From the NCBI RefSeq assembly GCF_019649055.1, contig NW_026570286.1:496001-560000 (forward strand): a DNA stretch of 64,000 bases, written 5' to 3'. Positions 1-64,000 of this stretch are shown here, one piece after another. Source of the DNA: Paramacrobiotus metropolitanus. Lineage: Eukaryota > Tardigrada > Eutardigrada > Parachela > Macrobiotidae. The notes beneath the pieces were generated by a model. It saw only the letters and a list, made by a program, of their open reading frames with translations. It was not told the DNA's origin and made no database searches. Numbering within the stretch: position 1 is the first letter of the stretch; each line of letters starts with the position of its first letter. Both the position numbers and the translations under genes were made by a program.

Positions 1-879
1 TTCCGCTCACACCGTGCTGCTGTCAACGAAATGTTGTAAAATGAAAAAAAAAAGATTCCATTAATCGAAATCGCGGTGGACAACGCGTGGAGAATGTCGA
101 AAATCATATTGTTCCGCAAATTGGGTCACTATGGTTAAATACGGCTTATACCTTTGAGGTGCCTGACAGATCGATAAATGAGTAGTGCATGCCGATCACT
201 GTACACAACAATCTGACCATCGATTGCCCATGTCACCATGCGCCGCACGGTTTTCGCATTCCGGAAATAAACATCTAATCACTGGTGTTAAAAATTCAGT
301 CACGGTTGGCGGTTATATAAAAGCACTCAAAAAATTCACCAAAATAGCATTTCTGCAGGCGCTGAAAAGCGAATGTTTGATAAAATATGGGTGCGGTAGC
401 GGATGAAAACGCGCCTTTGTTAAGTCACTGCCGGTAAAAAACAGATGCAAAATGATTTCAGTTACAGCAATCGTACAGTATTTACAGCGCAGAATAACAT
501 AAATGGACGCAATCACCTAATAATAATTAGAGCACATACAAAATATTGTGCGCTATCAATTACAGGCTGTATACGAAAATAAAAAATAAAACTAGCGAAA
601 CCGAAGTAAGAAACGTATTGCGAATTCTAATTGCGGTTAAAACGTCCCGATTTTTGGCCACGGTGGCGGCTTACTGGGACAAAACCCCACCACTACAACA
701 TTTAGTACCTCGTAATAGTAAGCAACTACTTGAGCAATGCTTTCAAGCGTGATTTCTTTTATTTCTAAAAAAATCTACGGTTTGCTCGCACAGCTGGTGA
801 TAAAACAAAATAAAAGTAAATATCTCAACGAAAATTTAACTCTTTATTCACAATGCCGGTAACACAGAAATCAAAGCAA
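1..879. other. No gene recognised
   Basis: AT-rich sequence with only short open frames that lack a codon pattern or splice partners. The right edge holds a reverse-strand AATAAA (843-848), which probably polyadenylates the minus-strand gene that begins its last exon at 932. Nothing else is supported here. Confidence 0.5.
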
Positions 880-3745
880 TCAAATCTTTCTATGAGCTGT
901 ACAGACACTGAGACACCACATCTTTTGCCTTACTGAATCCAGTAATAAGAAAATAGTCGCACACATATTCTATCCAAATTTTTACGATAATTTTTTTAAT
1001 AAGCTTACCAGTAGTCGAATACTGTCCCGTTAATCCCGTACGATATCGTCCCTTCTGACTATCCTTCTTCTTCCTGCTTTCCACCACATCCACCCGTTCA
1101 TCCCATTCAACGCGGGCTTTACCTTTTCCCTTCACCGCCTTCTTACTACCATTCACAACACCACTATCGACATCAACAACCGGCTCAACTGGTTGCCGCC
1201 GTGGCTGACTAACCGCCAGCCATCCGTCAGTGTCCTTGGCCGACTCAACAACACCGGCACTCAATGGACGCTGCTGCTCCACGCTGACCAGTGCCGTGCG
1301 GTGATTGGTTGTGCCGGCTGATGATGTTGGTTTAATGCGGCTCCAGCTGTCGATGGTTGGAGAGAGGGAGGCGGTGCGTACGTACGCCTGATCGTGATCC
1401 GCAGCGGGTTGAGAGCGTGAACGTGCCGCCGCTGCATTACCGCTGCCGGTAGATGGCGGCCGGTGCACGTGTGCTGTGGTCAGTGGAGCGGATGCTGCTG
1501 CTGCGGCGGCCGGTGGTGACGTGGTACGATGGAGGCGGTCGGGATAGAATACACGGTAGAGATCGGCATCCGGCACTAAGCGTACAGCTTCCGGTACGGT
1601 ATCGGGCACCGCGTTGTCAATGGGTGATTCACTGGTGAGTAGGTAAGCCGAGGGTGACTGTACAATCCCCGTATTCTGCAAAGGTGCCACAGGGTAATTA
1701 ACCTGCCGTCCTGCACGCTATTCAATAATCAATCGCAATAATGTTCTGGCGCTCTACAACTTTCGTGCAACAGCAAAAGCCATGTTCCCATCAATTGAAT
1801 CTATGTGAACTCCAAAACATAAACCAGAGAAACTATTCCACGCTACTTTTACGAGAAAAACTCAGCAGTTCCTATACCGTATTCTTTGCATAACGTCGGG
1901 ATCGCAGTTTTGTCATCGTGTTTATCCTATAAACGGCGCATTTCAACAAATAAAAATCCGTATAATATTGTATCCTTTCGGAGAGACGCACAAATGTTAA
2001 ACCAATTTCTGGGGGCGGTGCAGCAATGTGCACCAGTTTCTACTCTGTATTTGATAAATATACAGCTTACTACAGTTGACAGCATTTATACACAGCTTAC
2101 TACAGTTGTGATAAAAAGAAAACGCTAATCTAGGAAATAAAGTAAATATTTGTACAGTTTTAGCAATCATCTAACAACCTTCGCAGTAGCAAAACTAAGA
2201 AAAGAATAAGATAAAAAAAATATAAATGAAAAAACCTGTCAAAGATAACAAAAGGTATCAGCACGAAAAAACAGTAAATAAAAAAATAACGTACGCAAGC
2301 ACCAAGCGGTAACCATTCGGATCAAATATGTTAAAACCCGCTCAAAATTTATTCACCGAAAAATATTTTAATAAAAAAAAATTCTAAACTCTAGGGCAAA
2401 TTAAGATTTGTTGCTCATTGCACTCTTTTGTGCAGTTAACTGCAATTTACAACTACGCGGCGGGACCTGATGCAAGCCATCATACTACGATACGTTAATT
2501 ATCTTATGCTTACTGTTCTTTCGTTCACAGGTTAACGATAGCTGTGCAGGGTGCATAACATATATATTGTAATCTGTATGTTTCGGAAGGCTAAAAATAT
2601 AAGGGTGAATTTAGTTACAGCCCGCGAAAACAAGAGTGCCAAAGGAAACTTCGTACCGACTTCACCAAATTAGTAACTTACTGTTCGGTCACCAGGTGGC
2701 ACAACAAAATCAGGCGAGACAAAGCCGCGATCTCTTCCAACTGCACCGGTGGCTGCATTCCGCAGGCCTACAGTTTTCCGTTTATCCAGAATCTTTGGCA
2801 CATGATGATTAACATCCTCTCGTCTATAATACACTTTTCGCTTCGTCGTCTCCTCCGACTGTGAGATCATGGACTGCGTCACTCTCCTCACCGAGCGTCG
2901 TCCCGGTGACTCTTCAATGTCTCCATGCGGATAGAACGAGATCACCTACCATAATATAATATAAAAAACGGTTGCATACAATAACAAAAGAGAAATTCAA
3001 CAAAAAAACATAAAAGGAGGTAACCAAGACATACATGATGATATCTATATAACAGAATAAATGTTAAATATAAAAATCAGTTATATGAACTTATATCCAA
3101 TGATAAAGGAGAAATACATAAGGACGTAACAGAACAAAAATCAAATAAAATTCAGCACAGTACCGTTTTCGCCGGGCCTTGTGCCGGAATGACCACCTCC
3201 GTGGCAAAGGACACCGGGATCTCGGTGCACTCCGACACACTGCCGTCCGACGAGAATCCGCCCAACGAATCGCCATCCATCTGGTTGAGCCGCGGAGATT
3301 GTTCATAAAAAATCGGTGTTAAACTGGGATCATCCACGAGCACTTCATCGTCATCCAACTGCACGATCTCGCCGCCGCCATCCATATCCCAGTTGTCGGA
3401 GACCGCCTGGCCGGTATCGACCGACACTTCCGATAGGGTCGGTGTGTGGAGGGGGCGGGGTATGGTGCGGATGGTGAAGCGCGGGGAGGGTGTGTCGGTG
3501 GAGTAGATAATGACATCTTCCACCGGTTCAATGGCTCCGCTGGTGTGGAATGTGAAGGTATTTAGGTCAGGCTGGCGTGCGTTCGATAGGGGAAGATCGG
3601 CGTAGTACACCGCGGTGTGATCGGCATTATTGTGGCCGGCCATTGTATGCGCCGCGGAGAATACGAGACGCTGCTGGGCCAGCGTGCGCAGTACCTTACC
3701 GGTGGATGTTTCCAGCAGCTCCGCATCGGTCTTATACTGCTCGTC
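880..3745 (-). CDS. Unidentified, largely disordered protein; first exon not found
   Basis: I do not recognise this protein. Four exons fit in one frame: 3745-3164, 2945-2682, 1675-1009 and, less surely, a terminal exon 932-880 followed by AATAAA. They give about 521 codons. The first visible exon starts right after a TTGTAG acceptor with no ATG in the expected place, so a start exon must lie further upstream, somewhere in the gene-free 3.7-10.7 kb stretch. The N-terminal part is acidic (an aspartate run near VQLDDDEVLVDD). The middle is basic and arginine-rich. The C-terminal third has an alanine run, prolines and many Ser/Thr, and ends with a Lys-rich patch. No signal peptide, membrane segment or named domain is visible. 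The mix of charge blocks suggests a nuclear or cytoskeletal scaffold, but that is only a guess. If the donor at 1009 is not used, the frame runs on to a stop near 890. Confidence 0.6.
2062..2108. repeat. Short direct repeat, 17 bp, 30-bp period
   Basis: The 17-mer ACAGCTTACTACAGTTG occurs at 2062-2078 and again at 2092-2108, inside the intron between exons 1675-1009 and 2945-2682 of the unidentified gene. It is a local duplication with no visible function. Confidence 0.8.
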
Positions 3746-6700
3746 CTACAAAAGAACATTCACCATAAAGTTTTCAAAAAACGAAACTGAAAGTATACAT
3801 TTGCATAATTTCCACCATGTACAGTACCATAAATTCGTATGTGATGCGCTATGCAAATGCGCTACGAATTAGCTGAGTATACAAAAGTTGTTATGTACAG
3901 AAAAGTGAGAAACAAACTACAAACTGCAGTGAAAGAAATATCGGTAAACTCAATTTGAATTAAATATTCATTTATATTCGAAAAAAATGGAATCGGTGAT
4001 ACAGCTACGAGCAAAAATTAAAAACAAAAAACCGGAATCGGATCAAACGGTACAAAAAGGCGTAACTTCAAAAGATAACAAAACTAAAAAAATTGAAATT
4101 ACTATGCAAAGTACTGTATAAAACGGATGGAAGCAGCTGGAGATAAAAGTATCAGAATGTGCCAGTGCATTTAGGTCCACTGGGATGACAATCGAAAATA
4201 CGTAATTACCAAGAAAACTGTCGCTAAGTGGATCCTTCAAGCAAAATTATCCCCGTTTTATGTAGAAAAGATAAAATACTTATGCCGGTAATGCAATCAA
4301 TACGAGATCACTTCCAGCCCTGGCAATCGATCGCAGTTCGCAACCCCTTTAATCTTTCGATCATAACGCGGCCATATTTCACTGGCCGTATATTAAGATT
4401 ATAAAAGTCGTCATTCGATTTTTTCCAGACTGCAAAATCCACAAGTTCTCATGCCACCGCATGCCACTAACTGATATTACGTAACAATACAGCTACTCGT
4501 ACACCTTAAAAATTGGACATAAATCCATTGAGGTTCAAGTAGCGTAACCACCAAACTATGCATTAGCTGTTCACATTGGCCAGATTATCCAGCGCACACT
4601 TGTGACAAAACTGGTATTTTTTCTCCTTAGTACAAATATGCACACTTGTCACTCGTTAATTCAGCACATCCACGGCGTCTTAGCACTTATTAGCTTTTCT
4701 TACTAATAATTTTCGCACTAATTGACACTCTGAATAGTAAAGAGATATTTCCGGTGCAAAAAGTTACATATGCCAGTTGTCACAGAACCGTTATGAGAAT
4801 ATGCACACACTGACCGAAAAGTGTCAGATTCCCTCCTAATCAAAAAAACGATACGAGAAAAACCTGCAACGACCGGCACAGATGACCGGCGTGCTGTCGG
4901 AAAAATCAATCTTAATTAACAGTGATTTTTATACAGCAGTGAATTAAAAAAGCTTCCACTACTTGAGCATTGTTCTACTAACCACAATATCATGTTGCAA
5001 CCGACTTAATCACCGCTTTTCGCACCCTACCTCGTAAGTTATGGCACGTGGCCGTAAATATTTACGATTTCAGCAATAATGCACCTGTGTAAACAAATAC
5101 CGGAAACTTATTGTCTTCAGTAAGAACATGTTATGAAAATTATTACGCATAGTAAAGTCGGAATATTCATTAGTCAACAGCTGGCCGTTACGACCATACC
5201 ACACGATATAATTCATACTGCACTTTAGATCAGCTACAGCACACAATCATACCGGCTGCAACACCGACTTTTATAAAGGGATCACTTTTTCAACAACGAA
5301 AATTTTTTGAGACTCTAAGATTCGAAGTTTATTACCAAAAAAGCATGGCGATATAAAGTGCAAATTTAATTTTCTCCTGGACACTTTTTCAAGAAACCAA
5401 CAAACTACTTATAAGAACAAACCAAAATTTCAAATCAAGGAAATTTGGTTGTTAAAACGAATAAATATACTTCTATGCATATACAACAAGGTCTGGAATC
5501 ACAGATAGTAATAAAAACCAAGAAAAAATCGGTTACCGTTTCAGATCAGTGGATCTGATATGGGATACAAAAGGCAATAAATCCCCCAAAAAAGAAACAG
5601 TACCAATCCCATGAACTTCCGCTTTCTCACTGCATAACAATGCAATAAAACAGCATCCGATCACAATGCGCGATCAGCGTAAATTTATTTACACTTACTT
5701 TTTTGCGAAATTTTAAATCATGAAAATTAAGCTGTCAAAATTACAACAAAATCTGGATCACGGATATTAATAAAAAGTATGAAAAAATGTGTTACCGTTT
5801 CGCGTCAGTGGATCTGATACGGGATAGTAAAAGCAATAAATCCCCCCAAAAAAGAAACAATAGCAATCCCATAAACTATCGCTTTCCCACTGCACAACAA
5901 TGCCATAAAACAACATCCGATAACAATGCGCCATCAGCGTCTCTCCCACGAGTGACATACAAAAACGCCCATTTCTAAACAGACCGCTACAAACCCCCAG
6001 CGGCACGCAGCCGAGGAAAAAAACCCGTCTAACTAGCAGTGCGTTGCCGCTGATTATGTGGTTACATTTCTCAGCGCCACCACCGGGTTAACCACAAACC
6101 CCTCTCACCTCACCTGCAAACAAGCCTCATTTTCTTGGACACACTCATCAACATGTAATCCGCAATAACGGCACTCGTATCCATCACAGATCCCCGCCGG
6201 TCGCATGCAGGTCGTTAGTGTCATGGTTCACTGGATGTGTACGGCGAATTAGCAGCGCGTACGCCCCCGCATGTCTCCTGCCTGGCTACCCTGTACACAC
6301 ATCGACAAGAAACCGCTTAAGCAATTGACCAACAATTACACTAACCACCACAACAGCAAAAAACACTCCCTCTTGAAATAATCGGCGCGTTAAAAGTGAA
6401 TGGTAATTAGCTAACCCTAATGCAGTGCCGACGGTGTGGATAGTGTCGTTTCGAGTATGCCACTTCCGCTGGACATTGGAGCTTCAATGCCGCGCTCGCG
6501 CGTCGATGGATTCCGTAATCTGCGCTGTGTGCTGCGCTGCCGGTGGAGAAAGTATTGCTGTAATCAGCAGAAAACCTTTAAGGTATTATAAAGGTACACG
6601 TAAAAAGAATCTCATGCTTGAACTGTCAGCGCCGATGCCATGGGATGCTTTTATTTGTTATGTGTTCTTCGTGCATTGCGAAATTACGCTTACGACAACA

Positions 6701-9700
6701 GTTTCAGTTGCCGGCAATCGGAGGAAATATAATCACATCAACGGAAATCCTAGAGCATGTTTGACTAGAATGCGACAATTTGATTGGCTTCGAATAGGGG
6801 AGCAAATAGTCTATTAATCCAACAATTTGTACTTACCACGAGTATTTTGTACAACAAGAGGTTTACACACAAATGCAGCCTTTCACAAGGTGATGTCTCT
6901 TAAACCATTCATAAAAAAGTTCATAATAATAGTTGGTTCATAATACCATATATAAATTTCTTTATGAACAAGTTAAACTGATTCGATGACTGGTAATAGT
7001 GTGAAGTGATTACCGATTTCCAGAAAAAACAAGGGAGCAAAGCAAACTTGTACAGTTCAAAACGGAACATGGTAAACCCTTTATAAATGCTTTCCAAAAC
7101 TTTACGCTCTCAAATTAGATCTAACTGTGACATACAGATATGAAATTATGTACGTCTGCTTAAATCACCGAATTACTGCTTCTAACACCACAAAATTTTA
7201 CACTTTATTTGACTTAAATTATATTTTACTCAGAATTACAAAATGTGTTTCATCTAAAAATTACAAATTGTATATTTTTAAAAAGTAATCACAATTATTA
7301 CATTAATTCATATACTGTAATTCATCACAAGTTATTCTGATTTCAAGCAAAGCAAAGGTACGGTTTTATTTAATTCCACATATTTCTGCGATTAATCAGT
7401 ACACACTCACAGAAAGTATTATCAATGCACATCATAAATAAAAATTTCAAATCAACGCCACCTCACCTCGACACAGGCAGATACGGAAACCAAAGACGTA
7501 ATCCAAAAAATCCTCCGTAAAAATATCCGCCGTCTTCCGCGGAGCGCGTGCACTTAACTATGATGGACAGAGATTGTGGTCAGTTGTGTGGTGCGATTAA
7601 GTGACATATTTCCACTGGCTAACAACAGACTAACTAGCCAATCAAGTACCCTTGAACTATGTCACACAACAGCCACCAACATTAAGTAGCCCATAAAGTG
7701 TAACAACACTATTGTTGAGCAGCATTGTTTTCGAGGACGAAACGACACCGACTGACAACTGTAGCGAATCTGCTTCTCAAGAATTACCGACCCATCGATA
7801 CCGCATCTGCCGATCGCTCGTACTGCAATAACGCCGGCAAATGTTTTCTCACAGTCAGCGGTACATAGATCTGCTTTTTGACAGATACAAATAGGTACGC
7901 GTTGTGGTCACGCTTTCAGTTAAGTATTTTCTACATCCTATAACATTTAAGAATTCCAACTAATTCTAACTACTAACTACTTTGTAACTTGTACGCAACA
8001 TAGCAAAATAAAGTAGCACAACAACAATAGTTCGAAAGTCAAATAAAATCAAGTTTCGCTTTCGTACATGCTGGGTTATGCAAAATAAAGAAATAAGTTT
8101 CTTACTGCGATATACGTTGCGAATATTTGTACATTATGCTGAAGTTTTTGTTCAACACGGCAACATATTATGTACGAATTATGACAATAGTACAATGTAA
8201 GTATTAACAGTGATACTCAACTGGTTAGTTAATGAATTAGATTACAAGTTACGTTCCACCAAAATAATGAAGAGGTATTAATACCATACTGCAAGCCGCA
8301 AGGTGATCTGGACAACATCAAAATTAAATTTCGTTGGTATTATTGGCGGCCCATTTTATTGTCAGATCACTTGTATGAGCCAGCCATCCACTAAAGTGTT
8401 AACAGTCTACAAGTTTCCCGTTATCTCATATCTATATAAGCGTTTTAATTTTAGCATTCGTATAATATAATACATGTACACCATAAAAAAATCCCATGGT
8501 CGTTATTTAATTAATATCAGAATCGTGTAGAATCAATATCAGTCGGACGCCCAGTGAAGTCATCAATATCAATTATCAATTAATCACCACGATGCTTCAT
8601 TACTCTATACAAAGTACGCGTATACTCTTATGCGAAAGAGTCTTAATACTGTATAGCATGTATTAGCAACTCATTTTCCGCCCTGTTTATTCTCCAACTG
8701 TTTCACCTGCAGGCGATCATTGATACAAAAAAAATAGAACCGAAATGTTCGTAGTACCGCGCACGGATTACGTCAACGTTAACAGCAGCATTACCAGAGC
8801 AGTCGTCATTGTATTGTGCTTACTGAAAATAAATACCAAAGATTAAGTTGATATCAACTTTTAAGTTTGGATTGGTACAATCAAACCTATAGAAAAATAA
8901 AACTGTCTACGAAAACTATGTAGCTTAACGAGTAACCTACTCTTACAGGTATTCGCAGTCCTCATCAGTTTATTTATTGCTCACAAGTTCTAAAAAAACT
9001 ATCCAAAAACTATCCAAAACTATATCCCCACTGAATACCATGCAAATAGTCTTCTGACAACAAGCAATCATGCAGCGGTTACTTAATTAATGTGTACGTA
9101 AATGCTTGTTTCCGTGTTTATTAATGTAAAACACTTGCTTCACTACTGTACTTCATCCAGGCGTTTTAATCACTCTTTTTGCAACAAGAAATTCGACTCA
9201 GTTATTCTCAATATTGCATCCATTCCGAAGAGATTCGAAGTCTCTTCGGGAAAAAATTCAGAACCGTATAACAGTCTCACATTACTACCCTATGCGGCAT
9301 CCTCTCCAGTTTTGCACCTATTTCAACACTGCGTTGTACACCAACTATTAACACGGGCAAACAATAATTCTATTGCCGTAAAATCTGATAAGAAATTTCT
9401 GTCAAAGCTAGTTATCGAAGCTTAAAAAATAGCACATACCGTTGCATTTTCTGCCGCAGCCGTTTCTTGGGAAAACGGTACAGATAAATAAGTTAAGTTT
9501 CTTCACGAATTCCGTACGCCGCCCAGCCCACAGCGGACATGATACCGCATAATTAAAATAATAAGAACCTGATATCCACTAATTCTAGTCCAATGATTCT
9601 GTCATAATCCATGTGGTGCACACACAATCCAGACGCGGTTATTACACACGTCGATAATGGTATAAGAAACAATAATTTACGCTACAAGTATTCTGTACAG

Positions 9701-10661
9701 GTACATTGGCAGCGCGACACATGGCGGCTTATGTAATCTCATGATTTACACAGACAAGAAAAAATGCAATTCACCTGATCAATAAATAGTACCGGTATTT
9801 TCGCCTCAATTGACTATTACAGGCTTTTAAGAATTCGATGCCGCTAATTTGCCGTTGATTCAGCACGAGGAGAGTGAAAAGATATATCGAGACTATTTGA
9901 TGTCTATTTATTCGGTAGCAAGTCTTAATACGTAATACCTTTACTCCAGATCTTGTGAACCGCCGCTAAACACGAGCCCGAAAATGTCAGTCGAGATTAA
10001 ACAAACACACAGACATGTATGGCAAGTACAAGATTAAATTACCGAATAAAAAACTGATATTCTCCTACTCGTAGAGCCAAAGGGCGCCTTTGTAAACGTG
10101 CATAGGTTTTAATATGGACGAAAAACTTACAAAAGAAAATTAGAAACCCACTTCTTATACCAGAAAGCCTTGAATTGCTAACCATTGTATTATTTACTTA
10201 ATCATTCCTTAAGTTTCCCTTCATCATTTAATTCTAATGCTCAGTTTTAAACGTAAGTACATACACTTTGCACTTAGTTCTGTACTATCGCTTCAGTTTT
10301 TTACTATACTACAATACTAGTAATGCAAATCTCGCTCGACCGAAAATTCGATCGTTCGTCATTTATTACATCTGATTACACCATACGCAGGTAAAATTCG
10401 CAATAAAAACCAGAGACCCATAATGAGCAAACAAGATTCACCGAAAAATTCACGGAATGTTGGCAACACTAAAAAGGCACAAAGTAAAAAGGCCACAAAA
10501 TAACTCTCTATGCAGAATCACCAGGTAATCGATAGCACCGCTGCCCGCTTATGACAACACGACCCCGTGAGTGCCGCGCCGGCCACAAACGGACCACAAT
10601 CCAAACAGCAACAAATTAATCAACCATGGTTCTGTGAAACTGTGTCCATTTGTGTGTGTGC
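3746..10661. other. Long gene-free stretch
   Basis: Nearly 7 kb without a recognisable coding exon. Open frames such as 6425-6817 (+) and 9102-9425 (+) have atypical composition and no splice partners, so I left them out. The stretch must contain the missing first exon and promoter of the minus-strand gene ending at 3745, and the 3' untranslated region of the GalNAc-transferase (stop at 10662). The only structure I see is the duplication at 5481-5940. Dispersed runs of A and T fit intronic or intergenic DNA. Confidence 0.6.
5481..5940. repeat. Tandem duplication of a ~200-bp segment
   Basis: The segment 5481-5680 and the segment 5740-5940 align along their whole length, with roughly four of five bases identical. 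Both contain GTTACCGTTTC, CAGTGGATCTGATA and AAAAAAGAAACA in the same order, and both end in ATCAGCGT. A ~60-base spacer separates them. No coding potential is shared. This is a diverged local duplication or two copies of a short interspersed repeat. Confidence 0.85.
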
Positions 10662-13600
10662 TCATTCATAATGATCAAAGGTCCATTTCTGCGTGTCAGA
10701 TCCCGAGCACTTTTTGACAACGACATCACCGGCGTTCGACACCCCCTCCACATCTAAACAGAGTCCCGTGGCTGGGTGCTTCATCTCACCGCCCTAGTAC
10801 ACACACAGCGTGTTACAGTTGCATTATGCAGTGACACTTATCCAGGTAAATATTTTCAGAAGCGGCCACAACACCACACGAGCGAGCCAGCAGGCATAAG
10901 CCAATAAACAGCAGCGAGAGACTCCACGCAAAGCGGCGTTAAAATCACATTTGTAATCAATTAGGTAGTCAACGATTTGCACAACCACAAAGTCAACACG
11001 GGAGCAAGCGTTGCGACCCTGCGATTTGCTCAATCAACGATAAAAGCAGTTATCAGAAGTATACCCGAAATATAATATCAATCTCTTCCCACACGATAAG
11101 ATCTACAAGCAATATCGCAAAAAAAAAGAATAGCCCCGAAAATCAAACTTAAAATAGTATTAACAAATAACAATTAGCAGTCCACTTGTGCTAAGCAGGA
11201 TGATTCAGTAGGCATTTGTATTACATCCAATGTTCTACGTCATAAACACCAACGTACTGAAGCGATTAAGCTTATGAGTGCACTCGTGAAGCAGAACTCT
11301 ATTGTCCAGCACTAGCGCTACCATGGTAGTTTATATTATCGCAATATCGCTTACCTTCACATGTGTCCACTTTTGTGACTCCATCTTATGGCACGGATAC
11401 ATTTTCACAACTTCCCCATCCCGCGCATGCTTTGTTACATCCGCACAATTTTCCTCCCGCCTTAACTGGCCATCTTTACTTAACGAAAATAACTGCAAGA
11501 ATCAACACACATTCCTAGCAGGCACGAAACAAGAGAATCAAATACTAGTACACAGAACCCCAATATTATTTCAAAAGTTAAATTTTTTTTGCGTTTCAGT
11601 GCGACAGTACCTGTGCGGAAGACTTTCCCTGACAATGGTACACTCCAATATTCAACGTTAACTTCTCGTCCTTGCCCAGCATATCCAAACAAAACCCTGA
11701 TTTGTCGTTTTTTAACTGAAAACGATACGAGCACAGCGTTCTCGATACAACAGTCGTTCAACACAAATTCTCACAGTGCGGCTTACTTGGCCAAACCCTT
11801 GCACTCCTTCATCTGGAATGAATTTTTCCGGATACACATTATCCAAATACCACTTGAAATCGTGGCATTTTAGTTTCTCTCGCAAAGCTTTCCTTTCCGA
11901 AATATCTCCGATGTCTTTTTTCTACAATGTAGAAATCTATATTAATCATAATTTACTATTCAATGGAAAATGCGAAGGCATGTCAAACAGGCGAGTGCGG
12001 AGGCGACAACAAACTAACTAATCGGGCTAACCTCGAGTTCTTGTCGGTGCAAGTAAAACAGCCTCTTGTACCCATCCATCCAGACCTCAGCTAACCGCGC
12101 CGAATTAATTCCATGTGTATCTTTATTCGGTGTGCCGTCGCGTCCCGTGAATGTATACGGATGACTTGCTCTGAAAACTGGACACAACGACTTATGCAAA
12201 TACCTTTCCCTTCGCCAAATGCTAGATGCAAACTTACTGTGTCCAACACGGGAACACGGAAGAAACTCCAAAGTTCCATGGCACATCCAATTCTAATACA
12301 AAAAACGGTTATTGCAAATCACAGTACACACATATAGAATAAAATAACTTACTCGGAAAGAGATTTCCAGATTTTCTCCTACAAAGATGCCACCAATCAT
12401 TGCAAACTGTCAGAAGACCGGCAATCTGTTTTACCAACCTCCCCAAACGTCCATCCCTTCGTCGTACGCTCCCACTTCAAAAAACCACTTTCTATCAGCT
12501 GCAAAGAGCCCACCAGCCATTGTTGGACTTCTGCAGACATAAACAAAATTAGTTTAGACCAATGTAACATAATAATATAAAAATCTGGATCAAAGAGTGT
12601 ACAGGCAATAGGTAACCTGATGGGATCAGTTGACTTTCTCCCTGGGACGTCTTTAACCCCTTCCCATGAGAAATGCAGGCTCCAGCTGAAGCCACCTGAT
12701 GCGCTTCCACCGTTTAGGGAATATCTTAACGCATGATCATCTATCGCATCCACCATGGGACAAATCATGGTACGGGGATTGTCTTTTATACGTTGCAAAA
12801 TTGGTTCTAACCTACAAAAACTCCATGCTATTTTTGTTTCCTTACGAGATTGTGAATTTGTGGTGATCTAATTTTATATTACAGATGTACATTTTTGAAG
12901 GATCCCACCCCTAGGGAAGTCGAGCCACCCAACTGTTCCAACCCTTTTAAGCCAACTCTTTGATCCAGAAGTCAATTTAACCATAAAAAATACCGGTAAG
13001 GTTCCACATTAGATTTCCGCCGTTTGTTCTCAGCGGCTTGCATGCTAACCCATTTAAAATGTAACGACCACCAGAATCCACCGCTAGAACCATGTCCGGT
13101 ACTGGAGTAGGTCAAAGAATGGTCACTAATTACGTCAATCATGGGACAGATCATGGTCTGGGGACTTTCCTTTATACGTTGCAAAATTGGTTCTAACCTA
13201 CAAAAATTAGTTGAGCAATGATTATTCTCAAGTTTTGTAACGTTTCACCCATGAGAAAAACACTGTCATGCAATTAATTGATGAGTTCAATTTCTGCTGC
13301 TGCCCTCGAATCAACAGGTCCCATTCACCCAAACCAAGTTTCACTCTTTGATCCAGAAAATTTGCATGACTATTAATCACAAAATACCTATACGGCTCGA
13401 TATCAGATTTCCGTTGGTTCTGCGGACTGGCTTGCAAATAAACCCATTTAAAATGTAACGACCACCAAAATCCACCCACACCACTGTTTCCGGTACTGGC
13501 GTAGTTCAGAGAGTGATCGCTAATTACATCAATCATGGGACATATCATAGTATGTGGACTTTCTTTAATACGTTGCAAAATCGGCTCTAACCTATAAAAA

Positions 13601-15499
13601 TAATTTACTTCAACGAAATGCCGGAAATTGCTGTAATAGCTCACGGAACCATATTTCCAGAAAGCGGCTTTTCCGGTTTTCAATGTTAACCACTGTCTCT
13701 CAAATTTCTCGACGTTACAAAACTGACTCTCATACAAGCGTGTCAAACACTCTCCACCTTTACACTCTTTGATCCAGCGAATGCCAATGTACCGAAATGG
13801 TTTTTAAATACCGATAACGACGAATATCGGAATTGTGGCGATTCTTTGTCTCATTCGTATAAACCCATTTAAAAACTAGTGACCATGAAAATCCGCCGCT
13901 CAGTATGTATCCTGTAGCCGAGTAATTGATGAACGACGCATCGATAACATCAATGATTGGACAAATCAATGTGCGCGGACTCTCCTTTATGCGTGCTAAA
14001 ACTGGTTCCAGCCTAATCACCACGAAACTTCAGGATTTAAAAAAATGTAGGGAATACTGCTGACATATTTCTGTCTGTCTTCTGAGTGGGCAAGTGTTAG
14101 TTAGTTAGTGCAAAGAGCACACACCACAGCTTTTAATCTGCACGACGAGTGATTATTAATGGCCAAAGCAGCGATCGAAACCGATTACGAGATTACACCA
14201 GCAGCGAAGCTAAAACGGCAACCTCTTCGTAGAAACTTACCACCCCACATTGGCTTCACAATGCGAATCCAGGAATATCACAACATCTCCAGTAGCTGCC
14301 TCTGCGCCGCGAACCCGCGCACTAATTAAGCCCTGTCGCGATTTCGCACGGACAATCTTCACCACATTGGTGTCGAAATTCTCCGCCACATATTTTCTCC
14401 AGCTTCCCGCCCAGACCGTCTGCAAAGTACATAAAGCACTGATACCGAGCTAAGGGAAAACGGTTGCTGAAAAAATATTAAATACCTCGATCACTGAAAT
14501 CGTCCAATAAAACCACTTCCTTCAGTAGATCCGGCGGAGATCGGTTGATCACACTCCACACTGTCCGCAGCAACGGTGTCCATGCTTCGTTATGAAAAAT
14601 GATCACTACACTGGCTGTCGGAAGTTCAGCGTCGTATTCGATATCTTTACACCTGCAAAAACATTTACCTTTGAAATATTTTACAGTACGCATATTAATA
14701 TTGGCCACTGTTTACATCAACAAGTTAAAACATTTGGAAAACATTTGGAAAATATGAAAGACACTGCACTCATTAAAACAACCTCTCCCAGTCAAAAAAA
14801 TTATGGTACCATATGTATTAATGCTGGATACTATAGACTTTGCGATCAATAAGTTTAGCGTTATACTATTTTTGAAGCGAAACTATAACATGTCGATGCT
14901 TTTCAACTCATCACTCATTACCTATGTTATACTGGACATTTTCTATCGATCGTTTGCAAAAACGATGGATTTCCTGAAATTCCGCAACCACTGAAATACG
15001 GTATATAACTGGAAGCCATTCTGTAATTTCACGTCTACATTTACCTGAAAAAATTACGTATGCGCTATGTGGCCATTGCATGATTTGTAACGCCAGAGGC
15101 TAAAAAAGCTTACTTGGGATCGCGAACGTCTGGAACGGTTCGCTGCAGCGAAATCTTATCACTGGCGATAATATTGAAAGCCTCCTTCTTGAACAGCGCA
15201 TCAGCCTGCTCCTGCTCATCCTTGGTCAGCACAACACCCTGTCCGTTCTCGCCTGGTGCATCACGCTCGACTTTATCCGAACGCACTTGGTAGTCCGCAC
15301 GACGCTTGCCTCGTTTCTCTCCCACAACGGCCCCTGCAACGGGCGCTCCCTTATCACCCACTGCATTGCGTGCAGGGAAGGAAAACACATCAGTGAAACC
15401 AATGAAGCCACATGCCAGAATGAGGATAACGGCCAGCGCCAGTAAACGACCGAGCGTCACGCGTGGATACAGAAGGGTACGACGCAGTCGAGAAACCAT
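10662..15499 (-). CDS. GALNT: Polypeptide N-acetylgalactosaminyltransferase with alternative exons
   Basis: Golgi type II membrane enzyme that transfers GalNAc from UDP-GalNAc to Ser/Thr, starting mucin-type O-glycosylation (GT27, plus ricin-B lectin domain). Exons: 15499-15114, 14652-14486, 14419-14241, one of four variants (14012-13812, 13591-13388, 13197-12994, 12811-12617), 12530-12439, 12378-12353 (26-nt microexon), 12292-12238, 12168-12032, 11921-11787, 11715-11611, 11492-11355, 10793-10662. The product is about 583 residues, the usual family length. Visible: a short basic cytosolic tail and one membrane anchor (about residues 20-38), [17 protein letters not shown], the metal-binding [12 protein letters not shown] (DxH), [45 protein letters not shown], then three lectin repeats with CLD and QxW motifs ([27 protein letters not shown]). 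Exon 14419-14241 carries one extra base in an A run (14393-14396) that breaks the frame, probably a sequence error. I cannot assign the vertebrate subtype. Confidence 0.95.
12585..12601 (-). promoter_or_regulatory. Predicted docking site after GALNT variant 4
   Basis: In the transcript sense TACACTCTTTGATCCAG, 15-31 nt past the variant 4 donor and about 54 nt before the constitutive acceptor at 12530. It is the exact reverse complement of the core shared by the three selector elements. Tandem duplication would give the same orientation, not the opposite one, so the complementarity suggests selected RNA pairing. Confidence 0.75.
12617..12811 (-). CDS. GALNT alternative exon, variant 4 (195 nt)
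   Basis: Last copy, three codons shorter than variants 2 and 3. It encodes [18 protein letters not shown], the acidic [21 protein letters not shown] and a proline-containing end. The donor is CAG|GTTACC, a weaker match to consensus than those of a typical constitutive exon. Only 86 nt separate it from the next constitutive exon (12530-12439), and that short intron contains the predicted docking site. Confidence 0.92.
12955..12969 (-). promoter_or_regulatory. Predicted selector element after GALNT variant 3
   Basis: In the transcript sense TCTGGATCAAAGAGT, 25-39 nt past the variant 3 donor. It pairs perfectly over 15 nt with the docking element. Pairing would loop out variant 4. Confidence 0.75.
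12994..13197 (-). CDS. GALNT alternative exon, variant 3 (204 nt)
   Basis: Third tandem copy, with acceptor TTTTGTAG and donor CCG|GTATTT. It encodes [29 protein letters not shown] and a C-terminal segment ending NVEPYR. Differences from variant 2 cluster in two places: the YSSTGHGSS stretch before GGF and the segment after FKW. In the family, these surround the acceptor-peptide and sugar-binding face of the catalytic domain. Confidence 0.93.
13342..13357 (-). promoter_or_regulatory. Predicted selector element after GALNT variant 2
   Basis: In the transcript sense TCTGGATCAAAGAGTG, 31-46 nt past the variant 2 donor. It pairs perfectly over 16 nt with the docking element at 12585-12601 and its neighbouring base. 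Pairing would loop out variants 3 and 4. Confidence 0.75.
13388..13591 (-). CDS. GALNT alternative exon, variant 2 (204 nt)
   Basis: Second tandem copy, same phase and splice signals (TATAG acceptor, AG|GTATTTTG donor). It encodes [18 protein letters not shown], then the variable [20 protein letters not shown] and the variable segment before SDIEPYR. By eye it is closest to variant 3, so these two probably come from the most recent duplication. Length is a multiple of three, so including two variants at once would not break the frame. Confidence 0.93.
13761..13777 (-). promoter_or_regulatory. Predicted selector element after GALNT variant 1
   Basis: In the transcript sense this intronic element reads CTGGATCAAAGAGTGTA and lies 35-51 nt past the variant 1 donor. 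It is a perfect 17-nt complement of the element at 12585-12601. After one mismatch, three more pairs form (AGG with CCT). Pairing would loop out variants 2-4. Confidence 0.75.
13812..14012 (-). CDS. GALNT alternative exon, variant 1 (201 nt)
   Basis: First of four homologous exons that can follow exon 14419-14241. The upstream donor leaves TG; the first base of each variant completes the Trp codon of VGW. The exon ends in CG before a GTATTT donor, and the next exon completes the Arg codon. It encodes 66 full codons beginning [18 protein letters not shown], with the family hallmark GGFSWSL in the middle. It is the most divergent in the last third, where the other variants have Q/S-rich text. 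It lies directly after a 228-nt intron from exon 3. Confidence 0.93.
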
Positions 15500-16339
15500 T
15501 TAAAATGGTCCTCTAGCTGCTGGAGCACACGATTCTCCGTTTCTGGTCGAACAGTCACTGCATCCAGGCAAAATCGGAGTCGGGTAGTTAGCACACGGGA
15601 TGCTTATGGTGATAAATAAGTTGTGGGAAAATTAAGCCATGCGAAAACCAGGCATTTTATTTTTTTGTGACCACCACACGGACAGCGTAATTATGATCTA
15701 CGTTGCTGCTTTGCTGGCACAAATTAGGCTGCCACTTGACGACTGTACTTCCATTCCATTCTGCTACTGTAATTGCTTGTCATACAGAGAGTTGCGCAAC
15801 GGAAAGCGGTGGGATAAAAACGAACTGTATAGTGTACATATACGCTGCAGAAACTAGAACCACCTAAGATTTTTAGATTATCTTTTGACTTCGTTAAATG
15901 GAAATTTTGTTTTAAATTGCAGTATTGTAGAGATATGTTGCCAGTGCTTGTAATTGTTTATTATTCGAAAGAGACCGCATTTTGTATGCGCTTGTGCAGT
16001 TTGAAATCTACGTTGTTATAAGGCCGGATAAAATATTAACTAGAGTAGACGACACACCATAAAAATACTTAATCATATTGAAACTGTACATTGTACAATC
16101 ATGTGAAACTGTAAAATTAATACGAGACAATTAAACTAGACGAAGGTACGATTGTATACTACATAAGTTTTATTAACAGTAAGTACTTTTTTCGCGAACC
16201 CTGCATCAACATTGTTTCGGCATGTAAATTTTGCACAACTATATATAATATAGAATATAGATATACATGCTGCTGTAAACCATGAAATACGTCTGCAAGC
16301 TTTGATTTCATCTAAGCGTAGAACAAAATAAGAATGTAT
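15500..16339. other. Intergenic: GALNT promoter side and 3' end of the GIN-domain gene
   Basis: No coding exon recognised. The right end holds the 3' untranslated region of the minus-strand GIN-domain gene. The left end must contain the 5' untranslated region and promoter of GALNT. Confidence 0.5.
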
Positions 16340-17508
16340 TTAATTTCTGGGTCCAATATCGCTGGATTTAATGACATTTCCGGAACCCATTTTCATCACG
16401 GTCAACTCAGGGTCTGCTCCATATCGAACAAGGCCGGAACCCATTGAAACAACGGACAACTGATCCCGAGCGTCGATATTCACATCCCCTGCACCTGCAA
16501 ATTAGAGTACGATGACCAATTATGATCATGACACCCATAAAACTTGAGGTTTTAACTTCTGACGGCTTGATTGCATACATATTAACTGCATTGCATATTA
16601 ATTTTTACATGTTAGTGGTGTTGGTGTGTATGGGCCGCTATGGTTAACAAGCAAGATTACAACTACTTGTACTGCACCGTTTTAACTGCATCATATAATT
16701 ATTTCGACTTTCGAAAGTAAAAGTATTCTCGAGCAGTTTACAATTTTACATAAACTATTTTAGCACATGTTTGTCTATCTACAGCCTACAGACAATCTTC
16801 TGCATTCTCGTATCCTTAACATAACGAACTTGCACATTTGAGTACTAATTATTATCTTGTAATTAGTTTTGGATATTTCGAATATTTTATATACAATTGT
16901 AACTACAGCTGGTTTCGATTGTAGTGCGAGTACGTATGTACATCATACCATAAATCGCAATCGATGCTTTGTCCGCTACCAGTTTATCAGCGAGCACTTT
17001 GCCGGCCCCACTGACAACCATGTTGACGCTCTCGGTTTTCCCCTGCAGATTAATGAAGCCCGATCCACTGAGCACAACATTAAGGTCATGCGAGTCCACC
17101 GGCACAGAAACATTCCCTGATCCCGAGCTCACAACGCTAACCGAGGGTGTCTTCAACACCGTATTCAGCCCCGAGGGAACCCGAGCCGCTCAACACATAA
17201 CTGGACACGGATTTGCCGGTTATGAAGATGTGGATCAATCCGGTAAATGCTCCCACATCCCACTCATACGGCCAAAGGAATTTCACCTTCAACGCCCCGT
17301 TCTCTACCGTGGTCGACAGGGCATCGGTTACGTTGGTGTCGTTCAAAGCCGCTTCAATGCGCAGTGATTCCGTGCCGGTCATGTCGACGTCCACGACGAA
17401 AGGTCCCGATATTTCGATGCCTTTGAAACCGGATACATCGCGGTTTAACGTGATGTTAGCCCCCGTTGAGCTCCATATTATCACAGTCGTCAGTGCGAAT
17501 AACAGCAT
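16340..17508 (-). CDS. Secreted GIN-domain (DUF2807-like) beta-repeat protein
   Basis: Two exons, 17508-16949 and 16494-16340, joined by a 454-nt GT-AG intron (TATG split as TAT G|GT). The protein is about 237 residues. It starts with a signal peptide (MLLFALTTVIIWSSTGA). A FKGIEISGPFVVDVDMTG strand pair follows, then repeats of the type SGSGSL, SGSGNV, LSGSGFI, VSGAGKV, MGSGLV and MGSGNV spaced about 20 residues apart. That pattern matches the 'putative auto-transporter adhesin, head GIN domain' family (DUF2807), a right-handed beta-helix-like fold mostly known from Bacteroidetes. Substrate and function are unknown. The reading frame breaks once, in a run of four C (plus strand 17169-17172): removing one base restores the repeat register exactly. 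Sequence error is likely, but a real frameshift that kills the gene cannot be excluded. A bacterial origin is possible. Confidence 0.8.
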
Positions 17509-19100
17509 TTTCAGAAAATATCTGTATAACTGCCGATTTCTAATCGATAACTAACAACAACAACAAAACTCTTTGGACACACACATATAAATCATAGAAC
17601 TAAAATCTGCTCCCACAGGCACGGTAGCTCTGCTGCCTCTGCACCTTTAATTTAAATGTATACTTGGAAATACCAGTGTTCCGTATTCATACTAAAAACA
17701 CAATGATATCGCTGAATTCTTTCAAGCATGACAAACTGGTGTTATGATTTCTGGAAACTCCGGTGCATAAATTATGATTGTACGACGACTGCTGTATTGC
17801 ACAACAACACCGCACTTCACAAACCTGTATTTCCTCCGGCACGAACTGGTCGAAGAGTCTAATTATTTAATGCTCCAACCATATCATTATAGATCATTAC
17901 AGGAAGAAAGGTAAATACGGACTACCTAGCCTTTGACGAGATACAGAATTACAATTACTATTACTATTACAATTATTCTTTGCAAATTATGAAGCACAAA
18001 GTATGACAAAATAGGTGTGCTGGGTGCATTACATTAATCGCTATCCTGTATCTGTACTTGAACACGGCATCATACAGAATACAGATCGGAGTATTGGACT
18101 ATTCTTGCAGAACTCCGAACCAGTTTACTGAAAATTATAAAGAATATTATCAGACTGCGATAAAAACACTTGCATAATTTTTTAATCCCATGTACAAAGC
18201 AAATTACCGGCATTTACAGAATACAACCAGACTATACATTTTTACTGTACAATGGCGAAATATCTATACGTTTTATTGAAGAAAATGGTCTTAACACCTT
18301 CCGTGCTTGTGCCAACATGCAACAAAATAACCAACTGAAACCAGCAAGAAGTTGTACTTCCACTTTGTAGTATCTTTTGAACCTATAGATACCTGAATAT
18401 TTATATCTTGATTACTCTTAACTTGTTGGTAAAATTTTCGCATCCTATGTAGATAACTGGCCAGTGGCTACCAAAGCGAGAGGAACATCCTTGTTCTCGC
18501 TCTCAGAACACTGGTTTCATTCCCTTTTAATTTCCGACTAACAATTGTAAGTTTTCCATTAACTGTTGCTAAACTAGCAATAAAAACCGAAGCCCATACA
18601 AAGCAGCGTCGAGGGACCGTAAATTTTTCTAAATGACTTGCAGTAGGGAGAAAAATTAGTATGCAACACATTCCGATTTAACACCCAATTATGCCGCGTG
18701 CAGTAATATAGATATTTTCATACAAGCGCTGCCTTTTATTACTGTACACATAAGTACGTAATTAAATTGTACATAAGTACTTAATTACACAGCAAACAAG
18801 CACACATCAGGGATATTATAGATATAATATCTGTTACCGATTAACAGTCACGGACTCACAGATACAGTACTCTCTAAAAATCCAACAGGCATAACAACGA
18901 TATTATTACAGCACTTTATGTAAAAGTAGAACCATGAGTCATGACTATGTATAACTAGGTATCTTTTCCGTTCCTTGTAAACACTCCCAGAAAACATGGC
19001 CAGGGACACACTCACACAGCATACACAAACCGTCAGGGGTGCAGCTTTCACAGAACGGTTCTTTAAATTCCCCTCCAGATCTGCTTCATGCGTGGACCGT
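17509..19100. other. Intergenic, no gene recognised
   Basis: AT-rich, with only short frames that have no supporting splice partners or recognisable protein. It contains the promoter side of the GIN-domain gene and the 3' untranslated region of the small minus-strand gene that stops at 19101. Confidence 0.5.
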
Positions 19101-19609
19101 CTAAGGTCCGAAGGGTCTAAAATGCACTCCGCCTCCCGTCGGATCCATAGAGCGCGGCTTGGGATCTTCACGCGGCTCAAAGATGCTCTTCTCACCGGTG
19201 ATGTACTTCCCCAGCCAGCCTTGGGGTTTGGAGAACAAGGTAGTGAAGAAAGACTTCAGAGCGATCCAGTCTGCAGCAGGTTTGTCTTTCAGCTCGCCTG
19301 TTTCCGGATCGATCTCCATATTTACGGGCTATACCAACAAAACAATTCATATCAGTTCGACTACGGCTCGTACGGATACATTATGCCACCGAAACTGCAT
19401 GGCTTTTGTCTACTCGGTAAGCCTAAAACGGCTAAAACTAAAGCATACAAAACTCCGAGCTGCACACTCACAATATATTCCCTTCCACGGCTGAAGAGTG
19501 GATGATTTGTCAGAGTGCGATCATCCCATCCATATACATGTTTTGCTACAGCTCCGGCTGCGCAAAACATCACAAACTTCGCCACTGCATCTTGTACCGG
19601 GTTCCGCAT
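19101..19609 (-). CDS. Small unknown protein with one hydrophobic segment
   Basis: I do not recognise this protein. The best model has two exons, 19609-19472 and 19328-19101, 121 residues, start MRNPVQDAV. The junction ATT|GTGAGTG to TATAG|CCC keeps phase 0. A hydrophobic helix (FVMFCAAGAVA) lies near residue 15. The C-terminal half is soluble and rich in Lys, Pro and Gly (GWLGKYITGEKSIFEP, ending HFRPFGP). A positively charged start with one helix and a polar tail resembles small mitochondrial inner-membrane subunits, but I have no family match. If the intron is not removed, the first exon reads on through a second hydrophobic stretch to a stop near 19361. The gene is divergent from AP180, about 0.9 kb away. 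Confidence 0.6.
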
Positions 19610-20525
19610 GGTGAATGATTTCCCACTTTTGACTTCGCCAGGCAAGCAGTTCTTAATGTGGTTCCGCTGTGGATTTTCTCATCTGCTGCCGTACTAAGAA
19701 AACCAAGATGCACTACTGAGGCGCCAGTAAAGAGTCCGTCTAATGCATACTCGCATCGAAGGAAAGGATCATAAAGTTGGGAGAACGGTTTCGGATACAA
19801 ATCGGAACAGAAAACTTATAGTCAATTGACTCAATTCCAGAAAAACTGAGTCCTTAATGGCCTTAAGTTTTTATCGTTAGGATTAGAGTGACAGGCGAGA
19901 AATTATTCACAGTCCGTTTTGCGAAAAAGTTAAGCTTTGCAGTTTGCAAATCGTTGAACCCCGAATTCCATCGAGCTCTGTGGAATTCCATTGCTCGGCG
20001 CACAAGTGCACACGCATGCACAACACATGGCATGCGCTGCACGAAGCAATAGCCTACGTAAAAAATGGATTTTTTACAGCAAACGAGTGACGCTCAAGTA
20101 GGAATTCACAGACGTATTTATCAATCGTGTCACCTTGAAACTCAGATCAGTCCGGGACTTTTTGGGGGCTAATCTGGTATACTGGCAGGAAGATTTTCAA
20201 ATAGCGAAATCTTACAGCGATGTTTCATCCCTAAAATCGCCAACATTTGAGCAGCCTCGTTGTTTCAGCCGATGTAGGATGTAGAAACCTGCTGGTGTCA
20301 TCGTGTCGCCAGAAAATCTGTCTGCTTTCTTCTCGTTTCCTTCGGATCCACTCTTGGGATTTCTCTTTGGCGGACCTTTTTACAGAAAAGTTTTTATCGA
20401 AATCATTTGACTGTGACGGCGTCCAAATTTGATCAGCTTGGATACGTGTGTCGTTGTCGTTACGTTTTATCCTTGTTAGATTTGTGATTTATTGCGAATT
20501 TGATTTTTCCCCTCAAAAATTCAAA
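19610..20525. other. Divergent intergenic region
   Basis: Lies between the small minus-strand gene and AP180 on the plus strand, so it should hold both promoters. An in-frame upstream exon for AP180 is not apparent. I see no other gene. Confidence 0.5.
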
Positions 20526-23500
20526 ATGAATATGAACGCGGGAGGACAGACAATAGCGGATCGTATAAATGCTGCTCGCTTTGGACTGGCGGGGCATATG
20601 TTGGCCAAAGCCGTCTGTAAAGCCACAACAGAAGAGCCCATCGGACCCAAAAAGAAACATCTTGATTGTAAGAATTGCAGTTTCCGGTTTTTTAAAATTC
20701 TTTTTAATTAGCTAATTATTCAGCAGGCGTAGAATATGGCAGTAAGTGACAGTCGGGCCTGAATTTGAATTGATGTTGAATAATTTTTTATATATGAGAA
20801 TTAATAGTCGAAGATGCGCGATAAATCTGCGAAACAATAAAGCAGATTTACTAAAAAATTAGATTATGCGTATTTGTATGCAGCCTGTCCATGGTGTTTT
20901 TTTATCGTTTGTTAACGAGATTGTTATGCTTCTAGATTTGTTGCACTGTACGGAAGAGCCGAATGTATCCATTCCGCAATTGGCCAACCTATTGTTGGAT
21001 CGCCTTCAGCATAATAATTGGATTGTCGTCTATAAAGCGCTGGTCTCAATACATCACTTGATGCTTTATGGAAATGAGGTATGTAGTTCAAGATTTTATG
21101 TAGGCGACAAAATGTAATTAAAGCAAATAATATACCTGCAAGTTTGATAAAAATATTCTATAGTACATTGTTTTCTTTGGTTAGTAACTGTTTTTGCTGA
21201 AGAATAATTGTCGAATGAAACGGAGCATTAATTTGGTATTTATATAATTCCATAAAATCCACCTTAACATATATAATGATAAGATTTTTAAGAAAATTGT
21301 GGTTGCTGTATTTCCACTCAGAACATCGTCCCGGAAATATGGTTTGGCTTACTACGTAATTTTGATGTTAACTACGTAATCGGTAACAGCTTCCTGAAAC
21401 ATTAGCAGATGTAGGCGATGTAATCTGTTATTCGAAATGTCTGCGTTGCTCATCGTGGGACGCGGAATTGTTATTCGATTTATCCTTATCACCCCCGTTT
21501 TTCATGTCTTATTTAGACAATTCTGGCACAGGGCGAAATTAATAAGCAGCATTATTGTCTTGTATTGCAGAGATTCATTCAGTATTTGGCATCGGCTAAC
21601 ACATCCTTCTCGCTGAATTCCTTTCTGGATAACAAGAGCGGCGTTCAAGGTCAGGGTTCATTTGTCGCGAGTCTTATCAGCCATTATCACACTGTCATTT
21701 TCTCTCTCTTGGCCAGGATATGATATGTCCACATACATTCGACGCTACTCGAAATACCTCAATCAGAAGGCACTTTCCTACCGTACGGTGGCCTTTGATT
21801 TCTGCAAAGTTAAACGCGGGTAAGGCTGAGGAAAAGAGGCGTGAAAACCATGTTAAAACGGTTGATTTTTCAATTAACGTATTGAATGTAAATGGGTAGA
21901 GGAGGCGCCATTTGATAACCAGGTGTAACCGACAGATTATGCTGCTGATCGCTCTTCAGTTATTTTTAGTGCGGTGTAGCGGATTTACGCAATCATGCCG
22001 ATAAGAGGCGGTGTTGTATTATGTACAGCGAGATTTCCCGACTGATCCTGTTTATCTAGTAGAAGGGGCGTTAGTTTTGCATTGACATGGCTAATGCATA
22101 GGAATTTTTCGCGTTCGGTGGTTCGGGGTTGTGTGTTCAGATGGTGCAGAAGTGTTAGCCAGCATTCCCCTTTTTTTGTCAATCGATTCGTCCTGTGCTG
22201 TAAAAGCAGGATGCGGTGCGGAAAAAAGGGAGAGGTCGCATGTGCTGCGGGATCGATAAATCGATTTTAAAATGTTGAGTAATAACAAGGTTGAGCCCAA
22301 TCACCAGCGATGTGATTGCGTAGTTACGTTTGAAGAGTCGTTTTCATGATGAATGGATGCGGCTTAATAAGCAATAAAAACATGAATGCTTGTGGGGTTT
22401 TAACGACAAATATCCACATTAATTCAAGCTTTCTCCAAAACAGAATATAGGGTATGGTTTAATTATGTACTTCTGCCTGTTTTTACCTCATTAAGCCTTA
22501 GCAAGCGTGAGATTTTGGTTAATTGAAATTAGTTGGCTTAAATGACCGGTTGGGATAGGCTAACAACAACAACTGCTTATGCTACTTAATTTTGTTACAG
22601 AAAAGATGACGGTGTGCTGCGGAAAATGTCAGCGGAAAAGCTGCTGAAAACGTTACCCATCATCCAGGATCAGATGGATGCTCTCCTGGAATTCGATGTA
22701 AAGCATGTTAACTGAAGACAATTTTCTATAAAGATTTCGTGGTTGATGTTTAAGGAATTTTTGTAACTTCTCTTTTGATTGCAGTGTTCTCCAAATGAAC
22801 TGACCAATGCCGTGATCAGCAGTTGCTTTGTGCTTCTTTTCCGCGATTTGATCCGATTATTTGCATGCTACAACGATGGTATTATCAACATGTTAGGTAA
22901 ATAGACTACTAAATACTTGCAAGTGGCTTTATTTGCGTATCTCTTGTTTAAAGTAATATATGTTTTTGTTTATAGAGAAGTACTTCGACATGAACAAGAA
23001 GCAGTGCAGGGATGCTCTGGATATTTATAAGAAATTTCTGGTTCGTATGGACAAAGTGGCCGGCTTTTTAAAAGTCGCAGAAAATGTTGGCATTCCAAAA
23101 GGCGAAATACCGGATTTGACTAAGGTATCTTTTACACAAATACTCGTACTTAAATTTTGCTTTTGCTTAATTGTATGGAAATTTTGTGAACGCTTCTATT
23201 GCTTCTTGGAGCTTTTGAATTTGAAAATTCTGACATTAGTATTATTATTGAACAGGCTCCAGCTAGTTTACTGGATGCACTGGAGCAGCATTTGGAGAAT
23301 TTGGAAGGCGGCAAGAAGCCCGTGACTCCTCCGGGTGGAGGCGTGCCAGGGTAAATTGGTTCTAATACATTGTTTATTTTTTAAGCCATTTGCTTACTGT
23401 TGTGAGTTGTAGATCGGGCAGTATTCATACCGGTTTGATGTCATTATCGGCTACGGAACATTCCTTGAATGAAGTTGATCAGAATGAACGTCAGCGAGCC

Positions 23501-26455
23501 ATTTTGGAAGAGCAGCAAGCTATGGAAGAAATCAGGGTAATAATTGTTTACATCTCAAAATTGTAAATTTCAAAAAAGTTAAATTACGTTCATTGACGTG
23601 ACCGTTGCGCTTAGGTATGGCAATAATGGTTAAAAGGAGCTGAACGATCTAAATCGAGTGTATCGCGCTCGCATTTATTTATACATGGCTTTCTTTTGGA
23701 AAATTCAAAACTTCGGCTGAGTTCGGCATCTTCCGTGAAATTTGATTAACCTTTTCTGTAACGCGGCGTCGGTACTCCTACAGCTTATTACTTACTTATT
23801 AGTAATTGTTAGTTGATTGAAGTGAGAAAGGGAGCGCTGTCTGTGATATTCGATCGTAAGTTACCGGTAGCGCATGCTTCCGGTGTGTTTGGTGATGGAA
23901 GGCGGTTTAGGGCAGCGATAGCATCCGTTTTCCGATAGAGACTGTCTCTTTGACGGGGCAATTGTACAATTGTAGTGGAATTAATCAACGTTATCGCGTG
24001 ACTCCGCTGTTTAGCTTAAAATAATACACGCTTCACAATGTAATCGCATGTAAGGCAGAAGGTAGGCAGCTTGATTGGCTGCAGCCGGAGCAACCAGTTC
24101 GAGTTCGTCAGAACAGCCACAAGTGCTGGAATACTCTTATTACTGTTAGCCTTTCCGACGGAAATCTAGGCCGACAACACTGTTTGCTTGTTCGATGTGC
24201 AGCGGCTGTTTAGGTTTACATGTGTGGATTGTTGTGATTTATTAATTTTGCTCTTCTATTGAACTGTCAGATTTTATAGGAGGTGAAAGTATGTTGTTGG
24301 CTTTTGTGTCGTGATTATTGGGTAGCTGGGAAAGGAACGCGCACGCGTGCCTGTGTAGAGGCGTATTCATTTTAATCAAGTGGTTGTTTGTACATCTGTG
24401 ATATTTATGGCGTCTGTGGATATTCCTAAATTACCTCCTCCTGCCCCAAGGGTATGTCCGTATTTTTCCGTTTCGTTTTATTGGAGACAGCGTTTTTGAG
24501 TGGCAGTTTGATACTAACAAGCTTTAGTATACTAACACCGCTGTCTTCCTCTCGAAGTTAAATTAAGGCGCTGTTCTCCACTTCTCATTAACAGATGAGG
24601 GTATACCGACAATTTTTGAGATTTATTGTGTATGATCCATTGTATGCGCCTATGTCATGCAACAGCAGATGCAATGCAGATTTGCAGTAGCATACTGATG
24701 TAAACAATTGGTATCTGTTTGTCAACCTAGATTCTGAGAGGACCGCAGTTTTCAGGAAGATTATGTTCGAATGCAAGATGCTTTGAGTAATAGTCGTTAA
24801 TAAGCAGGTGATTTGAGCGCGATGTGACCGGTTCTCTGTAGCTGTTCTGATAATGAACGCGATCGATATGTTGTTAAAGTAAGGTGTTATGTTTTGAAAG
24901 GATGGTATACAATAACAGGTGTTCTCTTTCGGATGATGACGCAAATCTCGGTTAACTGCAATTCGGATGCGGAGTGCGGCACATGACTCATCACGCAATT
25001 GTCTTTATAGAAAAAGCGCGAACAGCAAGCCCAGCAATTGGGCAATGCCAGTGCAGGTGTCAGCGGAACGCCTGTCAGTTTACCAAAAGCACCTTCCGGT
25101 CCCGGATCCCCATCGAATGGCGTCGTACCGCCGGCCGCAGCCCCATCCCAACCGGCTGCTGCATCCAAAAGTGATCTTTTTGACCTGCTGGATTTAGACA
25201 TGAGCGCTGGTGGCGCTCCGAATGCCGCTTCGACGACTACGCAGCCAAATTACGGTGCGCTCTCGGACTTTGTCATGTCCGCCTCGTACGGCGTGCAGCC
25301 CAATATGGCGGCCCAGAATAATATGGCATTCGGTGGACCGGCGCGTCCACCACAGGGATTCTTTCCCGCTCAGGGGATGGCACCAGCCGGAGGGAGTAAT
25401 CCCTTCGCCAGTCCCACCCAGGCCTACCCGCCACCGGGTATGGGACAAATGCAGTCGCCGATGGGAGCCAATCCCTTCGCGATGTCGGCCAATGGCTACC
25501 AAAGTGCGCCAGGAATGGCGGGAGGAGGCATGGGCTACGGGACGCCCGGAAAGATGCCGGTATCGTCACCCATGGGGCAGCCCCAGGCGCCGGGTGGAGG
25601 CGGTTTTGATGCGGATTTCTCGGTGTTTGGCGGAGGACAAGCGGCAGCAGCTGCCAATAATCCCTTCGGTAGTTTTTAATTTTTCTTCAATGCTCTTGCA
25701 CAGAATATTTCTGATTACCCGGCTATGCATTTGCAGCGTCGACACCTACCAAGCCGACCGCGGCTGCTGGTCCTGGCCAGTCCAAGCTGATTCAATCCAA
25801 TGTAGATACGAGCTTAGCAAATTTGGCAGCCAATCTTAATCTGGGCTCCTTGGGAGCCTATGGAGTGAGACCGTCGTCGGTAACCGGCACACCACAGCAA
25901 GCGCAACAGGGACAGGCTCCATTTGGGGGTGCGCAGCGGATGCCTATGGCACAGTCCACTATGAGCCCGGTGGTAAGTGTTGTATGCCACTGTACATCGT
26001 CTTACAATTTTTTGTTTTGTTACAGTAATGAATTGAGAATATTCATAATTATTTTTTTGTAATTAATCATACGGTTCTTGCTTTCTGATAGCTTATCTGA
26101 ATGCGATTTGTTATACTTCCAGCGAGCCATAGTAATGATGGAATGTTTGAAAAATTCTTTTGTTGATTATGTTAATTTATTTTTAACGAGAGATGAGTTA
26201 CTCTGAGGTTCGCGTGCGGTTTGCGTTATGCTTTATGCGCACATACTGTTTAGGCTAATGGAATTTGTGCGTTCACAGAATTCAGGAGTATTCGGTGGAC
26301 AGATGCCTGCGCAGCAGCAGCAACAGCAATACGGCGGCAATGTGAACAGCGGCGCTACTCCGTGGAACAATCCCTTCATGTCACCCACTCAACCCAGTCC
26401 CACACGGCAACCTGCGGCAGCTGCGTCGGATGATCCCTTTGCTTCCCTCATCTAA
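20526..26455 (+). CDS. PICALM: AP180/CALM clathrin assembly adaptor
   Basis: Endocytic adaptor that binds PIP2 and recruits clathrin, SNAREs and EH-domain proteins at coated pits. Twelve exons (20526-20667, 20936-21078, 21571-21649, 21717-21819, 22601-22697, 22785-22896, 22976-23124, 23256-23350, 23413-23536, 25011-25668, 25737-25972, 26279-26455) join in frame to 704 residues. Residues ~1-290 form the ANTH domain: GPKKKHLDY (phosphoinositide site), [81 protein letters not shown]. The C-terminal part is disordered and rich in Gly, Pro, Met and Gln. It carries a clathrin-box cluster (DLFDLLDLD), NPF motifs (SNPFAS, GANPFAM, NNPF twice) for EH domains and a final DDPFASLI. Start: ATG after CAAA with a downstream [12 protein letters not shown] typical of the family. 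Confidence 0.96.
24407..24451 (+). CDS. Candidate alternative first exon of AP180
   Basis: Inside the 1.5-kb intron 23537-25010 an ATG opens 15 codons ([15 protein letters not shown]) ending at a strong GG|GTATGT donor in phase 0, which matches the phase of exon 25011. Splicing here would give a short isoform lacking the ANTH domain but keeping the clathrin-box/NPF tail. It is supported only by the ATG, codon pattern, donor and phase match. Confidence 0.4.
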
Positions 26456-27368
26456 GAGGCACAGAGAGAACTAATACAGAGAAATACACCTTCAGTTTCC
26501 TTGCTTGTCGTCTCGCTCCCGCTCCTCCAAAACCCCAGCGTCGATTCTTGTGTTTTGACTGTTGTTTAATTTAATTCGCTTACTAATTCAGTGAGAATGA
26601 CAAAGTCTGTTTATTTATTTTAACGTGCACTTGGTTGTGTTTTTTTGATTTCCTGTTCGTTGTGGAGACTGCGGATTAATGACATTATAACGCCCGTCAA
26701 TGCTGTTGTGCATGTCTACAGGCGAAATTTGATTGTGGAAGACATTTCCGGTAGCGTGGTGCACTTGTAAATTCCATTTTTCTGTCTTTGTGTGGAAATA
26801 ACATGAATAAATTGTTCGTCATCATTGGATTAATTGTGTTCCTGTGGGTGTTATACTTACACAGTGACCAAAACTACAACCTTTTGTGTACTCTGTTCAA
26901 AAGATACGTGTTACTTCGAAAAAAAATCTTCTACTTTAAGTTTCACCTTGTAACAAATAATAAGAAGTTAACCGGAAAGGTAAAAATAATTATCGTTGCA
27001 CTGTTTTTTTTATATCGGAGCAATCGATATAGGAATAACTACCCAATCGGCGGTAATTCTGCAACCACTAAATTCGCACTTGTAAAACGGGTGGCTAAAG
27101 TAAGTAAGCAAGTAAAGTTACAAAATTCCTAAATCCTGATAAATGTGCAATGTCGCTGTTGCATGCCCAGAAGACGAGTTCGAAACTTCTCGAATAGCGT
27201 AACATTTTACTAACTGCTTTAGTTTACAAAAGTTTCGGAAATCTTTAAACAACAAAACAGAATACCGTATGTATTCTGCAAAAAACAGACAAAGATCTGT
27301 CGTAAAAACAAATAGAAAGCGAATGTAAATCGAACTGGCTATTTGGCAAAACAACATCAAATAAGCAA
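26456..27368. other. Convergent intergenic region with 3' untranslated sequence
   Basis: Between the stop codons of AP180 (+) and CLPTM1L (-). AATAAA occurs near 26804 on the plus strand, a plausible AP180 polyadenylation signal. A 114-codon frame at 26788-27132 is AT-driven and looks spurious. Confidence 0.5.
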
Positions 27369-29821
27369 TTATTTATCCTTCTTTGTCTCCTTTTCCGCTT
27401 TCCCATCGTCTTTAGTTTTGGCCAGCAAATTCTGTTTGGCTGTTTCCGCCTCCTCTTCTGCAAAAGACTGCCCGAATTCATTAGCTCGCGATTTATCCAC
27501 CGGATACATCCACCACTGGGCCAAGTAGAACACAAAAATAATATCATCCCGAAAGCATGCCAGTCGGTGAGCCAGCGGCATCTTCACAATGAAGGCAAAC
27601 AGATCATCGATGAACGTATTGAGAGCTTTGTATGAGAAGACTTTCCAGGGTAAATGAGCAACGGATTTCAGTCGATAATTAAGATACAACTGTGGAATCA
27701 TAAAAAGGAAGCCAAATGCATATACGCCGTTGACGGCACTCTGAATGGTCCAGGAATACCAAGATTTGTGCGGGACATAGTATAACGAATAAATGGCACC
27801 TCCAATACACAATGGCAACAACAGATACGACAGTTTCTTCACAAAAACGGCATCGATGTCATCGCATGATCGCTCAGCCGCTGTTGCCGATCGGAATACC
27901 ATGCGAATTCTCCAACCGTTCCGTTCAAAACCTACAAAACTTCATGGTAAAACGCGTACTGTACACTTTGCAAACACAGGCATACACATAAACTAAACAA
28001 GTACACAGTTTCTGCAGCAAATAAAACTTCAGAGTCCTAATTAGGATTAGCTTTGAAGCTTAAATTTTGTAAGCAGAAATTGCAATATTTCTAACACTGT
28101 TTGTTTTATAGCAAATATGCAGTAAAATAATACCTGAAAAAATGTTTCCACTTAAAAGACATGAATTAGCATGGTTATTCGGTTTTACTTAAAAAAAGTA
28201 CTGTAAGCAGTTGCTTGGCTGTAGTATTTCTTACCTGCAAATTTCCATAGTTTCAACACTTTCCACATTTCAATAAAACACGCCACCCCCGCCGGAATAC
28301 TAATCAACAAGGAAGACTTCTCCTCTAATAAATACAGAAAGACAATAATCTGACTAAATGCTCGCCAGAGGATCGTTCGACCGGACATTCCCACAACCGT
28401 ATCCCGCTTGCGCCAAAAGTTGATATCATTTTTGAATGCTAAAAAGTCAAAAACCAGATGCAGCACCGTGACGGCAATCGTGAAAGCCAAAATGTAGAAA
28501 TTCGTCTCGGTAAAAATGGCAATAACATCCTCCAGATCGGATTCCTGCAGCCCGAACGATTTCAAATGCTCCAACGAGCCGGCGATCATGGTGATGATGC
28601 GAATTTTCCCCACAGAAATCGGATTATACTCCACGGTCAGATTGGCCGCTGCACTGCGCACCGGAATAAATTCATCTTTTTTCGCACTCAAAGTGTCCAA
28701 ATACAAAATCGGAAGATATCGGAGCATATTGTTCTCCGATTTGATTTTCATGTGGGGATAAATTTCCGGTGGTAGAGACATTCGATCAAAGGATATCGGT
28801 GTGTCCATCACACTCCAGCGTAGCTTAGAATGCCAATGTAAGATTTTTTCGCTAGACCTGCAAGAAAATGCCATCTGCACTACTGGAATCACTAAATTTA
28901 AGAGTCCAAAACCTGTAAAACCTTAGATAAATAATAACACTGAAGTATTACTGTATTATAAGCGATTTTCGCAAAATTCTGAAAATGTTACTCACAAAAT
29001 ACACAGATTTTCGCACAATTTTATGCCACCGATCCGCGAAATGCAAATAATTCGGCATTCAAATATAAAATTCAACTCTGAAAAATAGTTCGTTCCTGTA
29101 ACCCGTATACTATTAATAATCACTGCGATTTACGGAATTTTTTAACCCGGCCGATTAAAAAGCAGAGAAGTGAGAATACCTTTCTGAGAAAAGCTCTTCA
29201 TCGCTCTGCAGTTCACTACAGCAAAATTTCACCAACAACTCAAACTGAGACATACTTTTTCTGCGCGGTATCGTTGACAGCTTTCTCTTGCGCCGAATCA
29301 TCCACGTCTCCCTGAATGAGATTCATCGCGGTTCGTTCTTCTGCCATCATCTTCGTCATGCTCACTTTCTGATACACAATCTCTGGCATATCGGTTCGCA
29401 GTGTGTCGATGTCTTTCAGCTTCCCCTTTTGAACAGGCAGTACTAGCACGTGCATATGCAGACCAACAAAACTAGGAGAGCCCTTGGATTTAACGGACGG
29501 CAAAAGACTGCCCAGTTCAATGGGAATCGTCTCTTCCCATGCTGCACTGCACGGCAGCAGACGATGGGCAATGCGCACATGGCTCGGTGGTGTTTTGGCT
29601 AGAGCGGTCTTGTCCGGCGGAGACGAAGACCGACTCAGATAGGCCTCGAACAACAGATCAATGGCATCGCATGGATACTTGGGAGTGATGCAGTCACTGG
29701 CTGATTTGGTCGATGTGCACCATGGAGGGAAATAGATGTTGTAGAACGTATAAATGGTATGGCTAACGTAGGCCACTCCGATTACCGTCAATATGGAGCC
29801 CAGGGAAAAAATACTAGGCAT
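27369..29821 (-). CDS. CLPTM1L: CLPTM1L (cleft lip and palate transmembrane protein 1-like)
   Basis: Multi-pass ER membrane protein. The vertebrate family member has been reported to act as a lipid scramblase in GPI biosynthesis. Three exons, 29821-29256, 28857-28235 and 27931-27369, join in frame to 583 residues (human 538). An N-terminal membrane segment (SILTVIGVAYVSHTIYTFY) is followed by a luminal domain that diverges from vertebrates. Then come LRYLPILYLDTLS, FTETNFYILAFTIAVTVLH, LVFDFLAFKNDINFWRKR, ILWRAFSQIIVFLYLLEE, LLISIPAGVACFIEMWKV, SYLLLPLCIGGAIYSL, WYSWTIQSAVNGVYAFGFLF, KSVAHLPWKVFSYKALNTF, HRLACFRDDIIFVFYL, YPVDKSRANEFGQSF and a Lys/Glu-rich tail. This block order is diagnostic of the family. 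An in-frame ATG 33 bases upstream (29854) is an alternative start; I chose 29821 because the hydrophobic segment then sits close to the N-terminus. The tail ends in lysines (KKDK), resembling an ER-retrieval signal. Confidence 0.94.
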
Positions 29822-29854
29822 GTTAATAAACGCTTTGACTGTTACGAAGCTCAC

Positions 29855-30351
29855 TACAAATTAAAAGCTTAAAGATGTTTGTGGCCGTAAGATAACAGGA
29901 AAAGGATTTCGAAAGTCACGACTTCAAACTTTTTGACGTGGTCGGTTTCGAATTCGAAGTGCATGTTGTACGACAACCGTATTAACTGTGTACTGACTGT
30001 GCGCTTCGTCAACCTGTTTATAATGATATTTTAAGTAAGGATTAATAAAAATCATACGACGTACGATTCATTGCTATACTGACCATAACAGTATCTCGAT
30101 AATGATTCGCTAATTGCGAAGCTTAACACAATCATACCGGGGATAAGACAAAAGTTCTCAAAAATATTCAGTAGCAAACAGCCCAGTAAGTATCAAAACC
30201 ACAAAAAACCTTTCGCAGCAGTCACTGAGCAGTGTGATCATTTTCAACCGGTCGACGCGTCCTAATAATTTTTATATTTATCCGGCCTTTAATTGAGCTG
30301 CATCAGCTGCGTTTTTTTGCTTGACATACAATAACCTCAACAATATCGGAA
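29855..30351. promoter_or_regulatory. Putative bidirectional promoter region
   Basis: About 500 bases separate the divergent starts of CLPTM1L (-) and the small RRM-like gene (+). No TATA box or other named element is convincing. The assignment rests on gene arrangement alone. Confidence 0.4.
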
Positions 30352-30654
30352 ATGCACTCTTCCAGCCGTCCGCTCCACTGGATCTGTATTAGCGGCGTCC
30401 CCGACGTTCCTCTGCGCTTCCTACAGGAAGTCTTAAAGGCGAGCGGGAACATCGGAGGAGGAGAAAAGGGCAAACAGAGTTTCATCTGGCTGGACAACCA
30501 GACAACGCGGAAGGCCCTACTGTATGTCAACGGCCAGACGGCGCGGAAATTGATGAATCTCGGTCCATTGTTTTTGTTGGGATCAGACATGCATTTTCGC
30601 GACGCCGATGAAGACGACTTCCCGGAAGACCGAAAGGAAGATTTCTTAAACTGA
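30352..30654 (+). CDS. Small RRM-like protein, single exon
   Basis: Intronless frame of 100 codons. The first strand-like stretch (HWICISGVPDVPLRFLQEVL) followed by an SGN-GGGE turn, FIWLDNQTTRKALLYV and ARKLM resembles the divergent RRM fold seen in PARP10/PARP14-type proteins (I-x-GVP ... SGGG ... ALV-x-Y ... A). The C-terminus is acidic (DADEDDFPEDRKED). No targeting signal is visible. The opposite strand is also open for 95 codons, but its composition is less protein-like and it lacks an intron partner. The RRM assignment is tentative: the fold pattern is seen, but no sequence match could be made. Confidence 0.6.
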   Translation: MHSSSRPLHWICISGVPDVPLRFLQEVLKASGNIGGGEKGKQSFIWLDNQTTRKALLYVNGQTARKLMNLGPLFLLGSDMHFRDADEDDFPEDRKEDFLN

Positions 30655-31382
30655 TTTGTTTAAGCTTTGTTGAGTGGTCAAGCTCATATCCTTATAACCG
30701 TGTTACACTTGCGAAACTATACTAACTGCCATTTTATCTCGATTCGTTCCCGGTGTCAAGGTGTAACCTGTTGGCCAATGGCCATTGTGTAGTTGAACAG
30801 TCTAAACGCCTGTCATTTAATTGTTCCGTTCGATGTTTGAGTTGAATTGTATGTCTAATAAATCCGAATCGTTTCCAAGTGGTCAGTCATGCCATATTGC
30901 ACGGAGCTGCCTGTCAGCTGTAGGGTCATGCATCCGCCGAACGGAAGTCATTAATAAATGCGTACGCATTATAAAATTATTTTCGTGCGCAACACGTATG
31001 TCTTACGATACGTGCATGAATGGAACTAAATCTTTTGAATTATCTTTTGACTCTTCCCACTATAACTGTACATACTGTACTCTACACTTCATTCACAGCA
31101 AACCACAATCGTGCATGCATAGTCTGAAAAAGCTCATTATTCTTTAAGCTACTTAACTTACTCTAGATCTTTTTCCGCTACTGATCAATCAAGAATTACA
31201 TGATGCTAACATTATTGTTATAAGGGAAAAATAACTGTGAACTCATTATAAATTATTATCATTGAGTTACAGCACTTCGGCTATTTAGTCGTTCTAAAAT
31301 CTGCTATCTGCTTTGGTTTCAGTTTGTCTTTCTTCTGGTATAAACGTAATTACTGATGTGGGGTTTTTCTCCTACGTGCGCA
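30655..31382. other. Intergenic, no gene recognised
   Basis: Between the RRM-like gene and TRPML, both on the plus strand. A 108-codon frame at 30821-31147 has irregular composition and no splice partners. It probably holds 3' untranslated sequence and the TRPML promoter. Confidence 0.5.
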
Positions 31383-34300
31383 ATGATTCTTCATGGGGTA
31401 AGTTAATAACTTATTCCAGGTACAATTCATCGCAGTGTCAGTGCTGCATTAAGAATTACGATGGCCACAAGTAGAAAATTGAAAAAATTCATGGCGTTCG
31501 CAGTATTCGCGAGGACGATGAGCTCTTGCTGGATCTGGGGATCCCATCGTCTTCCGCATCAGTACCACCTCTCTCCGTCCCAGTGAATCCCTTTCCCCGA
31601 AACCGAGCTCACTCGAATCCGTCCGATAGAAGCCGAATTGAGATGCTGCCCGTGATCGATCGTGGCTCGCGAGAGGATTTGCGGGATATTGGCCCTCTGG
31701 ATGACATCGAGGGGCAGGATCAGGAAGATGACGATGTCCGCCTGAATCAACTCCAGGTGCGTTAAACATTTTCTAAGATTTACCGTGCGTCGTATTTTGT
31801 GAATTGTGAAGAAATATTGTTGTGCGTACGGTGATGCTTTTGGGCGCTGATTAATAAGGCGTGTTTCTGTTTATCTTGCTGACTCATTGCTCCATATTGA
31901 CTAGATAATTTTTTTACTGATGCGTGCAGCGTGTACTTTTGGGTTTTCACCATTTAGCATTTTTCATGCAGTTGCCACAGGAGCTGGCACGTCGGCGTCG
32001 CAGATCGTCGGCCACTTCACGGCACCTTCACCTGGTGCGGAACAACAGTCCCGCTGGCTTCCCGGCGGAAACAGTCAGCAGCCCGCGGCGGGAACTGCAG
32101 GACGTCCGAGAATCACAGAACGATGTATTCTTCGGCCCATCGGGAACAGATGCACGCAGCAGTTTACCGTACGTTTCCGAGCAGTGCTGCACGGCGGAAG
32201 CGGATCGGATGAAATGGCGGATTCGCTTCTTTTTCATGGATCCCATCCAGAAATGGAAGACCAAGCATCAGTTCCCGTGGAAATTGTTCCTTCAAGTGGT
32301 TAAAATAATTTTCGTTACTATCCAGGTAAAAATGGATTATTTGTTGAATTTGGATACAGATATTCCGCATTTTTTGCTTGGGATATTATGTGTGTTAAGC
32401 TGCAGTCTCTTTTTAGCTGGTGACGTTTGGCAATGAACGGTACCGCTTTGCCACATTCCTGAAACAGAACACAGTGTCATTTCGGCATCTGCTCCTGGAG
32501 AACTGGAACGATCCTGACATTCCTCCGGCGGTGTATCCGAATGTGGTGTACGCTGTTTATTTGCGTGAAGAGTTCTACAGCCGCATTGATTATGCTGTGA
32601 ATAATCTGATTGATATTCGGGATATTGCGGTGGGGAGTTATTCCTACACGGCGGTCAATGATACGGCATTATTTCAGTTTTGTAAACGGGAATTCATGCA
32701 GGCGCATGTGTTTCCCGAGAATCATTCGTATATTTACGATTCTGGGATACGGGAATCATGCCTGTGGATTGATTTGATGCCCTTCCAGAATGTTACTTTC
32801 AGCGTGAGGAATTATTTGGATGAGCATAATGCCAGTATTGAATTTGATAAATTAGTGGATGCACGATTGTTGCTGAATGTTAAATCCGTAGCACTCAAGC
32901 CGAATGACCCGGATGATGATCCAGCCTGTTACATTTTTGACGTTAACGTAAGTTTATGGTGACCACTAAACCGCAATTTTTATTGTTTAACTTCTTCCTG
33001 TGAGTGAGAAACGTGAGGCTTTTTCCTTTTTGTAAGTTGATATCGCGGTTATACTTTGCACATTTTTCGGCCTAGTGAAATTATTGAATAATATTATTAT
33101 AGATACAATTATAGGCCAGCTATCAAACTTCGATAATTTTAACTGATACTGTAGTCTGAGGTTTCTGACTGATGATGGTTGTTTTTTGTTGATCGTATCG
33201 TAGTGCCTGATATGCAGCTTTGCATTGCAGATTAAACTGGATAATACAGGGCACAATGGTCAGATACCGGTATCACTGGACATTGATCCTCACGTTGTTC
33301 CATGCAACGGCAAGATCCTCTACGATGACGGAGAGAGTGTTATGGATATCTTGGTGCAGGTTTTGGATTTCAGCGTTTTGTTTATCTGTATGGTTTCCTT
33401 TGTTCTTTGTGTTCGTGCCTTGTGGAATGCGGAAAAGTTAAAAGCTTCTGTTATCGAATTTTTTCTGGAAAAATTTAATTACAGGTACAATATGACTTTC
33501 TAGATGACCTTATGTATTACGTTTGCTTGTTGTACAAATCGCCTGTTATATTGTTTCTGTTGCAGATTGACGAACGATGAAAGAATGGATTTTTTGAATC
33601 TGTGGTATGTCATGATTGTGATCAACGATGTGTTAATTCTGGTGGGGACGGGTGTAAAAATTACCATTAATAATCGATCGGTTGTGGAGTTACCTTTGTA
33701 TAACACTTGTGGAATGATGTTGGGTGTCGGAAATTTGTTGGTTTGGTTCGGCATCTTGCGCTATCTGGGATTCTTCCGGACATACAATATTTTAATATTG
33801 ACGTTCAAGCGAGCCATTCCCAACGTTCTACGCTATCTTGTATGCATTTTGCTGATCTTTTTTGGGTTTGCCTTCTGTGGGTGGATCGTACTCGGCCCGT
33901 ATCACGTTAAATTTCAGGTTGGTCTTTGATAAACTTACTTTAAACCAAAGTGGCAAATTATTTGTCTATTTTAAGCAAAAAATTTTGTATGTAATTATGC
34001 CGTTTTAATTATGCAGATTTTTCTTTCTTAATTGTTTCACCGTTTATGGTTTTTGTAGACGTTTCATTCGACGATGGAGACAATCTTCAGTTTGATCAAC
34101 GGAGACGACATGTTCGCTACCTTCGCCATTCTGGCTTATCAGAATTCATTGATCTGGTATTTTAGCCGGGTTTATTTTTACTTCTTCATCTGCATCTTCA
34201 CGTACGTGATCCTGTCGCTGATGATTTCTCTGATCATGGATGCTTATGGAACGGTGAAAGATTATTATGAACAAGGCGGTCCAGCATCTCGCCTGATGGA

Positions 34301-34496
34301 GTTTGCAGCGGAAGCCCCGTCCGCGCATCCTACTTCTTGTCCTCGGCATCCGGCCTTTACCGTGCCGCAGTCTCCGCGGAAGGGGCTGCGCGGTCGACTG
34401 ACCAAGATCACGGAATGGCTGAGGCGCTCTCGCGGTATGGGATCACGCAGTTCATCTGATAGCTGGATACCTCATCAGCGCATGGAAGAAGGCTGA
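31383..34496 (+). CDS. MCOLN: TRPML / mucolipin endolysosomal cation channel
   Basis: Endolysosomal Ca2+/Fe2+ release channel gated by PI(3,5)P2. Exons: 31383-31397 (tentative 15-nt start exon), 31475-31756, 31981-32325, 32417-32947, 33231-33484, 33566-33917, 34059-34496; together 738 residues in frame. Visible: an acidic N-terminus with DDELLLDLGI (an acidic-dileucine-like lysosomal sorting motif), the Arg-rich stretch ELARRRRR and KMKW-type pre-S1 region that bind phosphoinositide in the family, S1 (LFLQVVKIIFVTIQLVTFG), a ~220-residue luminal polycystin-mucolipin domain, S2-S5, ILVCILLIFFGFAFCGWIVLGPYHVKFQ split by an intron, the selectivity filter SLINGDDMFATF, S6 (FTYVILSLMISLIMDAYG) and a basic C-tail. 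The start is the weakest part: the ATG at 31383 is supported by its GTAAGT donor and phase 0. Confidence 0.94.
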
Positions 34497-35152
34497 TAAA
34501 TTGTACGCCACATGTGGATACCTCGTTAATCCTATTGTCGACCCTTGACATTTTTATGTACTTTTTAATTAATTTTTGTTGATCTTAAAGAGGTGATTTA
34601 TTTCTTGTTTCGGTTAACCTTTTTGGTGTTTACCGCCTACCGTTTCGGTTAACCTTTTTGGTGTTTACCGCCTACCGGTACTAAGTTTGCCTTAGCCTGT
34701 TCTGATTGCTCAGTTGTGCGGTGCAAAACCAAATACTAAGGGATTTTTGAGAGCGTGTATAGTATCATGATTTTCTACCTACTACTTCCTCGCGCTAGCA
34801 TTCACAAATTCGGAATCGAGGAATCTTTTAGTGCAGACATCATTGTCGAATTACTTGTATTGAAAAAATAGGAACACACGCCACGTCTTCCTACAGAAAG
34901 TGAAACTGTTCAGAGTAATTAACCAATCACTTCGTTTTACCTAAAAGTAAAATTCATAAAATTAATAAAAATCATAAAATAACACGGAAAAGTGATAAAC
35001 CATAATACAGCAGATATAGTTGAAAATTGACTTGCGCAGGCTTTCCGCATATGAATTGGCTACAGTATTCTGAATTTTTGAGATTTATCAGTTTCAAAAT
35101 CTGCAGAAATTTGTTGGCTTTTAGGTTGGCGGTTCGTCAGTTTTCCCCGAAC
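34497..35152. other. TRPML 3' untranslated region and USF promoter side
   Basis: Short intergenic space between two plus-strand genes. It contains the 35-bp tandem duplication at 34608-34677 and otherwise nothing recognisable. Confidence 0.5.
34608..34677. repeat. Perfect tandem duplication of 35 bp
   Basis: Two identical 35-base units, 34608-34642 and 34643-34677, each starting TTTCGGTTAACC and ending CCGCCTACCG, lie about 110 bases after the TRPML stop codon, so probably in its 3' untranslated region. Perfect identity implies a recent event (or an assembly artefact). Confidence 0.95.
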
Positions 35153-37010
35153 ATGGATCACGACGGTATACAATGTTGGCAGGTGTCATAATCTAAGTAA
35201 CCCTTCGGAAAATGCGGATTTTTTTAGAAGGCTCTAACGAGGCTGAACGTGAAATGGACGATATATCCGCACCGTCGCCGTATCCCTACGTAGCTGCCAG
35301 GCGCACTCGCAAGGTAGAAAGCGGATTATAATAGCAATTTTTGCGAGCGCTCGTACTTACATAATCGGATAGCCTGCTTCGCATCTTTCTTTAGAATGTC
35401 GGCGGTTTTTGGGAAGTTGTAATCGGAAACATTACTTTAAAGTTGGGTCATGTTTTAAGCGTTTTGATATAATTTTTTTTTAAATTTTGGTAATTTTCGT
35501 TGTGATTCAGAAAAACTCTGTTAATAAAATTCAGTGGTTTATTTAAGAAGTATCTCTTCCGCCGTAATGTTAAAACGCATTGCAGTAATTTATTTTGCAG
35601 TCCCATCATGAACCTGTTCACTCGAACACCGTCACCACACTCGAACCGGCAGTAACCATTGTCCGCGGCGAGGCCGACGGAACCACTACATATTACAAAA
35701 TCATTTCCACCACCACACCGGGCGCTTCCGCTTTGGCTGGCCATAGTGAAACAGCCGGTGGGGAGTCTATGCTGGGAAAAGTGCAGGTTTGTCACGATAG
35801 AAAAAATCACTGGAAACCGTTCCTGTAGCATATGCTTTTGCAGTTAATAAACGGCTCGTTGCACTTTCCCAACGGCACCGTGGTGGTTCCCTCTACGCAG
35901 CCGGGAGAAATCTTGAACAACTCGGATTTTGGAAATATGGCCAATGCCAACCTGCTTTCGACGCAGCCGACTATGGTTTCCGTTAGCATTCCTGGAGGTA
36001 AGAATAGTAACCTTTCGCTTATTAAGTTAATCATGTGAGCGTGTAGTACAATGTATGCTGTATGCATTCTGTATGCATTGTATGTTGTATGCTGTATGCA
36101 TTCATGACCTGTGTGTAGGTGCTGGTGCCGGTCGCTACCGGTCAATTACCATTCCCGACTTGAACAGTAAACAGCGCAAATCACCGGCATTACCATCTAG
36201 GGACGAACGCCGTCGCCAAACACACAACGAAGGTATGAAATTATCAGCAATAAACACTGTAATTGTAAAATGTGTTCACATTAAGTCCTTTCTTTGCAGT
36301 GGAGAGGCGTCGTCGGGATAAAATCAACCAGTGGATATCGAAACTGCAGGCGATTGTGCCGAACGCTGCTGGAGATAATAGTAAACATTCTCAGGTGCGA
36401 ACCAGTGACCTGCTTTTGCATATATTTTTGTATACATTTTAAATTCCACGTTTTCTCCTGTTTTATCTAATTATTATTTATCACCTGGTTATTCTGGATT
36501 TAAAGTTTTCACAGTGACCTCATTGTCCGGTAAATTCTAATTCAGATATGACACTTCTGTCTGGATTTCCGGTGGGGTAAAAGAAAATAGCGAGTTTTAT
36601 GGCTGTGTATGTTTCTGACGACAATACAGTTTCGTACGCTCGTGACAGATTTTGTTGGGCTGTTTGTGAATTCTCAGCAGATTAATGATTTTTTCTTGAA
36701 TTAATTTGATCATGTCTACTCTGTGCAGAGCAAAGGTGTCGTGCTTTCCAAAGCGGTGGATTATATTTCCCTTCTCCATGAACAGCTGGCGCAGATGCGT
36801 TCCGCCAAGGATAACTCGCAGAAACTCCATCTCCTGGCAATTGAGAACGAGGTGTACAAAAAGCAGGCGGATGTCCTGAAGAACTACATTCACGAGAAAG
36901 GCTTGGAACTGCCTCCCAATATGCCGACAGCGGCACTCAACGCCCTGCAGGAACTGCAACAGGGCACGGCGATCCTCATTGCGCAACAGACTCGCCCGCC
37001 CAGCAAGTGA
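35153..37010 (+). CDS. USF: USF, upstream stimulatory factor (bHLH-leucine zipper)
   Basis: Nuclear transcription factor that binds E-boxes (CACGTG) as a dimer. Exons: 35153-35165, 35228-35313, 35601-35786, 35844-35997, 36119-36232, 36300-36394, 36729-37010; 309 residues in frame. The N-terminal half resembles the USF activation region (TTTYYKIISTTTPG; NGTVVVPSTQPGE). The DNA-binding region is split over three exons: RDERRRQTHNEVERRRRDKI (His, Glu and Arg of the E-box contact H-x3-E-x3-R are present), then NQWISKLQAIVPN, then SKGVVLSKAVDYISLLHEQL and a leucine zipper (LHLLAIENEVYKKQADVLKN). The bHLH block is nearly identical to vertebrate USF1/2. Start: the 13-nt exon MDHD joins at phase 1; alternatives are ATG 35212 or ATG 35254 without it. 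AATAAA at 37340-37345 is a likely polyadenylation signal. Confidence 0.95.
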
Positions 37011-38080
37011 TTGACAGAATTCTCGCACTTTCTTTGTACCGATGTGTTTTCGTACGGTTTTTCAATTTTCCTCGCAACACTGAATGCGTAGCGGCGGTTG
37101 CGGTTTTTATAGAGTATTCCAATATGGGCTCCCGATTGAAATGTATGTTGCTTGTTAATATGGCGCTATTTATTGCTGATCGGAAGTGGCCAGTGGTGGA
37201 ATTAGCTTTTTTGGCTAGCTTGCGTGTATCTCAAACTCGGTCGCATGAGTGGGTGATCTTTGTTTTATCGTTTAATGGATGTTATCGTTTCATTTTGTTA
37301 GTTTCTTTCGCACAAGGGAGTATAAACCACTCAGAATCAAATAAAGTCGTGATTCCGCAGCTCTTTTGGTTGTTTGTAGTTTATGGCAGTTTGCGAATGG
37401 TCAGTCATCGGTTTTCGTTTGTTGCGCGTTGTTTATATGGCGCGGTACATATCTGTACAGTGTACACCGAAAAGATTCCTTAACACTTAACAGTGCTATC
37501 GACTTCCAAATCATTCGTATGGAACTTACGTTTTTCCTAACCACCCTTGGCTGAAACCGGAAAATTATTTAACAAATTAGATTAAATTATTAAGTTCTGC
37601 AACTTCTAAAACCAGCTTTCTGCCCGTTTTTGGTGTCCACTGGCCATTTTAACTAAGTAAGTACGAACAGGTGAGTGCTTAATCAGTGTTGTAGTGAAGT
37701 GGCCGTAGTCTCTGATGCTAAGCCTGTACTACTTGCGCTAAATCCGATTTTTTTGCGTTATGTTGTTCTCTGCGACTGATCCATCCATGCTTGCGTTAGG
37801 ATTCGCATTTATTTCGTTTGGTTCCGAAACGAAACTTGCGAGATCGCGGAGTAGTAATCGGGAATTTTATCCAGTTGTTTGGAATTTTCCCATCCCATGC
37901 ACACCGTCACATCATTGGCGCACTTTGGACCGGGCCAGAAGGCTGTTTGATGCTGCATTCCCTGATCAGCTGCTATCACGTGAGACCCCTGCATCTCTCG
38001 CCCCCCTTGTCCGCTGGACGTTCCCATCTCCTTTGAGGCGGTAGTTTACCCGGAATTCAGCACCACAGTTGTGATACAGA
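37011..38080. other. Intergenic, USF 3' region and V-ATPase promoter
   Basis: AATAAA at 37340 fits USF. A 158-codon frame starting at the USF stop (37007-37483) crosses that signal and looks like chance. No other gene is visible before the V-ATPase ATG. Confidence 0.5.
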
Positions 38081-40933
38081 ATGTCTGAGTACTGGCTGAT
38101 ATCCGTGCCTGGTGAGCCCACGGCCCAACAGGCCTTCGACAATCTGAACAATGCCACGAGCAAGACAAACAATCTCTCGGCCAACTACAAGTTCCATGTT
38201 CCAGATCTGAAGGTAAACCGTGTTTCTGAGGAATTCTAATTAATGTTTTACCTGCGCAAACGATCGCTTGATGGGTTGAGTGACGTTACAATCGCTGCGC
38301 ACGATACTGAAACTGTTAGAAGCAGTCGTTCAGCTTGAATGTTGGAATCCTCACTTGTGCTAACGTATAGCTAGTTGGCTTGTCTGGTGGTCATGTACGA
38401 AAAGTTGTGCGTTTCATGTGGCGAAAGCTATTGGAGGATATTGGCGACGCTCAGACTCTGTTGCTTATACATGTTTGATGTTCGTATATAGGTGGGCACT
38501 TTGGATCAGCTGGTGGGATTATCCGACGATCTGCTCAAATTGGACACCACAACAGAAGGGTAGGTGTTGTCGAATTTCGCCTCGACTCGACCAGTGTTTC
38601 AGCATTCCGTTCTTTGCGTTACAGGATCGTCAGAAAGTTAGCTGCATATCTGGGCGATGTCCTAGAGGACAAGAAGGAGAAGCTAATGGAGAATTTGCAG
38701 GCCAACGGAGGTGCGGGAATCATTCTTTGCTCATATGTAATCGTTGCTGCATTTTGGCAGAACTTCTGAGAACGGGACATGTCTGTTGTTGCAGTGGATA
38801 TCAACACCTACTTAACAAAATTCCAGTGGGATATGGCCAAATATCCCGTAAAGCAGTCGTTGCGAGGAATTGCCGATATCATATCCAAAGTAAGCTTTTT
38901 TTTAGAAATAAAATCTCTATCGCGGTAAAATCTTTTCCAGTCTTTGTGAAATTCATTATACTTACGTTCGAAATTCGTTCTTCACTGTTGAATTTGTTGA
39001 AGCTTTTTTTGTTATACGCGGTATTGTGATGTAAGATATTGTTAATTTTTGTACCGGGTGTATTAAAATAATTGAAGCTGACCAAAAGATTATCCCCATT
39101 CTCTTTGAGAAATTTTTTTCTGCGTAAATTATGCGTGGAAATGATGGAATACATACAGTACTATAAAGGATATTGTTATTTTTGTAGCAAGTTTATCAGA
39201 TTGAAGCTGACTTGAAGACCAAAGCGAATTCCTACAATCAGCTAAAAGGCAGCCTTCAAGCAATCGAGCGAAAAGCCACGTGAGAGATTCCGAGCAGTTC
39301 CGCGCAATATGGGCAAAGTTGATTTATTTCTTCTTTTTGCAGAGGTTCGCTGTTGACCAGAAATCTGGGTGATTTGGTTCAGAAAGAAGATTTCGTTCTG
39401 GAGAGCGAGTACCTAACAACGTTGGTCGTCGTTGTTTCCAAGTAGGATTTGTGATTGAAGCAATAATGTTTTGCCATTCGTGTTTGTTTTTGCAATTATA
39501 TTGTTCACAGACAGCAAGAGAAGGATTGGCTTGCCAAATACGAGAAACTGACAGATATGATTGTGCCACGATCATCCAAGTGAGCCACTTTTTCGGTCTG
39601 GAGGTTGTTCAGGATTTGTTACACTGTTTTTTTTTCTTCTACACAGGAAAATCTTTGAAGACAGTGAAAATTCTCTCTTTACTGTATCATTATTCTCCAA
39701 AGTTGCGGAAGAGTTCAAGCTCAAAGCCCGAGAAAACAAGTACGTACAGGACGCATGAGATAACAGTTGCTGCAAGTTTGGAAGGACGGTTCGCCTTCTG
39801 TTTTTGATTATTCCGCTTTAGTTATTAATTGTGTTGCGTTTATTTTCGCCAGGTTTATGGTTCGGGATTTCACTTACAATGAGAAGGAACTTGCGGCTGG
39901 GAAGGATGAAATGAATCGTTTAGCCGCTGATAAAAAGAAGCAATATGTAATATACCATTCATTGGTTGTAGAATCTTTTTTACAAATCCTAACGAGTAAT
40001 TAATTATATCGCAGGGTCCTTTGGTAAGGTGGTTGAAAGTGAACTTTAGCGAAGCATTCACTGCTTGGATTCACGTCAAAGCACTCCGGGTTTTCGTTGA
40101 ATCCGTATTACGGTAAGAGTGCCGAATATCTTTCCTTGTTGAAGAATGTACACGCAGATAAATTTTTTGCACGTATGTGACAGCTGACTATCTACGTTAT
40201 CTTTCAGATATGGTCTGCCAGTCAACTTCCAGACAATTTTAATGTTACCGAATAAGAAATCGACGAAAAAACTGCGAGAAGACCTGCAAAAGCTTTATGG
40301 ACATTTGGATACGGGCGGCCTGATGTCCGACAAACACAGCGATGTAAGATACCGCTTTTTGCAAAACATTTCTAATGTTTATCTGAATTTGTATGTGTAA
40401 ATTATCTGAGTGCGAAGTGGTGGGCATGGGTATACAGTAGCAACTAGCAAGTGAACTTCTACATGGCTTACTCCAACAAGTAAATGCATTTCATACACTT
40501 ATAAAGATACAGCCATATTTTGGTATACAAACGCGAAAGAGCAGTAAATATTTATTCATTTGTGCTGTTTTATCCGCCGCTCTCCAAGTTTTCACTTAAA
40601 GGTTTTGAATGCAGATTATGGTAATGCATTTGAGGTTTTTGCTACACTAATATTAGGCAGAGTGTCGTATCGATTTTCGATGTGTCATCAAGACGTGCAC
40701 TGTACAGTACTAAAAACTGGAAAATATTTTAAGGGGTGTCAGTTCGTGATGAGGAAAAATGGAATTCACATTCTGTCTGGCGTTAGCGATAGTTGTAATT
40801 CCGCCTAATTGTTTTGTTTTTGTAGGCTCTGGATATGCCGGGCATGGCCATGCCATCGGGATCTGATTATTATCCATACGTCTTCTACACGATCAACGCC
40901 GACGTTGTGGCAGAAGTGTCGAAAACATCATAA
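38081..40933 (+). CDS. ATP6V1C: V-type proton ATPase subunit C
   Basis: Stator subunit that clamps the cytosolic V1 rotor to the membrane V0 part and is released when the pump disassembles. Twelve short exons (38081-38212, 38492-38559, 38625-38710, 38795-38889, 39188-39279, 39343-39441, 39511-39579, 39647-39739, 39853-39946, 40015-40112, 40208-40343, 40826-40933) give 389 residues; human ATP6V1C1 has 382. Diagnostic blocks: [132 protein letters not shown] and [11 protein letters not shown]. All introns are GT-AG and between 60 and 480 nt. The start matches the family exactly. Confidence 0.97.
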
Positions 40934-41812
40934 AACGAAAATCCCTCTAACCGTTGACACGTGACTCATCAGATGGCGATATTATTATATCCATTTTAGC
41001 TATAATCCCAATTGTGTGATTTTGAGCATTATCATTGTGTCCCCATCGCTAACACATTCCTGCAAAAACGGGCCGCAATCTGTTGGGCTGGGCATCATTA
41101 TCCGGCACTCCGGTGACTTGTTGGCTGGTGAATGGTGAGCGAAAGCGCACTGTTCATTGCCGATTAGCGTAATCCCAACCCGGACCATTCCCGATCAGCT
41201 GACGATTCTTTCGGTCATTCCAGCATGAGTTATGGCGGTATGTGTATGTGTTTGCCTGGGAGCTTAATTGTTAGTGAGTGCTAGTTTGGTTTTACATTGT
41301 AAGTCTTTCTGTTGGGTTTGAAATACGTTTTCCTGTTATTATTGGATAATTATTAATATATGCTTTTATTGTGGTTTTTTTGTGGTGTGGTTTTAGTACG
41401 GGTACGGTAAAAACTGTAAGAAATCCATGAGTTTTACGAAGCGGAGAATTCCGTGCAGCTGTCCTGTGTGATAACTGTGAGCAAGTAAAAGCTATTCCTG
41501 AAAAAACGCCTGTCTTTTGTACTCGTATGTGTTTCAGTATTTGGACTTTACCGGTTAGTTAATTTCCTAATATTTTGATTATGGCTGCATTGTTGCCATT
41601 CTTTATTGAAATTCCTTATGTTTCGGTTTTCGTAACCAGTAGCGGTAGTAATTGTTCTTCATTGGAATACAGCTACTGGTAAAATCAATGGTCATCTACT
41701 GGTGGTCATCTACTGGTCATATTCATAAACAGGCAATTATTCGTCCGCATTCAAAATTAAATCTATCTTTATCCAAATTGAGCGCTGTAGGGGAAATCTT
41801 TCACGTGATTGC
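40934..41812. other. Convergent intergenic region
   Basis: Between the stop codons of V-ATPase subunit C (+) and the Ly6 gene (-). Holds both 3' untranslated regions. No further gene recognised. Confidence 0.5.
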
Positions 41813-44800
41813 CTATAGGATAAGATTAAAAGCTGCACCAAGCAGGAAAAAACTAATTATCCAACTGACGTTGATCAGATCATGCGCATGATGGGACAAA
41901 AATGTAAAAAATGGTTTAAATATTACTATTGAGCCGGTTATTGTCAAATCAGAATGTCGACGGCGTCCGTACAAACTTGTGGCCGCATTGCAAAGGGATC
42001 GCGTAGAACACGAGCAGACATAGCCCAAATGCGGGATATCGACGCAACCATCTTTTAGCGGCATATCGAAGCCGTCCATTGTGGGATCGATGCCGCAGGA
42101 TCTCTGCACGGCATGCGCTAAAAACAGCAATAAACAATCGTTATTTTCCATAAGACATTGCGCCAGAGTGTTAAGATGAGGCATAAATAGAATTCCAGCC
42201 AAGAGCGAAACTGCGAAAGCCAGAATTCGCTGCGATACAGTGTTCCCCATCTTCCGTATGTCTTTATTGTCTTGTAAAATTTCAAGTAATACATTAACTG
42301 TCAAATAATTGCATAGATACTCGTATAATATCCCGTCCACTTGCTGACTGTAACTGTTTGCATCTAATGATGTAGTACTGAAATTAATGTCATTTTATAC
42401 ATATGTATATACCTCTATGCCAAAAGTAAACTGCCTTATTTAAATGGAGGGAAGGCCTCTTCGAATTGAGGATCACAAACTTTGTGGAGCCTTTGCTGTA
42501 AAGTGGTAATACCGAAACTGATAATACTTTTTTGTAATTGGTAATATTGAAATTTTTTTGATTAATAATGAATAAACAAATTTCCGATATCCATAACCTA
42601 AATTGGTTAACATTAACTGTGTAACTGTACTGCAAATAATTTCTTTCATAGAATCCACTCGTACCTTCACTGTGTTTGAAATTATGGATTGTTACTGTGT
42701 AATTAATTTTACACCTGATGCAAAAACTATCTCATAATAATTTGAATATTTGAGCAGTTAATGACAGGTGACATTGCGTACTGTTATAGTACTGTCTAAA
42801 TGGTAGCCCCATCCGAATTTGATCCGTTGTGTAATTGTATAATGATGTGAAACCCTAATCCCGTATTTGCTTTGTAATTGCCATAATTTGACAAACGGGA
42901 AATGTCAGGGAGTGCAAGTTGGCAGAATATCTCGTGATACTGTGTAGTGGCCTGTCAAAATGCCGGCATCTCTAAGTGCGCTAAAACTCATACAAGATTT
43001 CCCGGCATTTCCGTTTTCCGGTATGGCTTTTGACGTGCGATTCCCTGAAGAGAATTACCTGTTTGGCTGGAATAAGTGCCTTATTTACAAAATGACTCCC
43101 ATTTCTTTGCTCATTACCGCTAGCTCCTGTGCAGTGTATACGGATTAATGAGGGGCGGCTTACTTTGGGGTGTGATAATCTTAAAGCATTCATGCGTCCC
43201 TTTGGTACAATTGACGATGTACCGCTGCAGTTTATCCATGTCCGCCGCGTAGGTGCTGCATCCGTCGTCATGGGTGCCGGAACATGCGTAACACTGCATC
43301 ACAAAGGCATCTGCAAAAAAAGAGCAAACTTTAATGAATTAACTTCCATAATACTGTAGTCATGCGATTTCATGGGCACTTTTCTACTTATAGTCTGACG
43401 TCAACTTATCTCTCTTTTGGACTCTGCAGGTGTCAGCCTTTTTAGCTGTTAGCAGTTATTTACTTGAGCTTGGTAAAATAATTAAAGTAAATAATAGTAA
43501 AATAATTAATGCATAGTAAAATAATTAAAGAAAGTGTTAATGCATGACGAAATTCCAAAAATATGTACGTATGACTGTTGTACATATTTGGTAAGCATAA
43601 CTGACTTGGGATACGATTGTGACGAATGTTGTCAATCGCCTCGTGCAGATTATCCAGCATGTCATATAATTGTAATATGACGTTTTTAACAAATTACGAG
43701 ATCGGCAAAGAAAACACAAGTCATAGAAGTAAACCGATGCTTAATAAATTCTATCATGTGTAAGCACGAAAACTCAAAACCTGCTCTAGTAAATACCCGT
43801 ATTATGTAGATGCCGGCTGGTTAATCCTAAACATTTGCGGTAAGGTGTGGCGTTATTATCATTAATGTAAACCATGAACGGTGATGCACTCTCTAAAGAA
43901 TTTGGGAAACATCATCTTGGGGTAGTGTATGTCTCTGTACTTCGTAATGTAGATTCGTTTAAGCACTTTTATAATCTACGTATGGGCGGACACCGAGCGT
44001 ATGTACAACATTTTGTAATTTACGACAATTTGTGCATATAATTTATCTGTGTATGGTTATACCGGGAAATTATGATTACAAGGGCGGATCAAACCATTAG
44101 GGAATTGTATCCAGCTAATTTCGGGACATTATCATTACGTAAGTAAAACCATGCCAAATGACAATTTTTTATCATTTTTGTCCTAGAAAAGATCAGGTGT
44201 TGTGCTGACGCCTTCCATACAAGATAAATCGACAGATTATTATCCAGGGTAACAAAACAAATCCATAGGGATCAACCACATCGCGTATCCCGTGTTGCTG
44301 TTATATACGAGAGAGGCTTGACAACTTAAGGATTTACGCTACTGAGCGGTTGTAACTGATGAATATTTCCTGGATAAAAGCTGAAACCCAAAGCGTCATT
44401 ACAGATTTCTAAGCAAACCGACTGTTTCAATACGGTTTCCGTACTACGGTACTGCCACTGACGTACGAAGCTGTAGTTATATAGGCCCTCGTTTTTATCT
44501 GTACATTTGCTGGAATCAAATTTACATACGTGCACAAATTCCCAAAAGGTTTCCCTACTTAACACTTTTTCAACTAGGTAAACTTGCAGCGACGCGCAGT
44601 AGGAAAAAAAGCTTTTCAATCTTCGGTAAACTTGAAACTTTACTTTGCACTAAGTCATTAAATTTTGGCTTTCTAGTAACACTGCACGCGCCGGTCACAT
44701 GGTTATCCGTATATACAATACATATGCGAGTATATTGTGCATTTACCTTACATAACTATGACTTCCGAATATCTTTCAGTCACTTAAAGACCTGCAGTCA

Positions 44801-45899
44801 AATCTTCTACAAAACTATTAATCAATGCGCGAAAACATAAAGACATGTTACGCTGCATGCATTTTTGACAGACTGATGCGACCTTCCAGCATTAATTAAA
44901 ATTAACAGTAGGAAAATAACCTGTCCGACGCGCGAGCTGATCGATTTTACTCGTACCGTTGCTGGCTCTGTGTGCGAGTTATCTGACCATAAACGCGCTA
45001 ATTAGTGTCTTTAAGGCATAATTAACTATTATTCCATAAAGATATCAATAATTTAATTATCAGCTTTTTTAACATCAGTTCAAATAAAATCAAAATACCC
45101 ATTAACCGCAGGTAACTATAACTGAAACGTGATAATTTGCAATCTTGTGCATTTCTGACGATGAATTATAATCCAGGGATAATAAGTAAGTATCATAAAT
45201 AATAAGTATGTAAAAGGAAGAACAAAAAATGACAGTGAAATAAACAACTTGATTTGCTATCCAAATGGATCATTTCACGTACCTGATGGTATTGTGTATG
45301 TAAGTTCTTATCTGCACTCACAAATTAATACATTATAACGTACTGTATAATACATTGGAACGTGTACTTTGAGCTAACACCTAATTTTTACCTGAAATAG
45401 AAAAACGTTTCTACTATTTTTAGACTTGTGTATAGTTTTATAAACTAAGGCTATCCCTGACTGCATGTAAATTTGTTAAAGAATCCGTAAATCTTGCATG
45501 GCTGGCGAAACGGCATTGAAATACGTAATCATATCAGCGCATCGTGGCGCACGGCATGGCCCAACTCGTAAATCATCATTTATTCGCTTCATCCCATGGA
45601 AATGCATTTATTTGTCGGACAAAAGTCGATTAAGCCCTGTGTTGATCCTAATTTAATCATACTTTACACATACCACTGCCGGCCATCACTGTCCGTCCGC
45701 CACTCAATACATGGGCCCACACCACCAACGGCAACAGGAATAACAAAGAGCGCGCCGGAAATGCCGCCGCCACGCAGCAGCATAATCCCACTCGGCAGCA
45801 GTACCGTTCCACCGCGGTGCGATTCGGCGGGGATTTCGTCATTGTAAAATTCCCCGAAAATTCGACAATTATTGCCGCTGTGACAATTATGGATTCCAC
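41813..45899 (-). CDS. Ly6/uPAR-type GPI-anchored protein (quiver/sleepless-like)
   Basis: Extracellular three-finger protein. Members of this family modulate potassium channels and nicotinic receptors at the surface. Three exons: 45899-45674, 43310-43164, 42117-41813, with a 2.4-kb first intron; 225 residues in frame. The first exon ends AGT G, the second begins AT GCC, so the phase fits. A signal peptide is visible as SLLFLLPLVVWAHVLSG, but it sits after a long N-terminal stretch, so translation may begin at the second ATG (45845). The mature part has ten cysteines in the Ly6 order: QCYACSG, DDGCS, VNCTKGTHECFK, RSCG, DGCVD, VCSCSTRSLCN. The last exon ends in a hydrophobic tail (WIISFFLLGAAFNLIL) typical of GPI-attachment signals. 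The upstream exon is the less certain part. Confidence 0.8.
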
Positions 45900-48299
45900 G
45901 TATCGGAGACATGCTTAAATGATCAATATCAACAATGGGGACCGGTCTGCAATTACATGATTAATGGCACTTTTGATGGGCACAATAAATACGGCAATTA
46001 TAAATGTCTCTTAAGTGGACGGTTAAAGACATATTCACTTATATAATTTCCCTCCATGATCTTGTCACGTACGCCCCGGTCGACGACGTCAACAGCACAC
46101 GACCAGCAATTAAAGGATCGGCGACAAAATCCCGGCACAGAAGAAAATTACTTCCCTTTCGGCAATTCTACGACATCGAAGGGAAATTTACCGGTAATTT
46201 CAGCAAAAATGTTAGATCATTCGGCTCATGTGCATGACAACCGGCTTTTCTGTAATAATATTGTATGTACTCGTATGTATATCTGGTCGATTATGCGGGA
46301 GTCAATCAAGAGAACATCCATTCACACTGCCGTGGAGAATTTTCTCGTATTTGCATTAAAAAATTGCATTTTTATATACGGAAGCCGATGTGATGATGAC
46401 AAGGCTATGCAAACAACAAATAAAATACCTAAACAGAAAATGAAAACATTTGCACAGGGAGAAAATGGAAAAAACATCCATCATTCGGGTTAAAAACGGG
46501 CCTTTTAAAGATTTTCGCCGGCAATTGTCACCAGCTACGGGATACATCATACACGTAAGACGTCGTCTACACAGGGCAATCCATAATCTGTCGTCAGATC
46601 TGTCTGCTACCGTTTGACGTCTGTTTACGCTGTGGTGCGGCTATACACATGTGCCGAGGTGGAATTAACGTGTAGTTTCACGCCTGGCCTAAGCCGAGCA
46701 CAATAGCCGCTTTTCTCGGTGTATATGTGTTGTGTCGATCCTCTTTATCCCGGTATTTTCTTTTATCCTTGATCGGGAATTTATATCTTTGTAGCACATA
46801 GGAGGAAAGTGGCTTCTCATGTTTCGTCCGGCACACACAAGACGGTGTGATCCATCTCTGCCCGGCATCGCTTTTATGATTTATTCTATGTATACATATA
46901 TCCTCAGCTTGTATTGCTATGGTGTGTATATGCGAGTACATTCGATAACATGTACAATGATGGGAATACGGGTGCCTAAAGCGCAAACTTTGATCTTTAG
47001 GAACCCGGGATCAGTTTTGTCCTGAGCCGGCATCGGCCGAGGAAAAAGCACGTTTTGTGTTCAATGATGTTTGAGAGTGTTTTTCTTCCGAGCACGTACC
47101 TGGAGTGACCTTATGCAACCCTTAAGCTACAGCATTTTCCAGTGTAAAGGCGTGAATTATTTTATAAATTTTTGTACTGTAGATTGTAAATTTTGCGCAG
47201 ACCGATCGATCGAAATATTAAACTTATAATCCATGTAGGCTTGTATTTACACAGCGTAATGATGCATGATGACACAAGCATCATTCAGCGCGAAAGGTAT
47301 CATCATTACAAAGTATCTGGTGACACCGGTGACACCGGTGACACCGGTGACACCTTTCGCGCTGAATGATGTTAATTATTTACTTTGTAAAAATTATCCA
47401 TGTCATTACCGCGAAATTTAACAGAAATTACTGGTAATACCCCAATGATTTCTATTATAACTAACATTACAGCATCACGAGACGTACGGAGGTCACATAA
47501 ACAAGGAGTAACACTGGTACCGGTGTCTCGGGAAAGCAGGGGGTGAATTGCAATATACGTATATGTACTGTACCTGATGACTTACGGCTCATCCTGTCTG
47601 TCAATGTGCATCATAATTCAAAACGAGCAGAAGAATGGCTTAGTTTTAATGATTTACTGATCCCCGATAAAAATTGACCTTTTTGTTTGTCGCACTCTTC
47701 GCAATGAGAACATTCGTAGTTCTTCCCCATTCATTAAAACTTCTAACGGGTACCAAAGATGCAAATTAATTATGATTACTGACGATTGACGAACCACTCA
47801 TTCACATGGCTATGCAAAGTTGTCGTAGTAAGTGTACGAGTTTGATTTTGGTATTGCATTTTCACTCACGAATACTTGTTTTGGGATTATGAAAAAATTT
47901 CTCAGTGATGGCAAAGTTAAAAAAATCCGAGTGCATAAATCCGATTTATTAATATATATTAACACGCATAAATTCGTAATAATAAATCAGACGGAATAAT
48001 CGCAGCCAATGCGGCAATTAACCACCACACAGAATGCTTACATTACAATCCTCGCTCAATATCAGCGCAAAAAGAACAACAAAAAAACCAGCTGACCACA
48101 ATGAAAGTACACCCAAGTGCAATTTCCGATGACAAACAACACACACTACCCGCACCAGCACGCAGAAAACAAAAACCCTTCCAACGACATTTACAACGAC
48201 ACAAAGCGAAATCCCTGCAAAAAAATGTCAAAAACCCGCGACATGCCAATAAACAATCCATAACAAAGCCGTGGAATGGAATGATTAACATCGCTCCAT
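45900..48299. other. Intergenic with an inverted-repeat element
   Basis: Upstream of the Ly6 gene and downstream of TCERG1, so it holds a promoter and a 3' untranslated region. A 145-codon frame at 46056-46493 and others here lack protein character. The notable structure is the hairpin at 47279-47371. Confidence 0.5.
47279..47371. repeat. 20-bp perfect inverted repeat flanking four 9-bp repeats
   Basis: The left arm 47279-47298 (CATCATTCAGCGCGAAAGGT) is exactly complementary to the right arm 47352-47371. Between them, at 47319-47354, the unit GGTGACACC occurs four times with no spacer; the last copy overlaps the right arm by three bases. Each unit is a palindrome apart from its central base. 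The element can form a long hairpin or a cruciform. The arms are GC-richer than their surroundings. Confidence 0.95.
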
Positions 48300-51200
48300 C
48301 TATTTGCCGGAGCGCCGAGTGGGCTCCGATGCCGTCGGGGGTGGCGGTGGACCGCGCTTAGCCAGCTGTTCAATGAAGTCGTTCAGCTTCTTCTTGCGGT
48401 CGTACGAAAACGGCTCCAGGTTCAAATAACGCGCGTCATTCTATTAAATAAAAAAACAAGCAATTAAGCATTTACCTGTCGCACCGGCTGAGTAGTATCA
48501 CGATATCATCCAAGAAACTGACAGATTCGATAGTTTTCGACTCAATGCAAGCCTGACAATCATCAGCTATCATCACCCGTATATAATGACCAAATTCAAC
48601 AACTGCATCACAAAACAAAACATGAGCAACACAACAATGAAACCACCACATCGACACGCTAAGCTTGACACCGTCGACTGCTGTCTATCACAACACATAA
48701 ACCGGAACCGTTTACGGGTCACACACGTACCTTTAGGATCTCCACAAGGTCCTTCATGTGTTGTTCTGATTCTTCAATGCGGCTCTTACTTTTATGATCT
48801 AACAATTTAGTTTCCTTCAACAAATCCTCAAATTCGTACCATGCCTTTTCGATCTTATCCTTGATATACTTATTGAATTCACTTTCACATTTCTGCAAAG
48901 AATAACGAATACTGGATAAAAGTAATCGAATACTTTAACGAAATGTTTTGGACATACCGATTCCTTAGAAGAGAATTTTCCGTAGCGAACATCATCACGA
49001 ATTTTTCGCCGTACTTCTTTCCACGGAGCATCCAATGGGATCTACGATAAAATCACTGAACTACCATCGATGAGAAAATGCAATCGTCTTTACATGAAAT
49101 ACCGCCGGTACCCTCTTAATAAATTCACCAGCGAATTCTCTTACGTTTGTTTCATCCAGTAGCTCCCGGTAAGTCTGCTTTTTCTTGGAATTGAGGTTGT
49201 GCAGGTGATCGTCGTATATCTGTTCCTTTTGATGTTTATTTAACGGATCGGCCAACTCATACCTCTCGTCCTTTTTCAGGATCTTCCGGGCAGCTTTATA
49301 AGTTAAATCTGTCTGTCGAATCTATAAATACAAACATTGCGCTCATAAGAAAACGATACTGCGAAAATGTATAATTCCAACAATTCCCGTATATGATATA
49401 GGTAACCCTCCCAATGGAACTACAACTTACAAGATCAGTCAGCAGAGCTTTGTAGTGCTGGACGGCCTCATCGTGGCGGTGATGTTCGCGTTCCTTTTCG
49501 CGGTCTTTGGTAATGCTACTCATCTCCTCTTGTACCTGTCGCTCGCGTTCACGCATGCTAGCTTCGGCGCGTTCTTGCCGATCGCGGTCTTGACGCACTT
49601 TTTCGTCTTCCTCGTCATGCTTCTCCTTATCCTTATCTTCAGTGTCAGACTACAAAATAGGTACGTAATTACTGATATGAGTAAAATAAAATTCTAAGCC
49701 AACTTTGTCGGACAATCAAAAACAAAGAAATTACGTGCTTTATCGTTTTTGGAAGATCTATTGCAATTCATCATGTGCTATACAAACTGCATCATTTCTT
49801 ACCTCTTTTTCCTTCTTTTTGGCCAGTGTCTTCACATAATCACGAAACCATTCTTCACGCTGGTTGCTGCTATCAACGCGCTCATACCGTGGATCATCGC
49901 GCAGTGTTTTCTTCACATCACTCCAATGAGATTTGCGCGTTAGTCCCGGCACTTCTTGCAGCATCTCCAGAAAATTTGACCGAATCTAAATGCAAATGAG
50001 CAAATTAGAAGCAGAATTTTAAAAACTAAACTTACGCCTAGAGGATAGAGATACCTTATCCGACTCAGCACGTCTAAGCTCTTTCTCCTTTTTCCTCAAT
50101 TCGTGCATGAAATCGTCAAACATTGTCTCCCGTTCTTTCATCCGTTCAATCCCTTTATAACGCTCATCTTTACCATATTTCGATGAAAAATCTGAGAAGG
50201 TAGATCTGAAAAAGATAGTCAATTAGAAAGAATCCGGATGCTGTTTTATAACGCCGCATACTTTAATGACAAGTTGGCCTCCGTCATAAGTGCTTTGAAA
50301 TTCTCCCGCATTTCACCAATTTTCTTCTTCTTCTCCTCACGCTCTCTGTCCGCTTTCTCTTTCATAAAGTCATCAAAAACATCTCGCCTGTCCTTAGAGG
50401 TTAACAATAAATAACGCGGATCAAATACTATCTTGTGCAGCTCCTTCTCCCAAGTGCTGTATGCCGAAACCTAAAAAAATACAAAAATACGCGTGTTTTA
50501 TCAGCGCGCACAGAAACACAACAAGAATGTATACACTCACGTCTTTTTCAAGTAGAAGCTCCTTAAACCTGCGAATTCGCTCATCCAAGGAATTTGTTCA
50601 CGATCCTTGGCCGCTTTCAATTCCGCTTCCGCAGCTGGATCTTTCGGTTTTTGCTTTTGCGGCGGAGGCGCTCGGCGTATCCCGGTGGACGCTTTTGGTG
50701 CTGAGGCTAAAGCACCAGCATCCGAGCTGCTGGCATCACTCAAGCTGCCCTCATCCACGCTACTCGCGCTAAGAAGGAAAAATAATCCGATTAAAATCAG
50801 CGAATCTCGATCTCTAATTATTGTGCATAGGCATACAGACGGTCAAGTGCAACGCATACTCGCTCCCACCTCGGCTCATTTGGATTGTCAGTGTGCTGTT
50901 TCGATACATTATTATATTACAATGCAGAAAAATATAACAACGAAAACCAGTGAAAAGCATGAGCAACAAATCAAACCGTTCAACATACCGTACGCGTTTG
51001 GCTGATGGCTCCTCCACCGTTTCGCTCGTGTCGCGTTTCACTCCGCCATTCGTTTCTCCATTCGTGGTGACGGTTTTCGCCGGTTCAACTGACGTAGCCG
51101 GTGTCGCATCCTCTGGAATTTGCGCTAACAAATCATCCACTTCCTTCATACCTTGTAACTCCGGTGGCGGCTTCCACACGGATGCTTTCGTAGTCGGATT

Positions 51201-52840
51201 GTGAAAGAATGATTTCTTATCATTCGTCCAGACAATACACCTAAAAAATACAATACGAGATCTAAATCATTGTAATCTGTTTAAATCTGAATCATATTGA
51301 TTAGTATTATACGCGAATGCATTTTTTGTTACTTTAATGGCTTTGGTCCAATAAAACAGTATTTATATGCGAAATTGTAATCCGTAAATATTTTCACTGC
51401 AAATGTACGCGTACCATGGTGTTCCTGGAATCGTTTTTGTGGCAATGGGCTTCGTCGAGACCTCCTTTTTGGCCTCCGCAGGTTTGACATCCCCCGGCTG
51501 ACCTGCCTTGGCTTGGGCTTCAGCAGCAGCTGCTTCAGCTTTTTTCCGTTCTGCAACGGTTCTCCGCGTGAGTGACATGTAGCCAATCAAACATAAGAAA
51601 GTAATGCCACATACCTTCGTGCTGAATTACTTCCAACGGCTTTTCCCATGAATGCTGATTTATTTTGCTATTATACCAATAACTGCGACCACCTGGATTA
51701 GCATACTCTGCCCAATCAGCTGGCTGCAACGATAAAAAATAATCAATTACATACTACTACCATACCATAAAATTCAGCCAGGATTCAATGATGACTTACA
51801 TCCCGTTGAACCTGTGGCATAACCATGGATGGCGGCATCATTGGGGCAAATGGATTAAACCCTGGCGGCATTCCCATACCTGCAAAATACGATGCACTTA
51901 TGTGTGATGTCGCAATCAAAAAGACCATCATGTGCAGTGCACTTTAAACTTACCAAACATGGGATTGTGCATACCCGGTCCCAACATGCCAGCCGGATGG
52001 GGATTGAGGGGATGTGGCGCAACACCGTGACCAGGCATCATGCCCGGAGGTGGTTGCTGGAGATGCGGCGCCAGCTGCGGAGGGGGCTGCTGAAGAGACA
52101 CGGACGGTAGTGTAGAAGCAGGTACAGGCTGAGCTCCAAGCTGGTACTGACTGGCTGCCTGTGCCTGCGCCACGGCATTCTGCGCGGCTGATCCCAGTGG
52201 CTGCGGCTGAGACGCCGCTCCACCACCGGGGGCAGCCGAATCCGTGGCAGCGGCTACGGGAGGGGCGCTGCCGGGGGGCTTCCACAGTTCAGCACCCGGA
52301 GGTAGTGTCCATACCGTCGCCATTGTAGTGATATGATAGTAATATGGCTGCAAGCATCAGTGATTATGAAATACCCAGGGCGAAACAACAAGCTTAACCA
52401 AACGTATGACCGGGCATCAAATAAAATAATTAACACTTTTATATAACAAAAACAATGTAATTATACGTCACTGCATCCGTATAAGATTAACCGCTCTCTA
52501 TGTTTTGGTTTTTAAAACTAAAACCCAACTTTTAGGTCTAAAAGTTAAGGTACTTGTACTTTTAGTACGCTTGTACTTCAAGAGATTTATTACAAGATCA
52601 AGATTCCAGTTGTAGTTTCGGAAGAAAACCAAAATCAATATTTTCCGCCTTCAAGCATACGTGATACGATTAGGACCGTACAAGGAATTTCAGAATTATT
52701 AATGAGCACCATAGTCAGACAGACCTTTCCATCAGGAGCTTTGGCTTCCAGCCATACATCCTGTCCTGGTCTGGGCGCTTCACTGACGCCAGGTGGAGGG
52801 ACCGAATACTGATTCATCATTATCCAGAGCTCAGGAGAAC
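48300..52840 (-). CDS. TCERG1: TCERG1 / CA150 transcription elongation regulator
   Basis: Nuclear protein that couples RNA polymerase II elongation to splicing: WW domains bind proline-rich splicing factors, FF domains bind the phosphorylated polymerase tail. Fifteen exons from 52840 to 48300 give about 890 residues from ATG 52820. WW1 is split across 52840-52725 and 52347-51954 (DVWLEAKAPDGK / PYYYHITTMATVWTLPPG). A Gln/Ala/Pro-rich region follows; WW2 in 51723-51615 (WAEYANPGGRSYWYNSKINQ), WW3 across 51550-51415 and 51240-50989 (TPWCIVWTNDKKSFFHNPTT). Six FF repeats follow, e.g. RFKELLLEKDVSAYSTWEKE and HWSDVKKTLRDDPRYERVD. The C-terminus KRGPPPPPTASEPTRRSGK is almost identical to vertebrates. 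Exon 50768-50541 lacks one base near 50585-50590; restoring the frame there continues FF1, so I read it as a sequence error. The acceptor at 52841 implies an upstream exon I could not find. Confidence 0.95.
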
Positions 52841-54212
52841 CTAAATCAAAACAACAAATAGAAAGGCAATATCACAATAAAAGTCCTCTGTGATATTAAA
52901 GACAGCTAAAACTGGCAAAAAGGTTCGTCCAGACACAAGCAAAGTCCGAAATATGGTAAATGGTAAGTCAAAAGTCTTCCTTACAGCTCCCAAGGCAGTA
53001 TTCGCACTCACAATCAACAAAAAGGCTCAGAAACAACTACAAGACAGTGAAGTCACAAGAGACAAGCATCATTCTGTGGAGAAATGCTCATAAGTGACAT
53101 GATAAGTCCCTGATGGAGTGTCATACAAATTACATATATGTGCACGATTACTACCACGATGCTTTACGAATTAGGGTACCCAGCGCTAGACTTCTCCCAC
53201 TCCCGTTACGTTTGTTCCACAGAACGCGATCTCAAAATGAATTGCATAAGAGATTCAATAAAATCACCATGGAATAACAACAATTCGAGCGCTGATAAAC
53301 GAAAAATCGATAGCCTGCAGCTGTCAAAAATTAATAACTACGCTATCGGTGACAATTCCGTCCAGCATTCTTAATGGCTTCATTTGTGTTAACAGGGAAA
53401 CATACATCAAGCTTACAGTTCCTCTGTTACGAATACAAGCCAGATCTCTTTTAACCTACTTATGTACCTCAAACCATCCGTCACTTTCTTTCCGAAGAGA
53501 ACAAGTGATTCTTGCAAAATAGCCACCTGTAAACAGAACCGCGATCTTAAAGACATTCACAAATAACCTCCGTATAGAGCACTTGCGTAGAGCCGTCCCA
53601 GAGTTACAGCATCATAAAGTTTCGCGTTATGACTGCGTCCGGAGAACAGTCTGTGATAAAGGGTATTCTAATAAATCAAAATTTGATTTCGACGAACCTT
53701 AAGTTCTGGATCCTGCAAAAACTTCGACAAACTATTCGCTGTTTCGCTCTCTACCGTCAAAGACAGATGTCACAAATAAAAATCTCGTACAAACTGAAAA
53801 AATTCGAGTTTGCGAGTTGCGACTGACTTCAAAATCGGTAAACCGTGAGTGTGGTGGTCGGAAGGTGGAAAGATGTTAAGTACTTACTGCAAGTCTTGTA
53901 TTTATTGAATGACGAGCAAACCCCGCCATGCACCACCATATTTTGAAGTTTTTGGCACTTTGTTGTGAATGTTGTGAGTTGTCGGTTTCGGATTTTATCA
54001 CATTTTATGCCTGTTAAAAGTGTATGAAATTTTGTACTTACTTTTTACATTAATTTTATGTAGAAATATTTTTAGGACGTCCTAAAGTTTGAACACTTAT
54101 CATCTGTTTTTAGAACGTATAATCAAATTATTCAAACCATAATTATTTGATATCGAGTTATTAAGTCTGATCGGACACAAAGAACGAGCAGCTCACTGCT
54201 CACACCATTAAA
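52841..54212. other. Divergent intergenic region, possible missing TCERG1 first exon
   Basis: Between TCERG1 (-) and PTCD1 (+). A GATTTAG acceptor at the boundary shows that at least one more TCERG1 exon (possibly untranslated) should lie here. No coding exon can be picked out. Confidence 0.5.
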
Positions 54213-57200
54213 ATGCGTCGGATGTGTTTTGCCCGACGAATTTTATCCCAAATCGCTCGCCCGACTGGCGAAACGTCCACCGCATACAAGTACCAGGACC
54301 ATTTTTTACCGCGCCCGTGTGCTCTGTATCAGGTGCGCTGTGCCAGTGGTCGGCAGCGAACCGTCACTAAAATTTCGCACGAAGCCGATGAGCGCAGCAC
54401 CGATGATGCTTACGGAGACGCTGATACGTTCGGATCAGTCCATCATAGAGTTTCTGCAAAGTATCGTCCGCCAAGAAAACCAAGGCAACCCGTGAATACT
54501 GAGATGACTCCCTTGAACGTCGACGATGTGAAAACAAGTGCGTGAACGTTTCAGAAAATGTATGCGTTCTTATTGTCTCGGTCTCGGTTGGCTACGATTG
54601 TTACACTACGTTAATGCTCCATTTGTTGTATGCATCAGGTCCAGAGCCAGACTATGAGAAAGCACTCGACGATAGTATTTTTGGCACAATTTCCGCGCCG
54701 GATTGGAATAAAATGCAGGATCTGGAGGATGAGGAGGAAGAGGATATGGCAGATCATGTGCCATTTCGGCAGCGACCATGGTATTACATACTACAGTTGC
54801 GGAAATTAATCAAACGACAAAATGTGAGTGTCCGTTATGCAGTTATTTTTACTGCCACAGCAAAGTGTCGCAGTTTTGGTGTAAAGCTGTACAACGTATA
54901 ATCGTGCTCTCCGTAACTCTTGCACTTTTATGCCGTCTTGCATGTTGAAGGTTCGAAAGCAAATTAATGATTTTGCTTTCAGTAAGTTTTATTTGTACGT
55001 ATACCGCTTTACTGTATGTGTTTTTCGTTATTGCAGTTGCCGGCAGCACTTGAGTTTTTTGAAGTTCGCATGGGCAAGGAGGACCAAGTGCGACCAATTC
55101 TGATGTGTTATGATATGCTGATCGCGGCGTGTGGTCGTGCAGGATATCTGGATAAAGCGTTTGAATTATATCGTCAGGTAAAGTGCGTTTGAATTGTGTA
55201 ACGCATTTATCTTGCTTCATGATTCGCTTACGCCTGAATCTGCCGAATGCCTTATATGTACTGTTTCTAATAGATTGATTTCGTAGATGAAAAAACGGCG
55301 TTGTCATCCTCAAGATACCACTTATGTCGGCCTGTTCAATGCCTGTGCCGAATGTCCGATTCCGGAAGAAGCGGTGAAGAGATTGAAAGCGTTGCGCGAA
55401 GAACTTCAGATGAAACTCCATATTCCCAACCATTATGTGTATCACAGTATGATCAAAGGTTCGCTGAGTTTTAGTCGTCGCGGAGTTTTGGTTTGTAATT
55501 AAACTTAATGCGTATGCACATTATTGTAGCATATGGAAGGTGTGGCGATGTCATCGGCGCATTCCAGATCGCGGATGAAATGCTTCACAACAATCTGGAA
55601 CTTCAAAATGACACCTTTTGTTTCTTGTTAATGGCGTGTATTAGTGATAAGCAGGCTGGATTCAAGCATGCCATTGAGGTACATCATTAATTTTCTGTGA
55701 ATTAACCCGTGAATTTCTTGTTTTTGTGAACTCAGTTATAAGAAATGTGTGTGATTTATCTTATGTAGGTTTGGCGCTTTATGATTCAGCACGGGGTAAA
55801 ACCCGACCTCTATCATTATAGCCTTTTGATACGAGCAGTTCGTGATTGCAATCTGGGATCTGGTGAACTAGCGCAAGAATTGCTTCCGCCGTCCATTCGA
55901 GAATTGTCCAAAGAGCAATTAGAGCCGCAACACCAGTTAGCATCCGGCACCACCAGCAATTTGCCTGAGCATCTCCTGGTTGATAACAGTAAACTCTTAC
56001 CGTTTATCGGAACCTCCATCACTCACGAGATCTTGACAGAGAAGACTCAGAAGGAAATTGAACAAGTTAGAAAGGATGTGCGCTTCAGCCCTAATGGGCG
56101 ACCAGCCAAATCCAAAGATACGTATGGCATGTACCAGAGCGTAATGCGAACTGTTTTGTCGGAGGAATACCACCGAAGAGGTCTGATTTACAAAGGTGAA
56201 TGGTGGGAATCGCCTAGTGAGCGGCCGGGCCTGCCCGGAAAAAGTTTGACGGCATCGTACGGAATGATACTGATGGGGTCATCTGCTATTCCCGATTTAC
56301 TGTTACCTTTTGAATCGCAAGCCAATACTGGACTTATTGCAATTGGAGCTGCGGGAACTGGTGCAGAGAGGTTGGCCCTGCTGGGTGGATATTCAGGTAC
56401 ATACATAGAAGGACACTCGCTGCTGATGTAGAATAAATGCTGTGTCATTACTTACTTGGACTTTGCTTATGAGTACGTATCTTACTTAATAACTAGAAGT
56501 TACTACAAGTTACAACAGCAAGAAATGTTATTATTGTTTGTGCTAGGAATACTTTCCCGTATGCAGCGAGACAAAGTCAAACCTGATAAAAAGTTTTTAT
56601 CCATGCTTGTGGAAATGCTACCGTTTGACGACAAAGCCGAAGACGAGGTGATTGCACTGGCGGATCGTTTGAAACGCAAATTAGATGTGGATTTTTTCAA
56701 CATGATCATCCGGCAACGTATAAGGCGAAAGGATTACGCAGGCGCCCTGGTAAGAGTATGGTTTCGGTTTCTGTTTCTTTGTTAATTCGGGTCTTGTTTG
56801 TTCGATAACTATTTTTTTTACAGAAAATCAGGGAATTATTTGAGTCTCGAGGAATTAATTCGAATCAGATGACTTTCGGATGTCTTGCAGTAGGCTGTTA
56901 CGGAAACGCTGCAACATCACAGTTGCTGAACGATATGAAAGTAAGCAACACTTTAATGACGGAAGGAGTATTACTTATGCAGTTATTATGGTCGATGTTA
57001 CAGGAGCGCGATTTGGATCCAAATACCATTATTCTGGCTACGCTTATTTCCAATGCCTGCAACATAAAATCCCTGGGTACGATGCTTTTCCTTATGGCCG
57101 AGATGCAAAAATCGAAGATTCCGGCGCACGAAGGCTTAGTGAAGAGATTAGAAAGGTTCAAGGCCGAAGTTCAGAAGGCCGTGATCGAAGCGGAAAAAAA

Positions 57201-57441
57201 AATACCAACCACGACCGATATCAGTTACATAGACGAAAAGTTCTTGGACAAGTGGAAGAAATTCAAAGTGTACTACAAGATATGGTTGGAGAAAGTGCCG
57301 GCTAAGCAGGAAGAACATCCTTATGCTCCTTATCAGTACACGGTGGAGAGTGAAGATAACGACGATTCGTGGCGCAAAGGAAAAATACCTTTGCAATTGT
57401 ACGATGATCGGGAAGAACGGCAGCATATGGGAAGGCGGTAG
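54213..57441 (+). CDS. PTCD1: PTCD1, mitochondrial pentatricopeptide repeat protein
   Basis: Mitochondrial RNA-binding protein. The vertebrate member affects leucine tRNAs and 16S rRNA of the mitochondrial ribosome. Nine exons: 54213-54537, 54639-54823, 55037-55177, 55287-55458, 55530-55678, 55769-56396, 56547-56749, 56824-56940, 57004-57441; 785 residues (human about 700). The N-terminus MRRMCFARRILSQIARP is Arg-rich without acidic residues, as in a mitochondrial presequence. An acidic linker (LEDEEEEDMAD) precedes PPR helices: WYYILQLRKLIKRQNLPAAL, CYDMLIAACGRAGYLDKAFE, TYVGLFNACAECP, VYHSMIKAYGRCGDVIGAFQ, HYSLLIRAVRDCNLG. The tail (FKVYYKIWLEKVPAKQEEHP) matches the conserved PTCD1 end. The 63-nt intron 56941-57003 is a multiple of three with no stop, so it could be retained as 21 extra residues. 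Confidence 0.92.
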
Positions 57442-58111
57442 TGGCATGATAATTATGATGATGTCCTGTGTGTGTGATCTGTTGCTGTTGTACCAAAAGA
57501 GCAGCAGTTGTACTTAAAATTTATCCGGTTCTTTTAATTTTTGAAATCGTGTGTGCTGTGTATGGTGTCGCGCGTGTCGCTCGAACAAAGAAAATTTTAA
57601 GGAAGAAAATTTCAAGCGCGAGATTGGTGAATCTATTACTTACCACTACAGCAAACACAGCAGATGTGCGATGATTCATGATTGTCAAATTTGGTCAGAT
57701 GCAATTAACTACCAAACTGAAATTGTCAAGATAAGATTGTTAAATAAAATAAATTCAACAAAATGTTGCCAAACTGCTCATGTTGCAAACAGTGAAAAAG
57801 AAAGCTGAAAAGTAAGCCGCGAGACAGCTTCCGGCGCACGCCTAACCGCGGCCGGGAGGCGTTTTTCATTTATTCATTTAACAGGACAAACTGCGACTTA
57901 CGGATTCGAAGTTGCGAAACCGCCGACGGTAGCAAATCTTCCCAATGTTTTGCAACTTTTTTGCAGTCTGGATTTTCTTGACTCCCCAGTTGTAGAGTTT
58001 GACGACTTGAAATTCTGACCCCGAACACTTGGATTGTGTTTTCCCTTCGTATTAGCCTGGGAGGGGGAAGATTTGTCCTATTAATAAGATCTGAATATCT
58101 TTGCATTCAAA
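57442..58111. other. Intergenic between PTCD1 and the JmjC gene
   Basis: Contains PTCD1 3' untranslated sequence with AATAAA-type signals near 57743-57750 and the promoter of the JmjC gene. No other gene seen. Confidence 0.5.
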
Positions 58112-60051
58112 ATGTCAGCCAACGAAAACGCATACTTTTCGGAGATCTACGAGAAAGTGGAAGAACTAAATCTCTCCTACCAAGAAATGCGAGGCTGTTC
58201 TGCTCTCATGGAACTCATTGATCGTGCTGATGGGCAAAATACTAATCACAGGAGTGAAAAGAAGCATGGAGCTTCGAGTGTTAATCAGGGACGAGGCAAA
58301 GTATTTGCAGGTGTTGTAGTTTCTGCCATGCTGCTGCTGGTTGTCGCTGTAACTGTCAGTCACCCTTATCGTCCCATTCCCAGGGCCATCTCTTCTGCGC
58401 TGGTGTATTTTGCTCCTAAAGAGATGTCTGGAGATCAGTGTTTGGTGAGAGCACCAGGAAAGTTTGCGGACTGGTTTCGTCCAGTTGTTAACTGTTCGAG
58501 TAAGTTGCAGCTTGTAAAAACTATGTGATCAGCTGTTCTGCCAGTTGCACTAGCCACTACACTACGTTATCATACATGTCGAGCTACTTGTTACCTTGAA
58601 TTTTTGCTTTTTATGAATATTTTCTGATTCGGTTTCCTTTAAAGTTTTAACTGCAATAATACAGAATTTCTCCGCAGTTTGCCGAGGATTGCAGAAAGTG
58701 GATTCCGTGAACGACATTTCCGTGGAAGAATTTACAGCTAAATATGCCTACTCATCGCGTCCATTGGTGGTGCGCGGAGCCATGAAGAACTGGACCGCTT
58801 CGTCCACATTCAGCTTTGACTTCTTCCGCAAACTGTACCTCAAGCAGTTCCCGGGTTCCTTGGACGTTCTCAATGAGCACTGTCAGTTCTTCCACTACAA
58901 AACCGAATTCCGCAATCTACGGGAGGTGTTAACCATGTCCAAGAAGCGCTTCGACCAGATGTGGTATATCGGCTTCTCCAACTGCGACGTAGCCGTGGCT
59001 GATGAACTGCGCCGACATTACGCCCGTCCGGCATTCCTACCGGTGGGATCGGAAAGCAGTCGGTATGACTGGATTTTCATGGGACGACCCGGTTATGGTG
59101 CTAACATGCATGTAAGCCACGAGCGAAATGTGAAATGCCTAACGATGTTAACATAAGAAACACTTGCCTGATGCGAGAATAAATTGACGGTATGAAGCGT
59201 AGCGAAGAAAATGTTTGGTGGAATACGGATACCTTGGTTTACCAAAATATTATTAATAACATCTGGTAACTAACTCGTAAGGTTATACGAGTATCTTGTT
59301 TGTTGTGCGTGTACATAATGCACTCATTAACTTGTGTGGGCAAAATATGATTTAGGTTATAACTTTTGCTTGTACTCGTATAATACGTTTCTTTTTGTGA
59401 TCGGTAAGGGCATCGGTTAGGGCACCTACCGAGCCCTTATAGGTGCCATTGTTGCATTATGATAATTTGTTGCTTGTATACTCGTATCGCATCAGAGTCA
59501 TTGGTGCCTGATAGGTTCAATTGAGTCGAAATAATGCTGACATAATTATTGTCTACGGTTTCTTATGCAACGGTTTTATTGGGATGATTTAATTTATTGT
59601 TAAATGACTGCCATTTATATTGACTGTTTTATAAAGTGCGCACTGTAATTACTACGCTAGTTTTAGTCTAGTTTGTGTTCGTTTGTTTTTATCAAAAGAA
59701 AGGTTGTACGCAGTACGATATACAATTTGGAACTCGTTAGTGAAAATCTGCGATGTTTAGGTTGACAACGTAGGACGCTCATCATGGCAGGCGCAGATCC
59801 GCGGCATCAAAGAATGGACACTGCAGCCTCCGCCGGAATGCTACTTTGAATGCTCGACGCTTAAAGTGGTTATCAATCCTAATGACATCAGTACGTGCAC
59901 AATGCAAATTCGTTCAGCCTTTTCAGACATTCGTAGGTTATAGAAGGAATTTCATTTTGTTCTAGTTGTGGTGGATACCGACACGTGGTACCACAGTACC
60001 CTGATCTTGGGAACGGAACTGAGCATTACCATCGGATCCGAATTTGACTGA
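58112..60051 (+). CDS. Membrane-anchored JmjC / cupin-8 dioxygenase-like protein
   Basis: Predicted Fe(II)/2-oxoglutarate-dependent hydroxylase of the JmjC (cupin-8) superfamily; the substrate is unknown. Four exons: 58112-58499, 58678-59111, 59761-59890, 59966-60051; 345 residues in frame. Residues ~1-69 are polar and cytosolic, followed by one membrane helix (FAGVVVSAMLLLVVAVTVSH), so the catalytic part probably faces the lumen. The JmjC core shows RPLVVRGAMKNWTA, then the iron-binding HxD split by an intron (ANMH|VDNVG), the oxoglutarate-binding region GIKEWTLQPPPE and the distal His (DTWYHSTL). All three metal ligands are present, so the enzyme should be active. A Cys-rich stalk segment (CLVRAPG, NCSICRG) suggests disulfides. 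The family resembles invertebrate transmembrane JmjC proteins rather than nuclear histone demethylases, because no PHD or other chromatin module is attached. Confidence 0.88.
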
Positions 60052-61451
60052 TTTTGTGGCGTTTTCGAATCTTCCTCCGTGGAAATCTCAGGGAAACGTT
60101 ATCACCGGTGATTGGTTTTAATTGCTTTTATAGATTTTATAAATCTTTTTCCAGAATTTTAAATCGACTCAGTTCTGGTTGTTATACATAGATTTCAACA
60201 TTTCTTAGTGCACATCGAGAACATGTGCTCTTTCTTTCAGATAATAATTTCAGTTCTTTTATCTGTAAATTTTAAATGAACTTTTAAAGTCCTATTCGCT
60301 GGGTAGCACAGCAGAAGGATGTGACGAGTACGAAACACAGAAAAATAAACACGGCGCTCGCTCCTGTAAATCAGAAATGTTTTGATGTTAACATATGTTC
60401 CTGTTGTGTGAGTTATTAAGCAGTAAGTTAACGAATGTTCTGTGTATATTTAGTTATTTACCTGCACAGGCTACTATAATATCTTGGGCAGATTTGTATA
60501 AGCTGGTTATCACATCCACACATCCCCGCCGCCGCAACACCAAACCGGAAGGAGTTCGAAGATTGTACAGCTCACGATATTGTTGCTGTTGGAACAGAAC
60601 AACAGTTATGGCATTGTAGTACCTCGCGCGTACTCGGACTGCTATTTAGCGCATACGGGTGATGCGACTGCTACTGTAAGCACGAAACGCTGCAGTTGAC
60701 TGGTGCTTTACACACAAGTGACCTCACGTTAATATGGCACGAGGATGTCATCTGGTAGTTACGTTTTTTTTGTTAAACTGTGAACATGATAGTTATTAGG
60801 AAAAAATTAATTTTGCTAAGGTGCAGTTGTAGTCGTGTCCATAACTGAAATGCCGAATTACTGTATAGAAAACAGGAAGTCGTCCACAGAGCTTGTGGTA
60901 GCTATTTTGTAACAAGAGCGAATTTGGGAATTGGGATCAAGGCCAAATTAACTTACTTCGAAATTCTCTGTAGAATTTAGAATAAGACTGCATTCATGAA
61001 TATTTCTGCAGCAGGATAATGGTATTCTCTGAAAACACCAAATTGTTATTCTATACAGAAGCACAAATTGTCGAGGGTACTTCAAAATTGAGTACTATAA
61101 AATTTACCCCGTATTTCGAAAGCATTACTATGAAATTTTACCCCGTATCTCGTTAATCCCCATTGTTTAGGCGACGAACTTCCACAGCACGCGTGCTCGG
61201 TTTGGATTTCATCCAGTGTTTGATCACTATTCCCGTAAAAAACTTAGTAAATTTGTTGGACATATAATGTAGATTAATTTGTTAAAGCTGATCCACATAG
61301 ATGCACATATAAATAATTATAAACTGTATAACGAGCATGACAATCATTATGTATAGTACCGACTCAAAATTGCAAATCATATTCTGCATAATTATCGTTT
61401 CCGTACTTCTACCTAATTAGCAGCAGGTTATTCCAGTCCGTATTCAACATT
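60052..61451. other. Convergent intergenic region, no gene recognised
   Basis: Lies between the JmjC stop (+) and the tetraspanin-like gene (-). AATAAA near 60345 may polyadenylate the JmjC transcript. Around 61094-61155 a ~20-base motif (AAATTTACCCCGTAT and a near-identical AAATTTTACCCCGTAT) is repeated. I looked here for a fourth membrane segment for the tetraspanin-like gene and found none. Confidence 0.5.
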
Positions 61452-62205
61452 TTATATTCGTGCATAATTAGTCTTATAGAAGGAGCAGTCCTCTAAATTG
61501 AGCATAGAAGGGTATGGTTTTAGCCTACACATATCAAATGTTTGCTTGTGACAACTGCGGCTAGAATTCATTAATGTCTTTAGCACGTTAGAATAACTGT
61601 CGCCGGCGGAACCGTTGCTTTTGACCCGGAAAAAAATCAAGCAACAAAATAAATAATTATTTCGATTAGAGATAAATAAACGCCCACCTAACCGCCTCTC
61701 CATTGTCTCCTACAGTATTCAATTAATCCGAGCGCACATTTTCCCAGCATTCTCACCCATGATGAAACTGCCCCATCTTCGTCCCGTACATATCCATGAA
61801 ATTTTCCACGGCTTTCGTCACCTTGTGCTTGATATTAATCAACTTGAGATGCGTGAATACGGCCACACCCGTAAAGGACAGTACACAGATTAAAAGGATG
61901 CCCAGCGCCAATTTCAATAGCCGCGTGGAGGCCTTCATACCGCCCACAATACCAATAATCCCGGCAAAGATCAGCAGAATCTCGGCGGCCAGCATGATGC
62001 TCATGCTGATCGTGGCAAAATCCCCACCAAAACTATTGGTCAATCCGTACAGGGCCAGACCGAAACCCACAACACCGCACAACACACAGAACAAGGAAAA
62101 CAGAACGGATGTCCGGCGCAGATGATTGAACTGCGGACTGCGTGGCCGCTCGGTGCGGCCGGCATTGTACACTTGCGACACGGATCGACCCATTGTGGGA
62201 TCCAT
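61452..62205 (-). CDS. Tetraspanin-like membrane protein lacking an evident fourth helix
   Basis: Two exons in the preferred model, 62205-61757 and 61617-61452 (junction CATCATGG|GTGAG to AAAAG|CAACGG), 204 residues. A polar N-terminus (MDPTMGRSVSQV) precedes three hydrophobic helices: LFSLFCVLCGVVGFGLALYG, ISMSIMLAAEILLIFAGIIG and LLKLALGILLICVLSFTGVA, with a short first loop and a tight turn (GMKASTR) between helices 2 and 3. This order and spacing is that of tetraspanins, as is the start of the large extracellular loop (KVTKAVENFMDMYG). The second exon adds a Cys-containing segment (SSRSCHKQTFDMC ... LEDCS) but no CCG motif and no fourth helix. If the donor at 61757 is unused, the protein stops three codons later with three helices. 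A longer N-terminus from ATG 62241 is possible, but the CATCAG acceptor before MDPT argues for an upstream untranslated exon. Confidence 0.65.
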
Positions 62206-62241
62206 GGTAGCTGATGTTGGGTAAACATTTCCCGCACACAT

Positions 62242-64000
62242 TCACCACAACAGGTCCATTTTTGGTTTGCTTTGGCACGGTTAATCTAGGAGTGTGTATA
62301 TTGTACTATACATAATATACAAACGTAGGTATAAATACTTTGAATAAAGAAAGAGTAGTACTTATTAATATAAGAGGATAAAAAAATAAATGCGAAAAGG
62401 TCATAAAAGAATATTCTATGTACATATACAAAGAGAGCAGTAGGTTGTTGCCGTATTATATAATTCGAGACAAGCGGTTTTATAGTGTACATATAACCAT
62501 TGCGATACTATACAAAAATATCAAGATCGTGATTAATGCAGAAAGTCGGGCTAATACGCAAGAGCTTCCCATACAGACCAGATGCTGTGCTGATATTACG
62601 ACGCAGCGGAAGATAGGAAATTAGGACTGCCGAACAGTGGGAACACGTGTCGTAATTGGACAGATTGTTAAGCTTCATTACAGCAGATTGTAGCTCACCC
62701 TTTCAGGCAGTGATAAATGCGTAAATAAGATTATTAATGCCTCATTTAAAATGTCTAGGTATTATTTTGCTCTGATTGACTTTAACACCGCCGTATGTGT
62801 ACCGCTGCATGTAGCCTCTTAACTCACGCGTAATCATACTTTATAAAATGCGCTTGATTGCTTGAAGTCACTGTGTTTAATATGGGGCTCTTTGTTGCTT
62901 GTCAGTCTGCTTCCGGGCTTGATTAAAGTAATGTAATGCGCTTGGTGTTGTATCTCCATAATTATTTATAACGCATGGAGCTCTAATGTGATGAAGAAGT
63001 TAATGGTAAAATGATAGGCCTACTCTAAATATTAATCTCGTTATGATAAAACAGACAGCTACTCAAATGAAACTGTCGCAGATTCAAAGATCACATTGTA
63101 ACAATTATTATATACGCGCCAAAGGAGTAAGGACTCTCGCCGTCTCGCGACGGAACCGATGCTCCACAACTTTACTTGTAACTGAAAGAACACAATACTT
63201 ATTTGGGTGCAGTTTTTAGACAATAACTTTAATGTGGTTTGTTAATTCTGCTACCTGTCAGTCCATAGACTGTAGTGCGGTGTAGCTTTAGTGACCGCGA
63301 TAGACAATGTAAGTACATTTACAAATGCCGGAATGGTTGCATATGTCGGACGGCATTTCACTCATTACGTATACAAGTACATTTAGGATTCTTTTAACGA
63401 AATATTAATATTGTTTACGTTATTCAAACTGTGTGCTTTGTACAACCGGCACTTATCGTGACTTCGCAACCGGCACTTTTTTACCATTGTATGAGCGTAT
63501 CTTCACCTTCCGGTTGCTTGCGTATTACACGTACGAAGTATATGTACATTATTACGTTGAGCAAAACACTGTTGGCGCTAGAAGCATCAAAAGATCGCTT
63601 TCGACAATTCCCAGACTCTCACAAATGGTGAAACATCAAAAGTCACGGTGCCGCAAACCGAATCTACGTTTTACGTCAACGAAGTATGCATCGAGATGCG
63701 GTCGCACCACAGGTTACAGAAAATTTTGCCCCTTATCAGTAACTCTGCTTTTTTATTATTTTACGTTTCTGAAAGAACCATTTATTATTGTAGTTGAGAT
63801 AGTAAGTACCCTACCATTGCACATTGGTGCGACAGTATGAAGCACATAAGTGCAACTTGTCATTAATGTAATTTAATTTACTGCGCCGATGGGAGCGAAT
63901 TTAGATCAAATTTTCTTTGTGATTAGGCCGCCTCTTTCGATTGATGCTTAATGAGTGACTGTTTCCGAAGCTTTTTTTATTGACTGCTATTGTTTGAAGT
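62242..64000. other. Right-hand flank, no gene recognised
   Basis: Upstream of the tetraspanin-like gene. Open frames near 63431-63840 (+) have no recognisable protein or convincing splice signals. A first exon of a gene beyond the window cannot be excluded. Confidence 0.5.

Follow-up and report, generated by a model that had tools for sequence, protein, structure and literature searches.

A tandem cluster of four variant exons in a tardigrade GalNAc-transferase gene and its probable control by competing docking-site/selector RNA pairing

The stretch of DNA analysed here, referred to simply as the window, comprises 64,000 nucleotides of the Paramacrobiotus metropolitanus genome. A search of the assembly with a tardigrade CAHS protein gave 20 matches, several being parts of a single gene; the best was 65% identical (E-value of 3.0e-69) and the second 71% identical (4.4e-55). 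CAHS proteins are not known outside eutardigrades, and these matches suggest an animal of that group. As to a nematode or arthropod origin, the exact SL1 exon and the TTAGGN and TTAGG repeats had 0 matches, which shows little by itself; a search for COX1 likewise gave no match. On its minus strand, from 15499 to 10662, it carries a polypeptide GalNAc-transferase (GALNT) gene. In a profile search, the product exhibited a GT2 catalytic domain (PF00535) and a C-terminal ricin-type lectin domain (PF00652). The product contains the motif DSHCE, in agreement with the DxH pattern, and the solved relatives that scored best in the alignments included GALNT1, GALNT2 and the Drosophila PGANT9A/B. The two domains, the motif and the alignments to GALNT1, GALNT2 and PGANT9 together indicate that the product is a polypeptide GalNAc-transferase.

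The gene is divided into three constitutive exons, four tandem homologous variants (v1 to v4) and then eight constitutive exons (12530 to 10662), all of them on the minus strand. Exon 1 (15114..15499) holds the ATG start, a hydrophobic anchor-like stretch recognized by eye, and the stem region, and it ends at the donor CAA/gtaagc. The GT2 catalytic domain begins in exon 2 (14486..14652), and exon 3 (14241..14419) directly precedes the variants. These are v1 (13812..14012, 201 nt), v2 (13388..13591, 204 nt), v3 (12994..13197, 204 nt) and v4 (12617..12811, 195 nt). All four have lengths divisible by three and are of the same phase; the cluster is thus a tandem array of homologous, same-phase exons lying between two constitutive ones. 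The constitutive exon that follows the cluster (12439..12530) encodes SPTMAGGLF... and has A as its first base. Further constitutive exons lie at 12353..12378, 12238..12292, 12032..12177 and 11787..11921. The lectin domain is encoded by the exons at 11611..11715 and 11355..11492 and by the last coding exon (10662..10793), which includes the stop.

Compared with its relatives, exon 3 carries a single surplus base in the four-A run at 14396-14393, and as assembled this frameshift truncates every GALNT isoform. The extra base could be due to an assembly error, to an allele or to early decay. In a paralog (locus L038), the frame is intact, as judged by eye, at the site matching this A-run. The frameshift is what would be expected if the gene were a decaying pseudogene whose splicing control is obsolete. 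We regard that as distinctly unlikely, since it is a single shift in a four-A run, consistent with assembly error or an allele, while the exons other than exon 3 are open and the splice sites are GT...AG. Moreover, comparison of v2 with v3 gave a dN/dS of about 0.17 (0.15/0.87), which points to purifying selection on the variant exons. Over all pairs of variant exons, dN ranged from 0.15 to 0.65; dS was 0.87 for v2/v3 and 1.91 for v3/v4, and was beyond correction for the four other pairs.

We examined the reading frames that result from different combinations of the variants. Downstream of the exon 3 frameshift, every way of including at least one variant (15 of 15) stayed in frame and met no stop. 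When all four variants were skipped (14241 joined to 12530), a TGA stop, split as TG/A, was formed exactly at the junction, because the constitutive exon at 12530 begins with A. Hence, decay could clear transcripts that carry no variant, but not those that carry several, in which double inclusion is in frame. Crowding does not enforce exclusion either, since the introns between the variants (220, 190 and 182 nt) are longer than a 60-nt intron of the same gene (12439-12378). The 14 donors are all GT, and no U12-type motif was seen by eye. Thus neither crowding, nor a U2/U12 mismatch, nor a frameshift or stop at double inclusion was found in this cluster, and as far as the sequence goes, mutual exclusion here would need an active mechanism. 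It may be noted that excerpts of PMC6071210 describe short introns, U2/U12 incompatibility and decay as each limited, and competing RNA structure as the major mechanism. An argument from weak donors was also tried and given up: the variant donors are on the weaker side, yet they overlap the constitutive ones.

With any combination permitted by the frames, the variants could in principle be spliced together or freely combined, giving proteins with tandem repeats. Such an outcome is barely credible to us. The solved GALNTs that were aligned have one such segment, and the fold would probably not survive the repetition of a segment of 65-68 residues within the catalytic core. In addition, the pairing described below would loop out the later variants.

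The introns after v1, v2 and v3 each contain a selector of the form (T)CTGGATCAAAGAGT(GTA), and the intron after v4 contains the reverse complement. These elements had been reported in the earlier note, and all four were located again at the same places on the minus strand. Selector 1 (13761..13777) lies 34 nt past the v1 donor, selector 2 (13342..13357) 30 nt past the v2 donor, and selector 3 (12955..12969) 24 nt past the v3 donor. The docking site (12584..12601) lies 15 nt past the v4 donor, within the 86-nt last intron (12616-12531). Selectors 1, 2 and 3 match the dock perfectly over 17, 16 and 15 bp, the same lengths as those claimed previously, and the corresponding duplex energies were -27.1, -26.0 and -23.4 kcal/mol. 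The loops, put at about 1160, 740 and 350 nt in that claim, measured about 1159, 742 and 356 nt here. A single intronic dock is thus complementary to the selectors of three of the four variants, and a selector belonging to v4 was not found. Intron 4 folded alone gave -8.3 kcal/mol, with no clear case of a hairpin serving as a v4 selector. The other pairs of at least 9 nt within the cluster have no common arm that would suggest a second dock upstream of v1. A search of the 64-kb window against Rfam returned no match.

The likelihood of such pairings arising by chance was assessed on shuffled and on real sequence. No other perfect inverted pair in the pre-mRNA is as long as the selector-dock pairings of 17, 16 and 15 nt, and only two further pairs reach at least 11 nt (13 and 11 nt). 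The 1710-nt cluster was subjected to 1000 dinucleotide shuffles, and the longest pair was at least 13 nt in 25 of them, at least 14 nt in 8, at least 15 nt in 2, and at least 17 nt in 0. Three hundred shuffles of the whole pre-mRNA gave 9 pairs of at least 14 nt in total, the longest being 15 nt. For the real-sequence background we used 142,506 bases (the window and nine of the ten fetched GALNT loci), with low-complexity pairs dropped and arms at most 1300 nt apart. Nine pairs of at least 15 nt were listed, one site being counted twice because two loci overlap, and the only ones among them with arms more than 200 nt apart were the three selector-dock pairs. Finally, the whole assembly of 169.8 Mb (533 contigs) was searched. 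The 14-mer CTGGATCAAAGAGT occurred four times (1 forward, 3 reverse), each time in the variant-exon cluster, and the reversed control pattern of CTGGATCAAAGAGT occurred 0 times. An accidental complementarity of selectors and dock is therefore very unlikely, and was rejected in view of the shuffles, the real-sequence background and the uniqueness in the genome. A dispersed repeat or transposon fragment was likewise rejected as the source of the elements, the exact 14-mer being confined to the cluster. At 47279-47371 of the window we also observed a 20-nt perfect inverted repeat, the arms of which start 73 nt apart.

Having located the elements, we compared them with the sequence around them. 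Past the selectors, the alignment of the introns was no better than that of shuffled sequence (z of -0.14, -0.46 and -0.24). The longest word common to all three selector introns is the 14-mer, and nothing longer than 7 nt is shared elsewhere. Hence, among the three introns of this one locus, the elements are kept beyond their neighbouring intron sequence. The selectors look selected, since the 14-mers are identical while the remaining intron sequence, like most synonymous sites, is nearly saturated. Such identity amid saturated surroundings would most simply be explained by selection; gene conversion restricted to 14 nt is an unlikely alternative. The selectors are identical and show no compensatory changes among themselves, and this counts against the pairing model.

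According to excerpts of PMC6071210, docking/selector systems are proposed to originate by partial duplication of a stem-loop. By extension, the elements at this locus might be functionless leftovers of exon duplication, one arm of an old stem-loop having been copied along with each exon. It is highly improbable that they are only this. The introns behind the selectors can no longer be aligned and the synonymous sites are saturated or nearly so in five of the six exon pairs, but the three 14-mers are still identical and perfectly complementary to the dock. Stem-loop duplication may be the origin of the elements; a lack of function is not suggested.

The competition between the selectors was then followed in predicted structures. 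When 1301 nt were folded, selector 1 paired with the dock at a mean pair probability of 0.99. When 1710 nt were folded, selector 3 paired with the dock at 0.92, selector 2 at 0.06 and selector 1 at 0.002. In both foldings the dock was taken up almost entirely by one selector or another, and which selector prevailed depended on the span folded, as befits near-equal competitors among which the choice would be set by kinetics or proteins. The predicted minimum free energy was -456.1 kcal/mol for the intact sequence, -453.8 kcal/mol with the dock scrambled and -448.9 kcal/mol with all selectors scrambled. From these small changes on scrambling in silico, it follows that the pairing contributes little to the total predicted energy.

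These foldings bear on the weak step of the model, the use of v4 when the dock is unpaired. Although v4 adjoins the acceptor across the 86-nt intron, a free dock is hardly ever present at folding equilibrium. The choice of v4 would thus need an extra factor or kinetics, and our guess is that the 86-nt intron is spliced quickly or that a protein covers the dock.

The foldings also contained a candidate auxiliary stem, a 13-bp perfect pair on the minus strand between a 5' arm in intron 1 (13712..13724) and a 3' arm in intron 2 (13231..13243). It encloses v2, is nested in the loop of the selector 1-dock pairing and crosses the selector 2-dock pairing, and would thus disfavour v2. The predicted probability of this stem, 0.385 for the intact sequence, rose to 0.548 in the absence of selector 1 and to 0.955 when selector 2 was absent as well; with no selector at all it was 0.962, and with the dock absent 0.95. 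Since a pair of at least 13 nt appeared in 25 of the 1000 cluster shuffles, the stem is treated as a weak lead only.

The energetics can also be taken to favour a different control, in which the exons are alternative or mutually exclusive but cluster-specific RNA-binding proteins choose among them, the motif being a protein site and the complementarity secondary or modulatory. The pairing adds little predicted energy, equilibrium folding does not explain the choice of v4, and excerpts of PMC6379703 argue likewise for Dscam exon 4. A protein site, however, requires no exact 14-17-nt reverse complement downstream. This reverse complement is present once in the cluster and nowhere else in the assembly. 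Moreover, selector 1 remains complementary to the dock outside the shared 14-mer, over a match of 17 nt. Control by such proteins, with the pairing secondary or modulatory, is therefore, in our estimate, unlikely.

We consider it very probable that the locus is a four-variant, mutually exclusive GALNT exon cluster controlled by competing docking-site/selector RNA pairing. The earlier note had read the locus in this way, and the architecture, the chance tests, the diverged introns and the frame and stop logic all lend support; exclusion itself we infer from the sequence, as we do the splicing outcome, the loop-out, the decay and the altered specificity. According to the model, the single dock in the last intron would accept just one selector at a time out of the three. 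Once a given selector is paired, all later variants would be looped out and the donor of the corresponding variant would be drawn near the acceptor at 12530. The donor would be brought close to this acceptor because the selector lies 24-34 nt past the donor and the dock 15 nt into the 86-nt intron. A free dock would lead to the use of v4, which adjoins the 12530 acceptor across that intron. Transcripts with no variant would meet the junction TGA and be directed to nonsense-mediated decay. Transcripts with two variants would be in frame, and would have to be blocked by RNA structure, alone or together with a splicing repressor. The frame and stop logic thus suggests a division of labour, with decay acting on transcripts with no variant and RNA structure on those with two or more.

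To place the swapped segment on the enzyme, the variant exon was aligned with GalNAc-T2, of which it spans residues 233-302. In excerpts of PMC4432651, the peptide specificity of GalNAc-T2 is described as governed mainly by the hydrophobic contacts of eight residues. Five of the eight (255, 270, 280, 282 and 284) fall within the variant exon, in an alignment that is gap-free between 255 and 284. Phe280 and Trp282, which the same excerpts describe as widely conserved and key, are retained in v1-v4. Positions 255/270/284 read V/L/Y in v1, V/G/Y in v2, V/S/S in v3 and A/A/G in v4. Retention of 280 and 282 together with variation at 255, 270 and 284 is the pattern that would be expected if the isoforms are active and have different peptide preferences. 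Judged from the alignment, the swapped cassette contributes to the acceptor-peptide groove, and the four isoforms would probably differ in the proteins that they glycosylate.

A broader proposal is that, in this tardigrade, competing RNA pairing gives one glycosyltransferase gene four interchangeable acceptor-peptide grooves, and that the choice of mucin-type sites to be glycosylated is thereby made through the folding of RNA and not through the number of genes; for this proposal we see the chances as evenly balanced. If it is true, the docking/selector switch would exist beyond the arthropod and vertebrate genes in which it was seen described, and would reprogram the substrate specificity of an enzyme. 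If the activities of the isoforms differ, the locus would be a case of an animal that uses RNA folding to tune the specificity of its O-glycosylation, at groove positions mapped in human GalNAc-T2.

Docking/selector control has already been described, most familiarly in insect genes such as Dscam (excerpts of PMC6071210, PMC8042237 and PMC11802352). Clusters of the downstream-dock type, according to excerpts of PMC6071210 and PMC8042237, are those of 14-3-3zeta, Mhc, MRP1 and other Dscam clusters, including exons 4 and 9 of insects. In PMC8042237 the docks of insect exons 4 and 9 are given as clade- or species-specific. The tardigrade cluster resembles 14-3-3zeta, Mhc, MRP1 and Dscam1 exons 4 and 9 in having one dock after the cluster, downstream selectors, competing pairings and tandem duplicated exons. 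It differs from the downstream-dock clusters of insects in that the gene is a glycosyltransferase, the animal is a tardigrade, the 14-mer is identical among selectors, the pairings of 15-17 bp are perfect, and the last variant has no selector. With the Dscam1 exon 6 cluster it has the competing docking/selector logic in common; there, however, a dock upstream of the whole cluster serves selectors that come before the exons (excerpts of PMC8042237), whereas the tardigrade GALNT dock lies downstream.

Excerpts of PMC6379703 dispute that docking/selector pairing controls Dscam exon 4, on the grounds of weak conservation and of a dock situated just after the last variant, which must await transcription of the whole cluster. 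The reply in PMC8042237, likewise available as excerpts, is that such docks are clade-specific. Among the GALNT selectors the objection from conservation does not apply, but the position of the dock is the same as in Dscam exon 4. With perfect pairings of 15-17 bp, a shared 14-mer, a dock on a short intron and four variants, the tardigrade locus is a small and clean case. Being short enough for a complete minigene, the cluster would make it possible to put the model disputed in Dscam exon 4 to a direct test.

In the nematode C. elegans, splice isoforms of the GALNT gene gly-5 have alternative internal segments. In the fly, the alternative exons 8A/8B of pgant9 change substrate specificity (excerpts of PMC6115407). 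Both pgant9 and the tardigrade gene are thus GALNT genes with alternative exons, but the pgant9 swap involves two variants and lies in the lectin domain. The pgant9 excerpts, which were not selected for RNA structure, mention no pairing mechanism. For fly pgant5, alternative splicing in the catalytic domain alters peptide preference, according to excerpts of a preprint (PMC12776162). The pgant5 swap affects the catalytic flexible loop and adjacent helices, whereas the tardigrade swap affects the preceding segment of the groove (GalNAc-T2 residues 233-302).

The novelty is accordingly narrower than it may seem, since alternative GALNT exons are known (pgant9, PMC6115407; pgant5, PMC12776162; both from excerpts). 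Among the matches listed in a literature search that covered only a minority of subscription papers, none was seen to describe docking/selector control for a GALNT gene or for any gene of a tardigrade. The terms galactosaminyl and pgant had 0 full-text matches in PMC6071210, PMC11802352 and PMC3923563. The mechanism is thus a known one, for which the gene family is new and, probably, the phylum as well.

We also looked at the other GALNT genes of the assembly. When all four variants were used as queries in tblastn, no convincing second copy of the variant segment was seen at 11 GALNT loci (ten fetched stretches, one locus being degenerate; a GT2 match on contig C89 was left out). In the L038 paralog two introns agree in position and phase with those of this gene, as judged by eye, and there is a single exon. 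Among the inverted pairs at L038, the sole other GALNT locus checked for these, there was nothing comparable to the selector-dock pairing. The variant cluster thus seems particular to one GALNT gene. The degenerate GALNT copy, at L042:4722-5143 (G000:C218), has several in-frame stops and looks like a decayed gene. Near the GALNT gene, at 16887-17550 on the minus strand of the window, two open frames match PF10988 (E-values of 4.1e-15 and 2.4e-5). This family is DUF2807, a putative auto-transporter adhesin, head GIN domain, and its presence in an animal genome could possibly reflect horizontal transfer or a little-noticed animal family.
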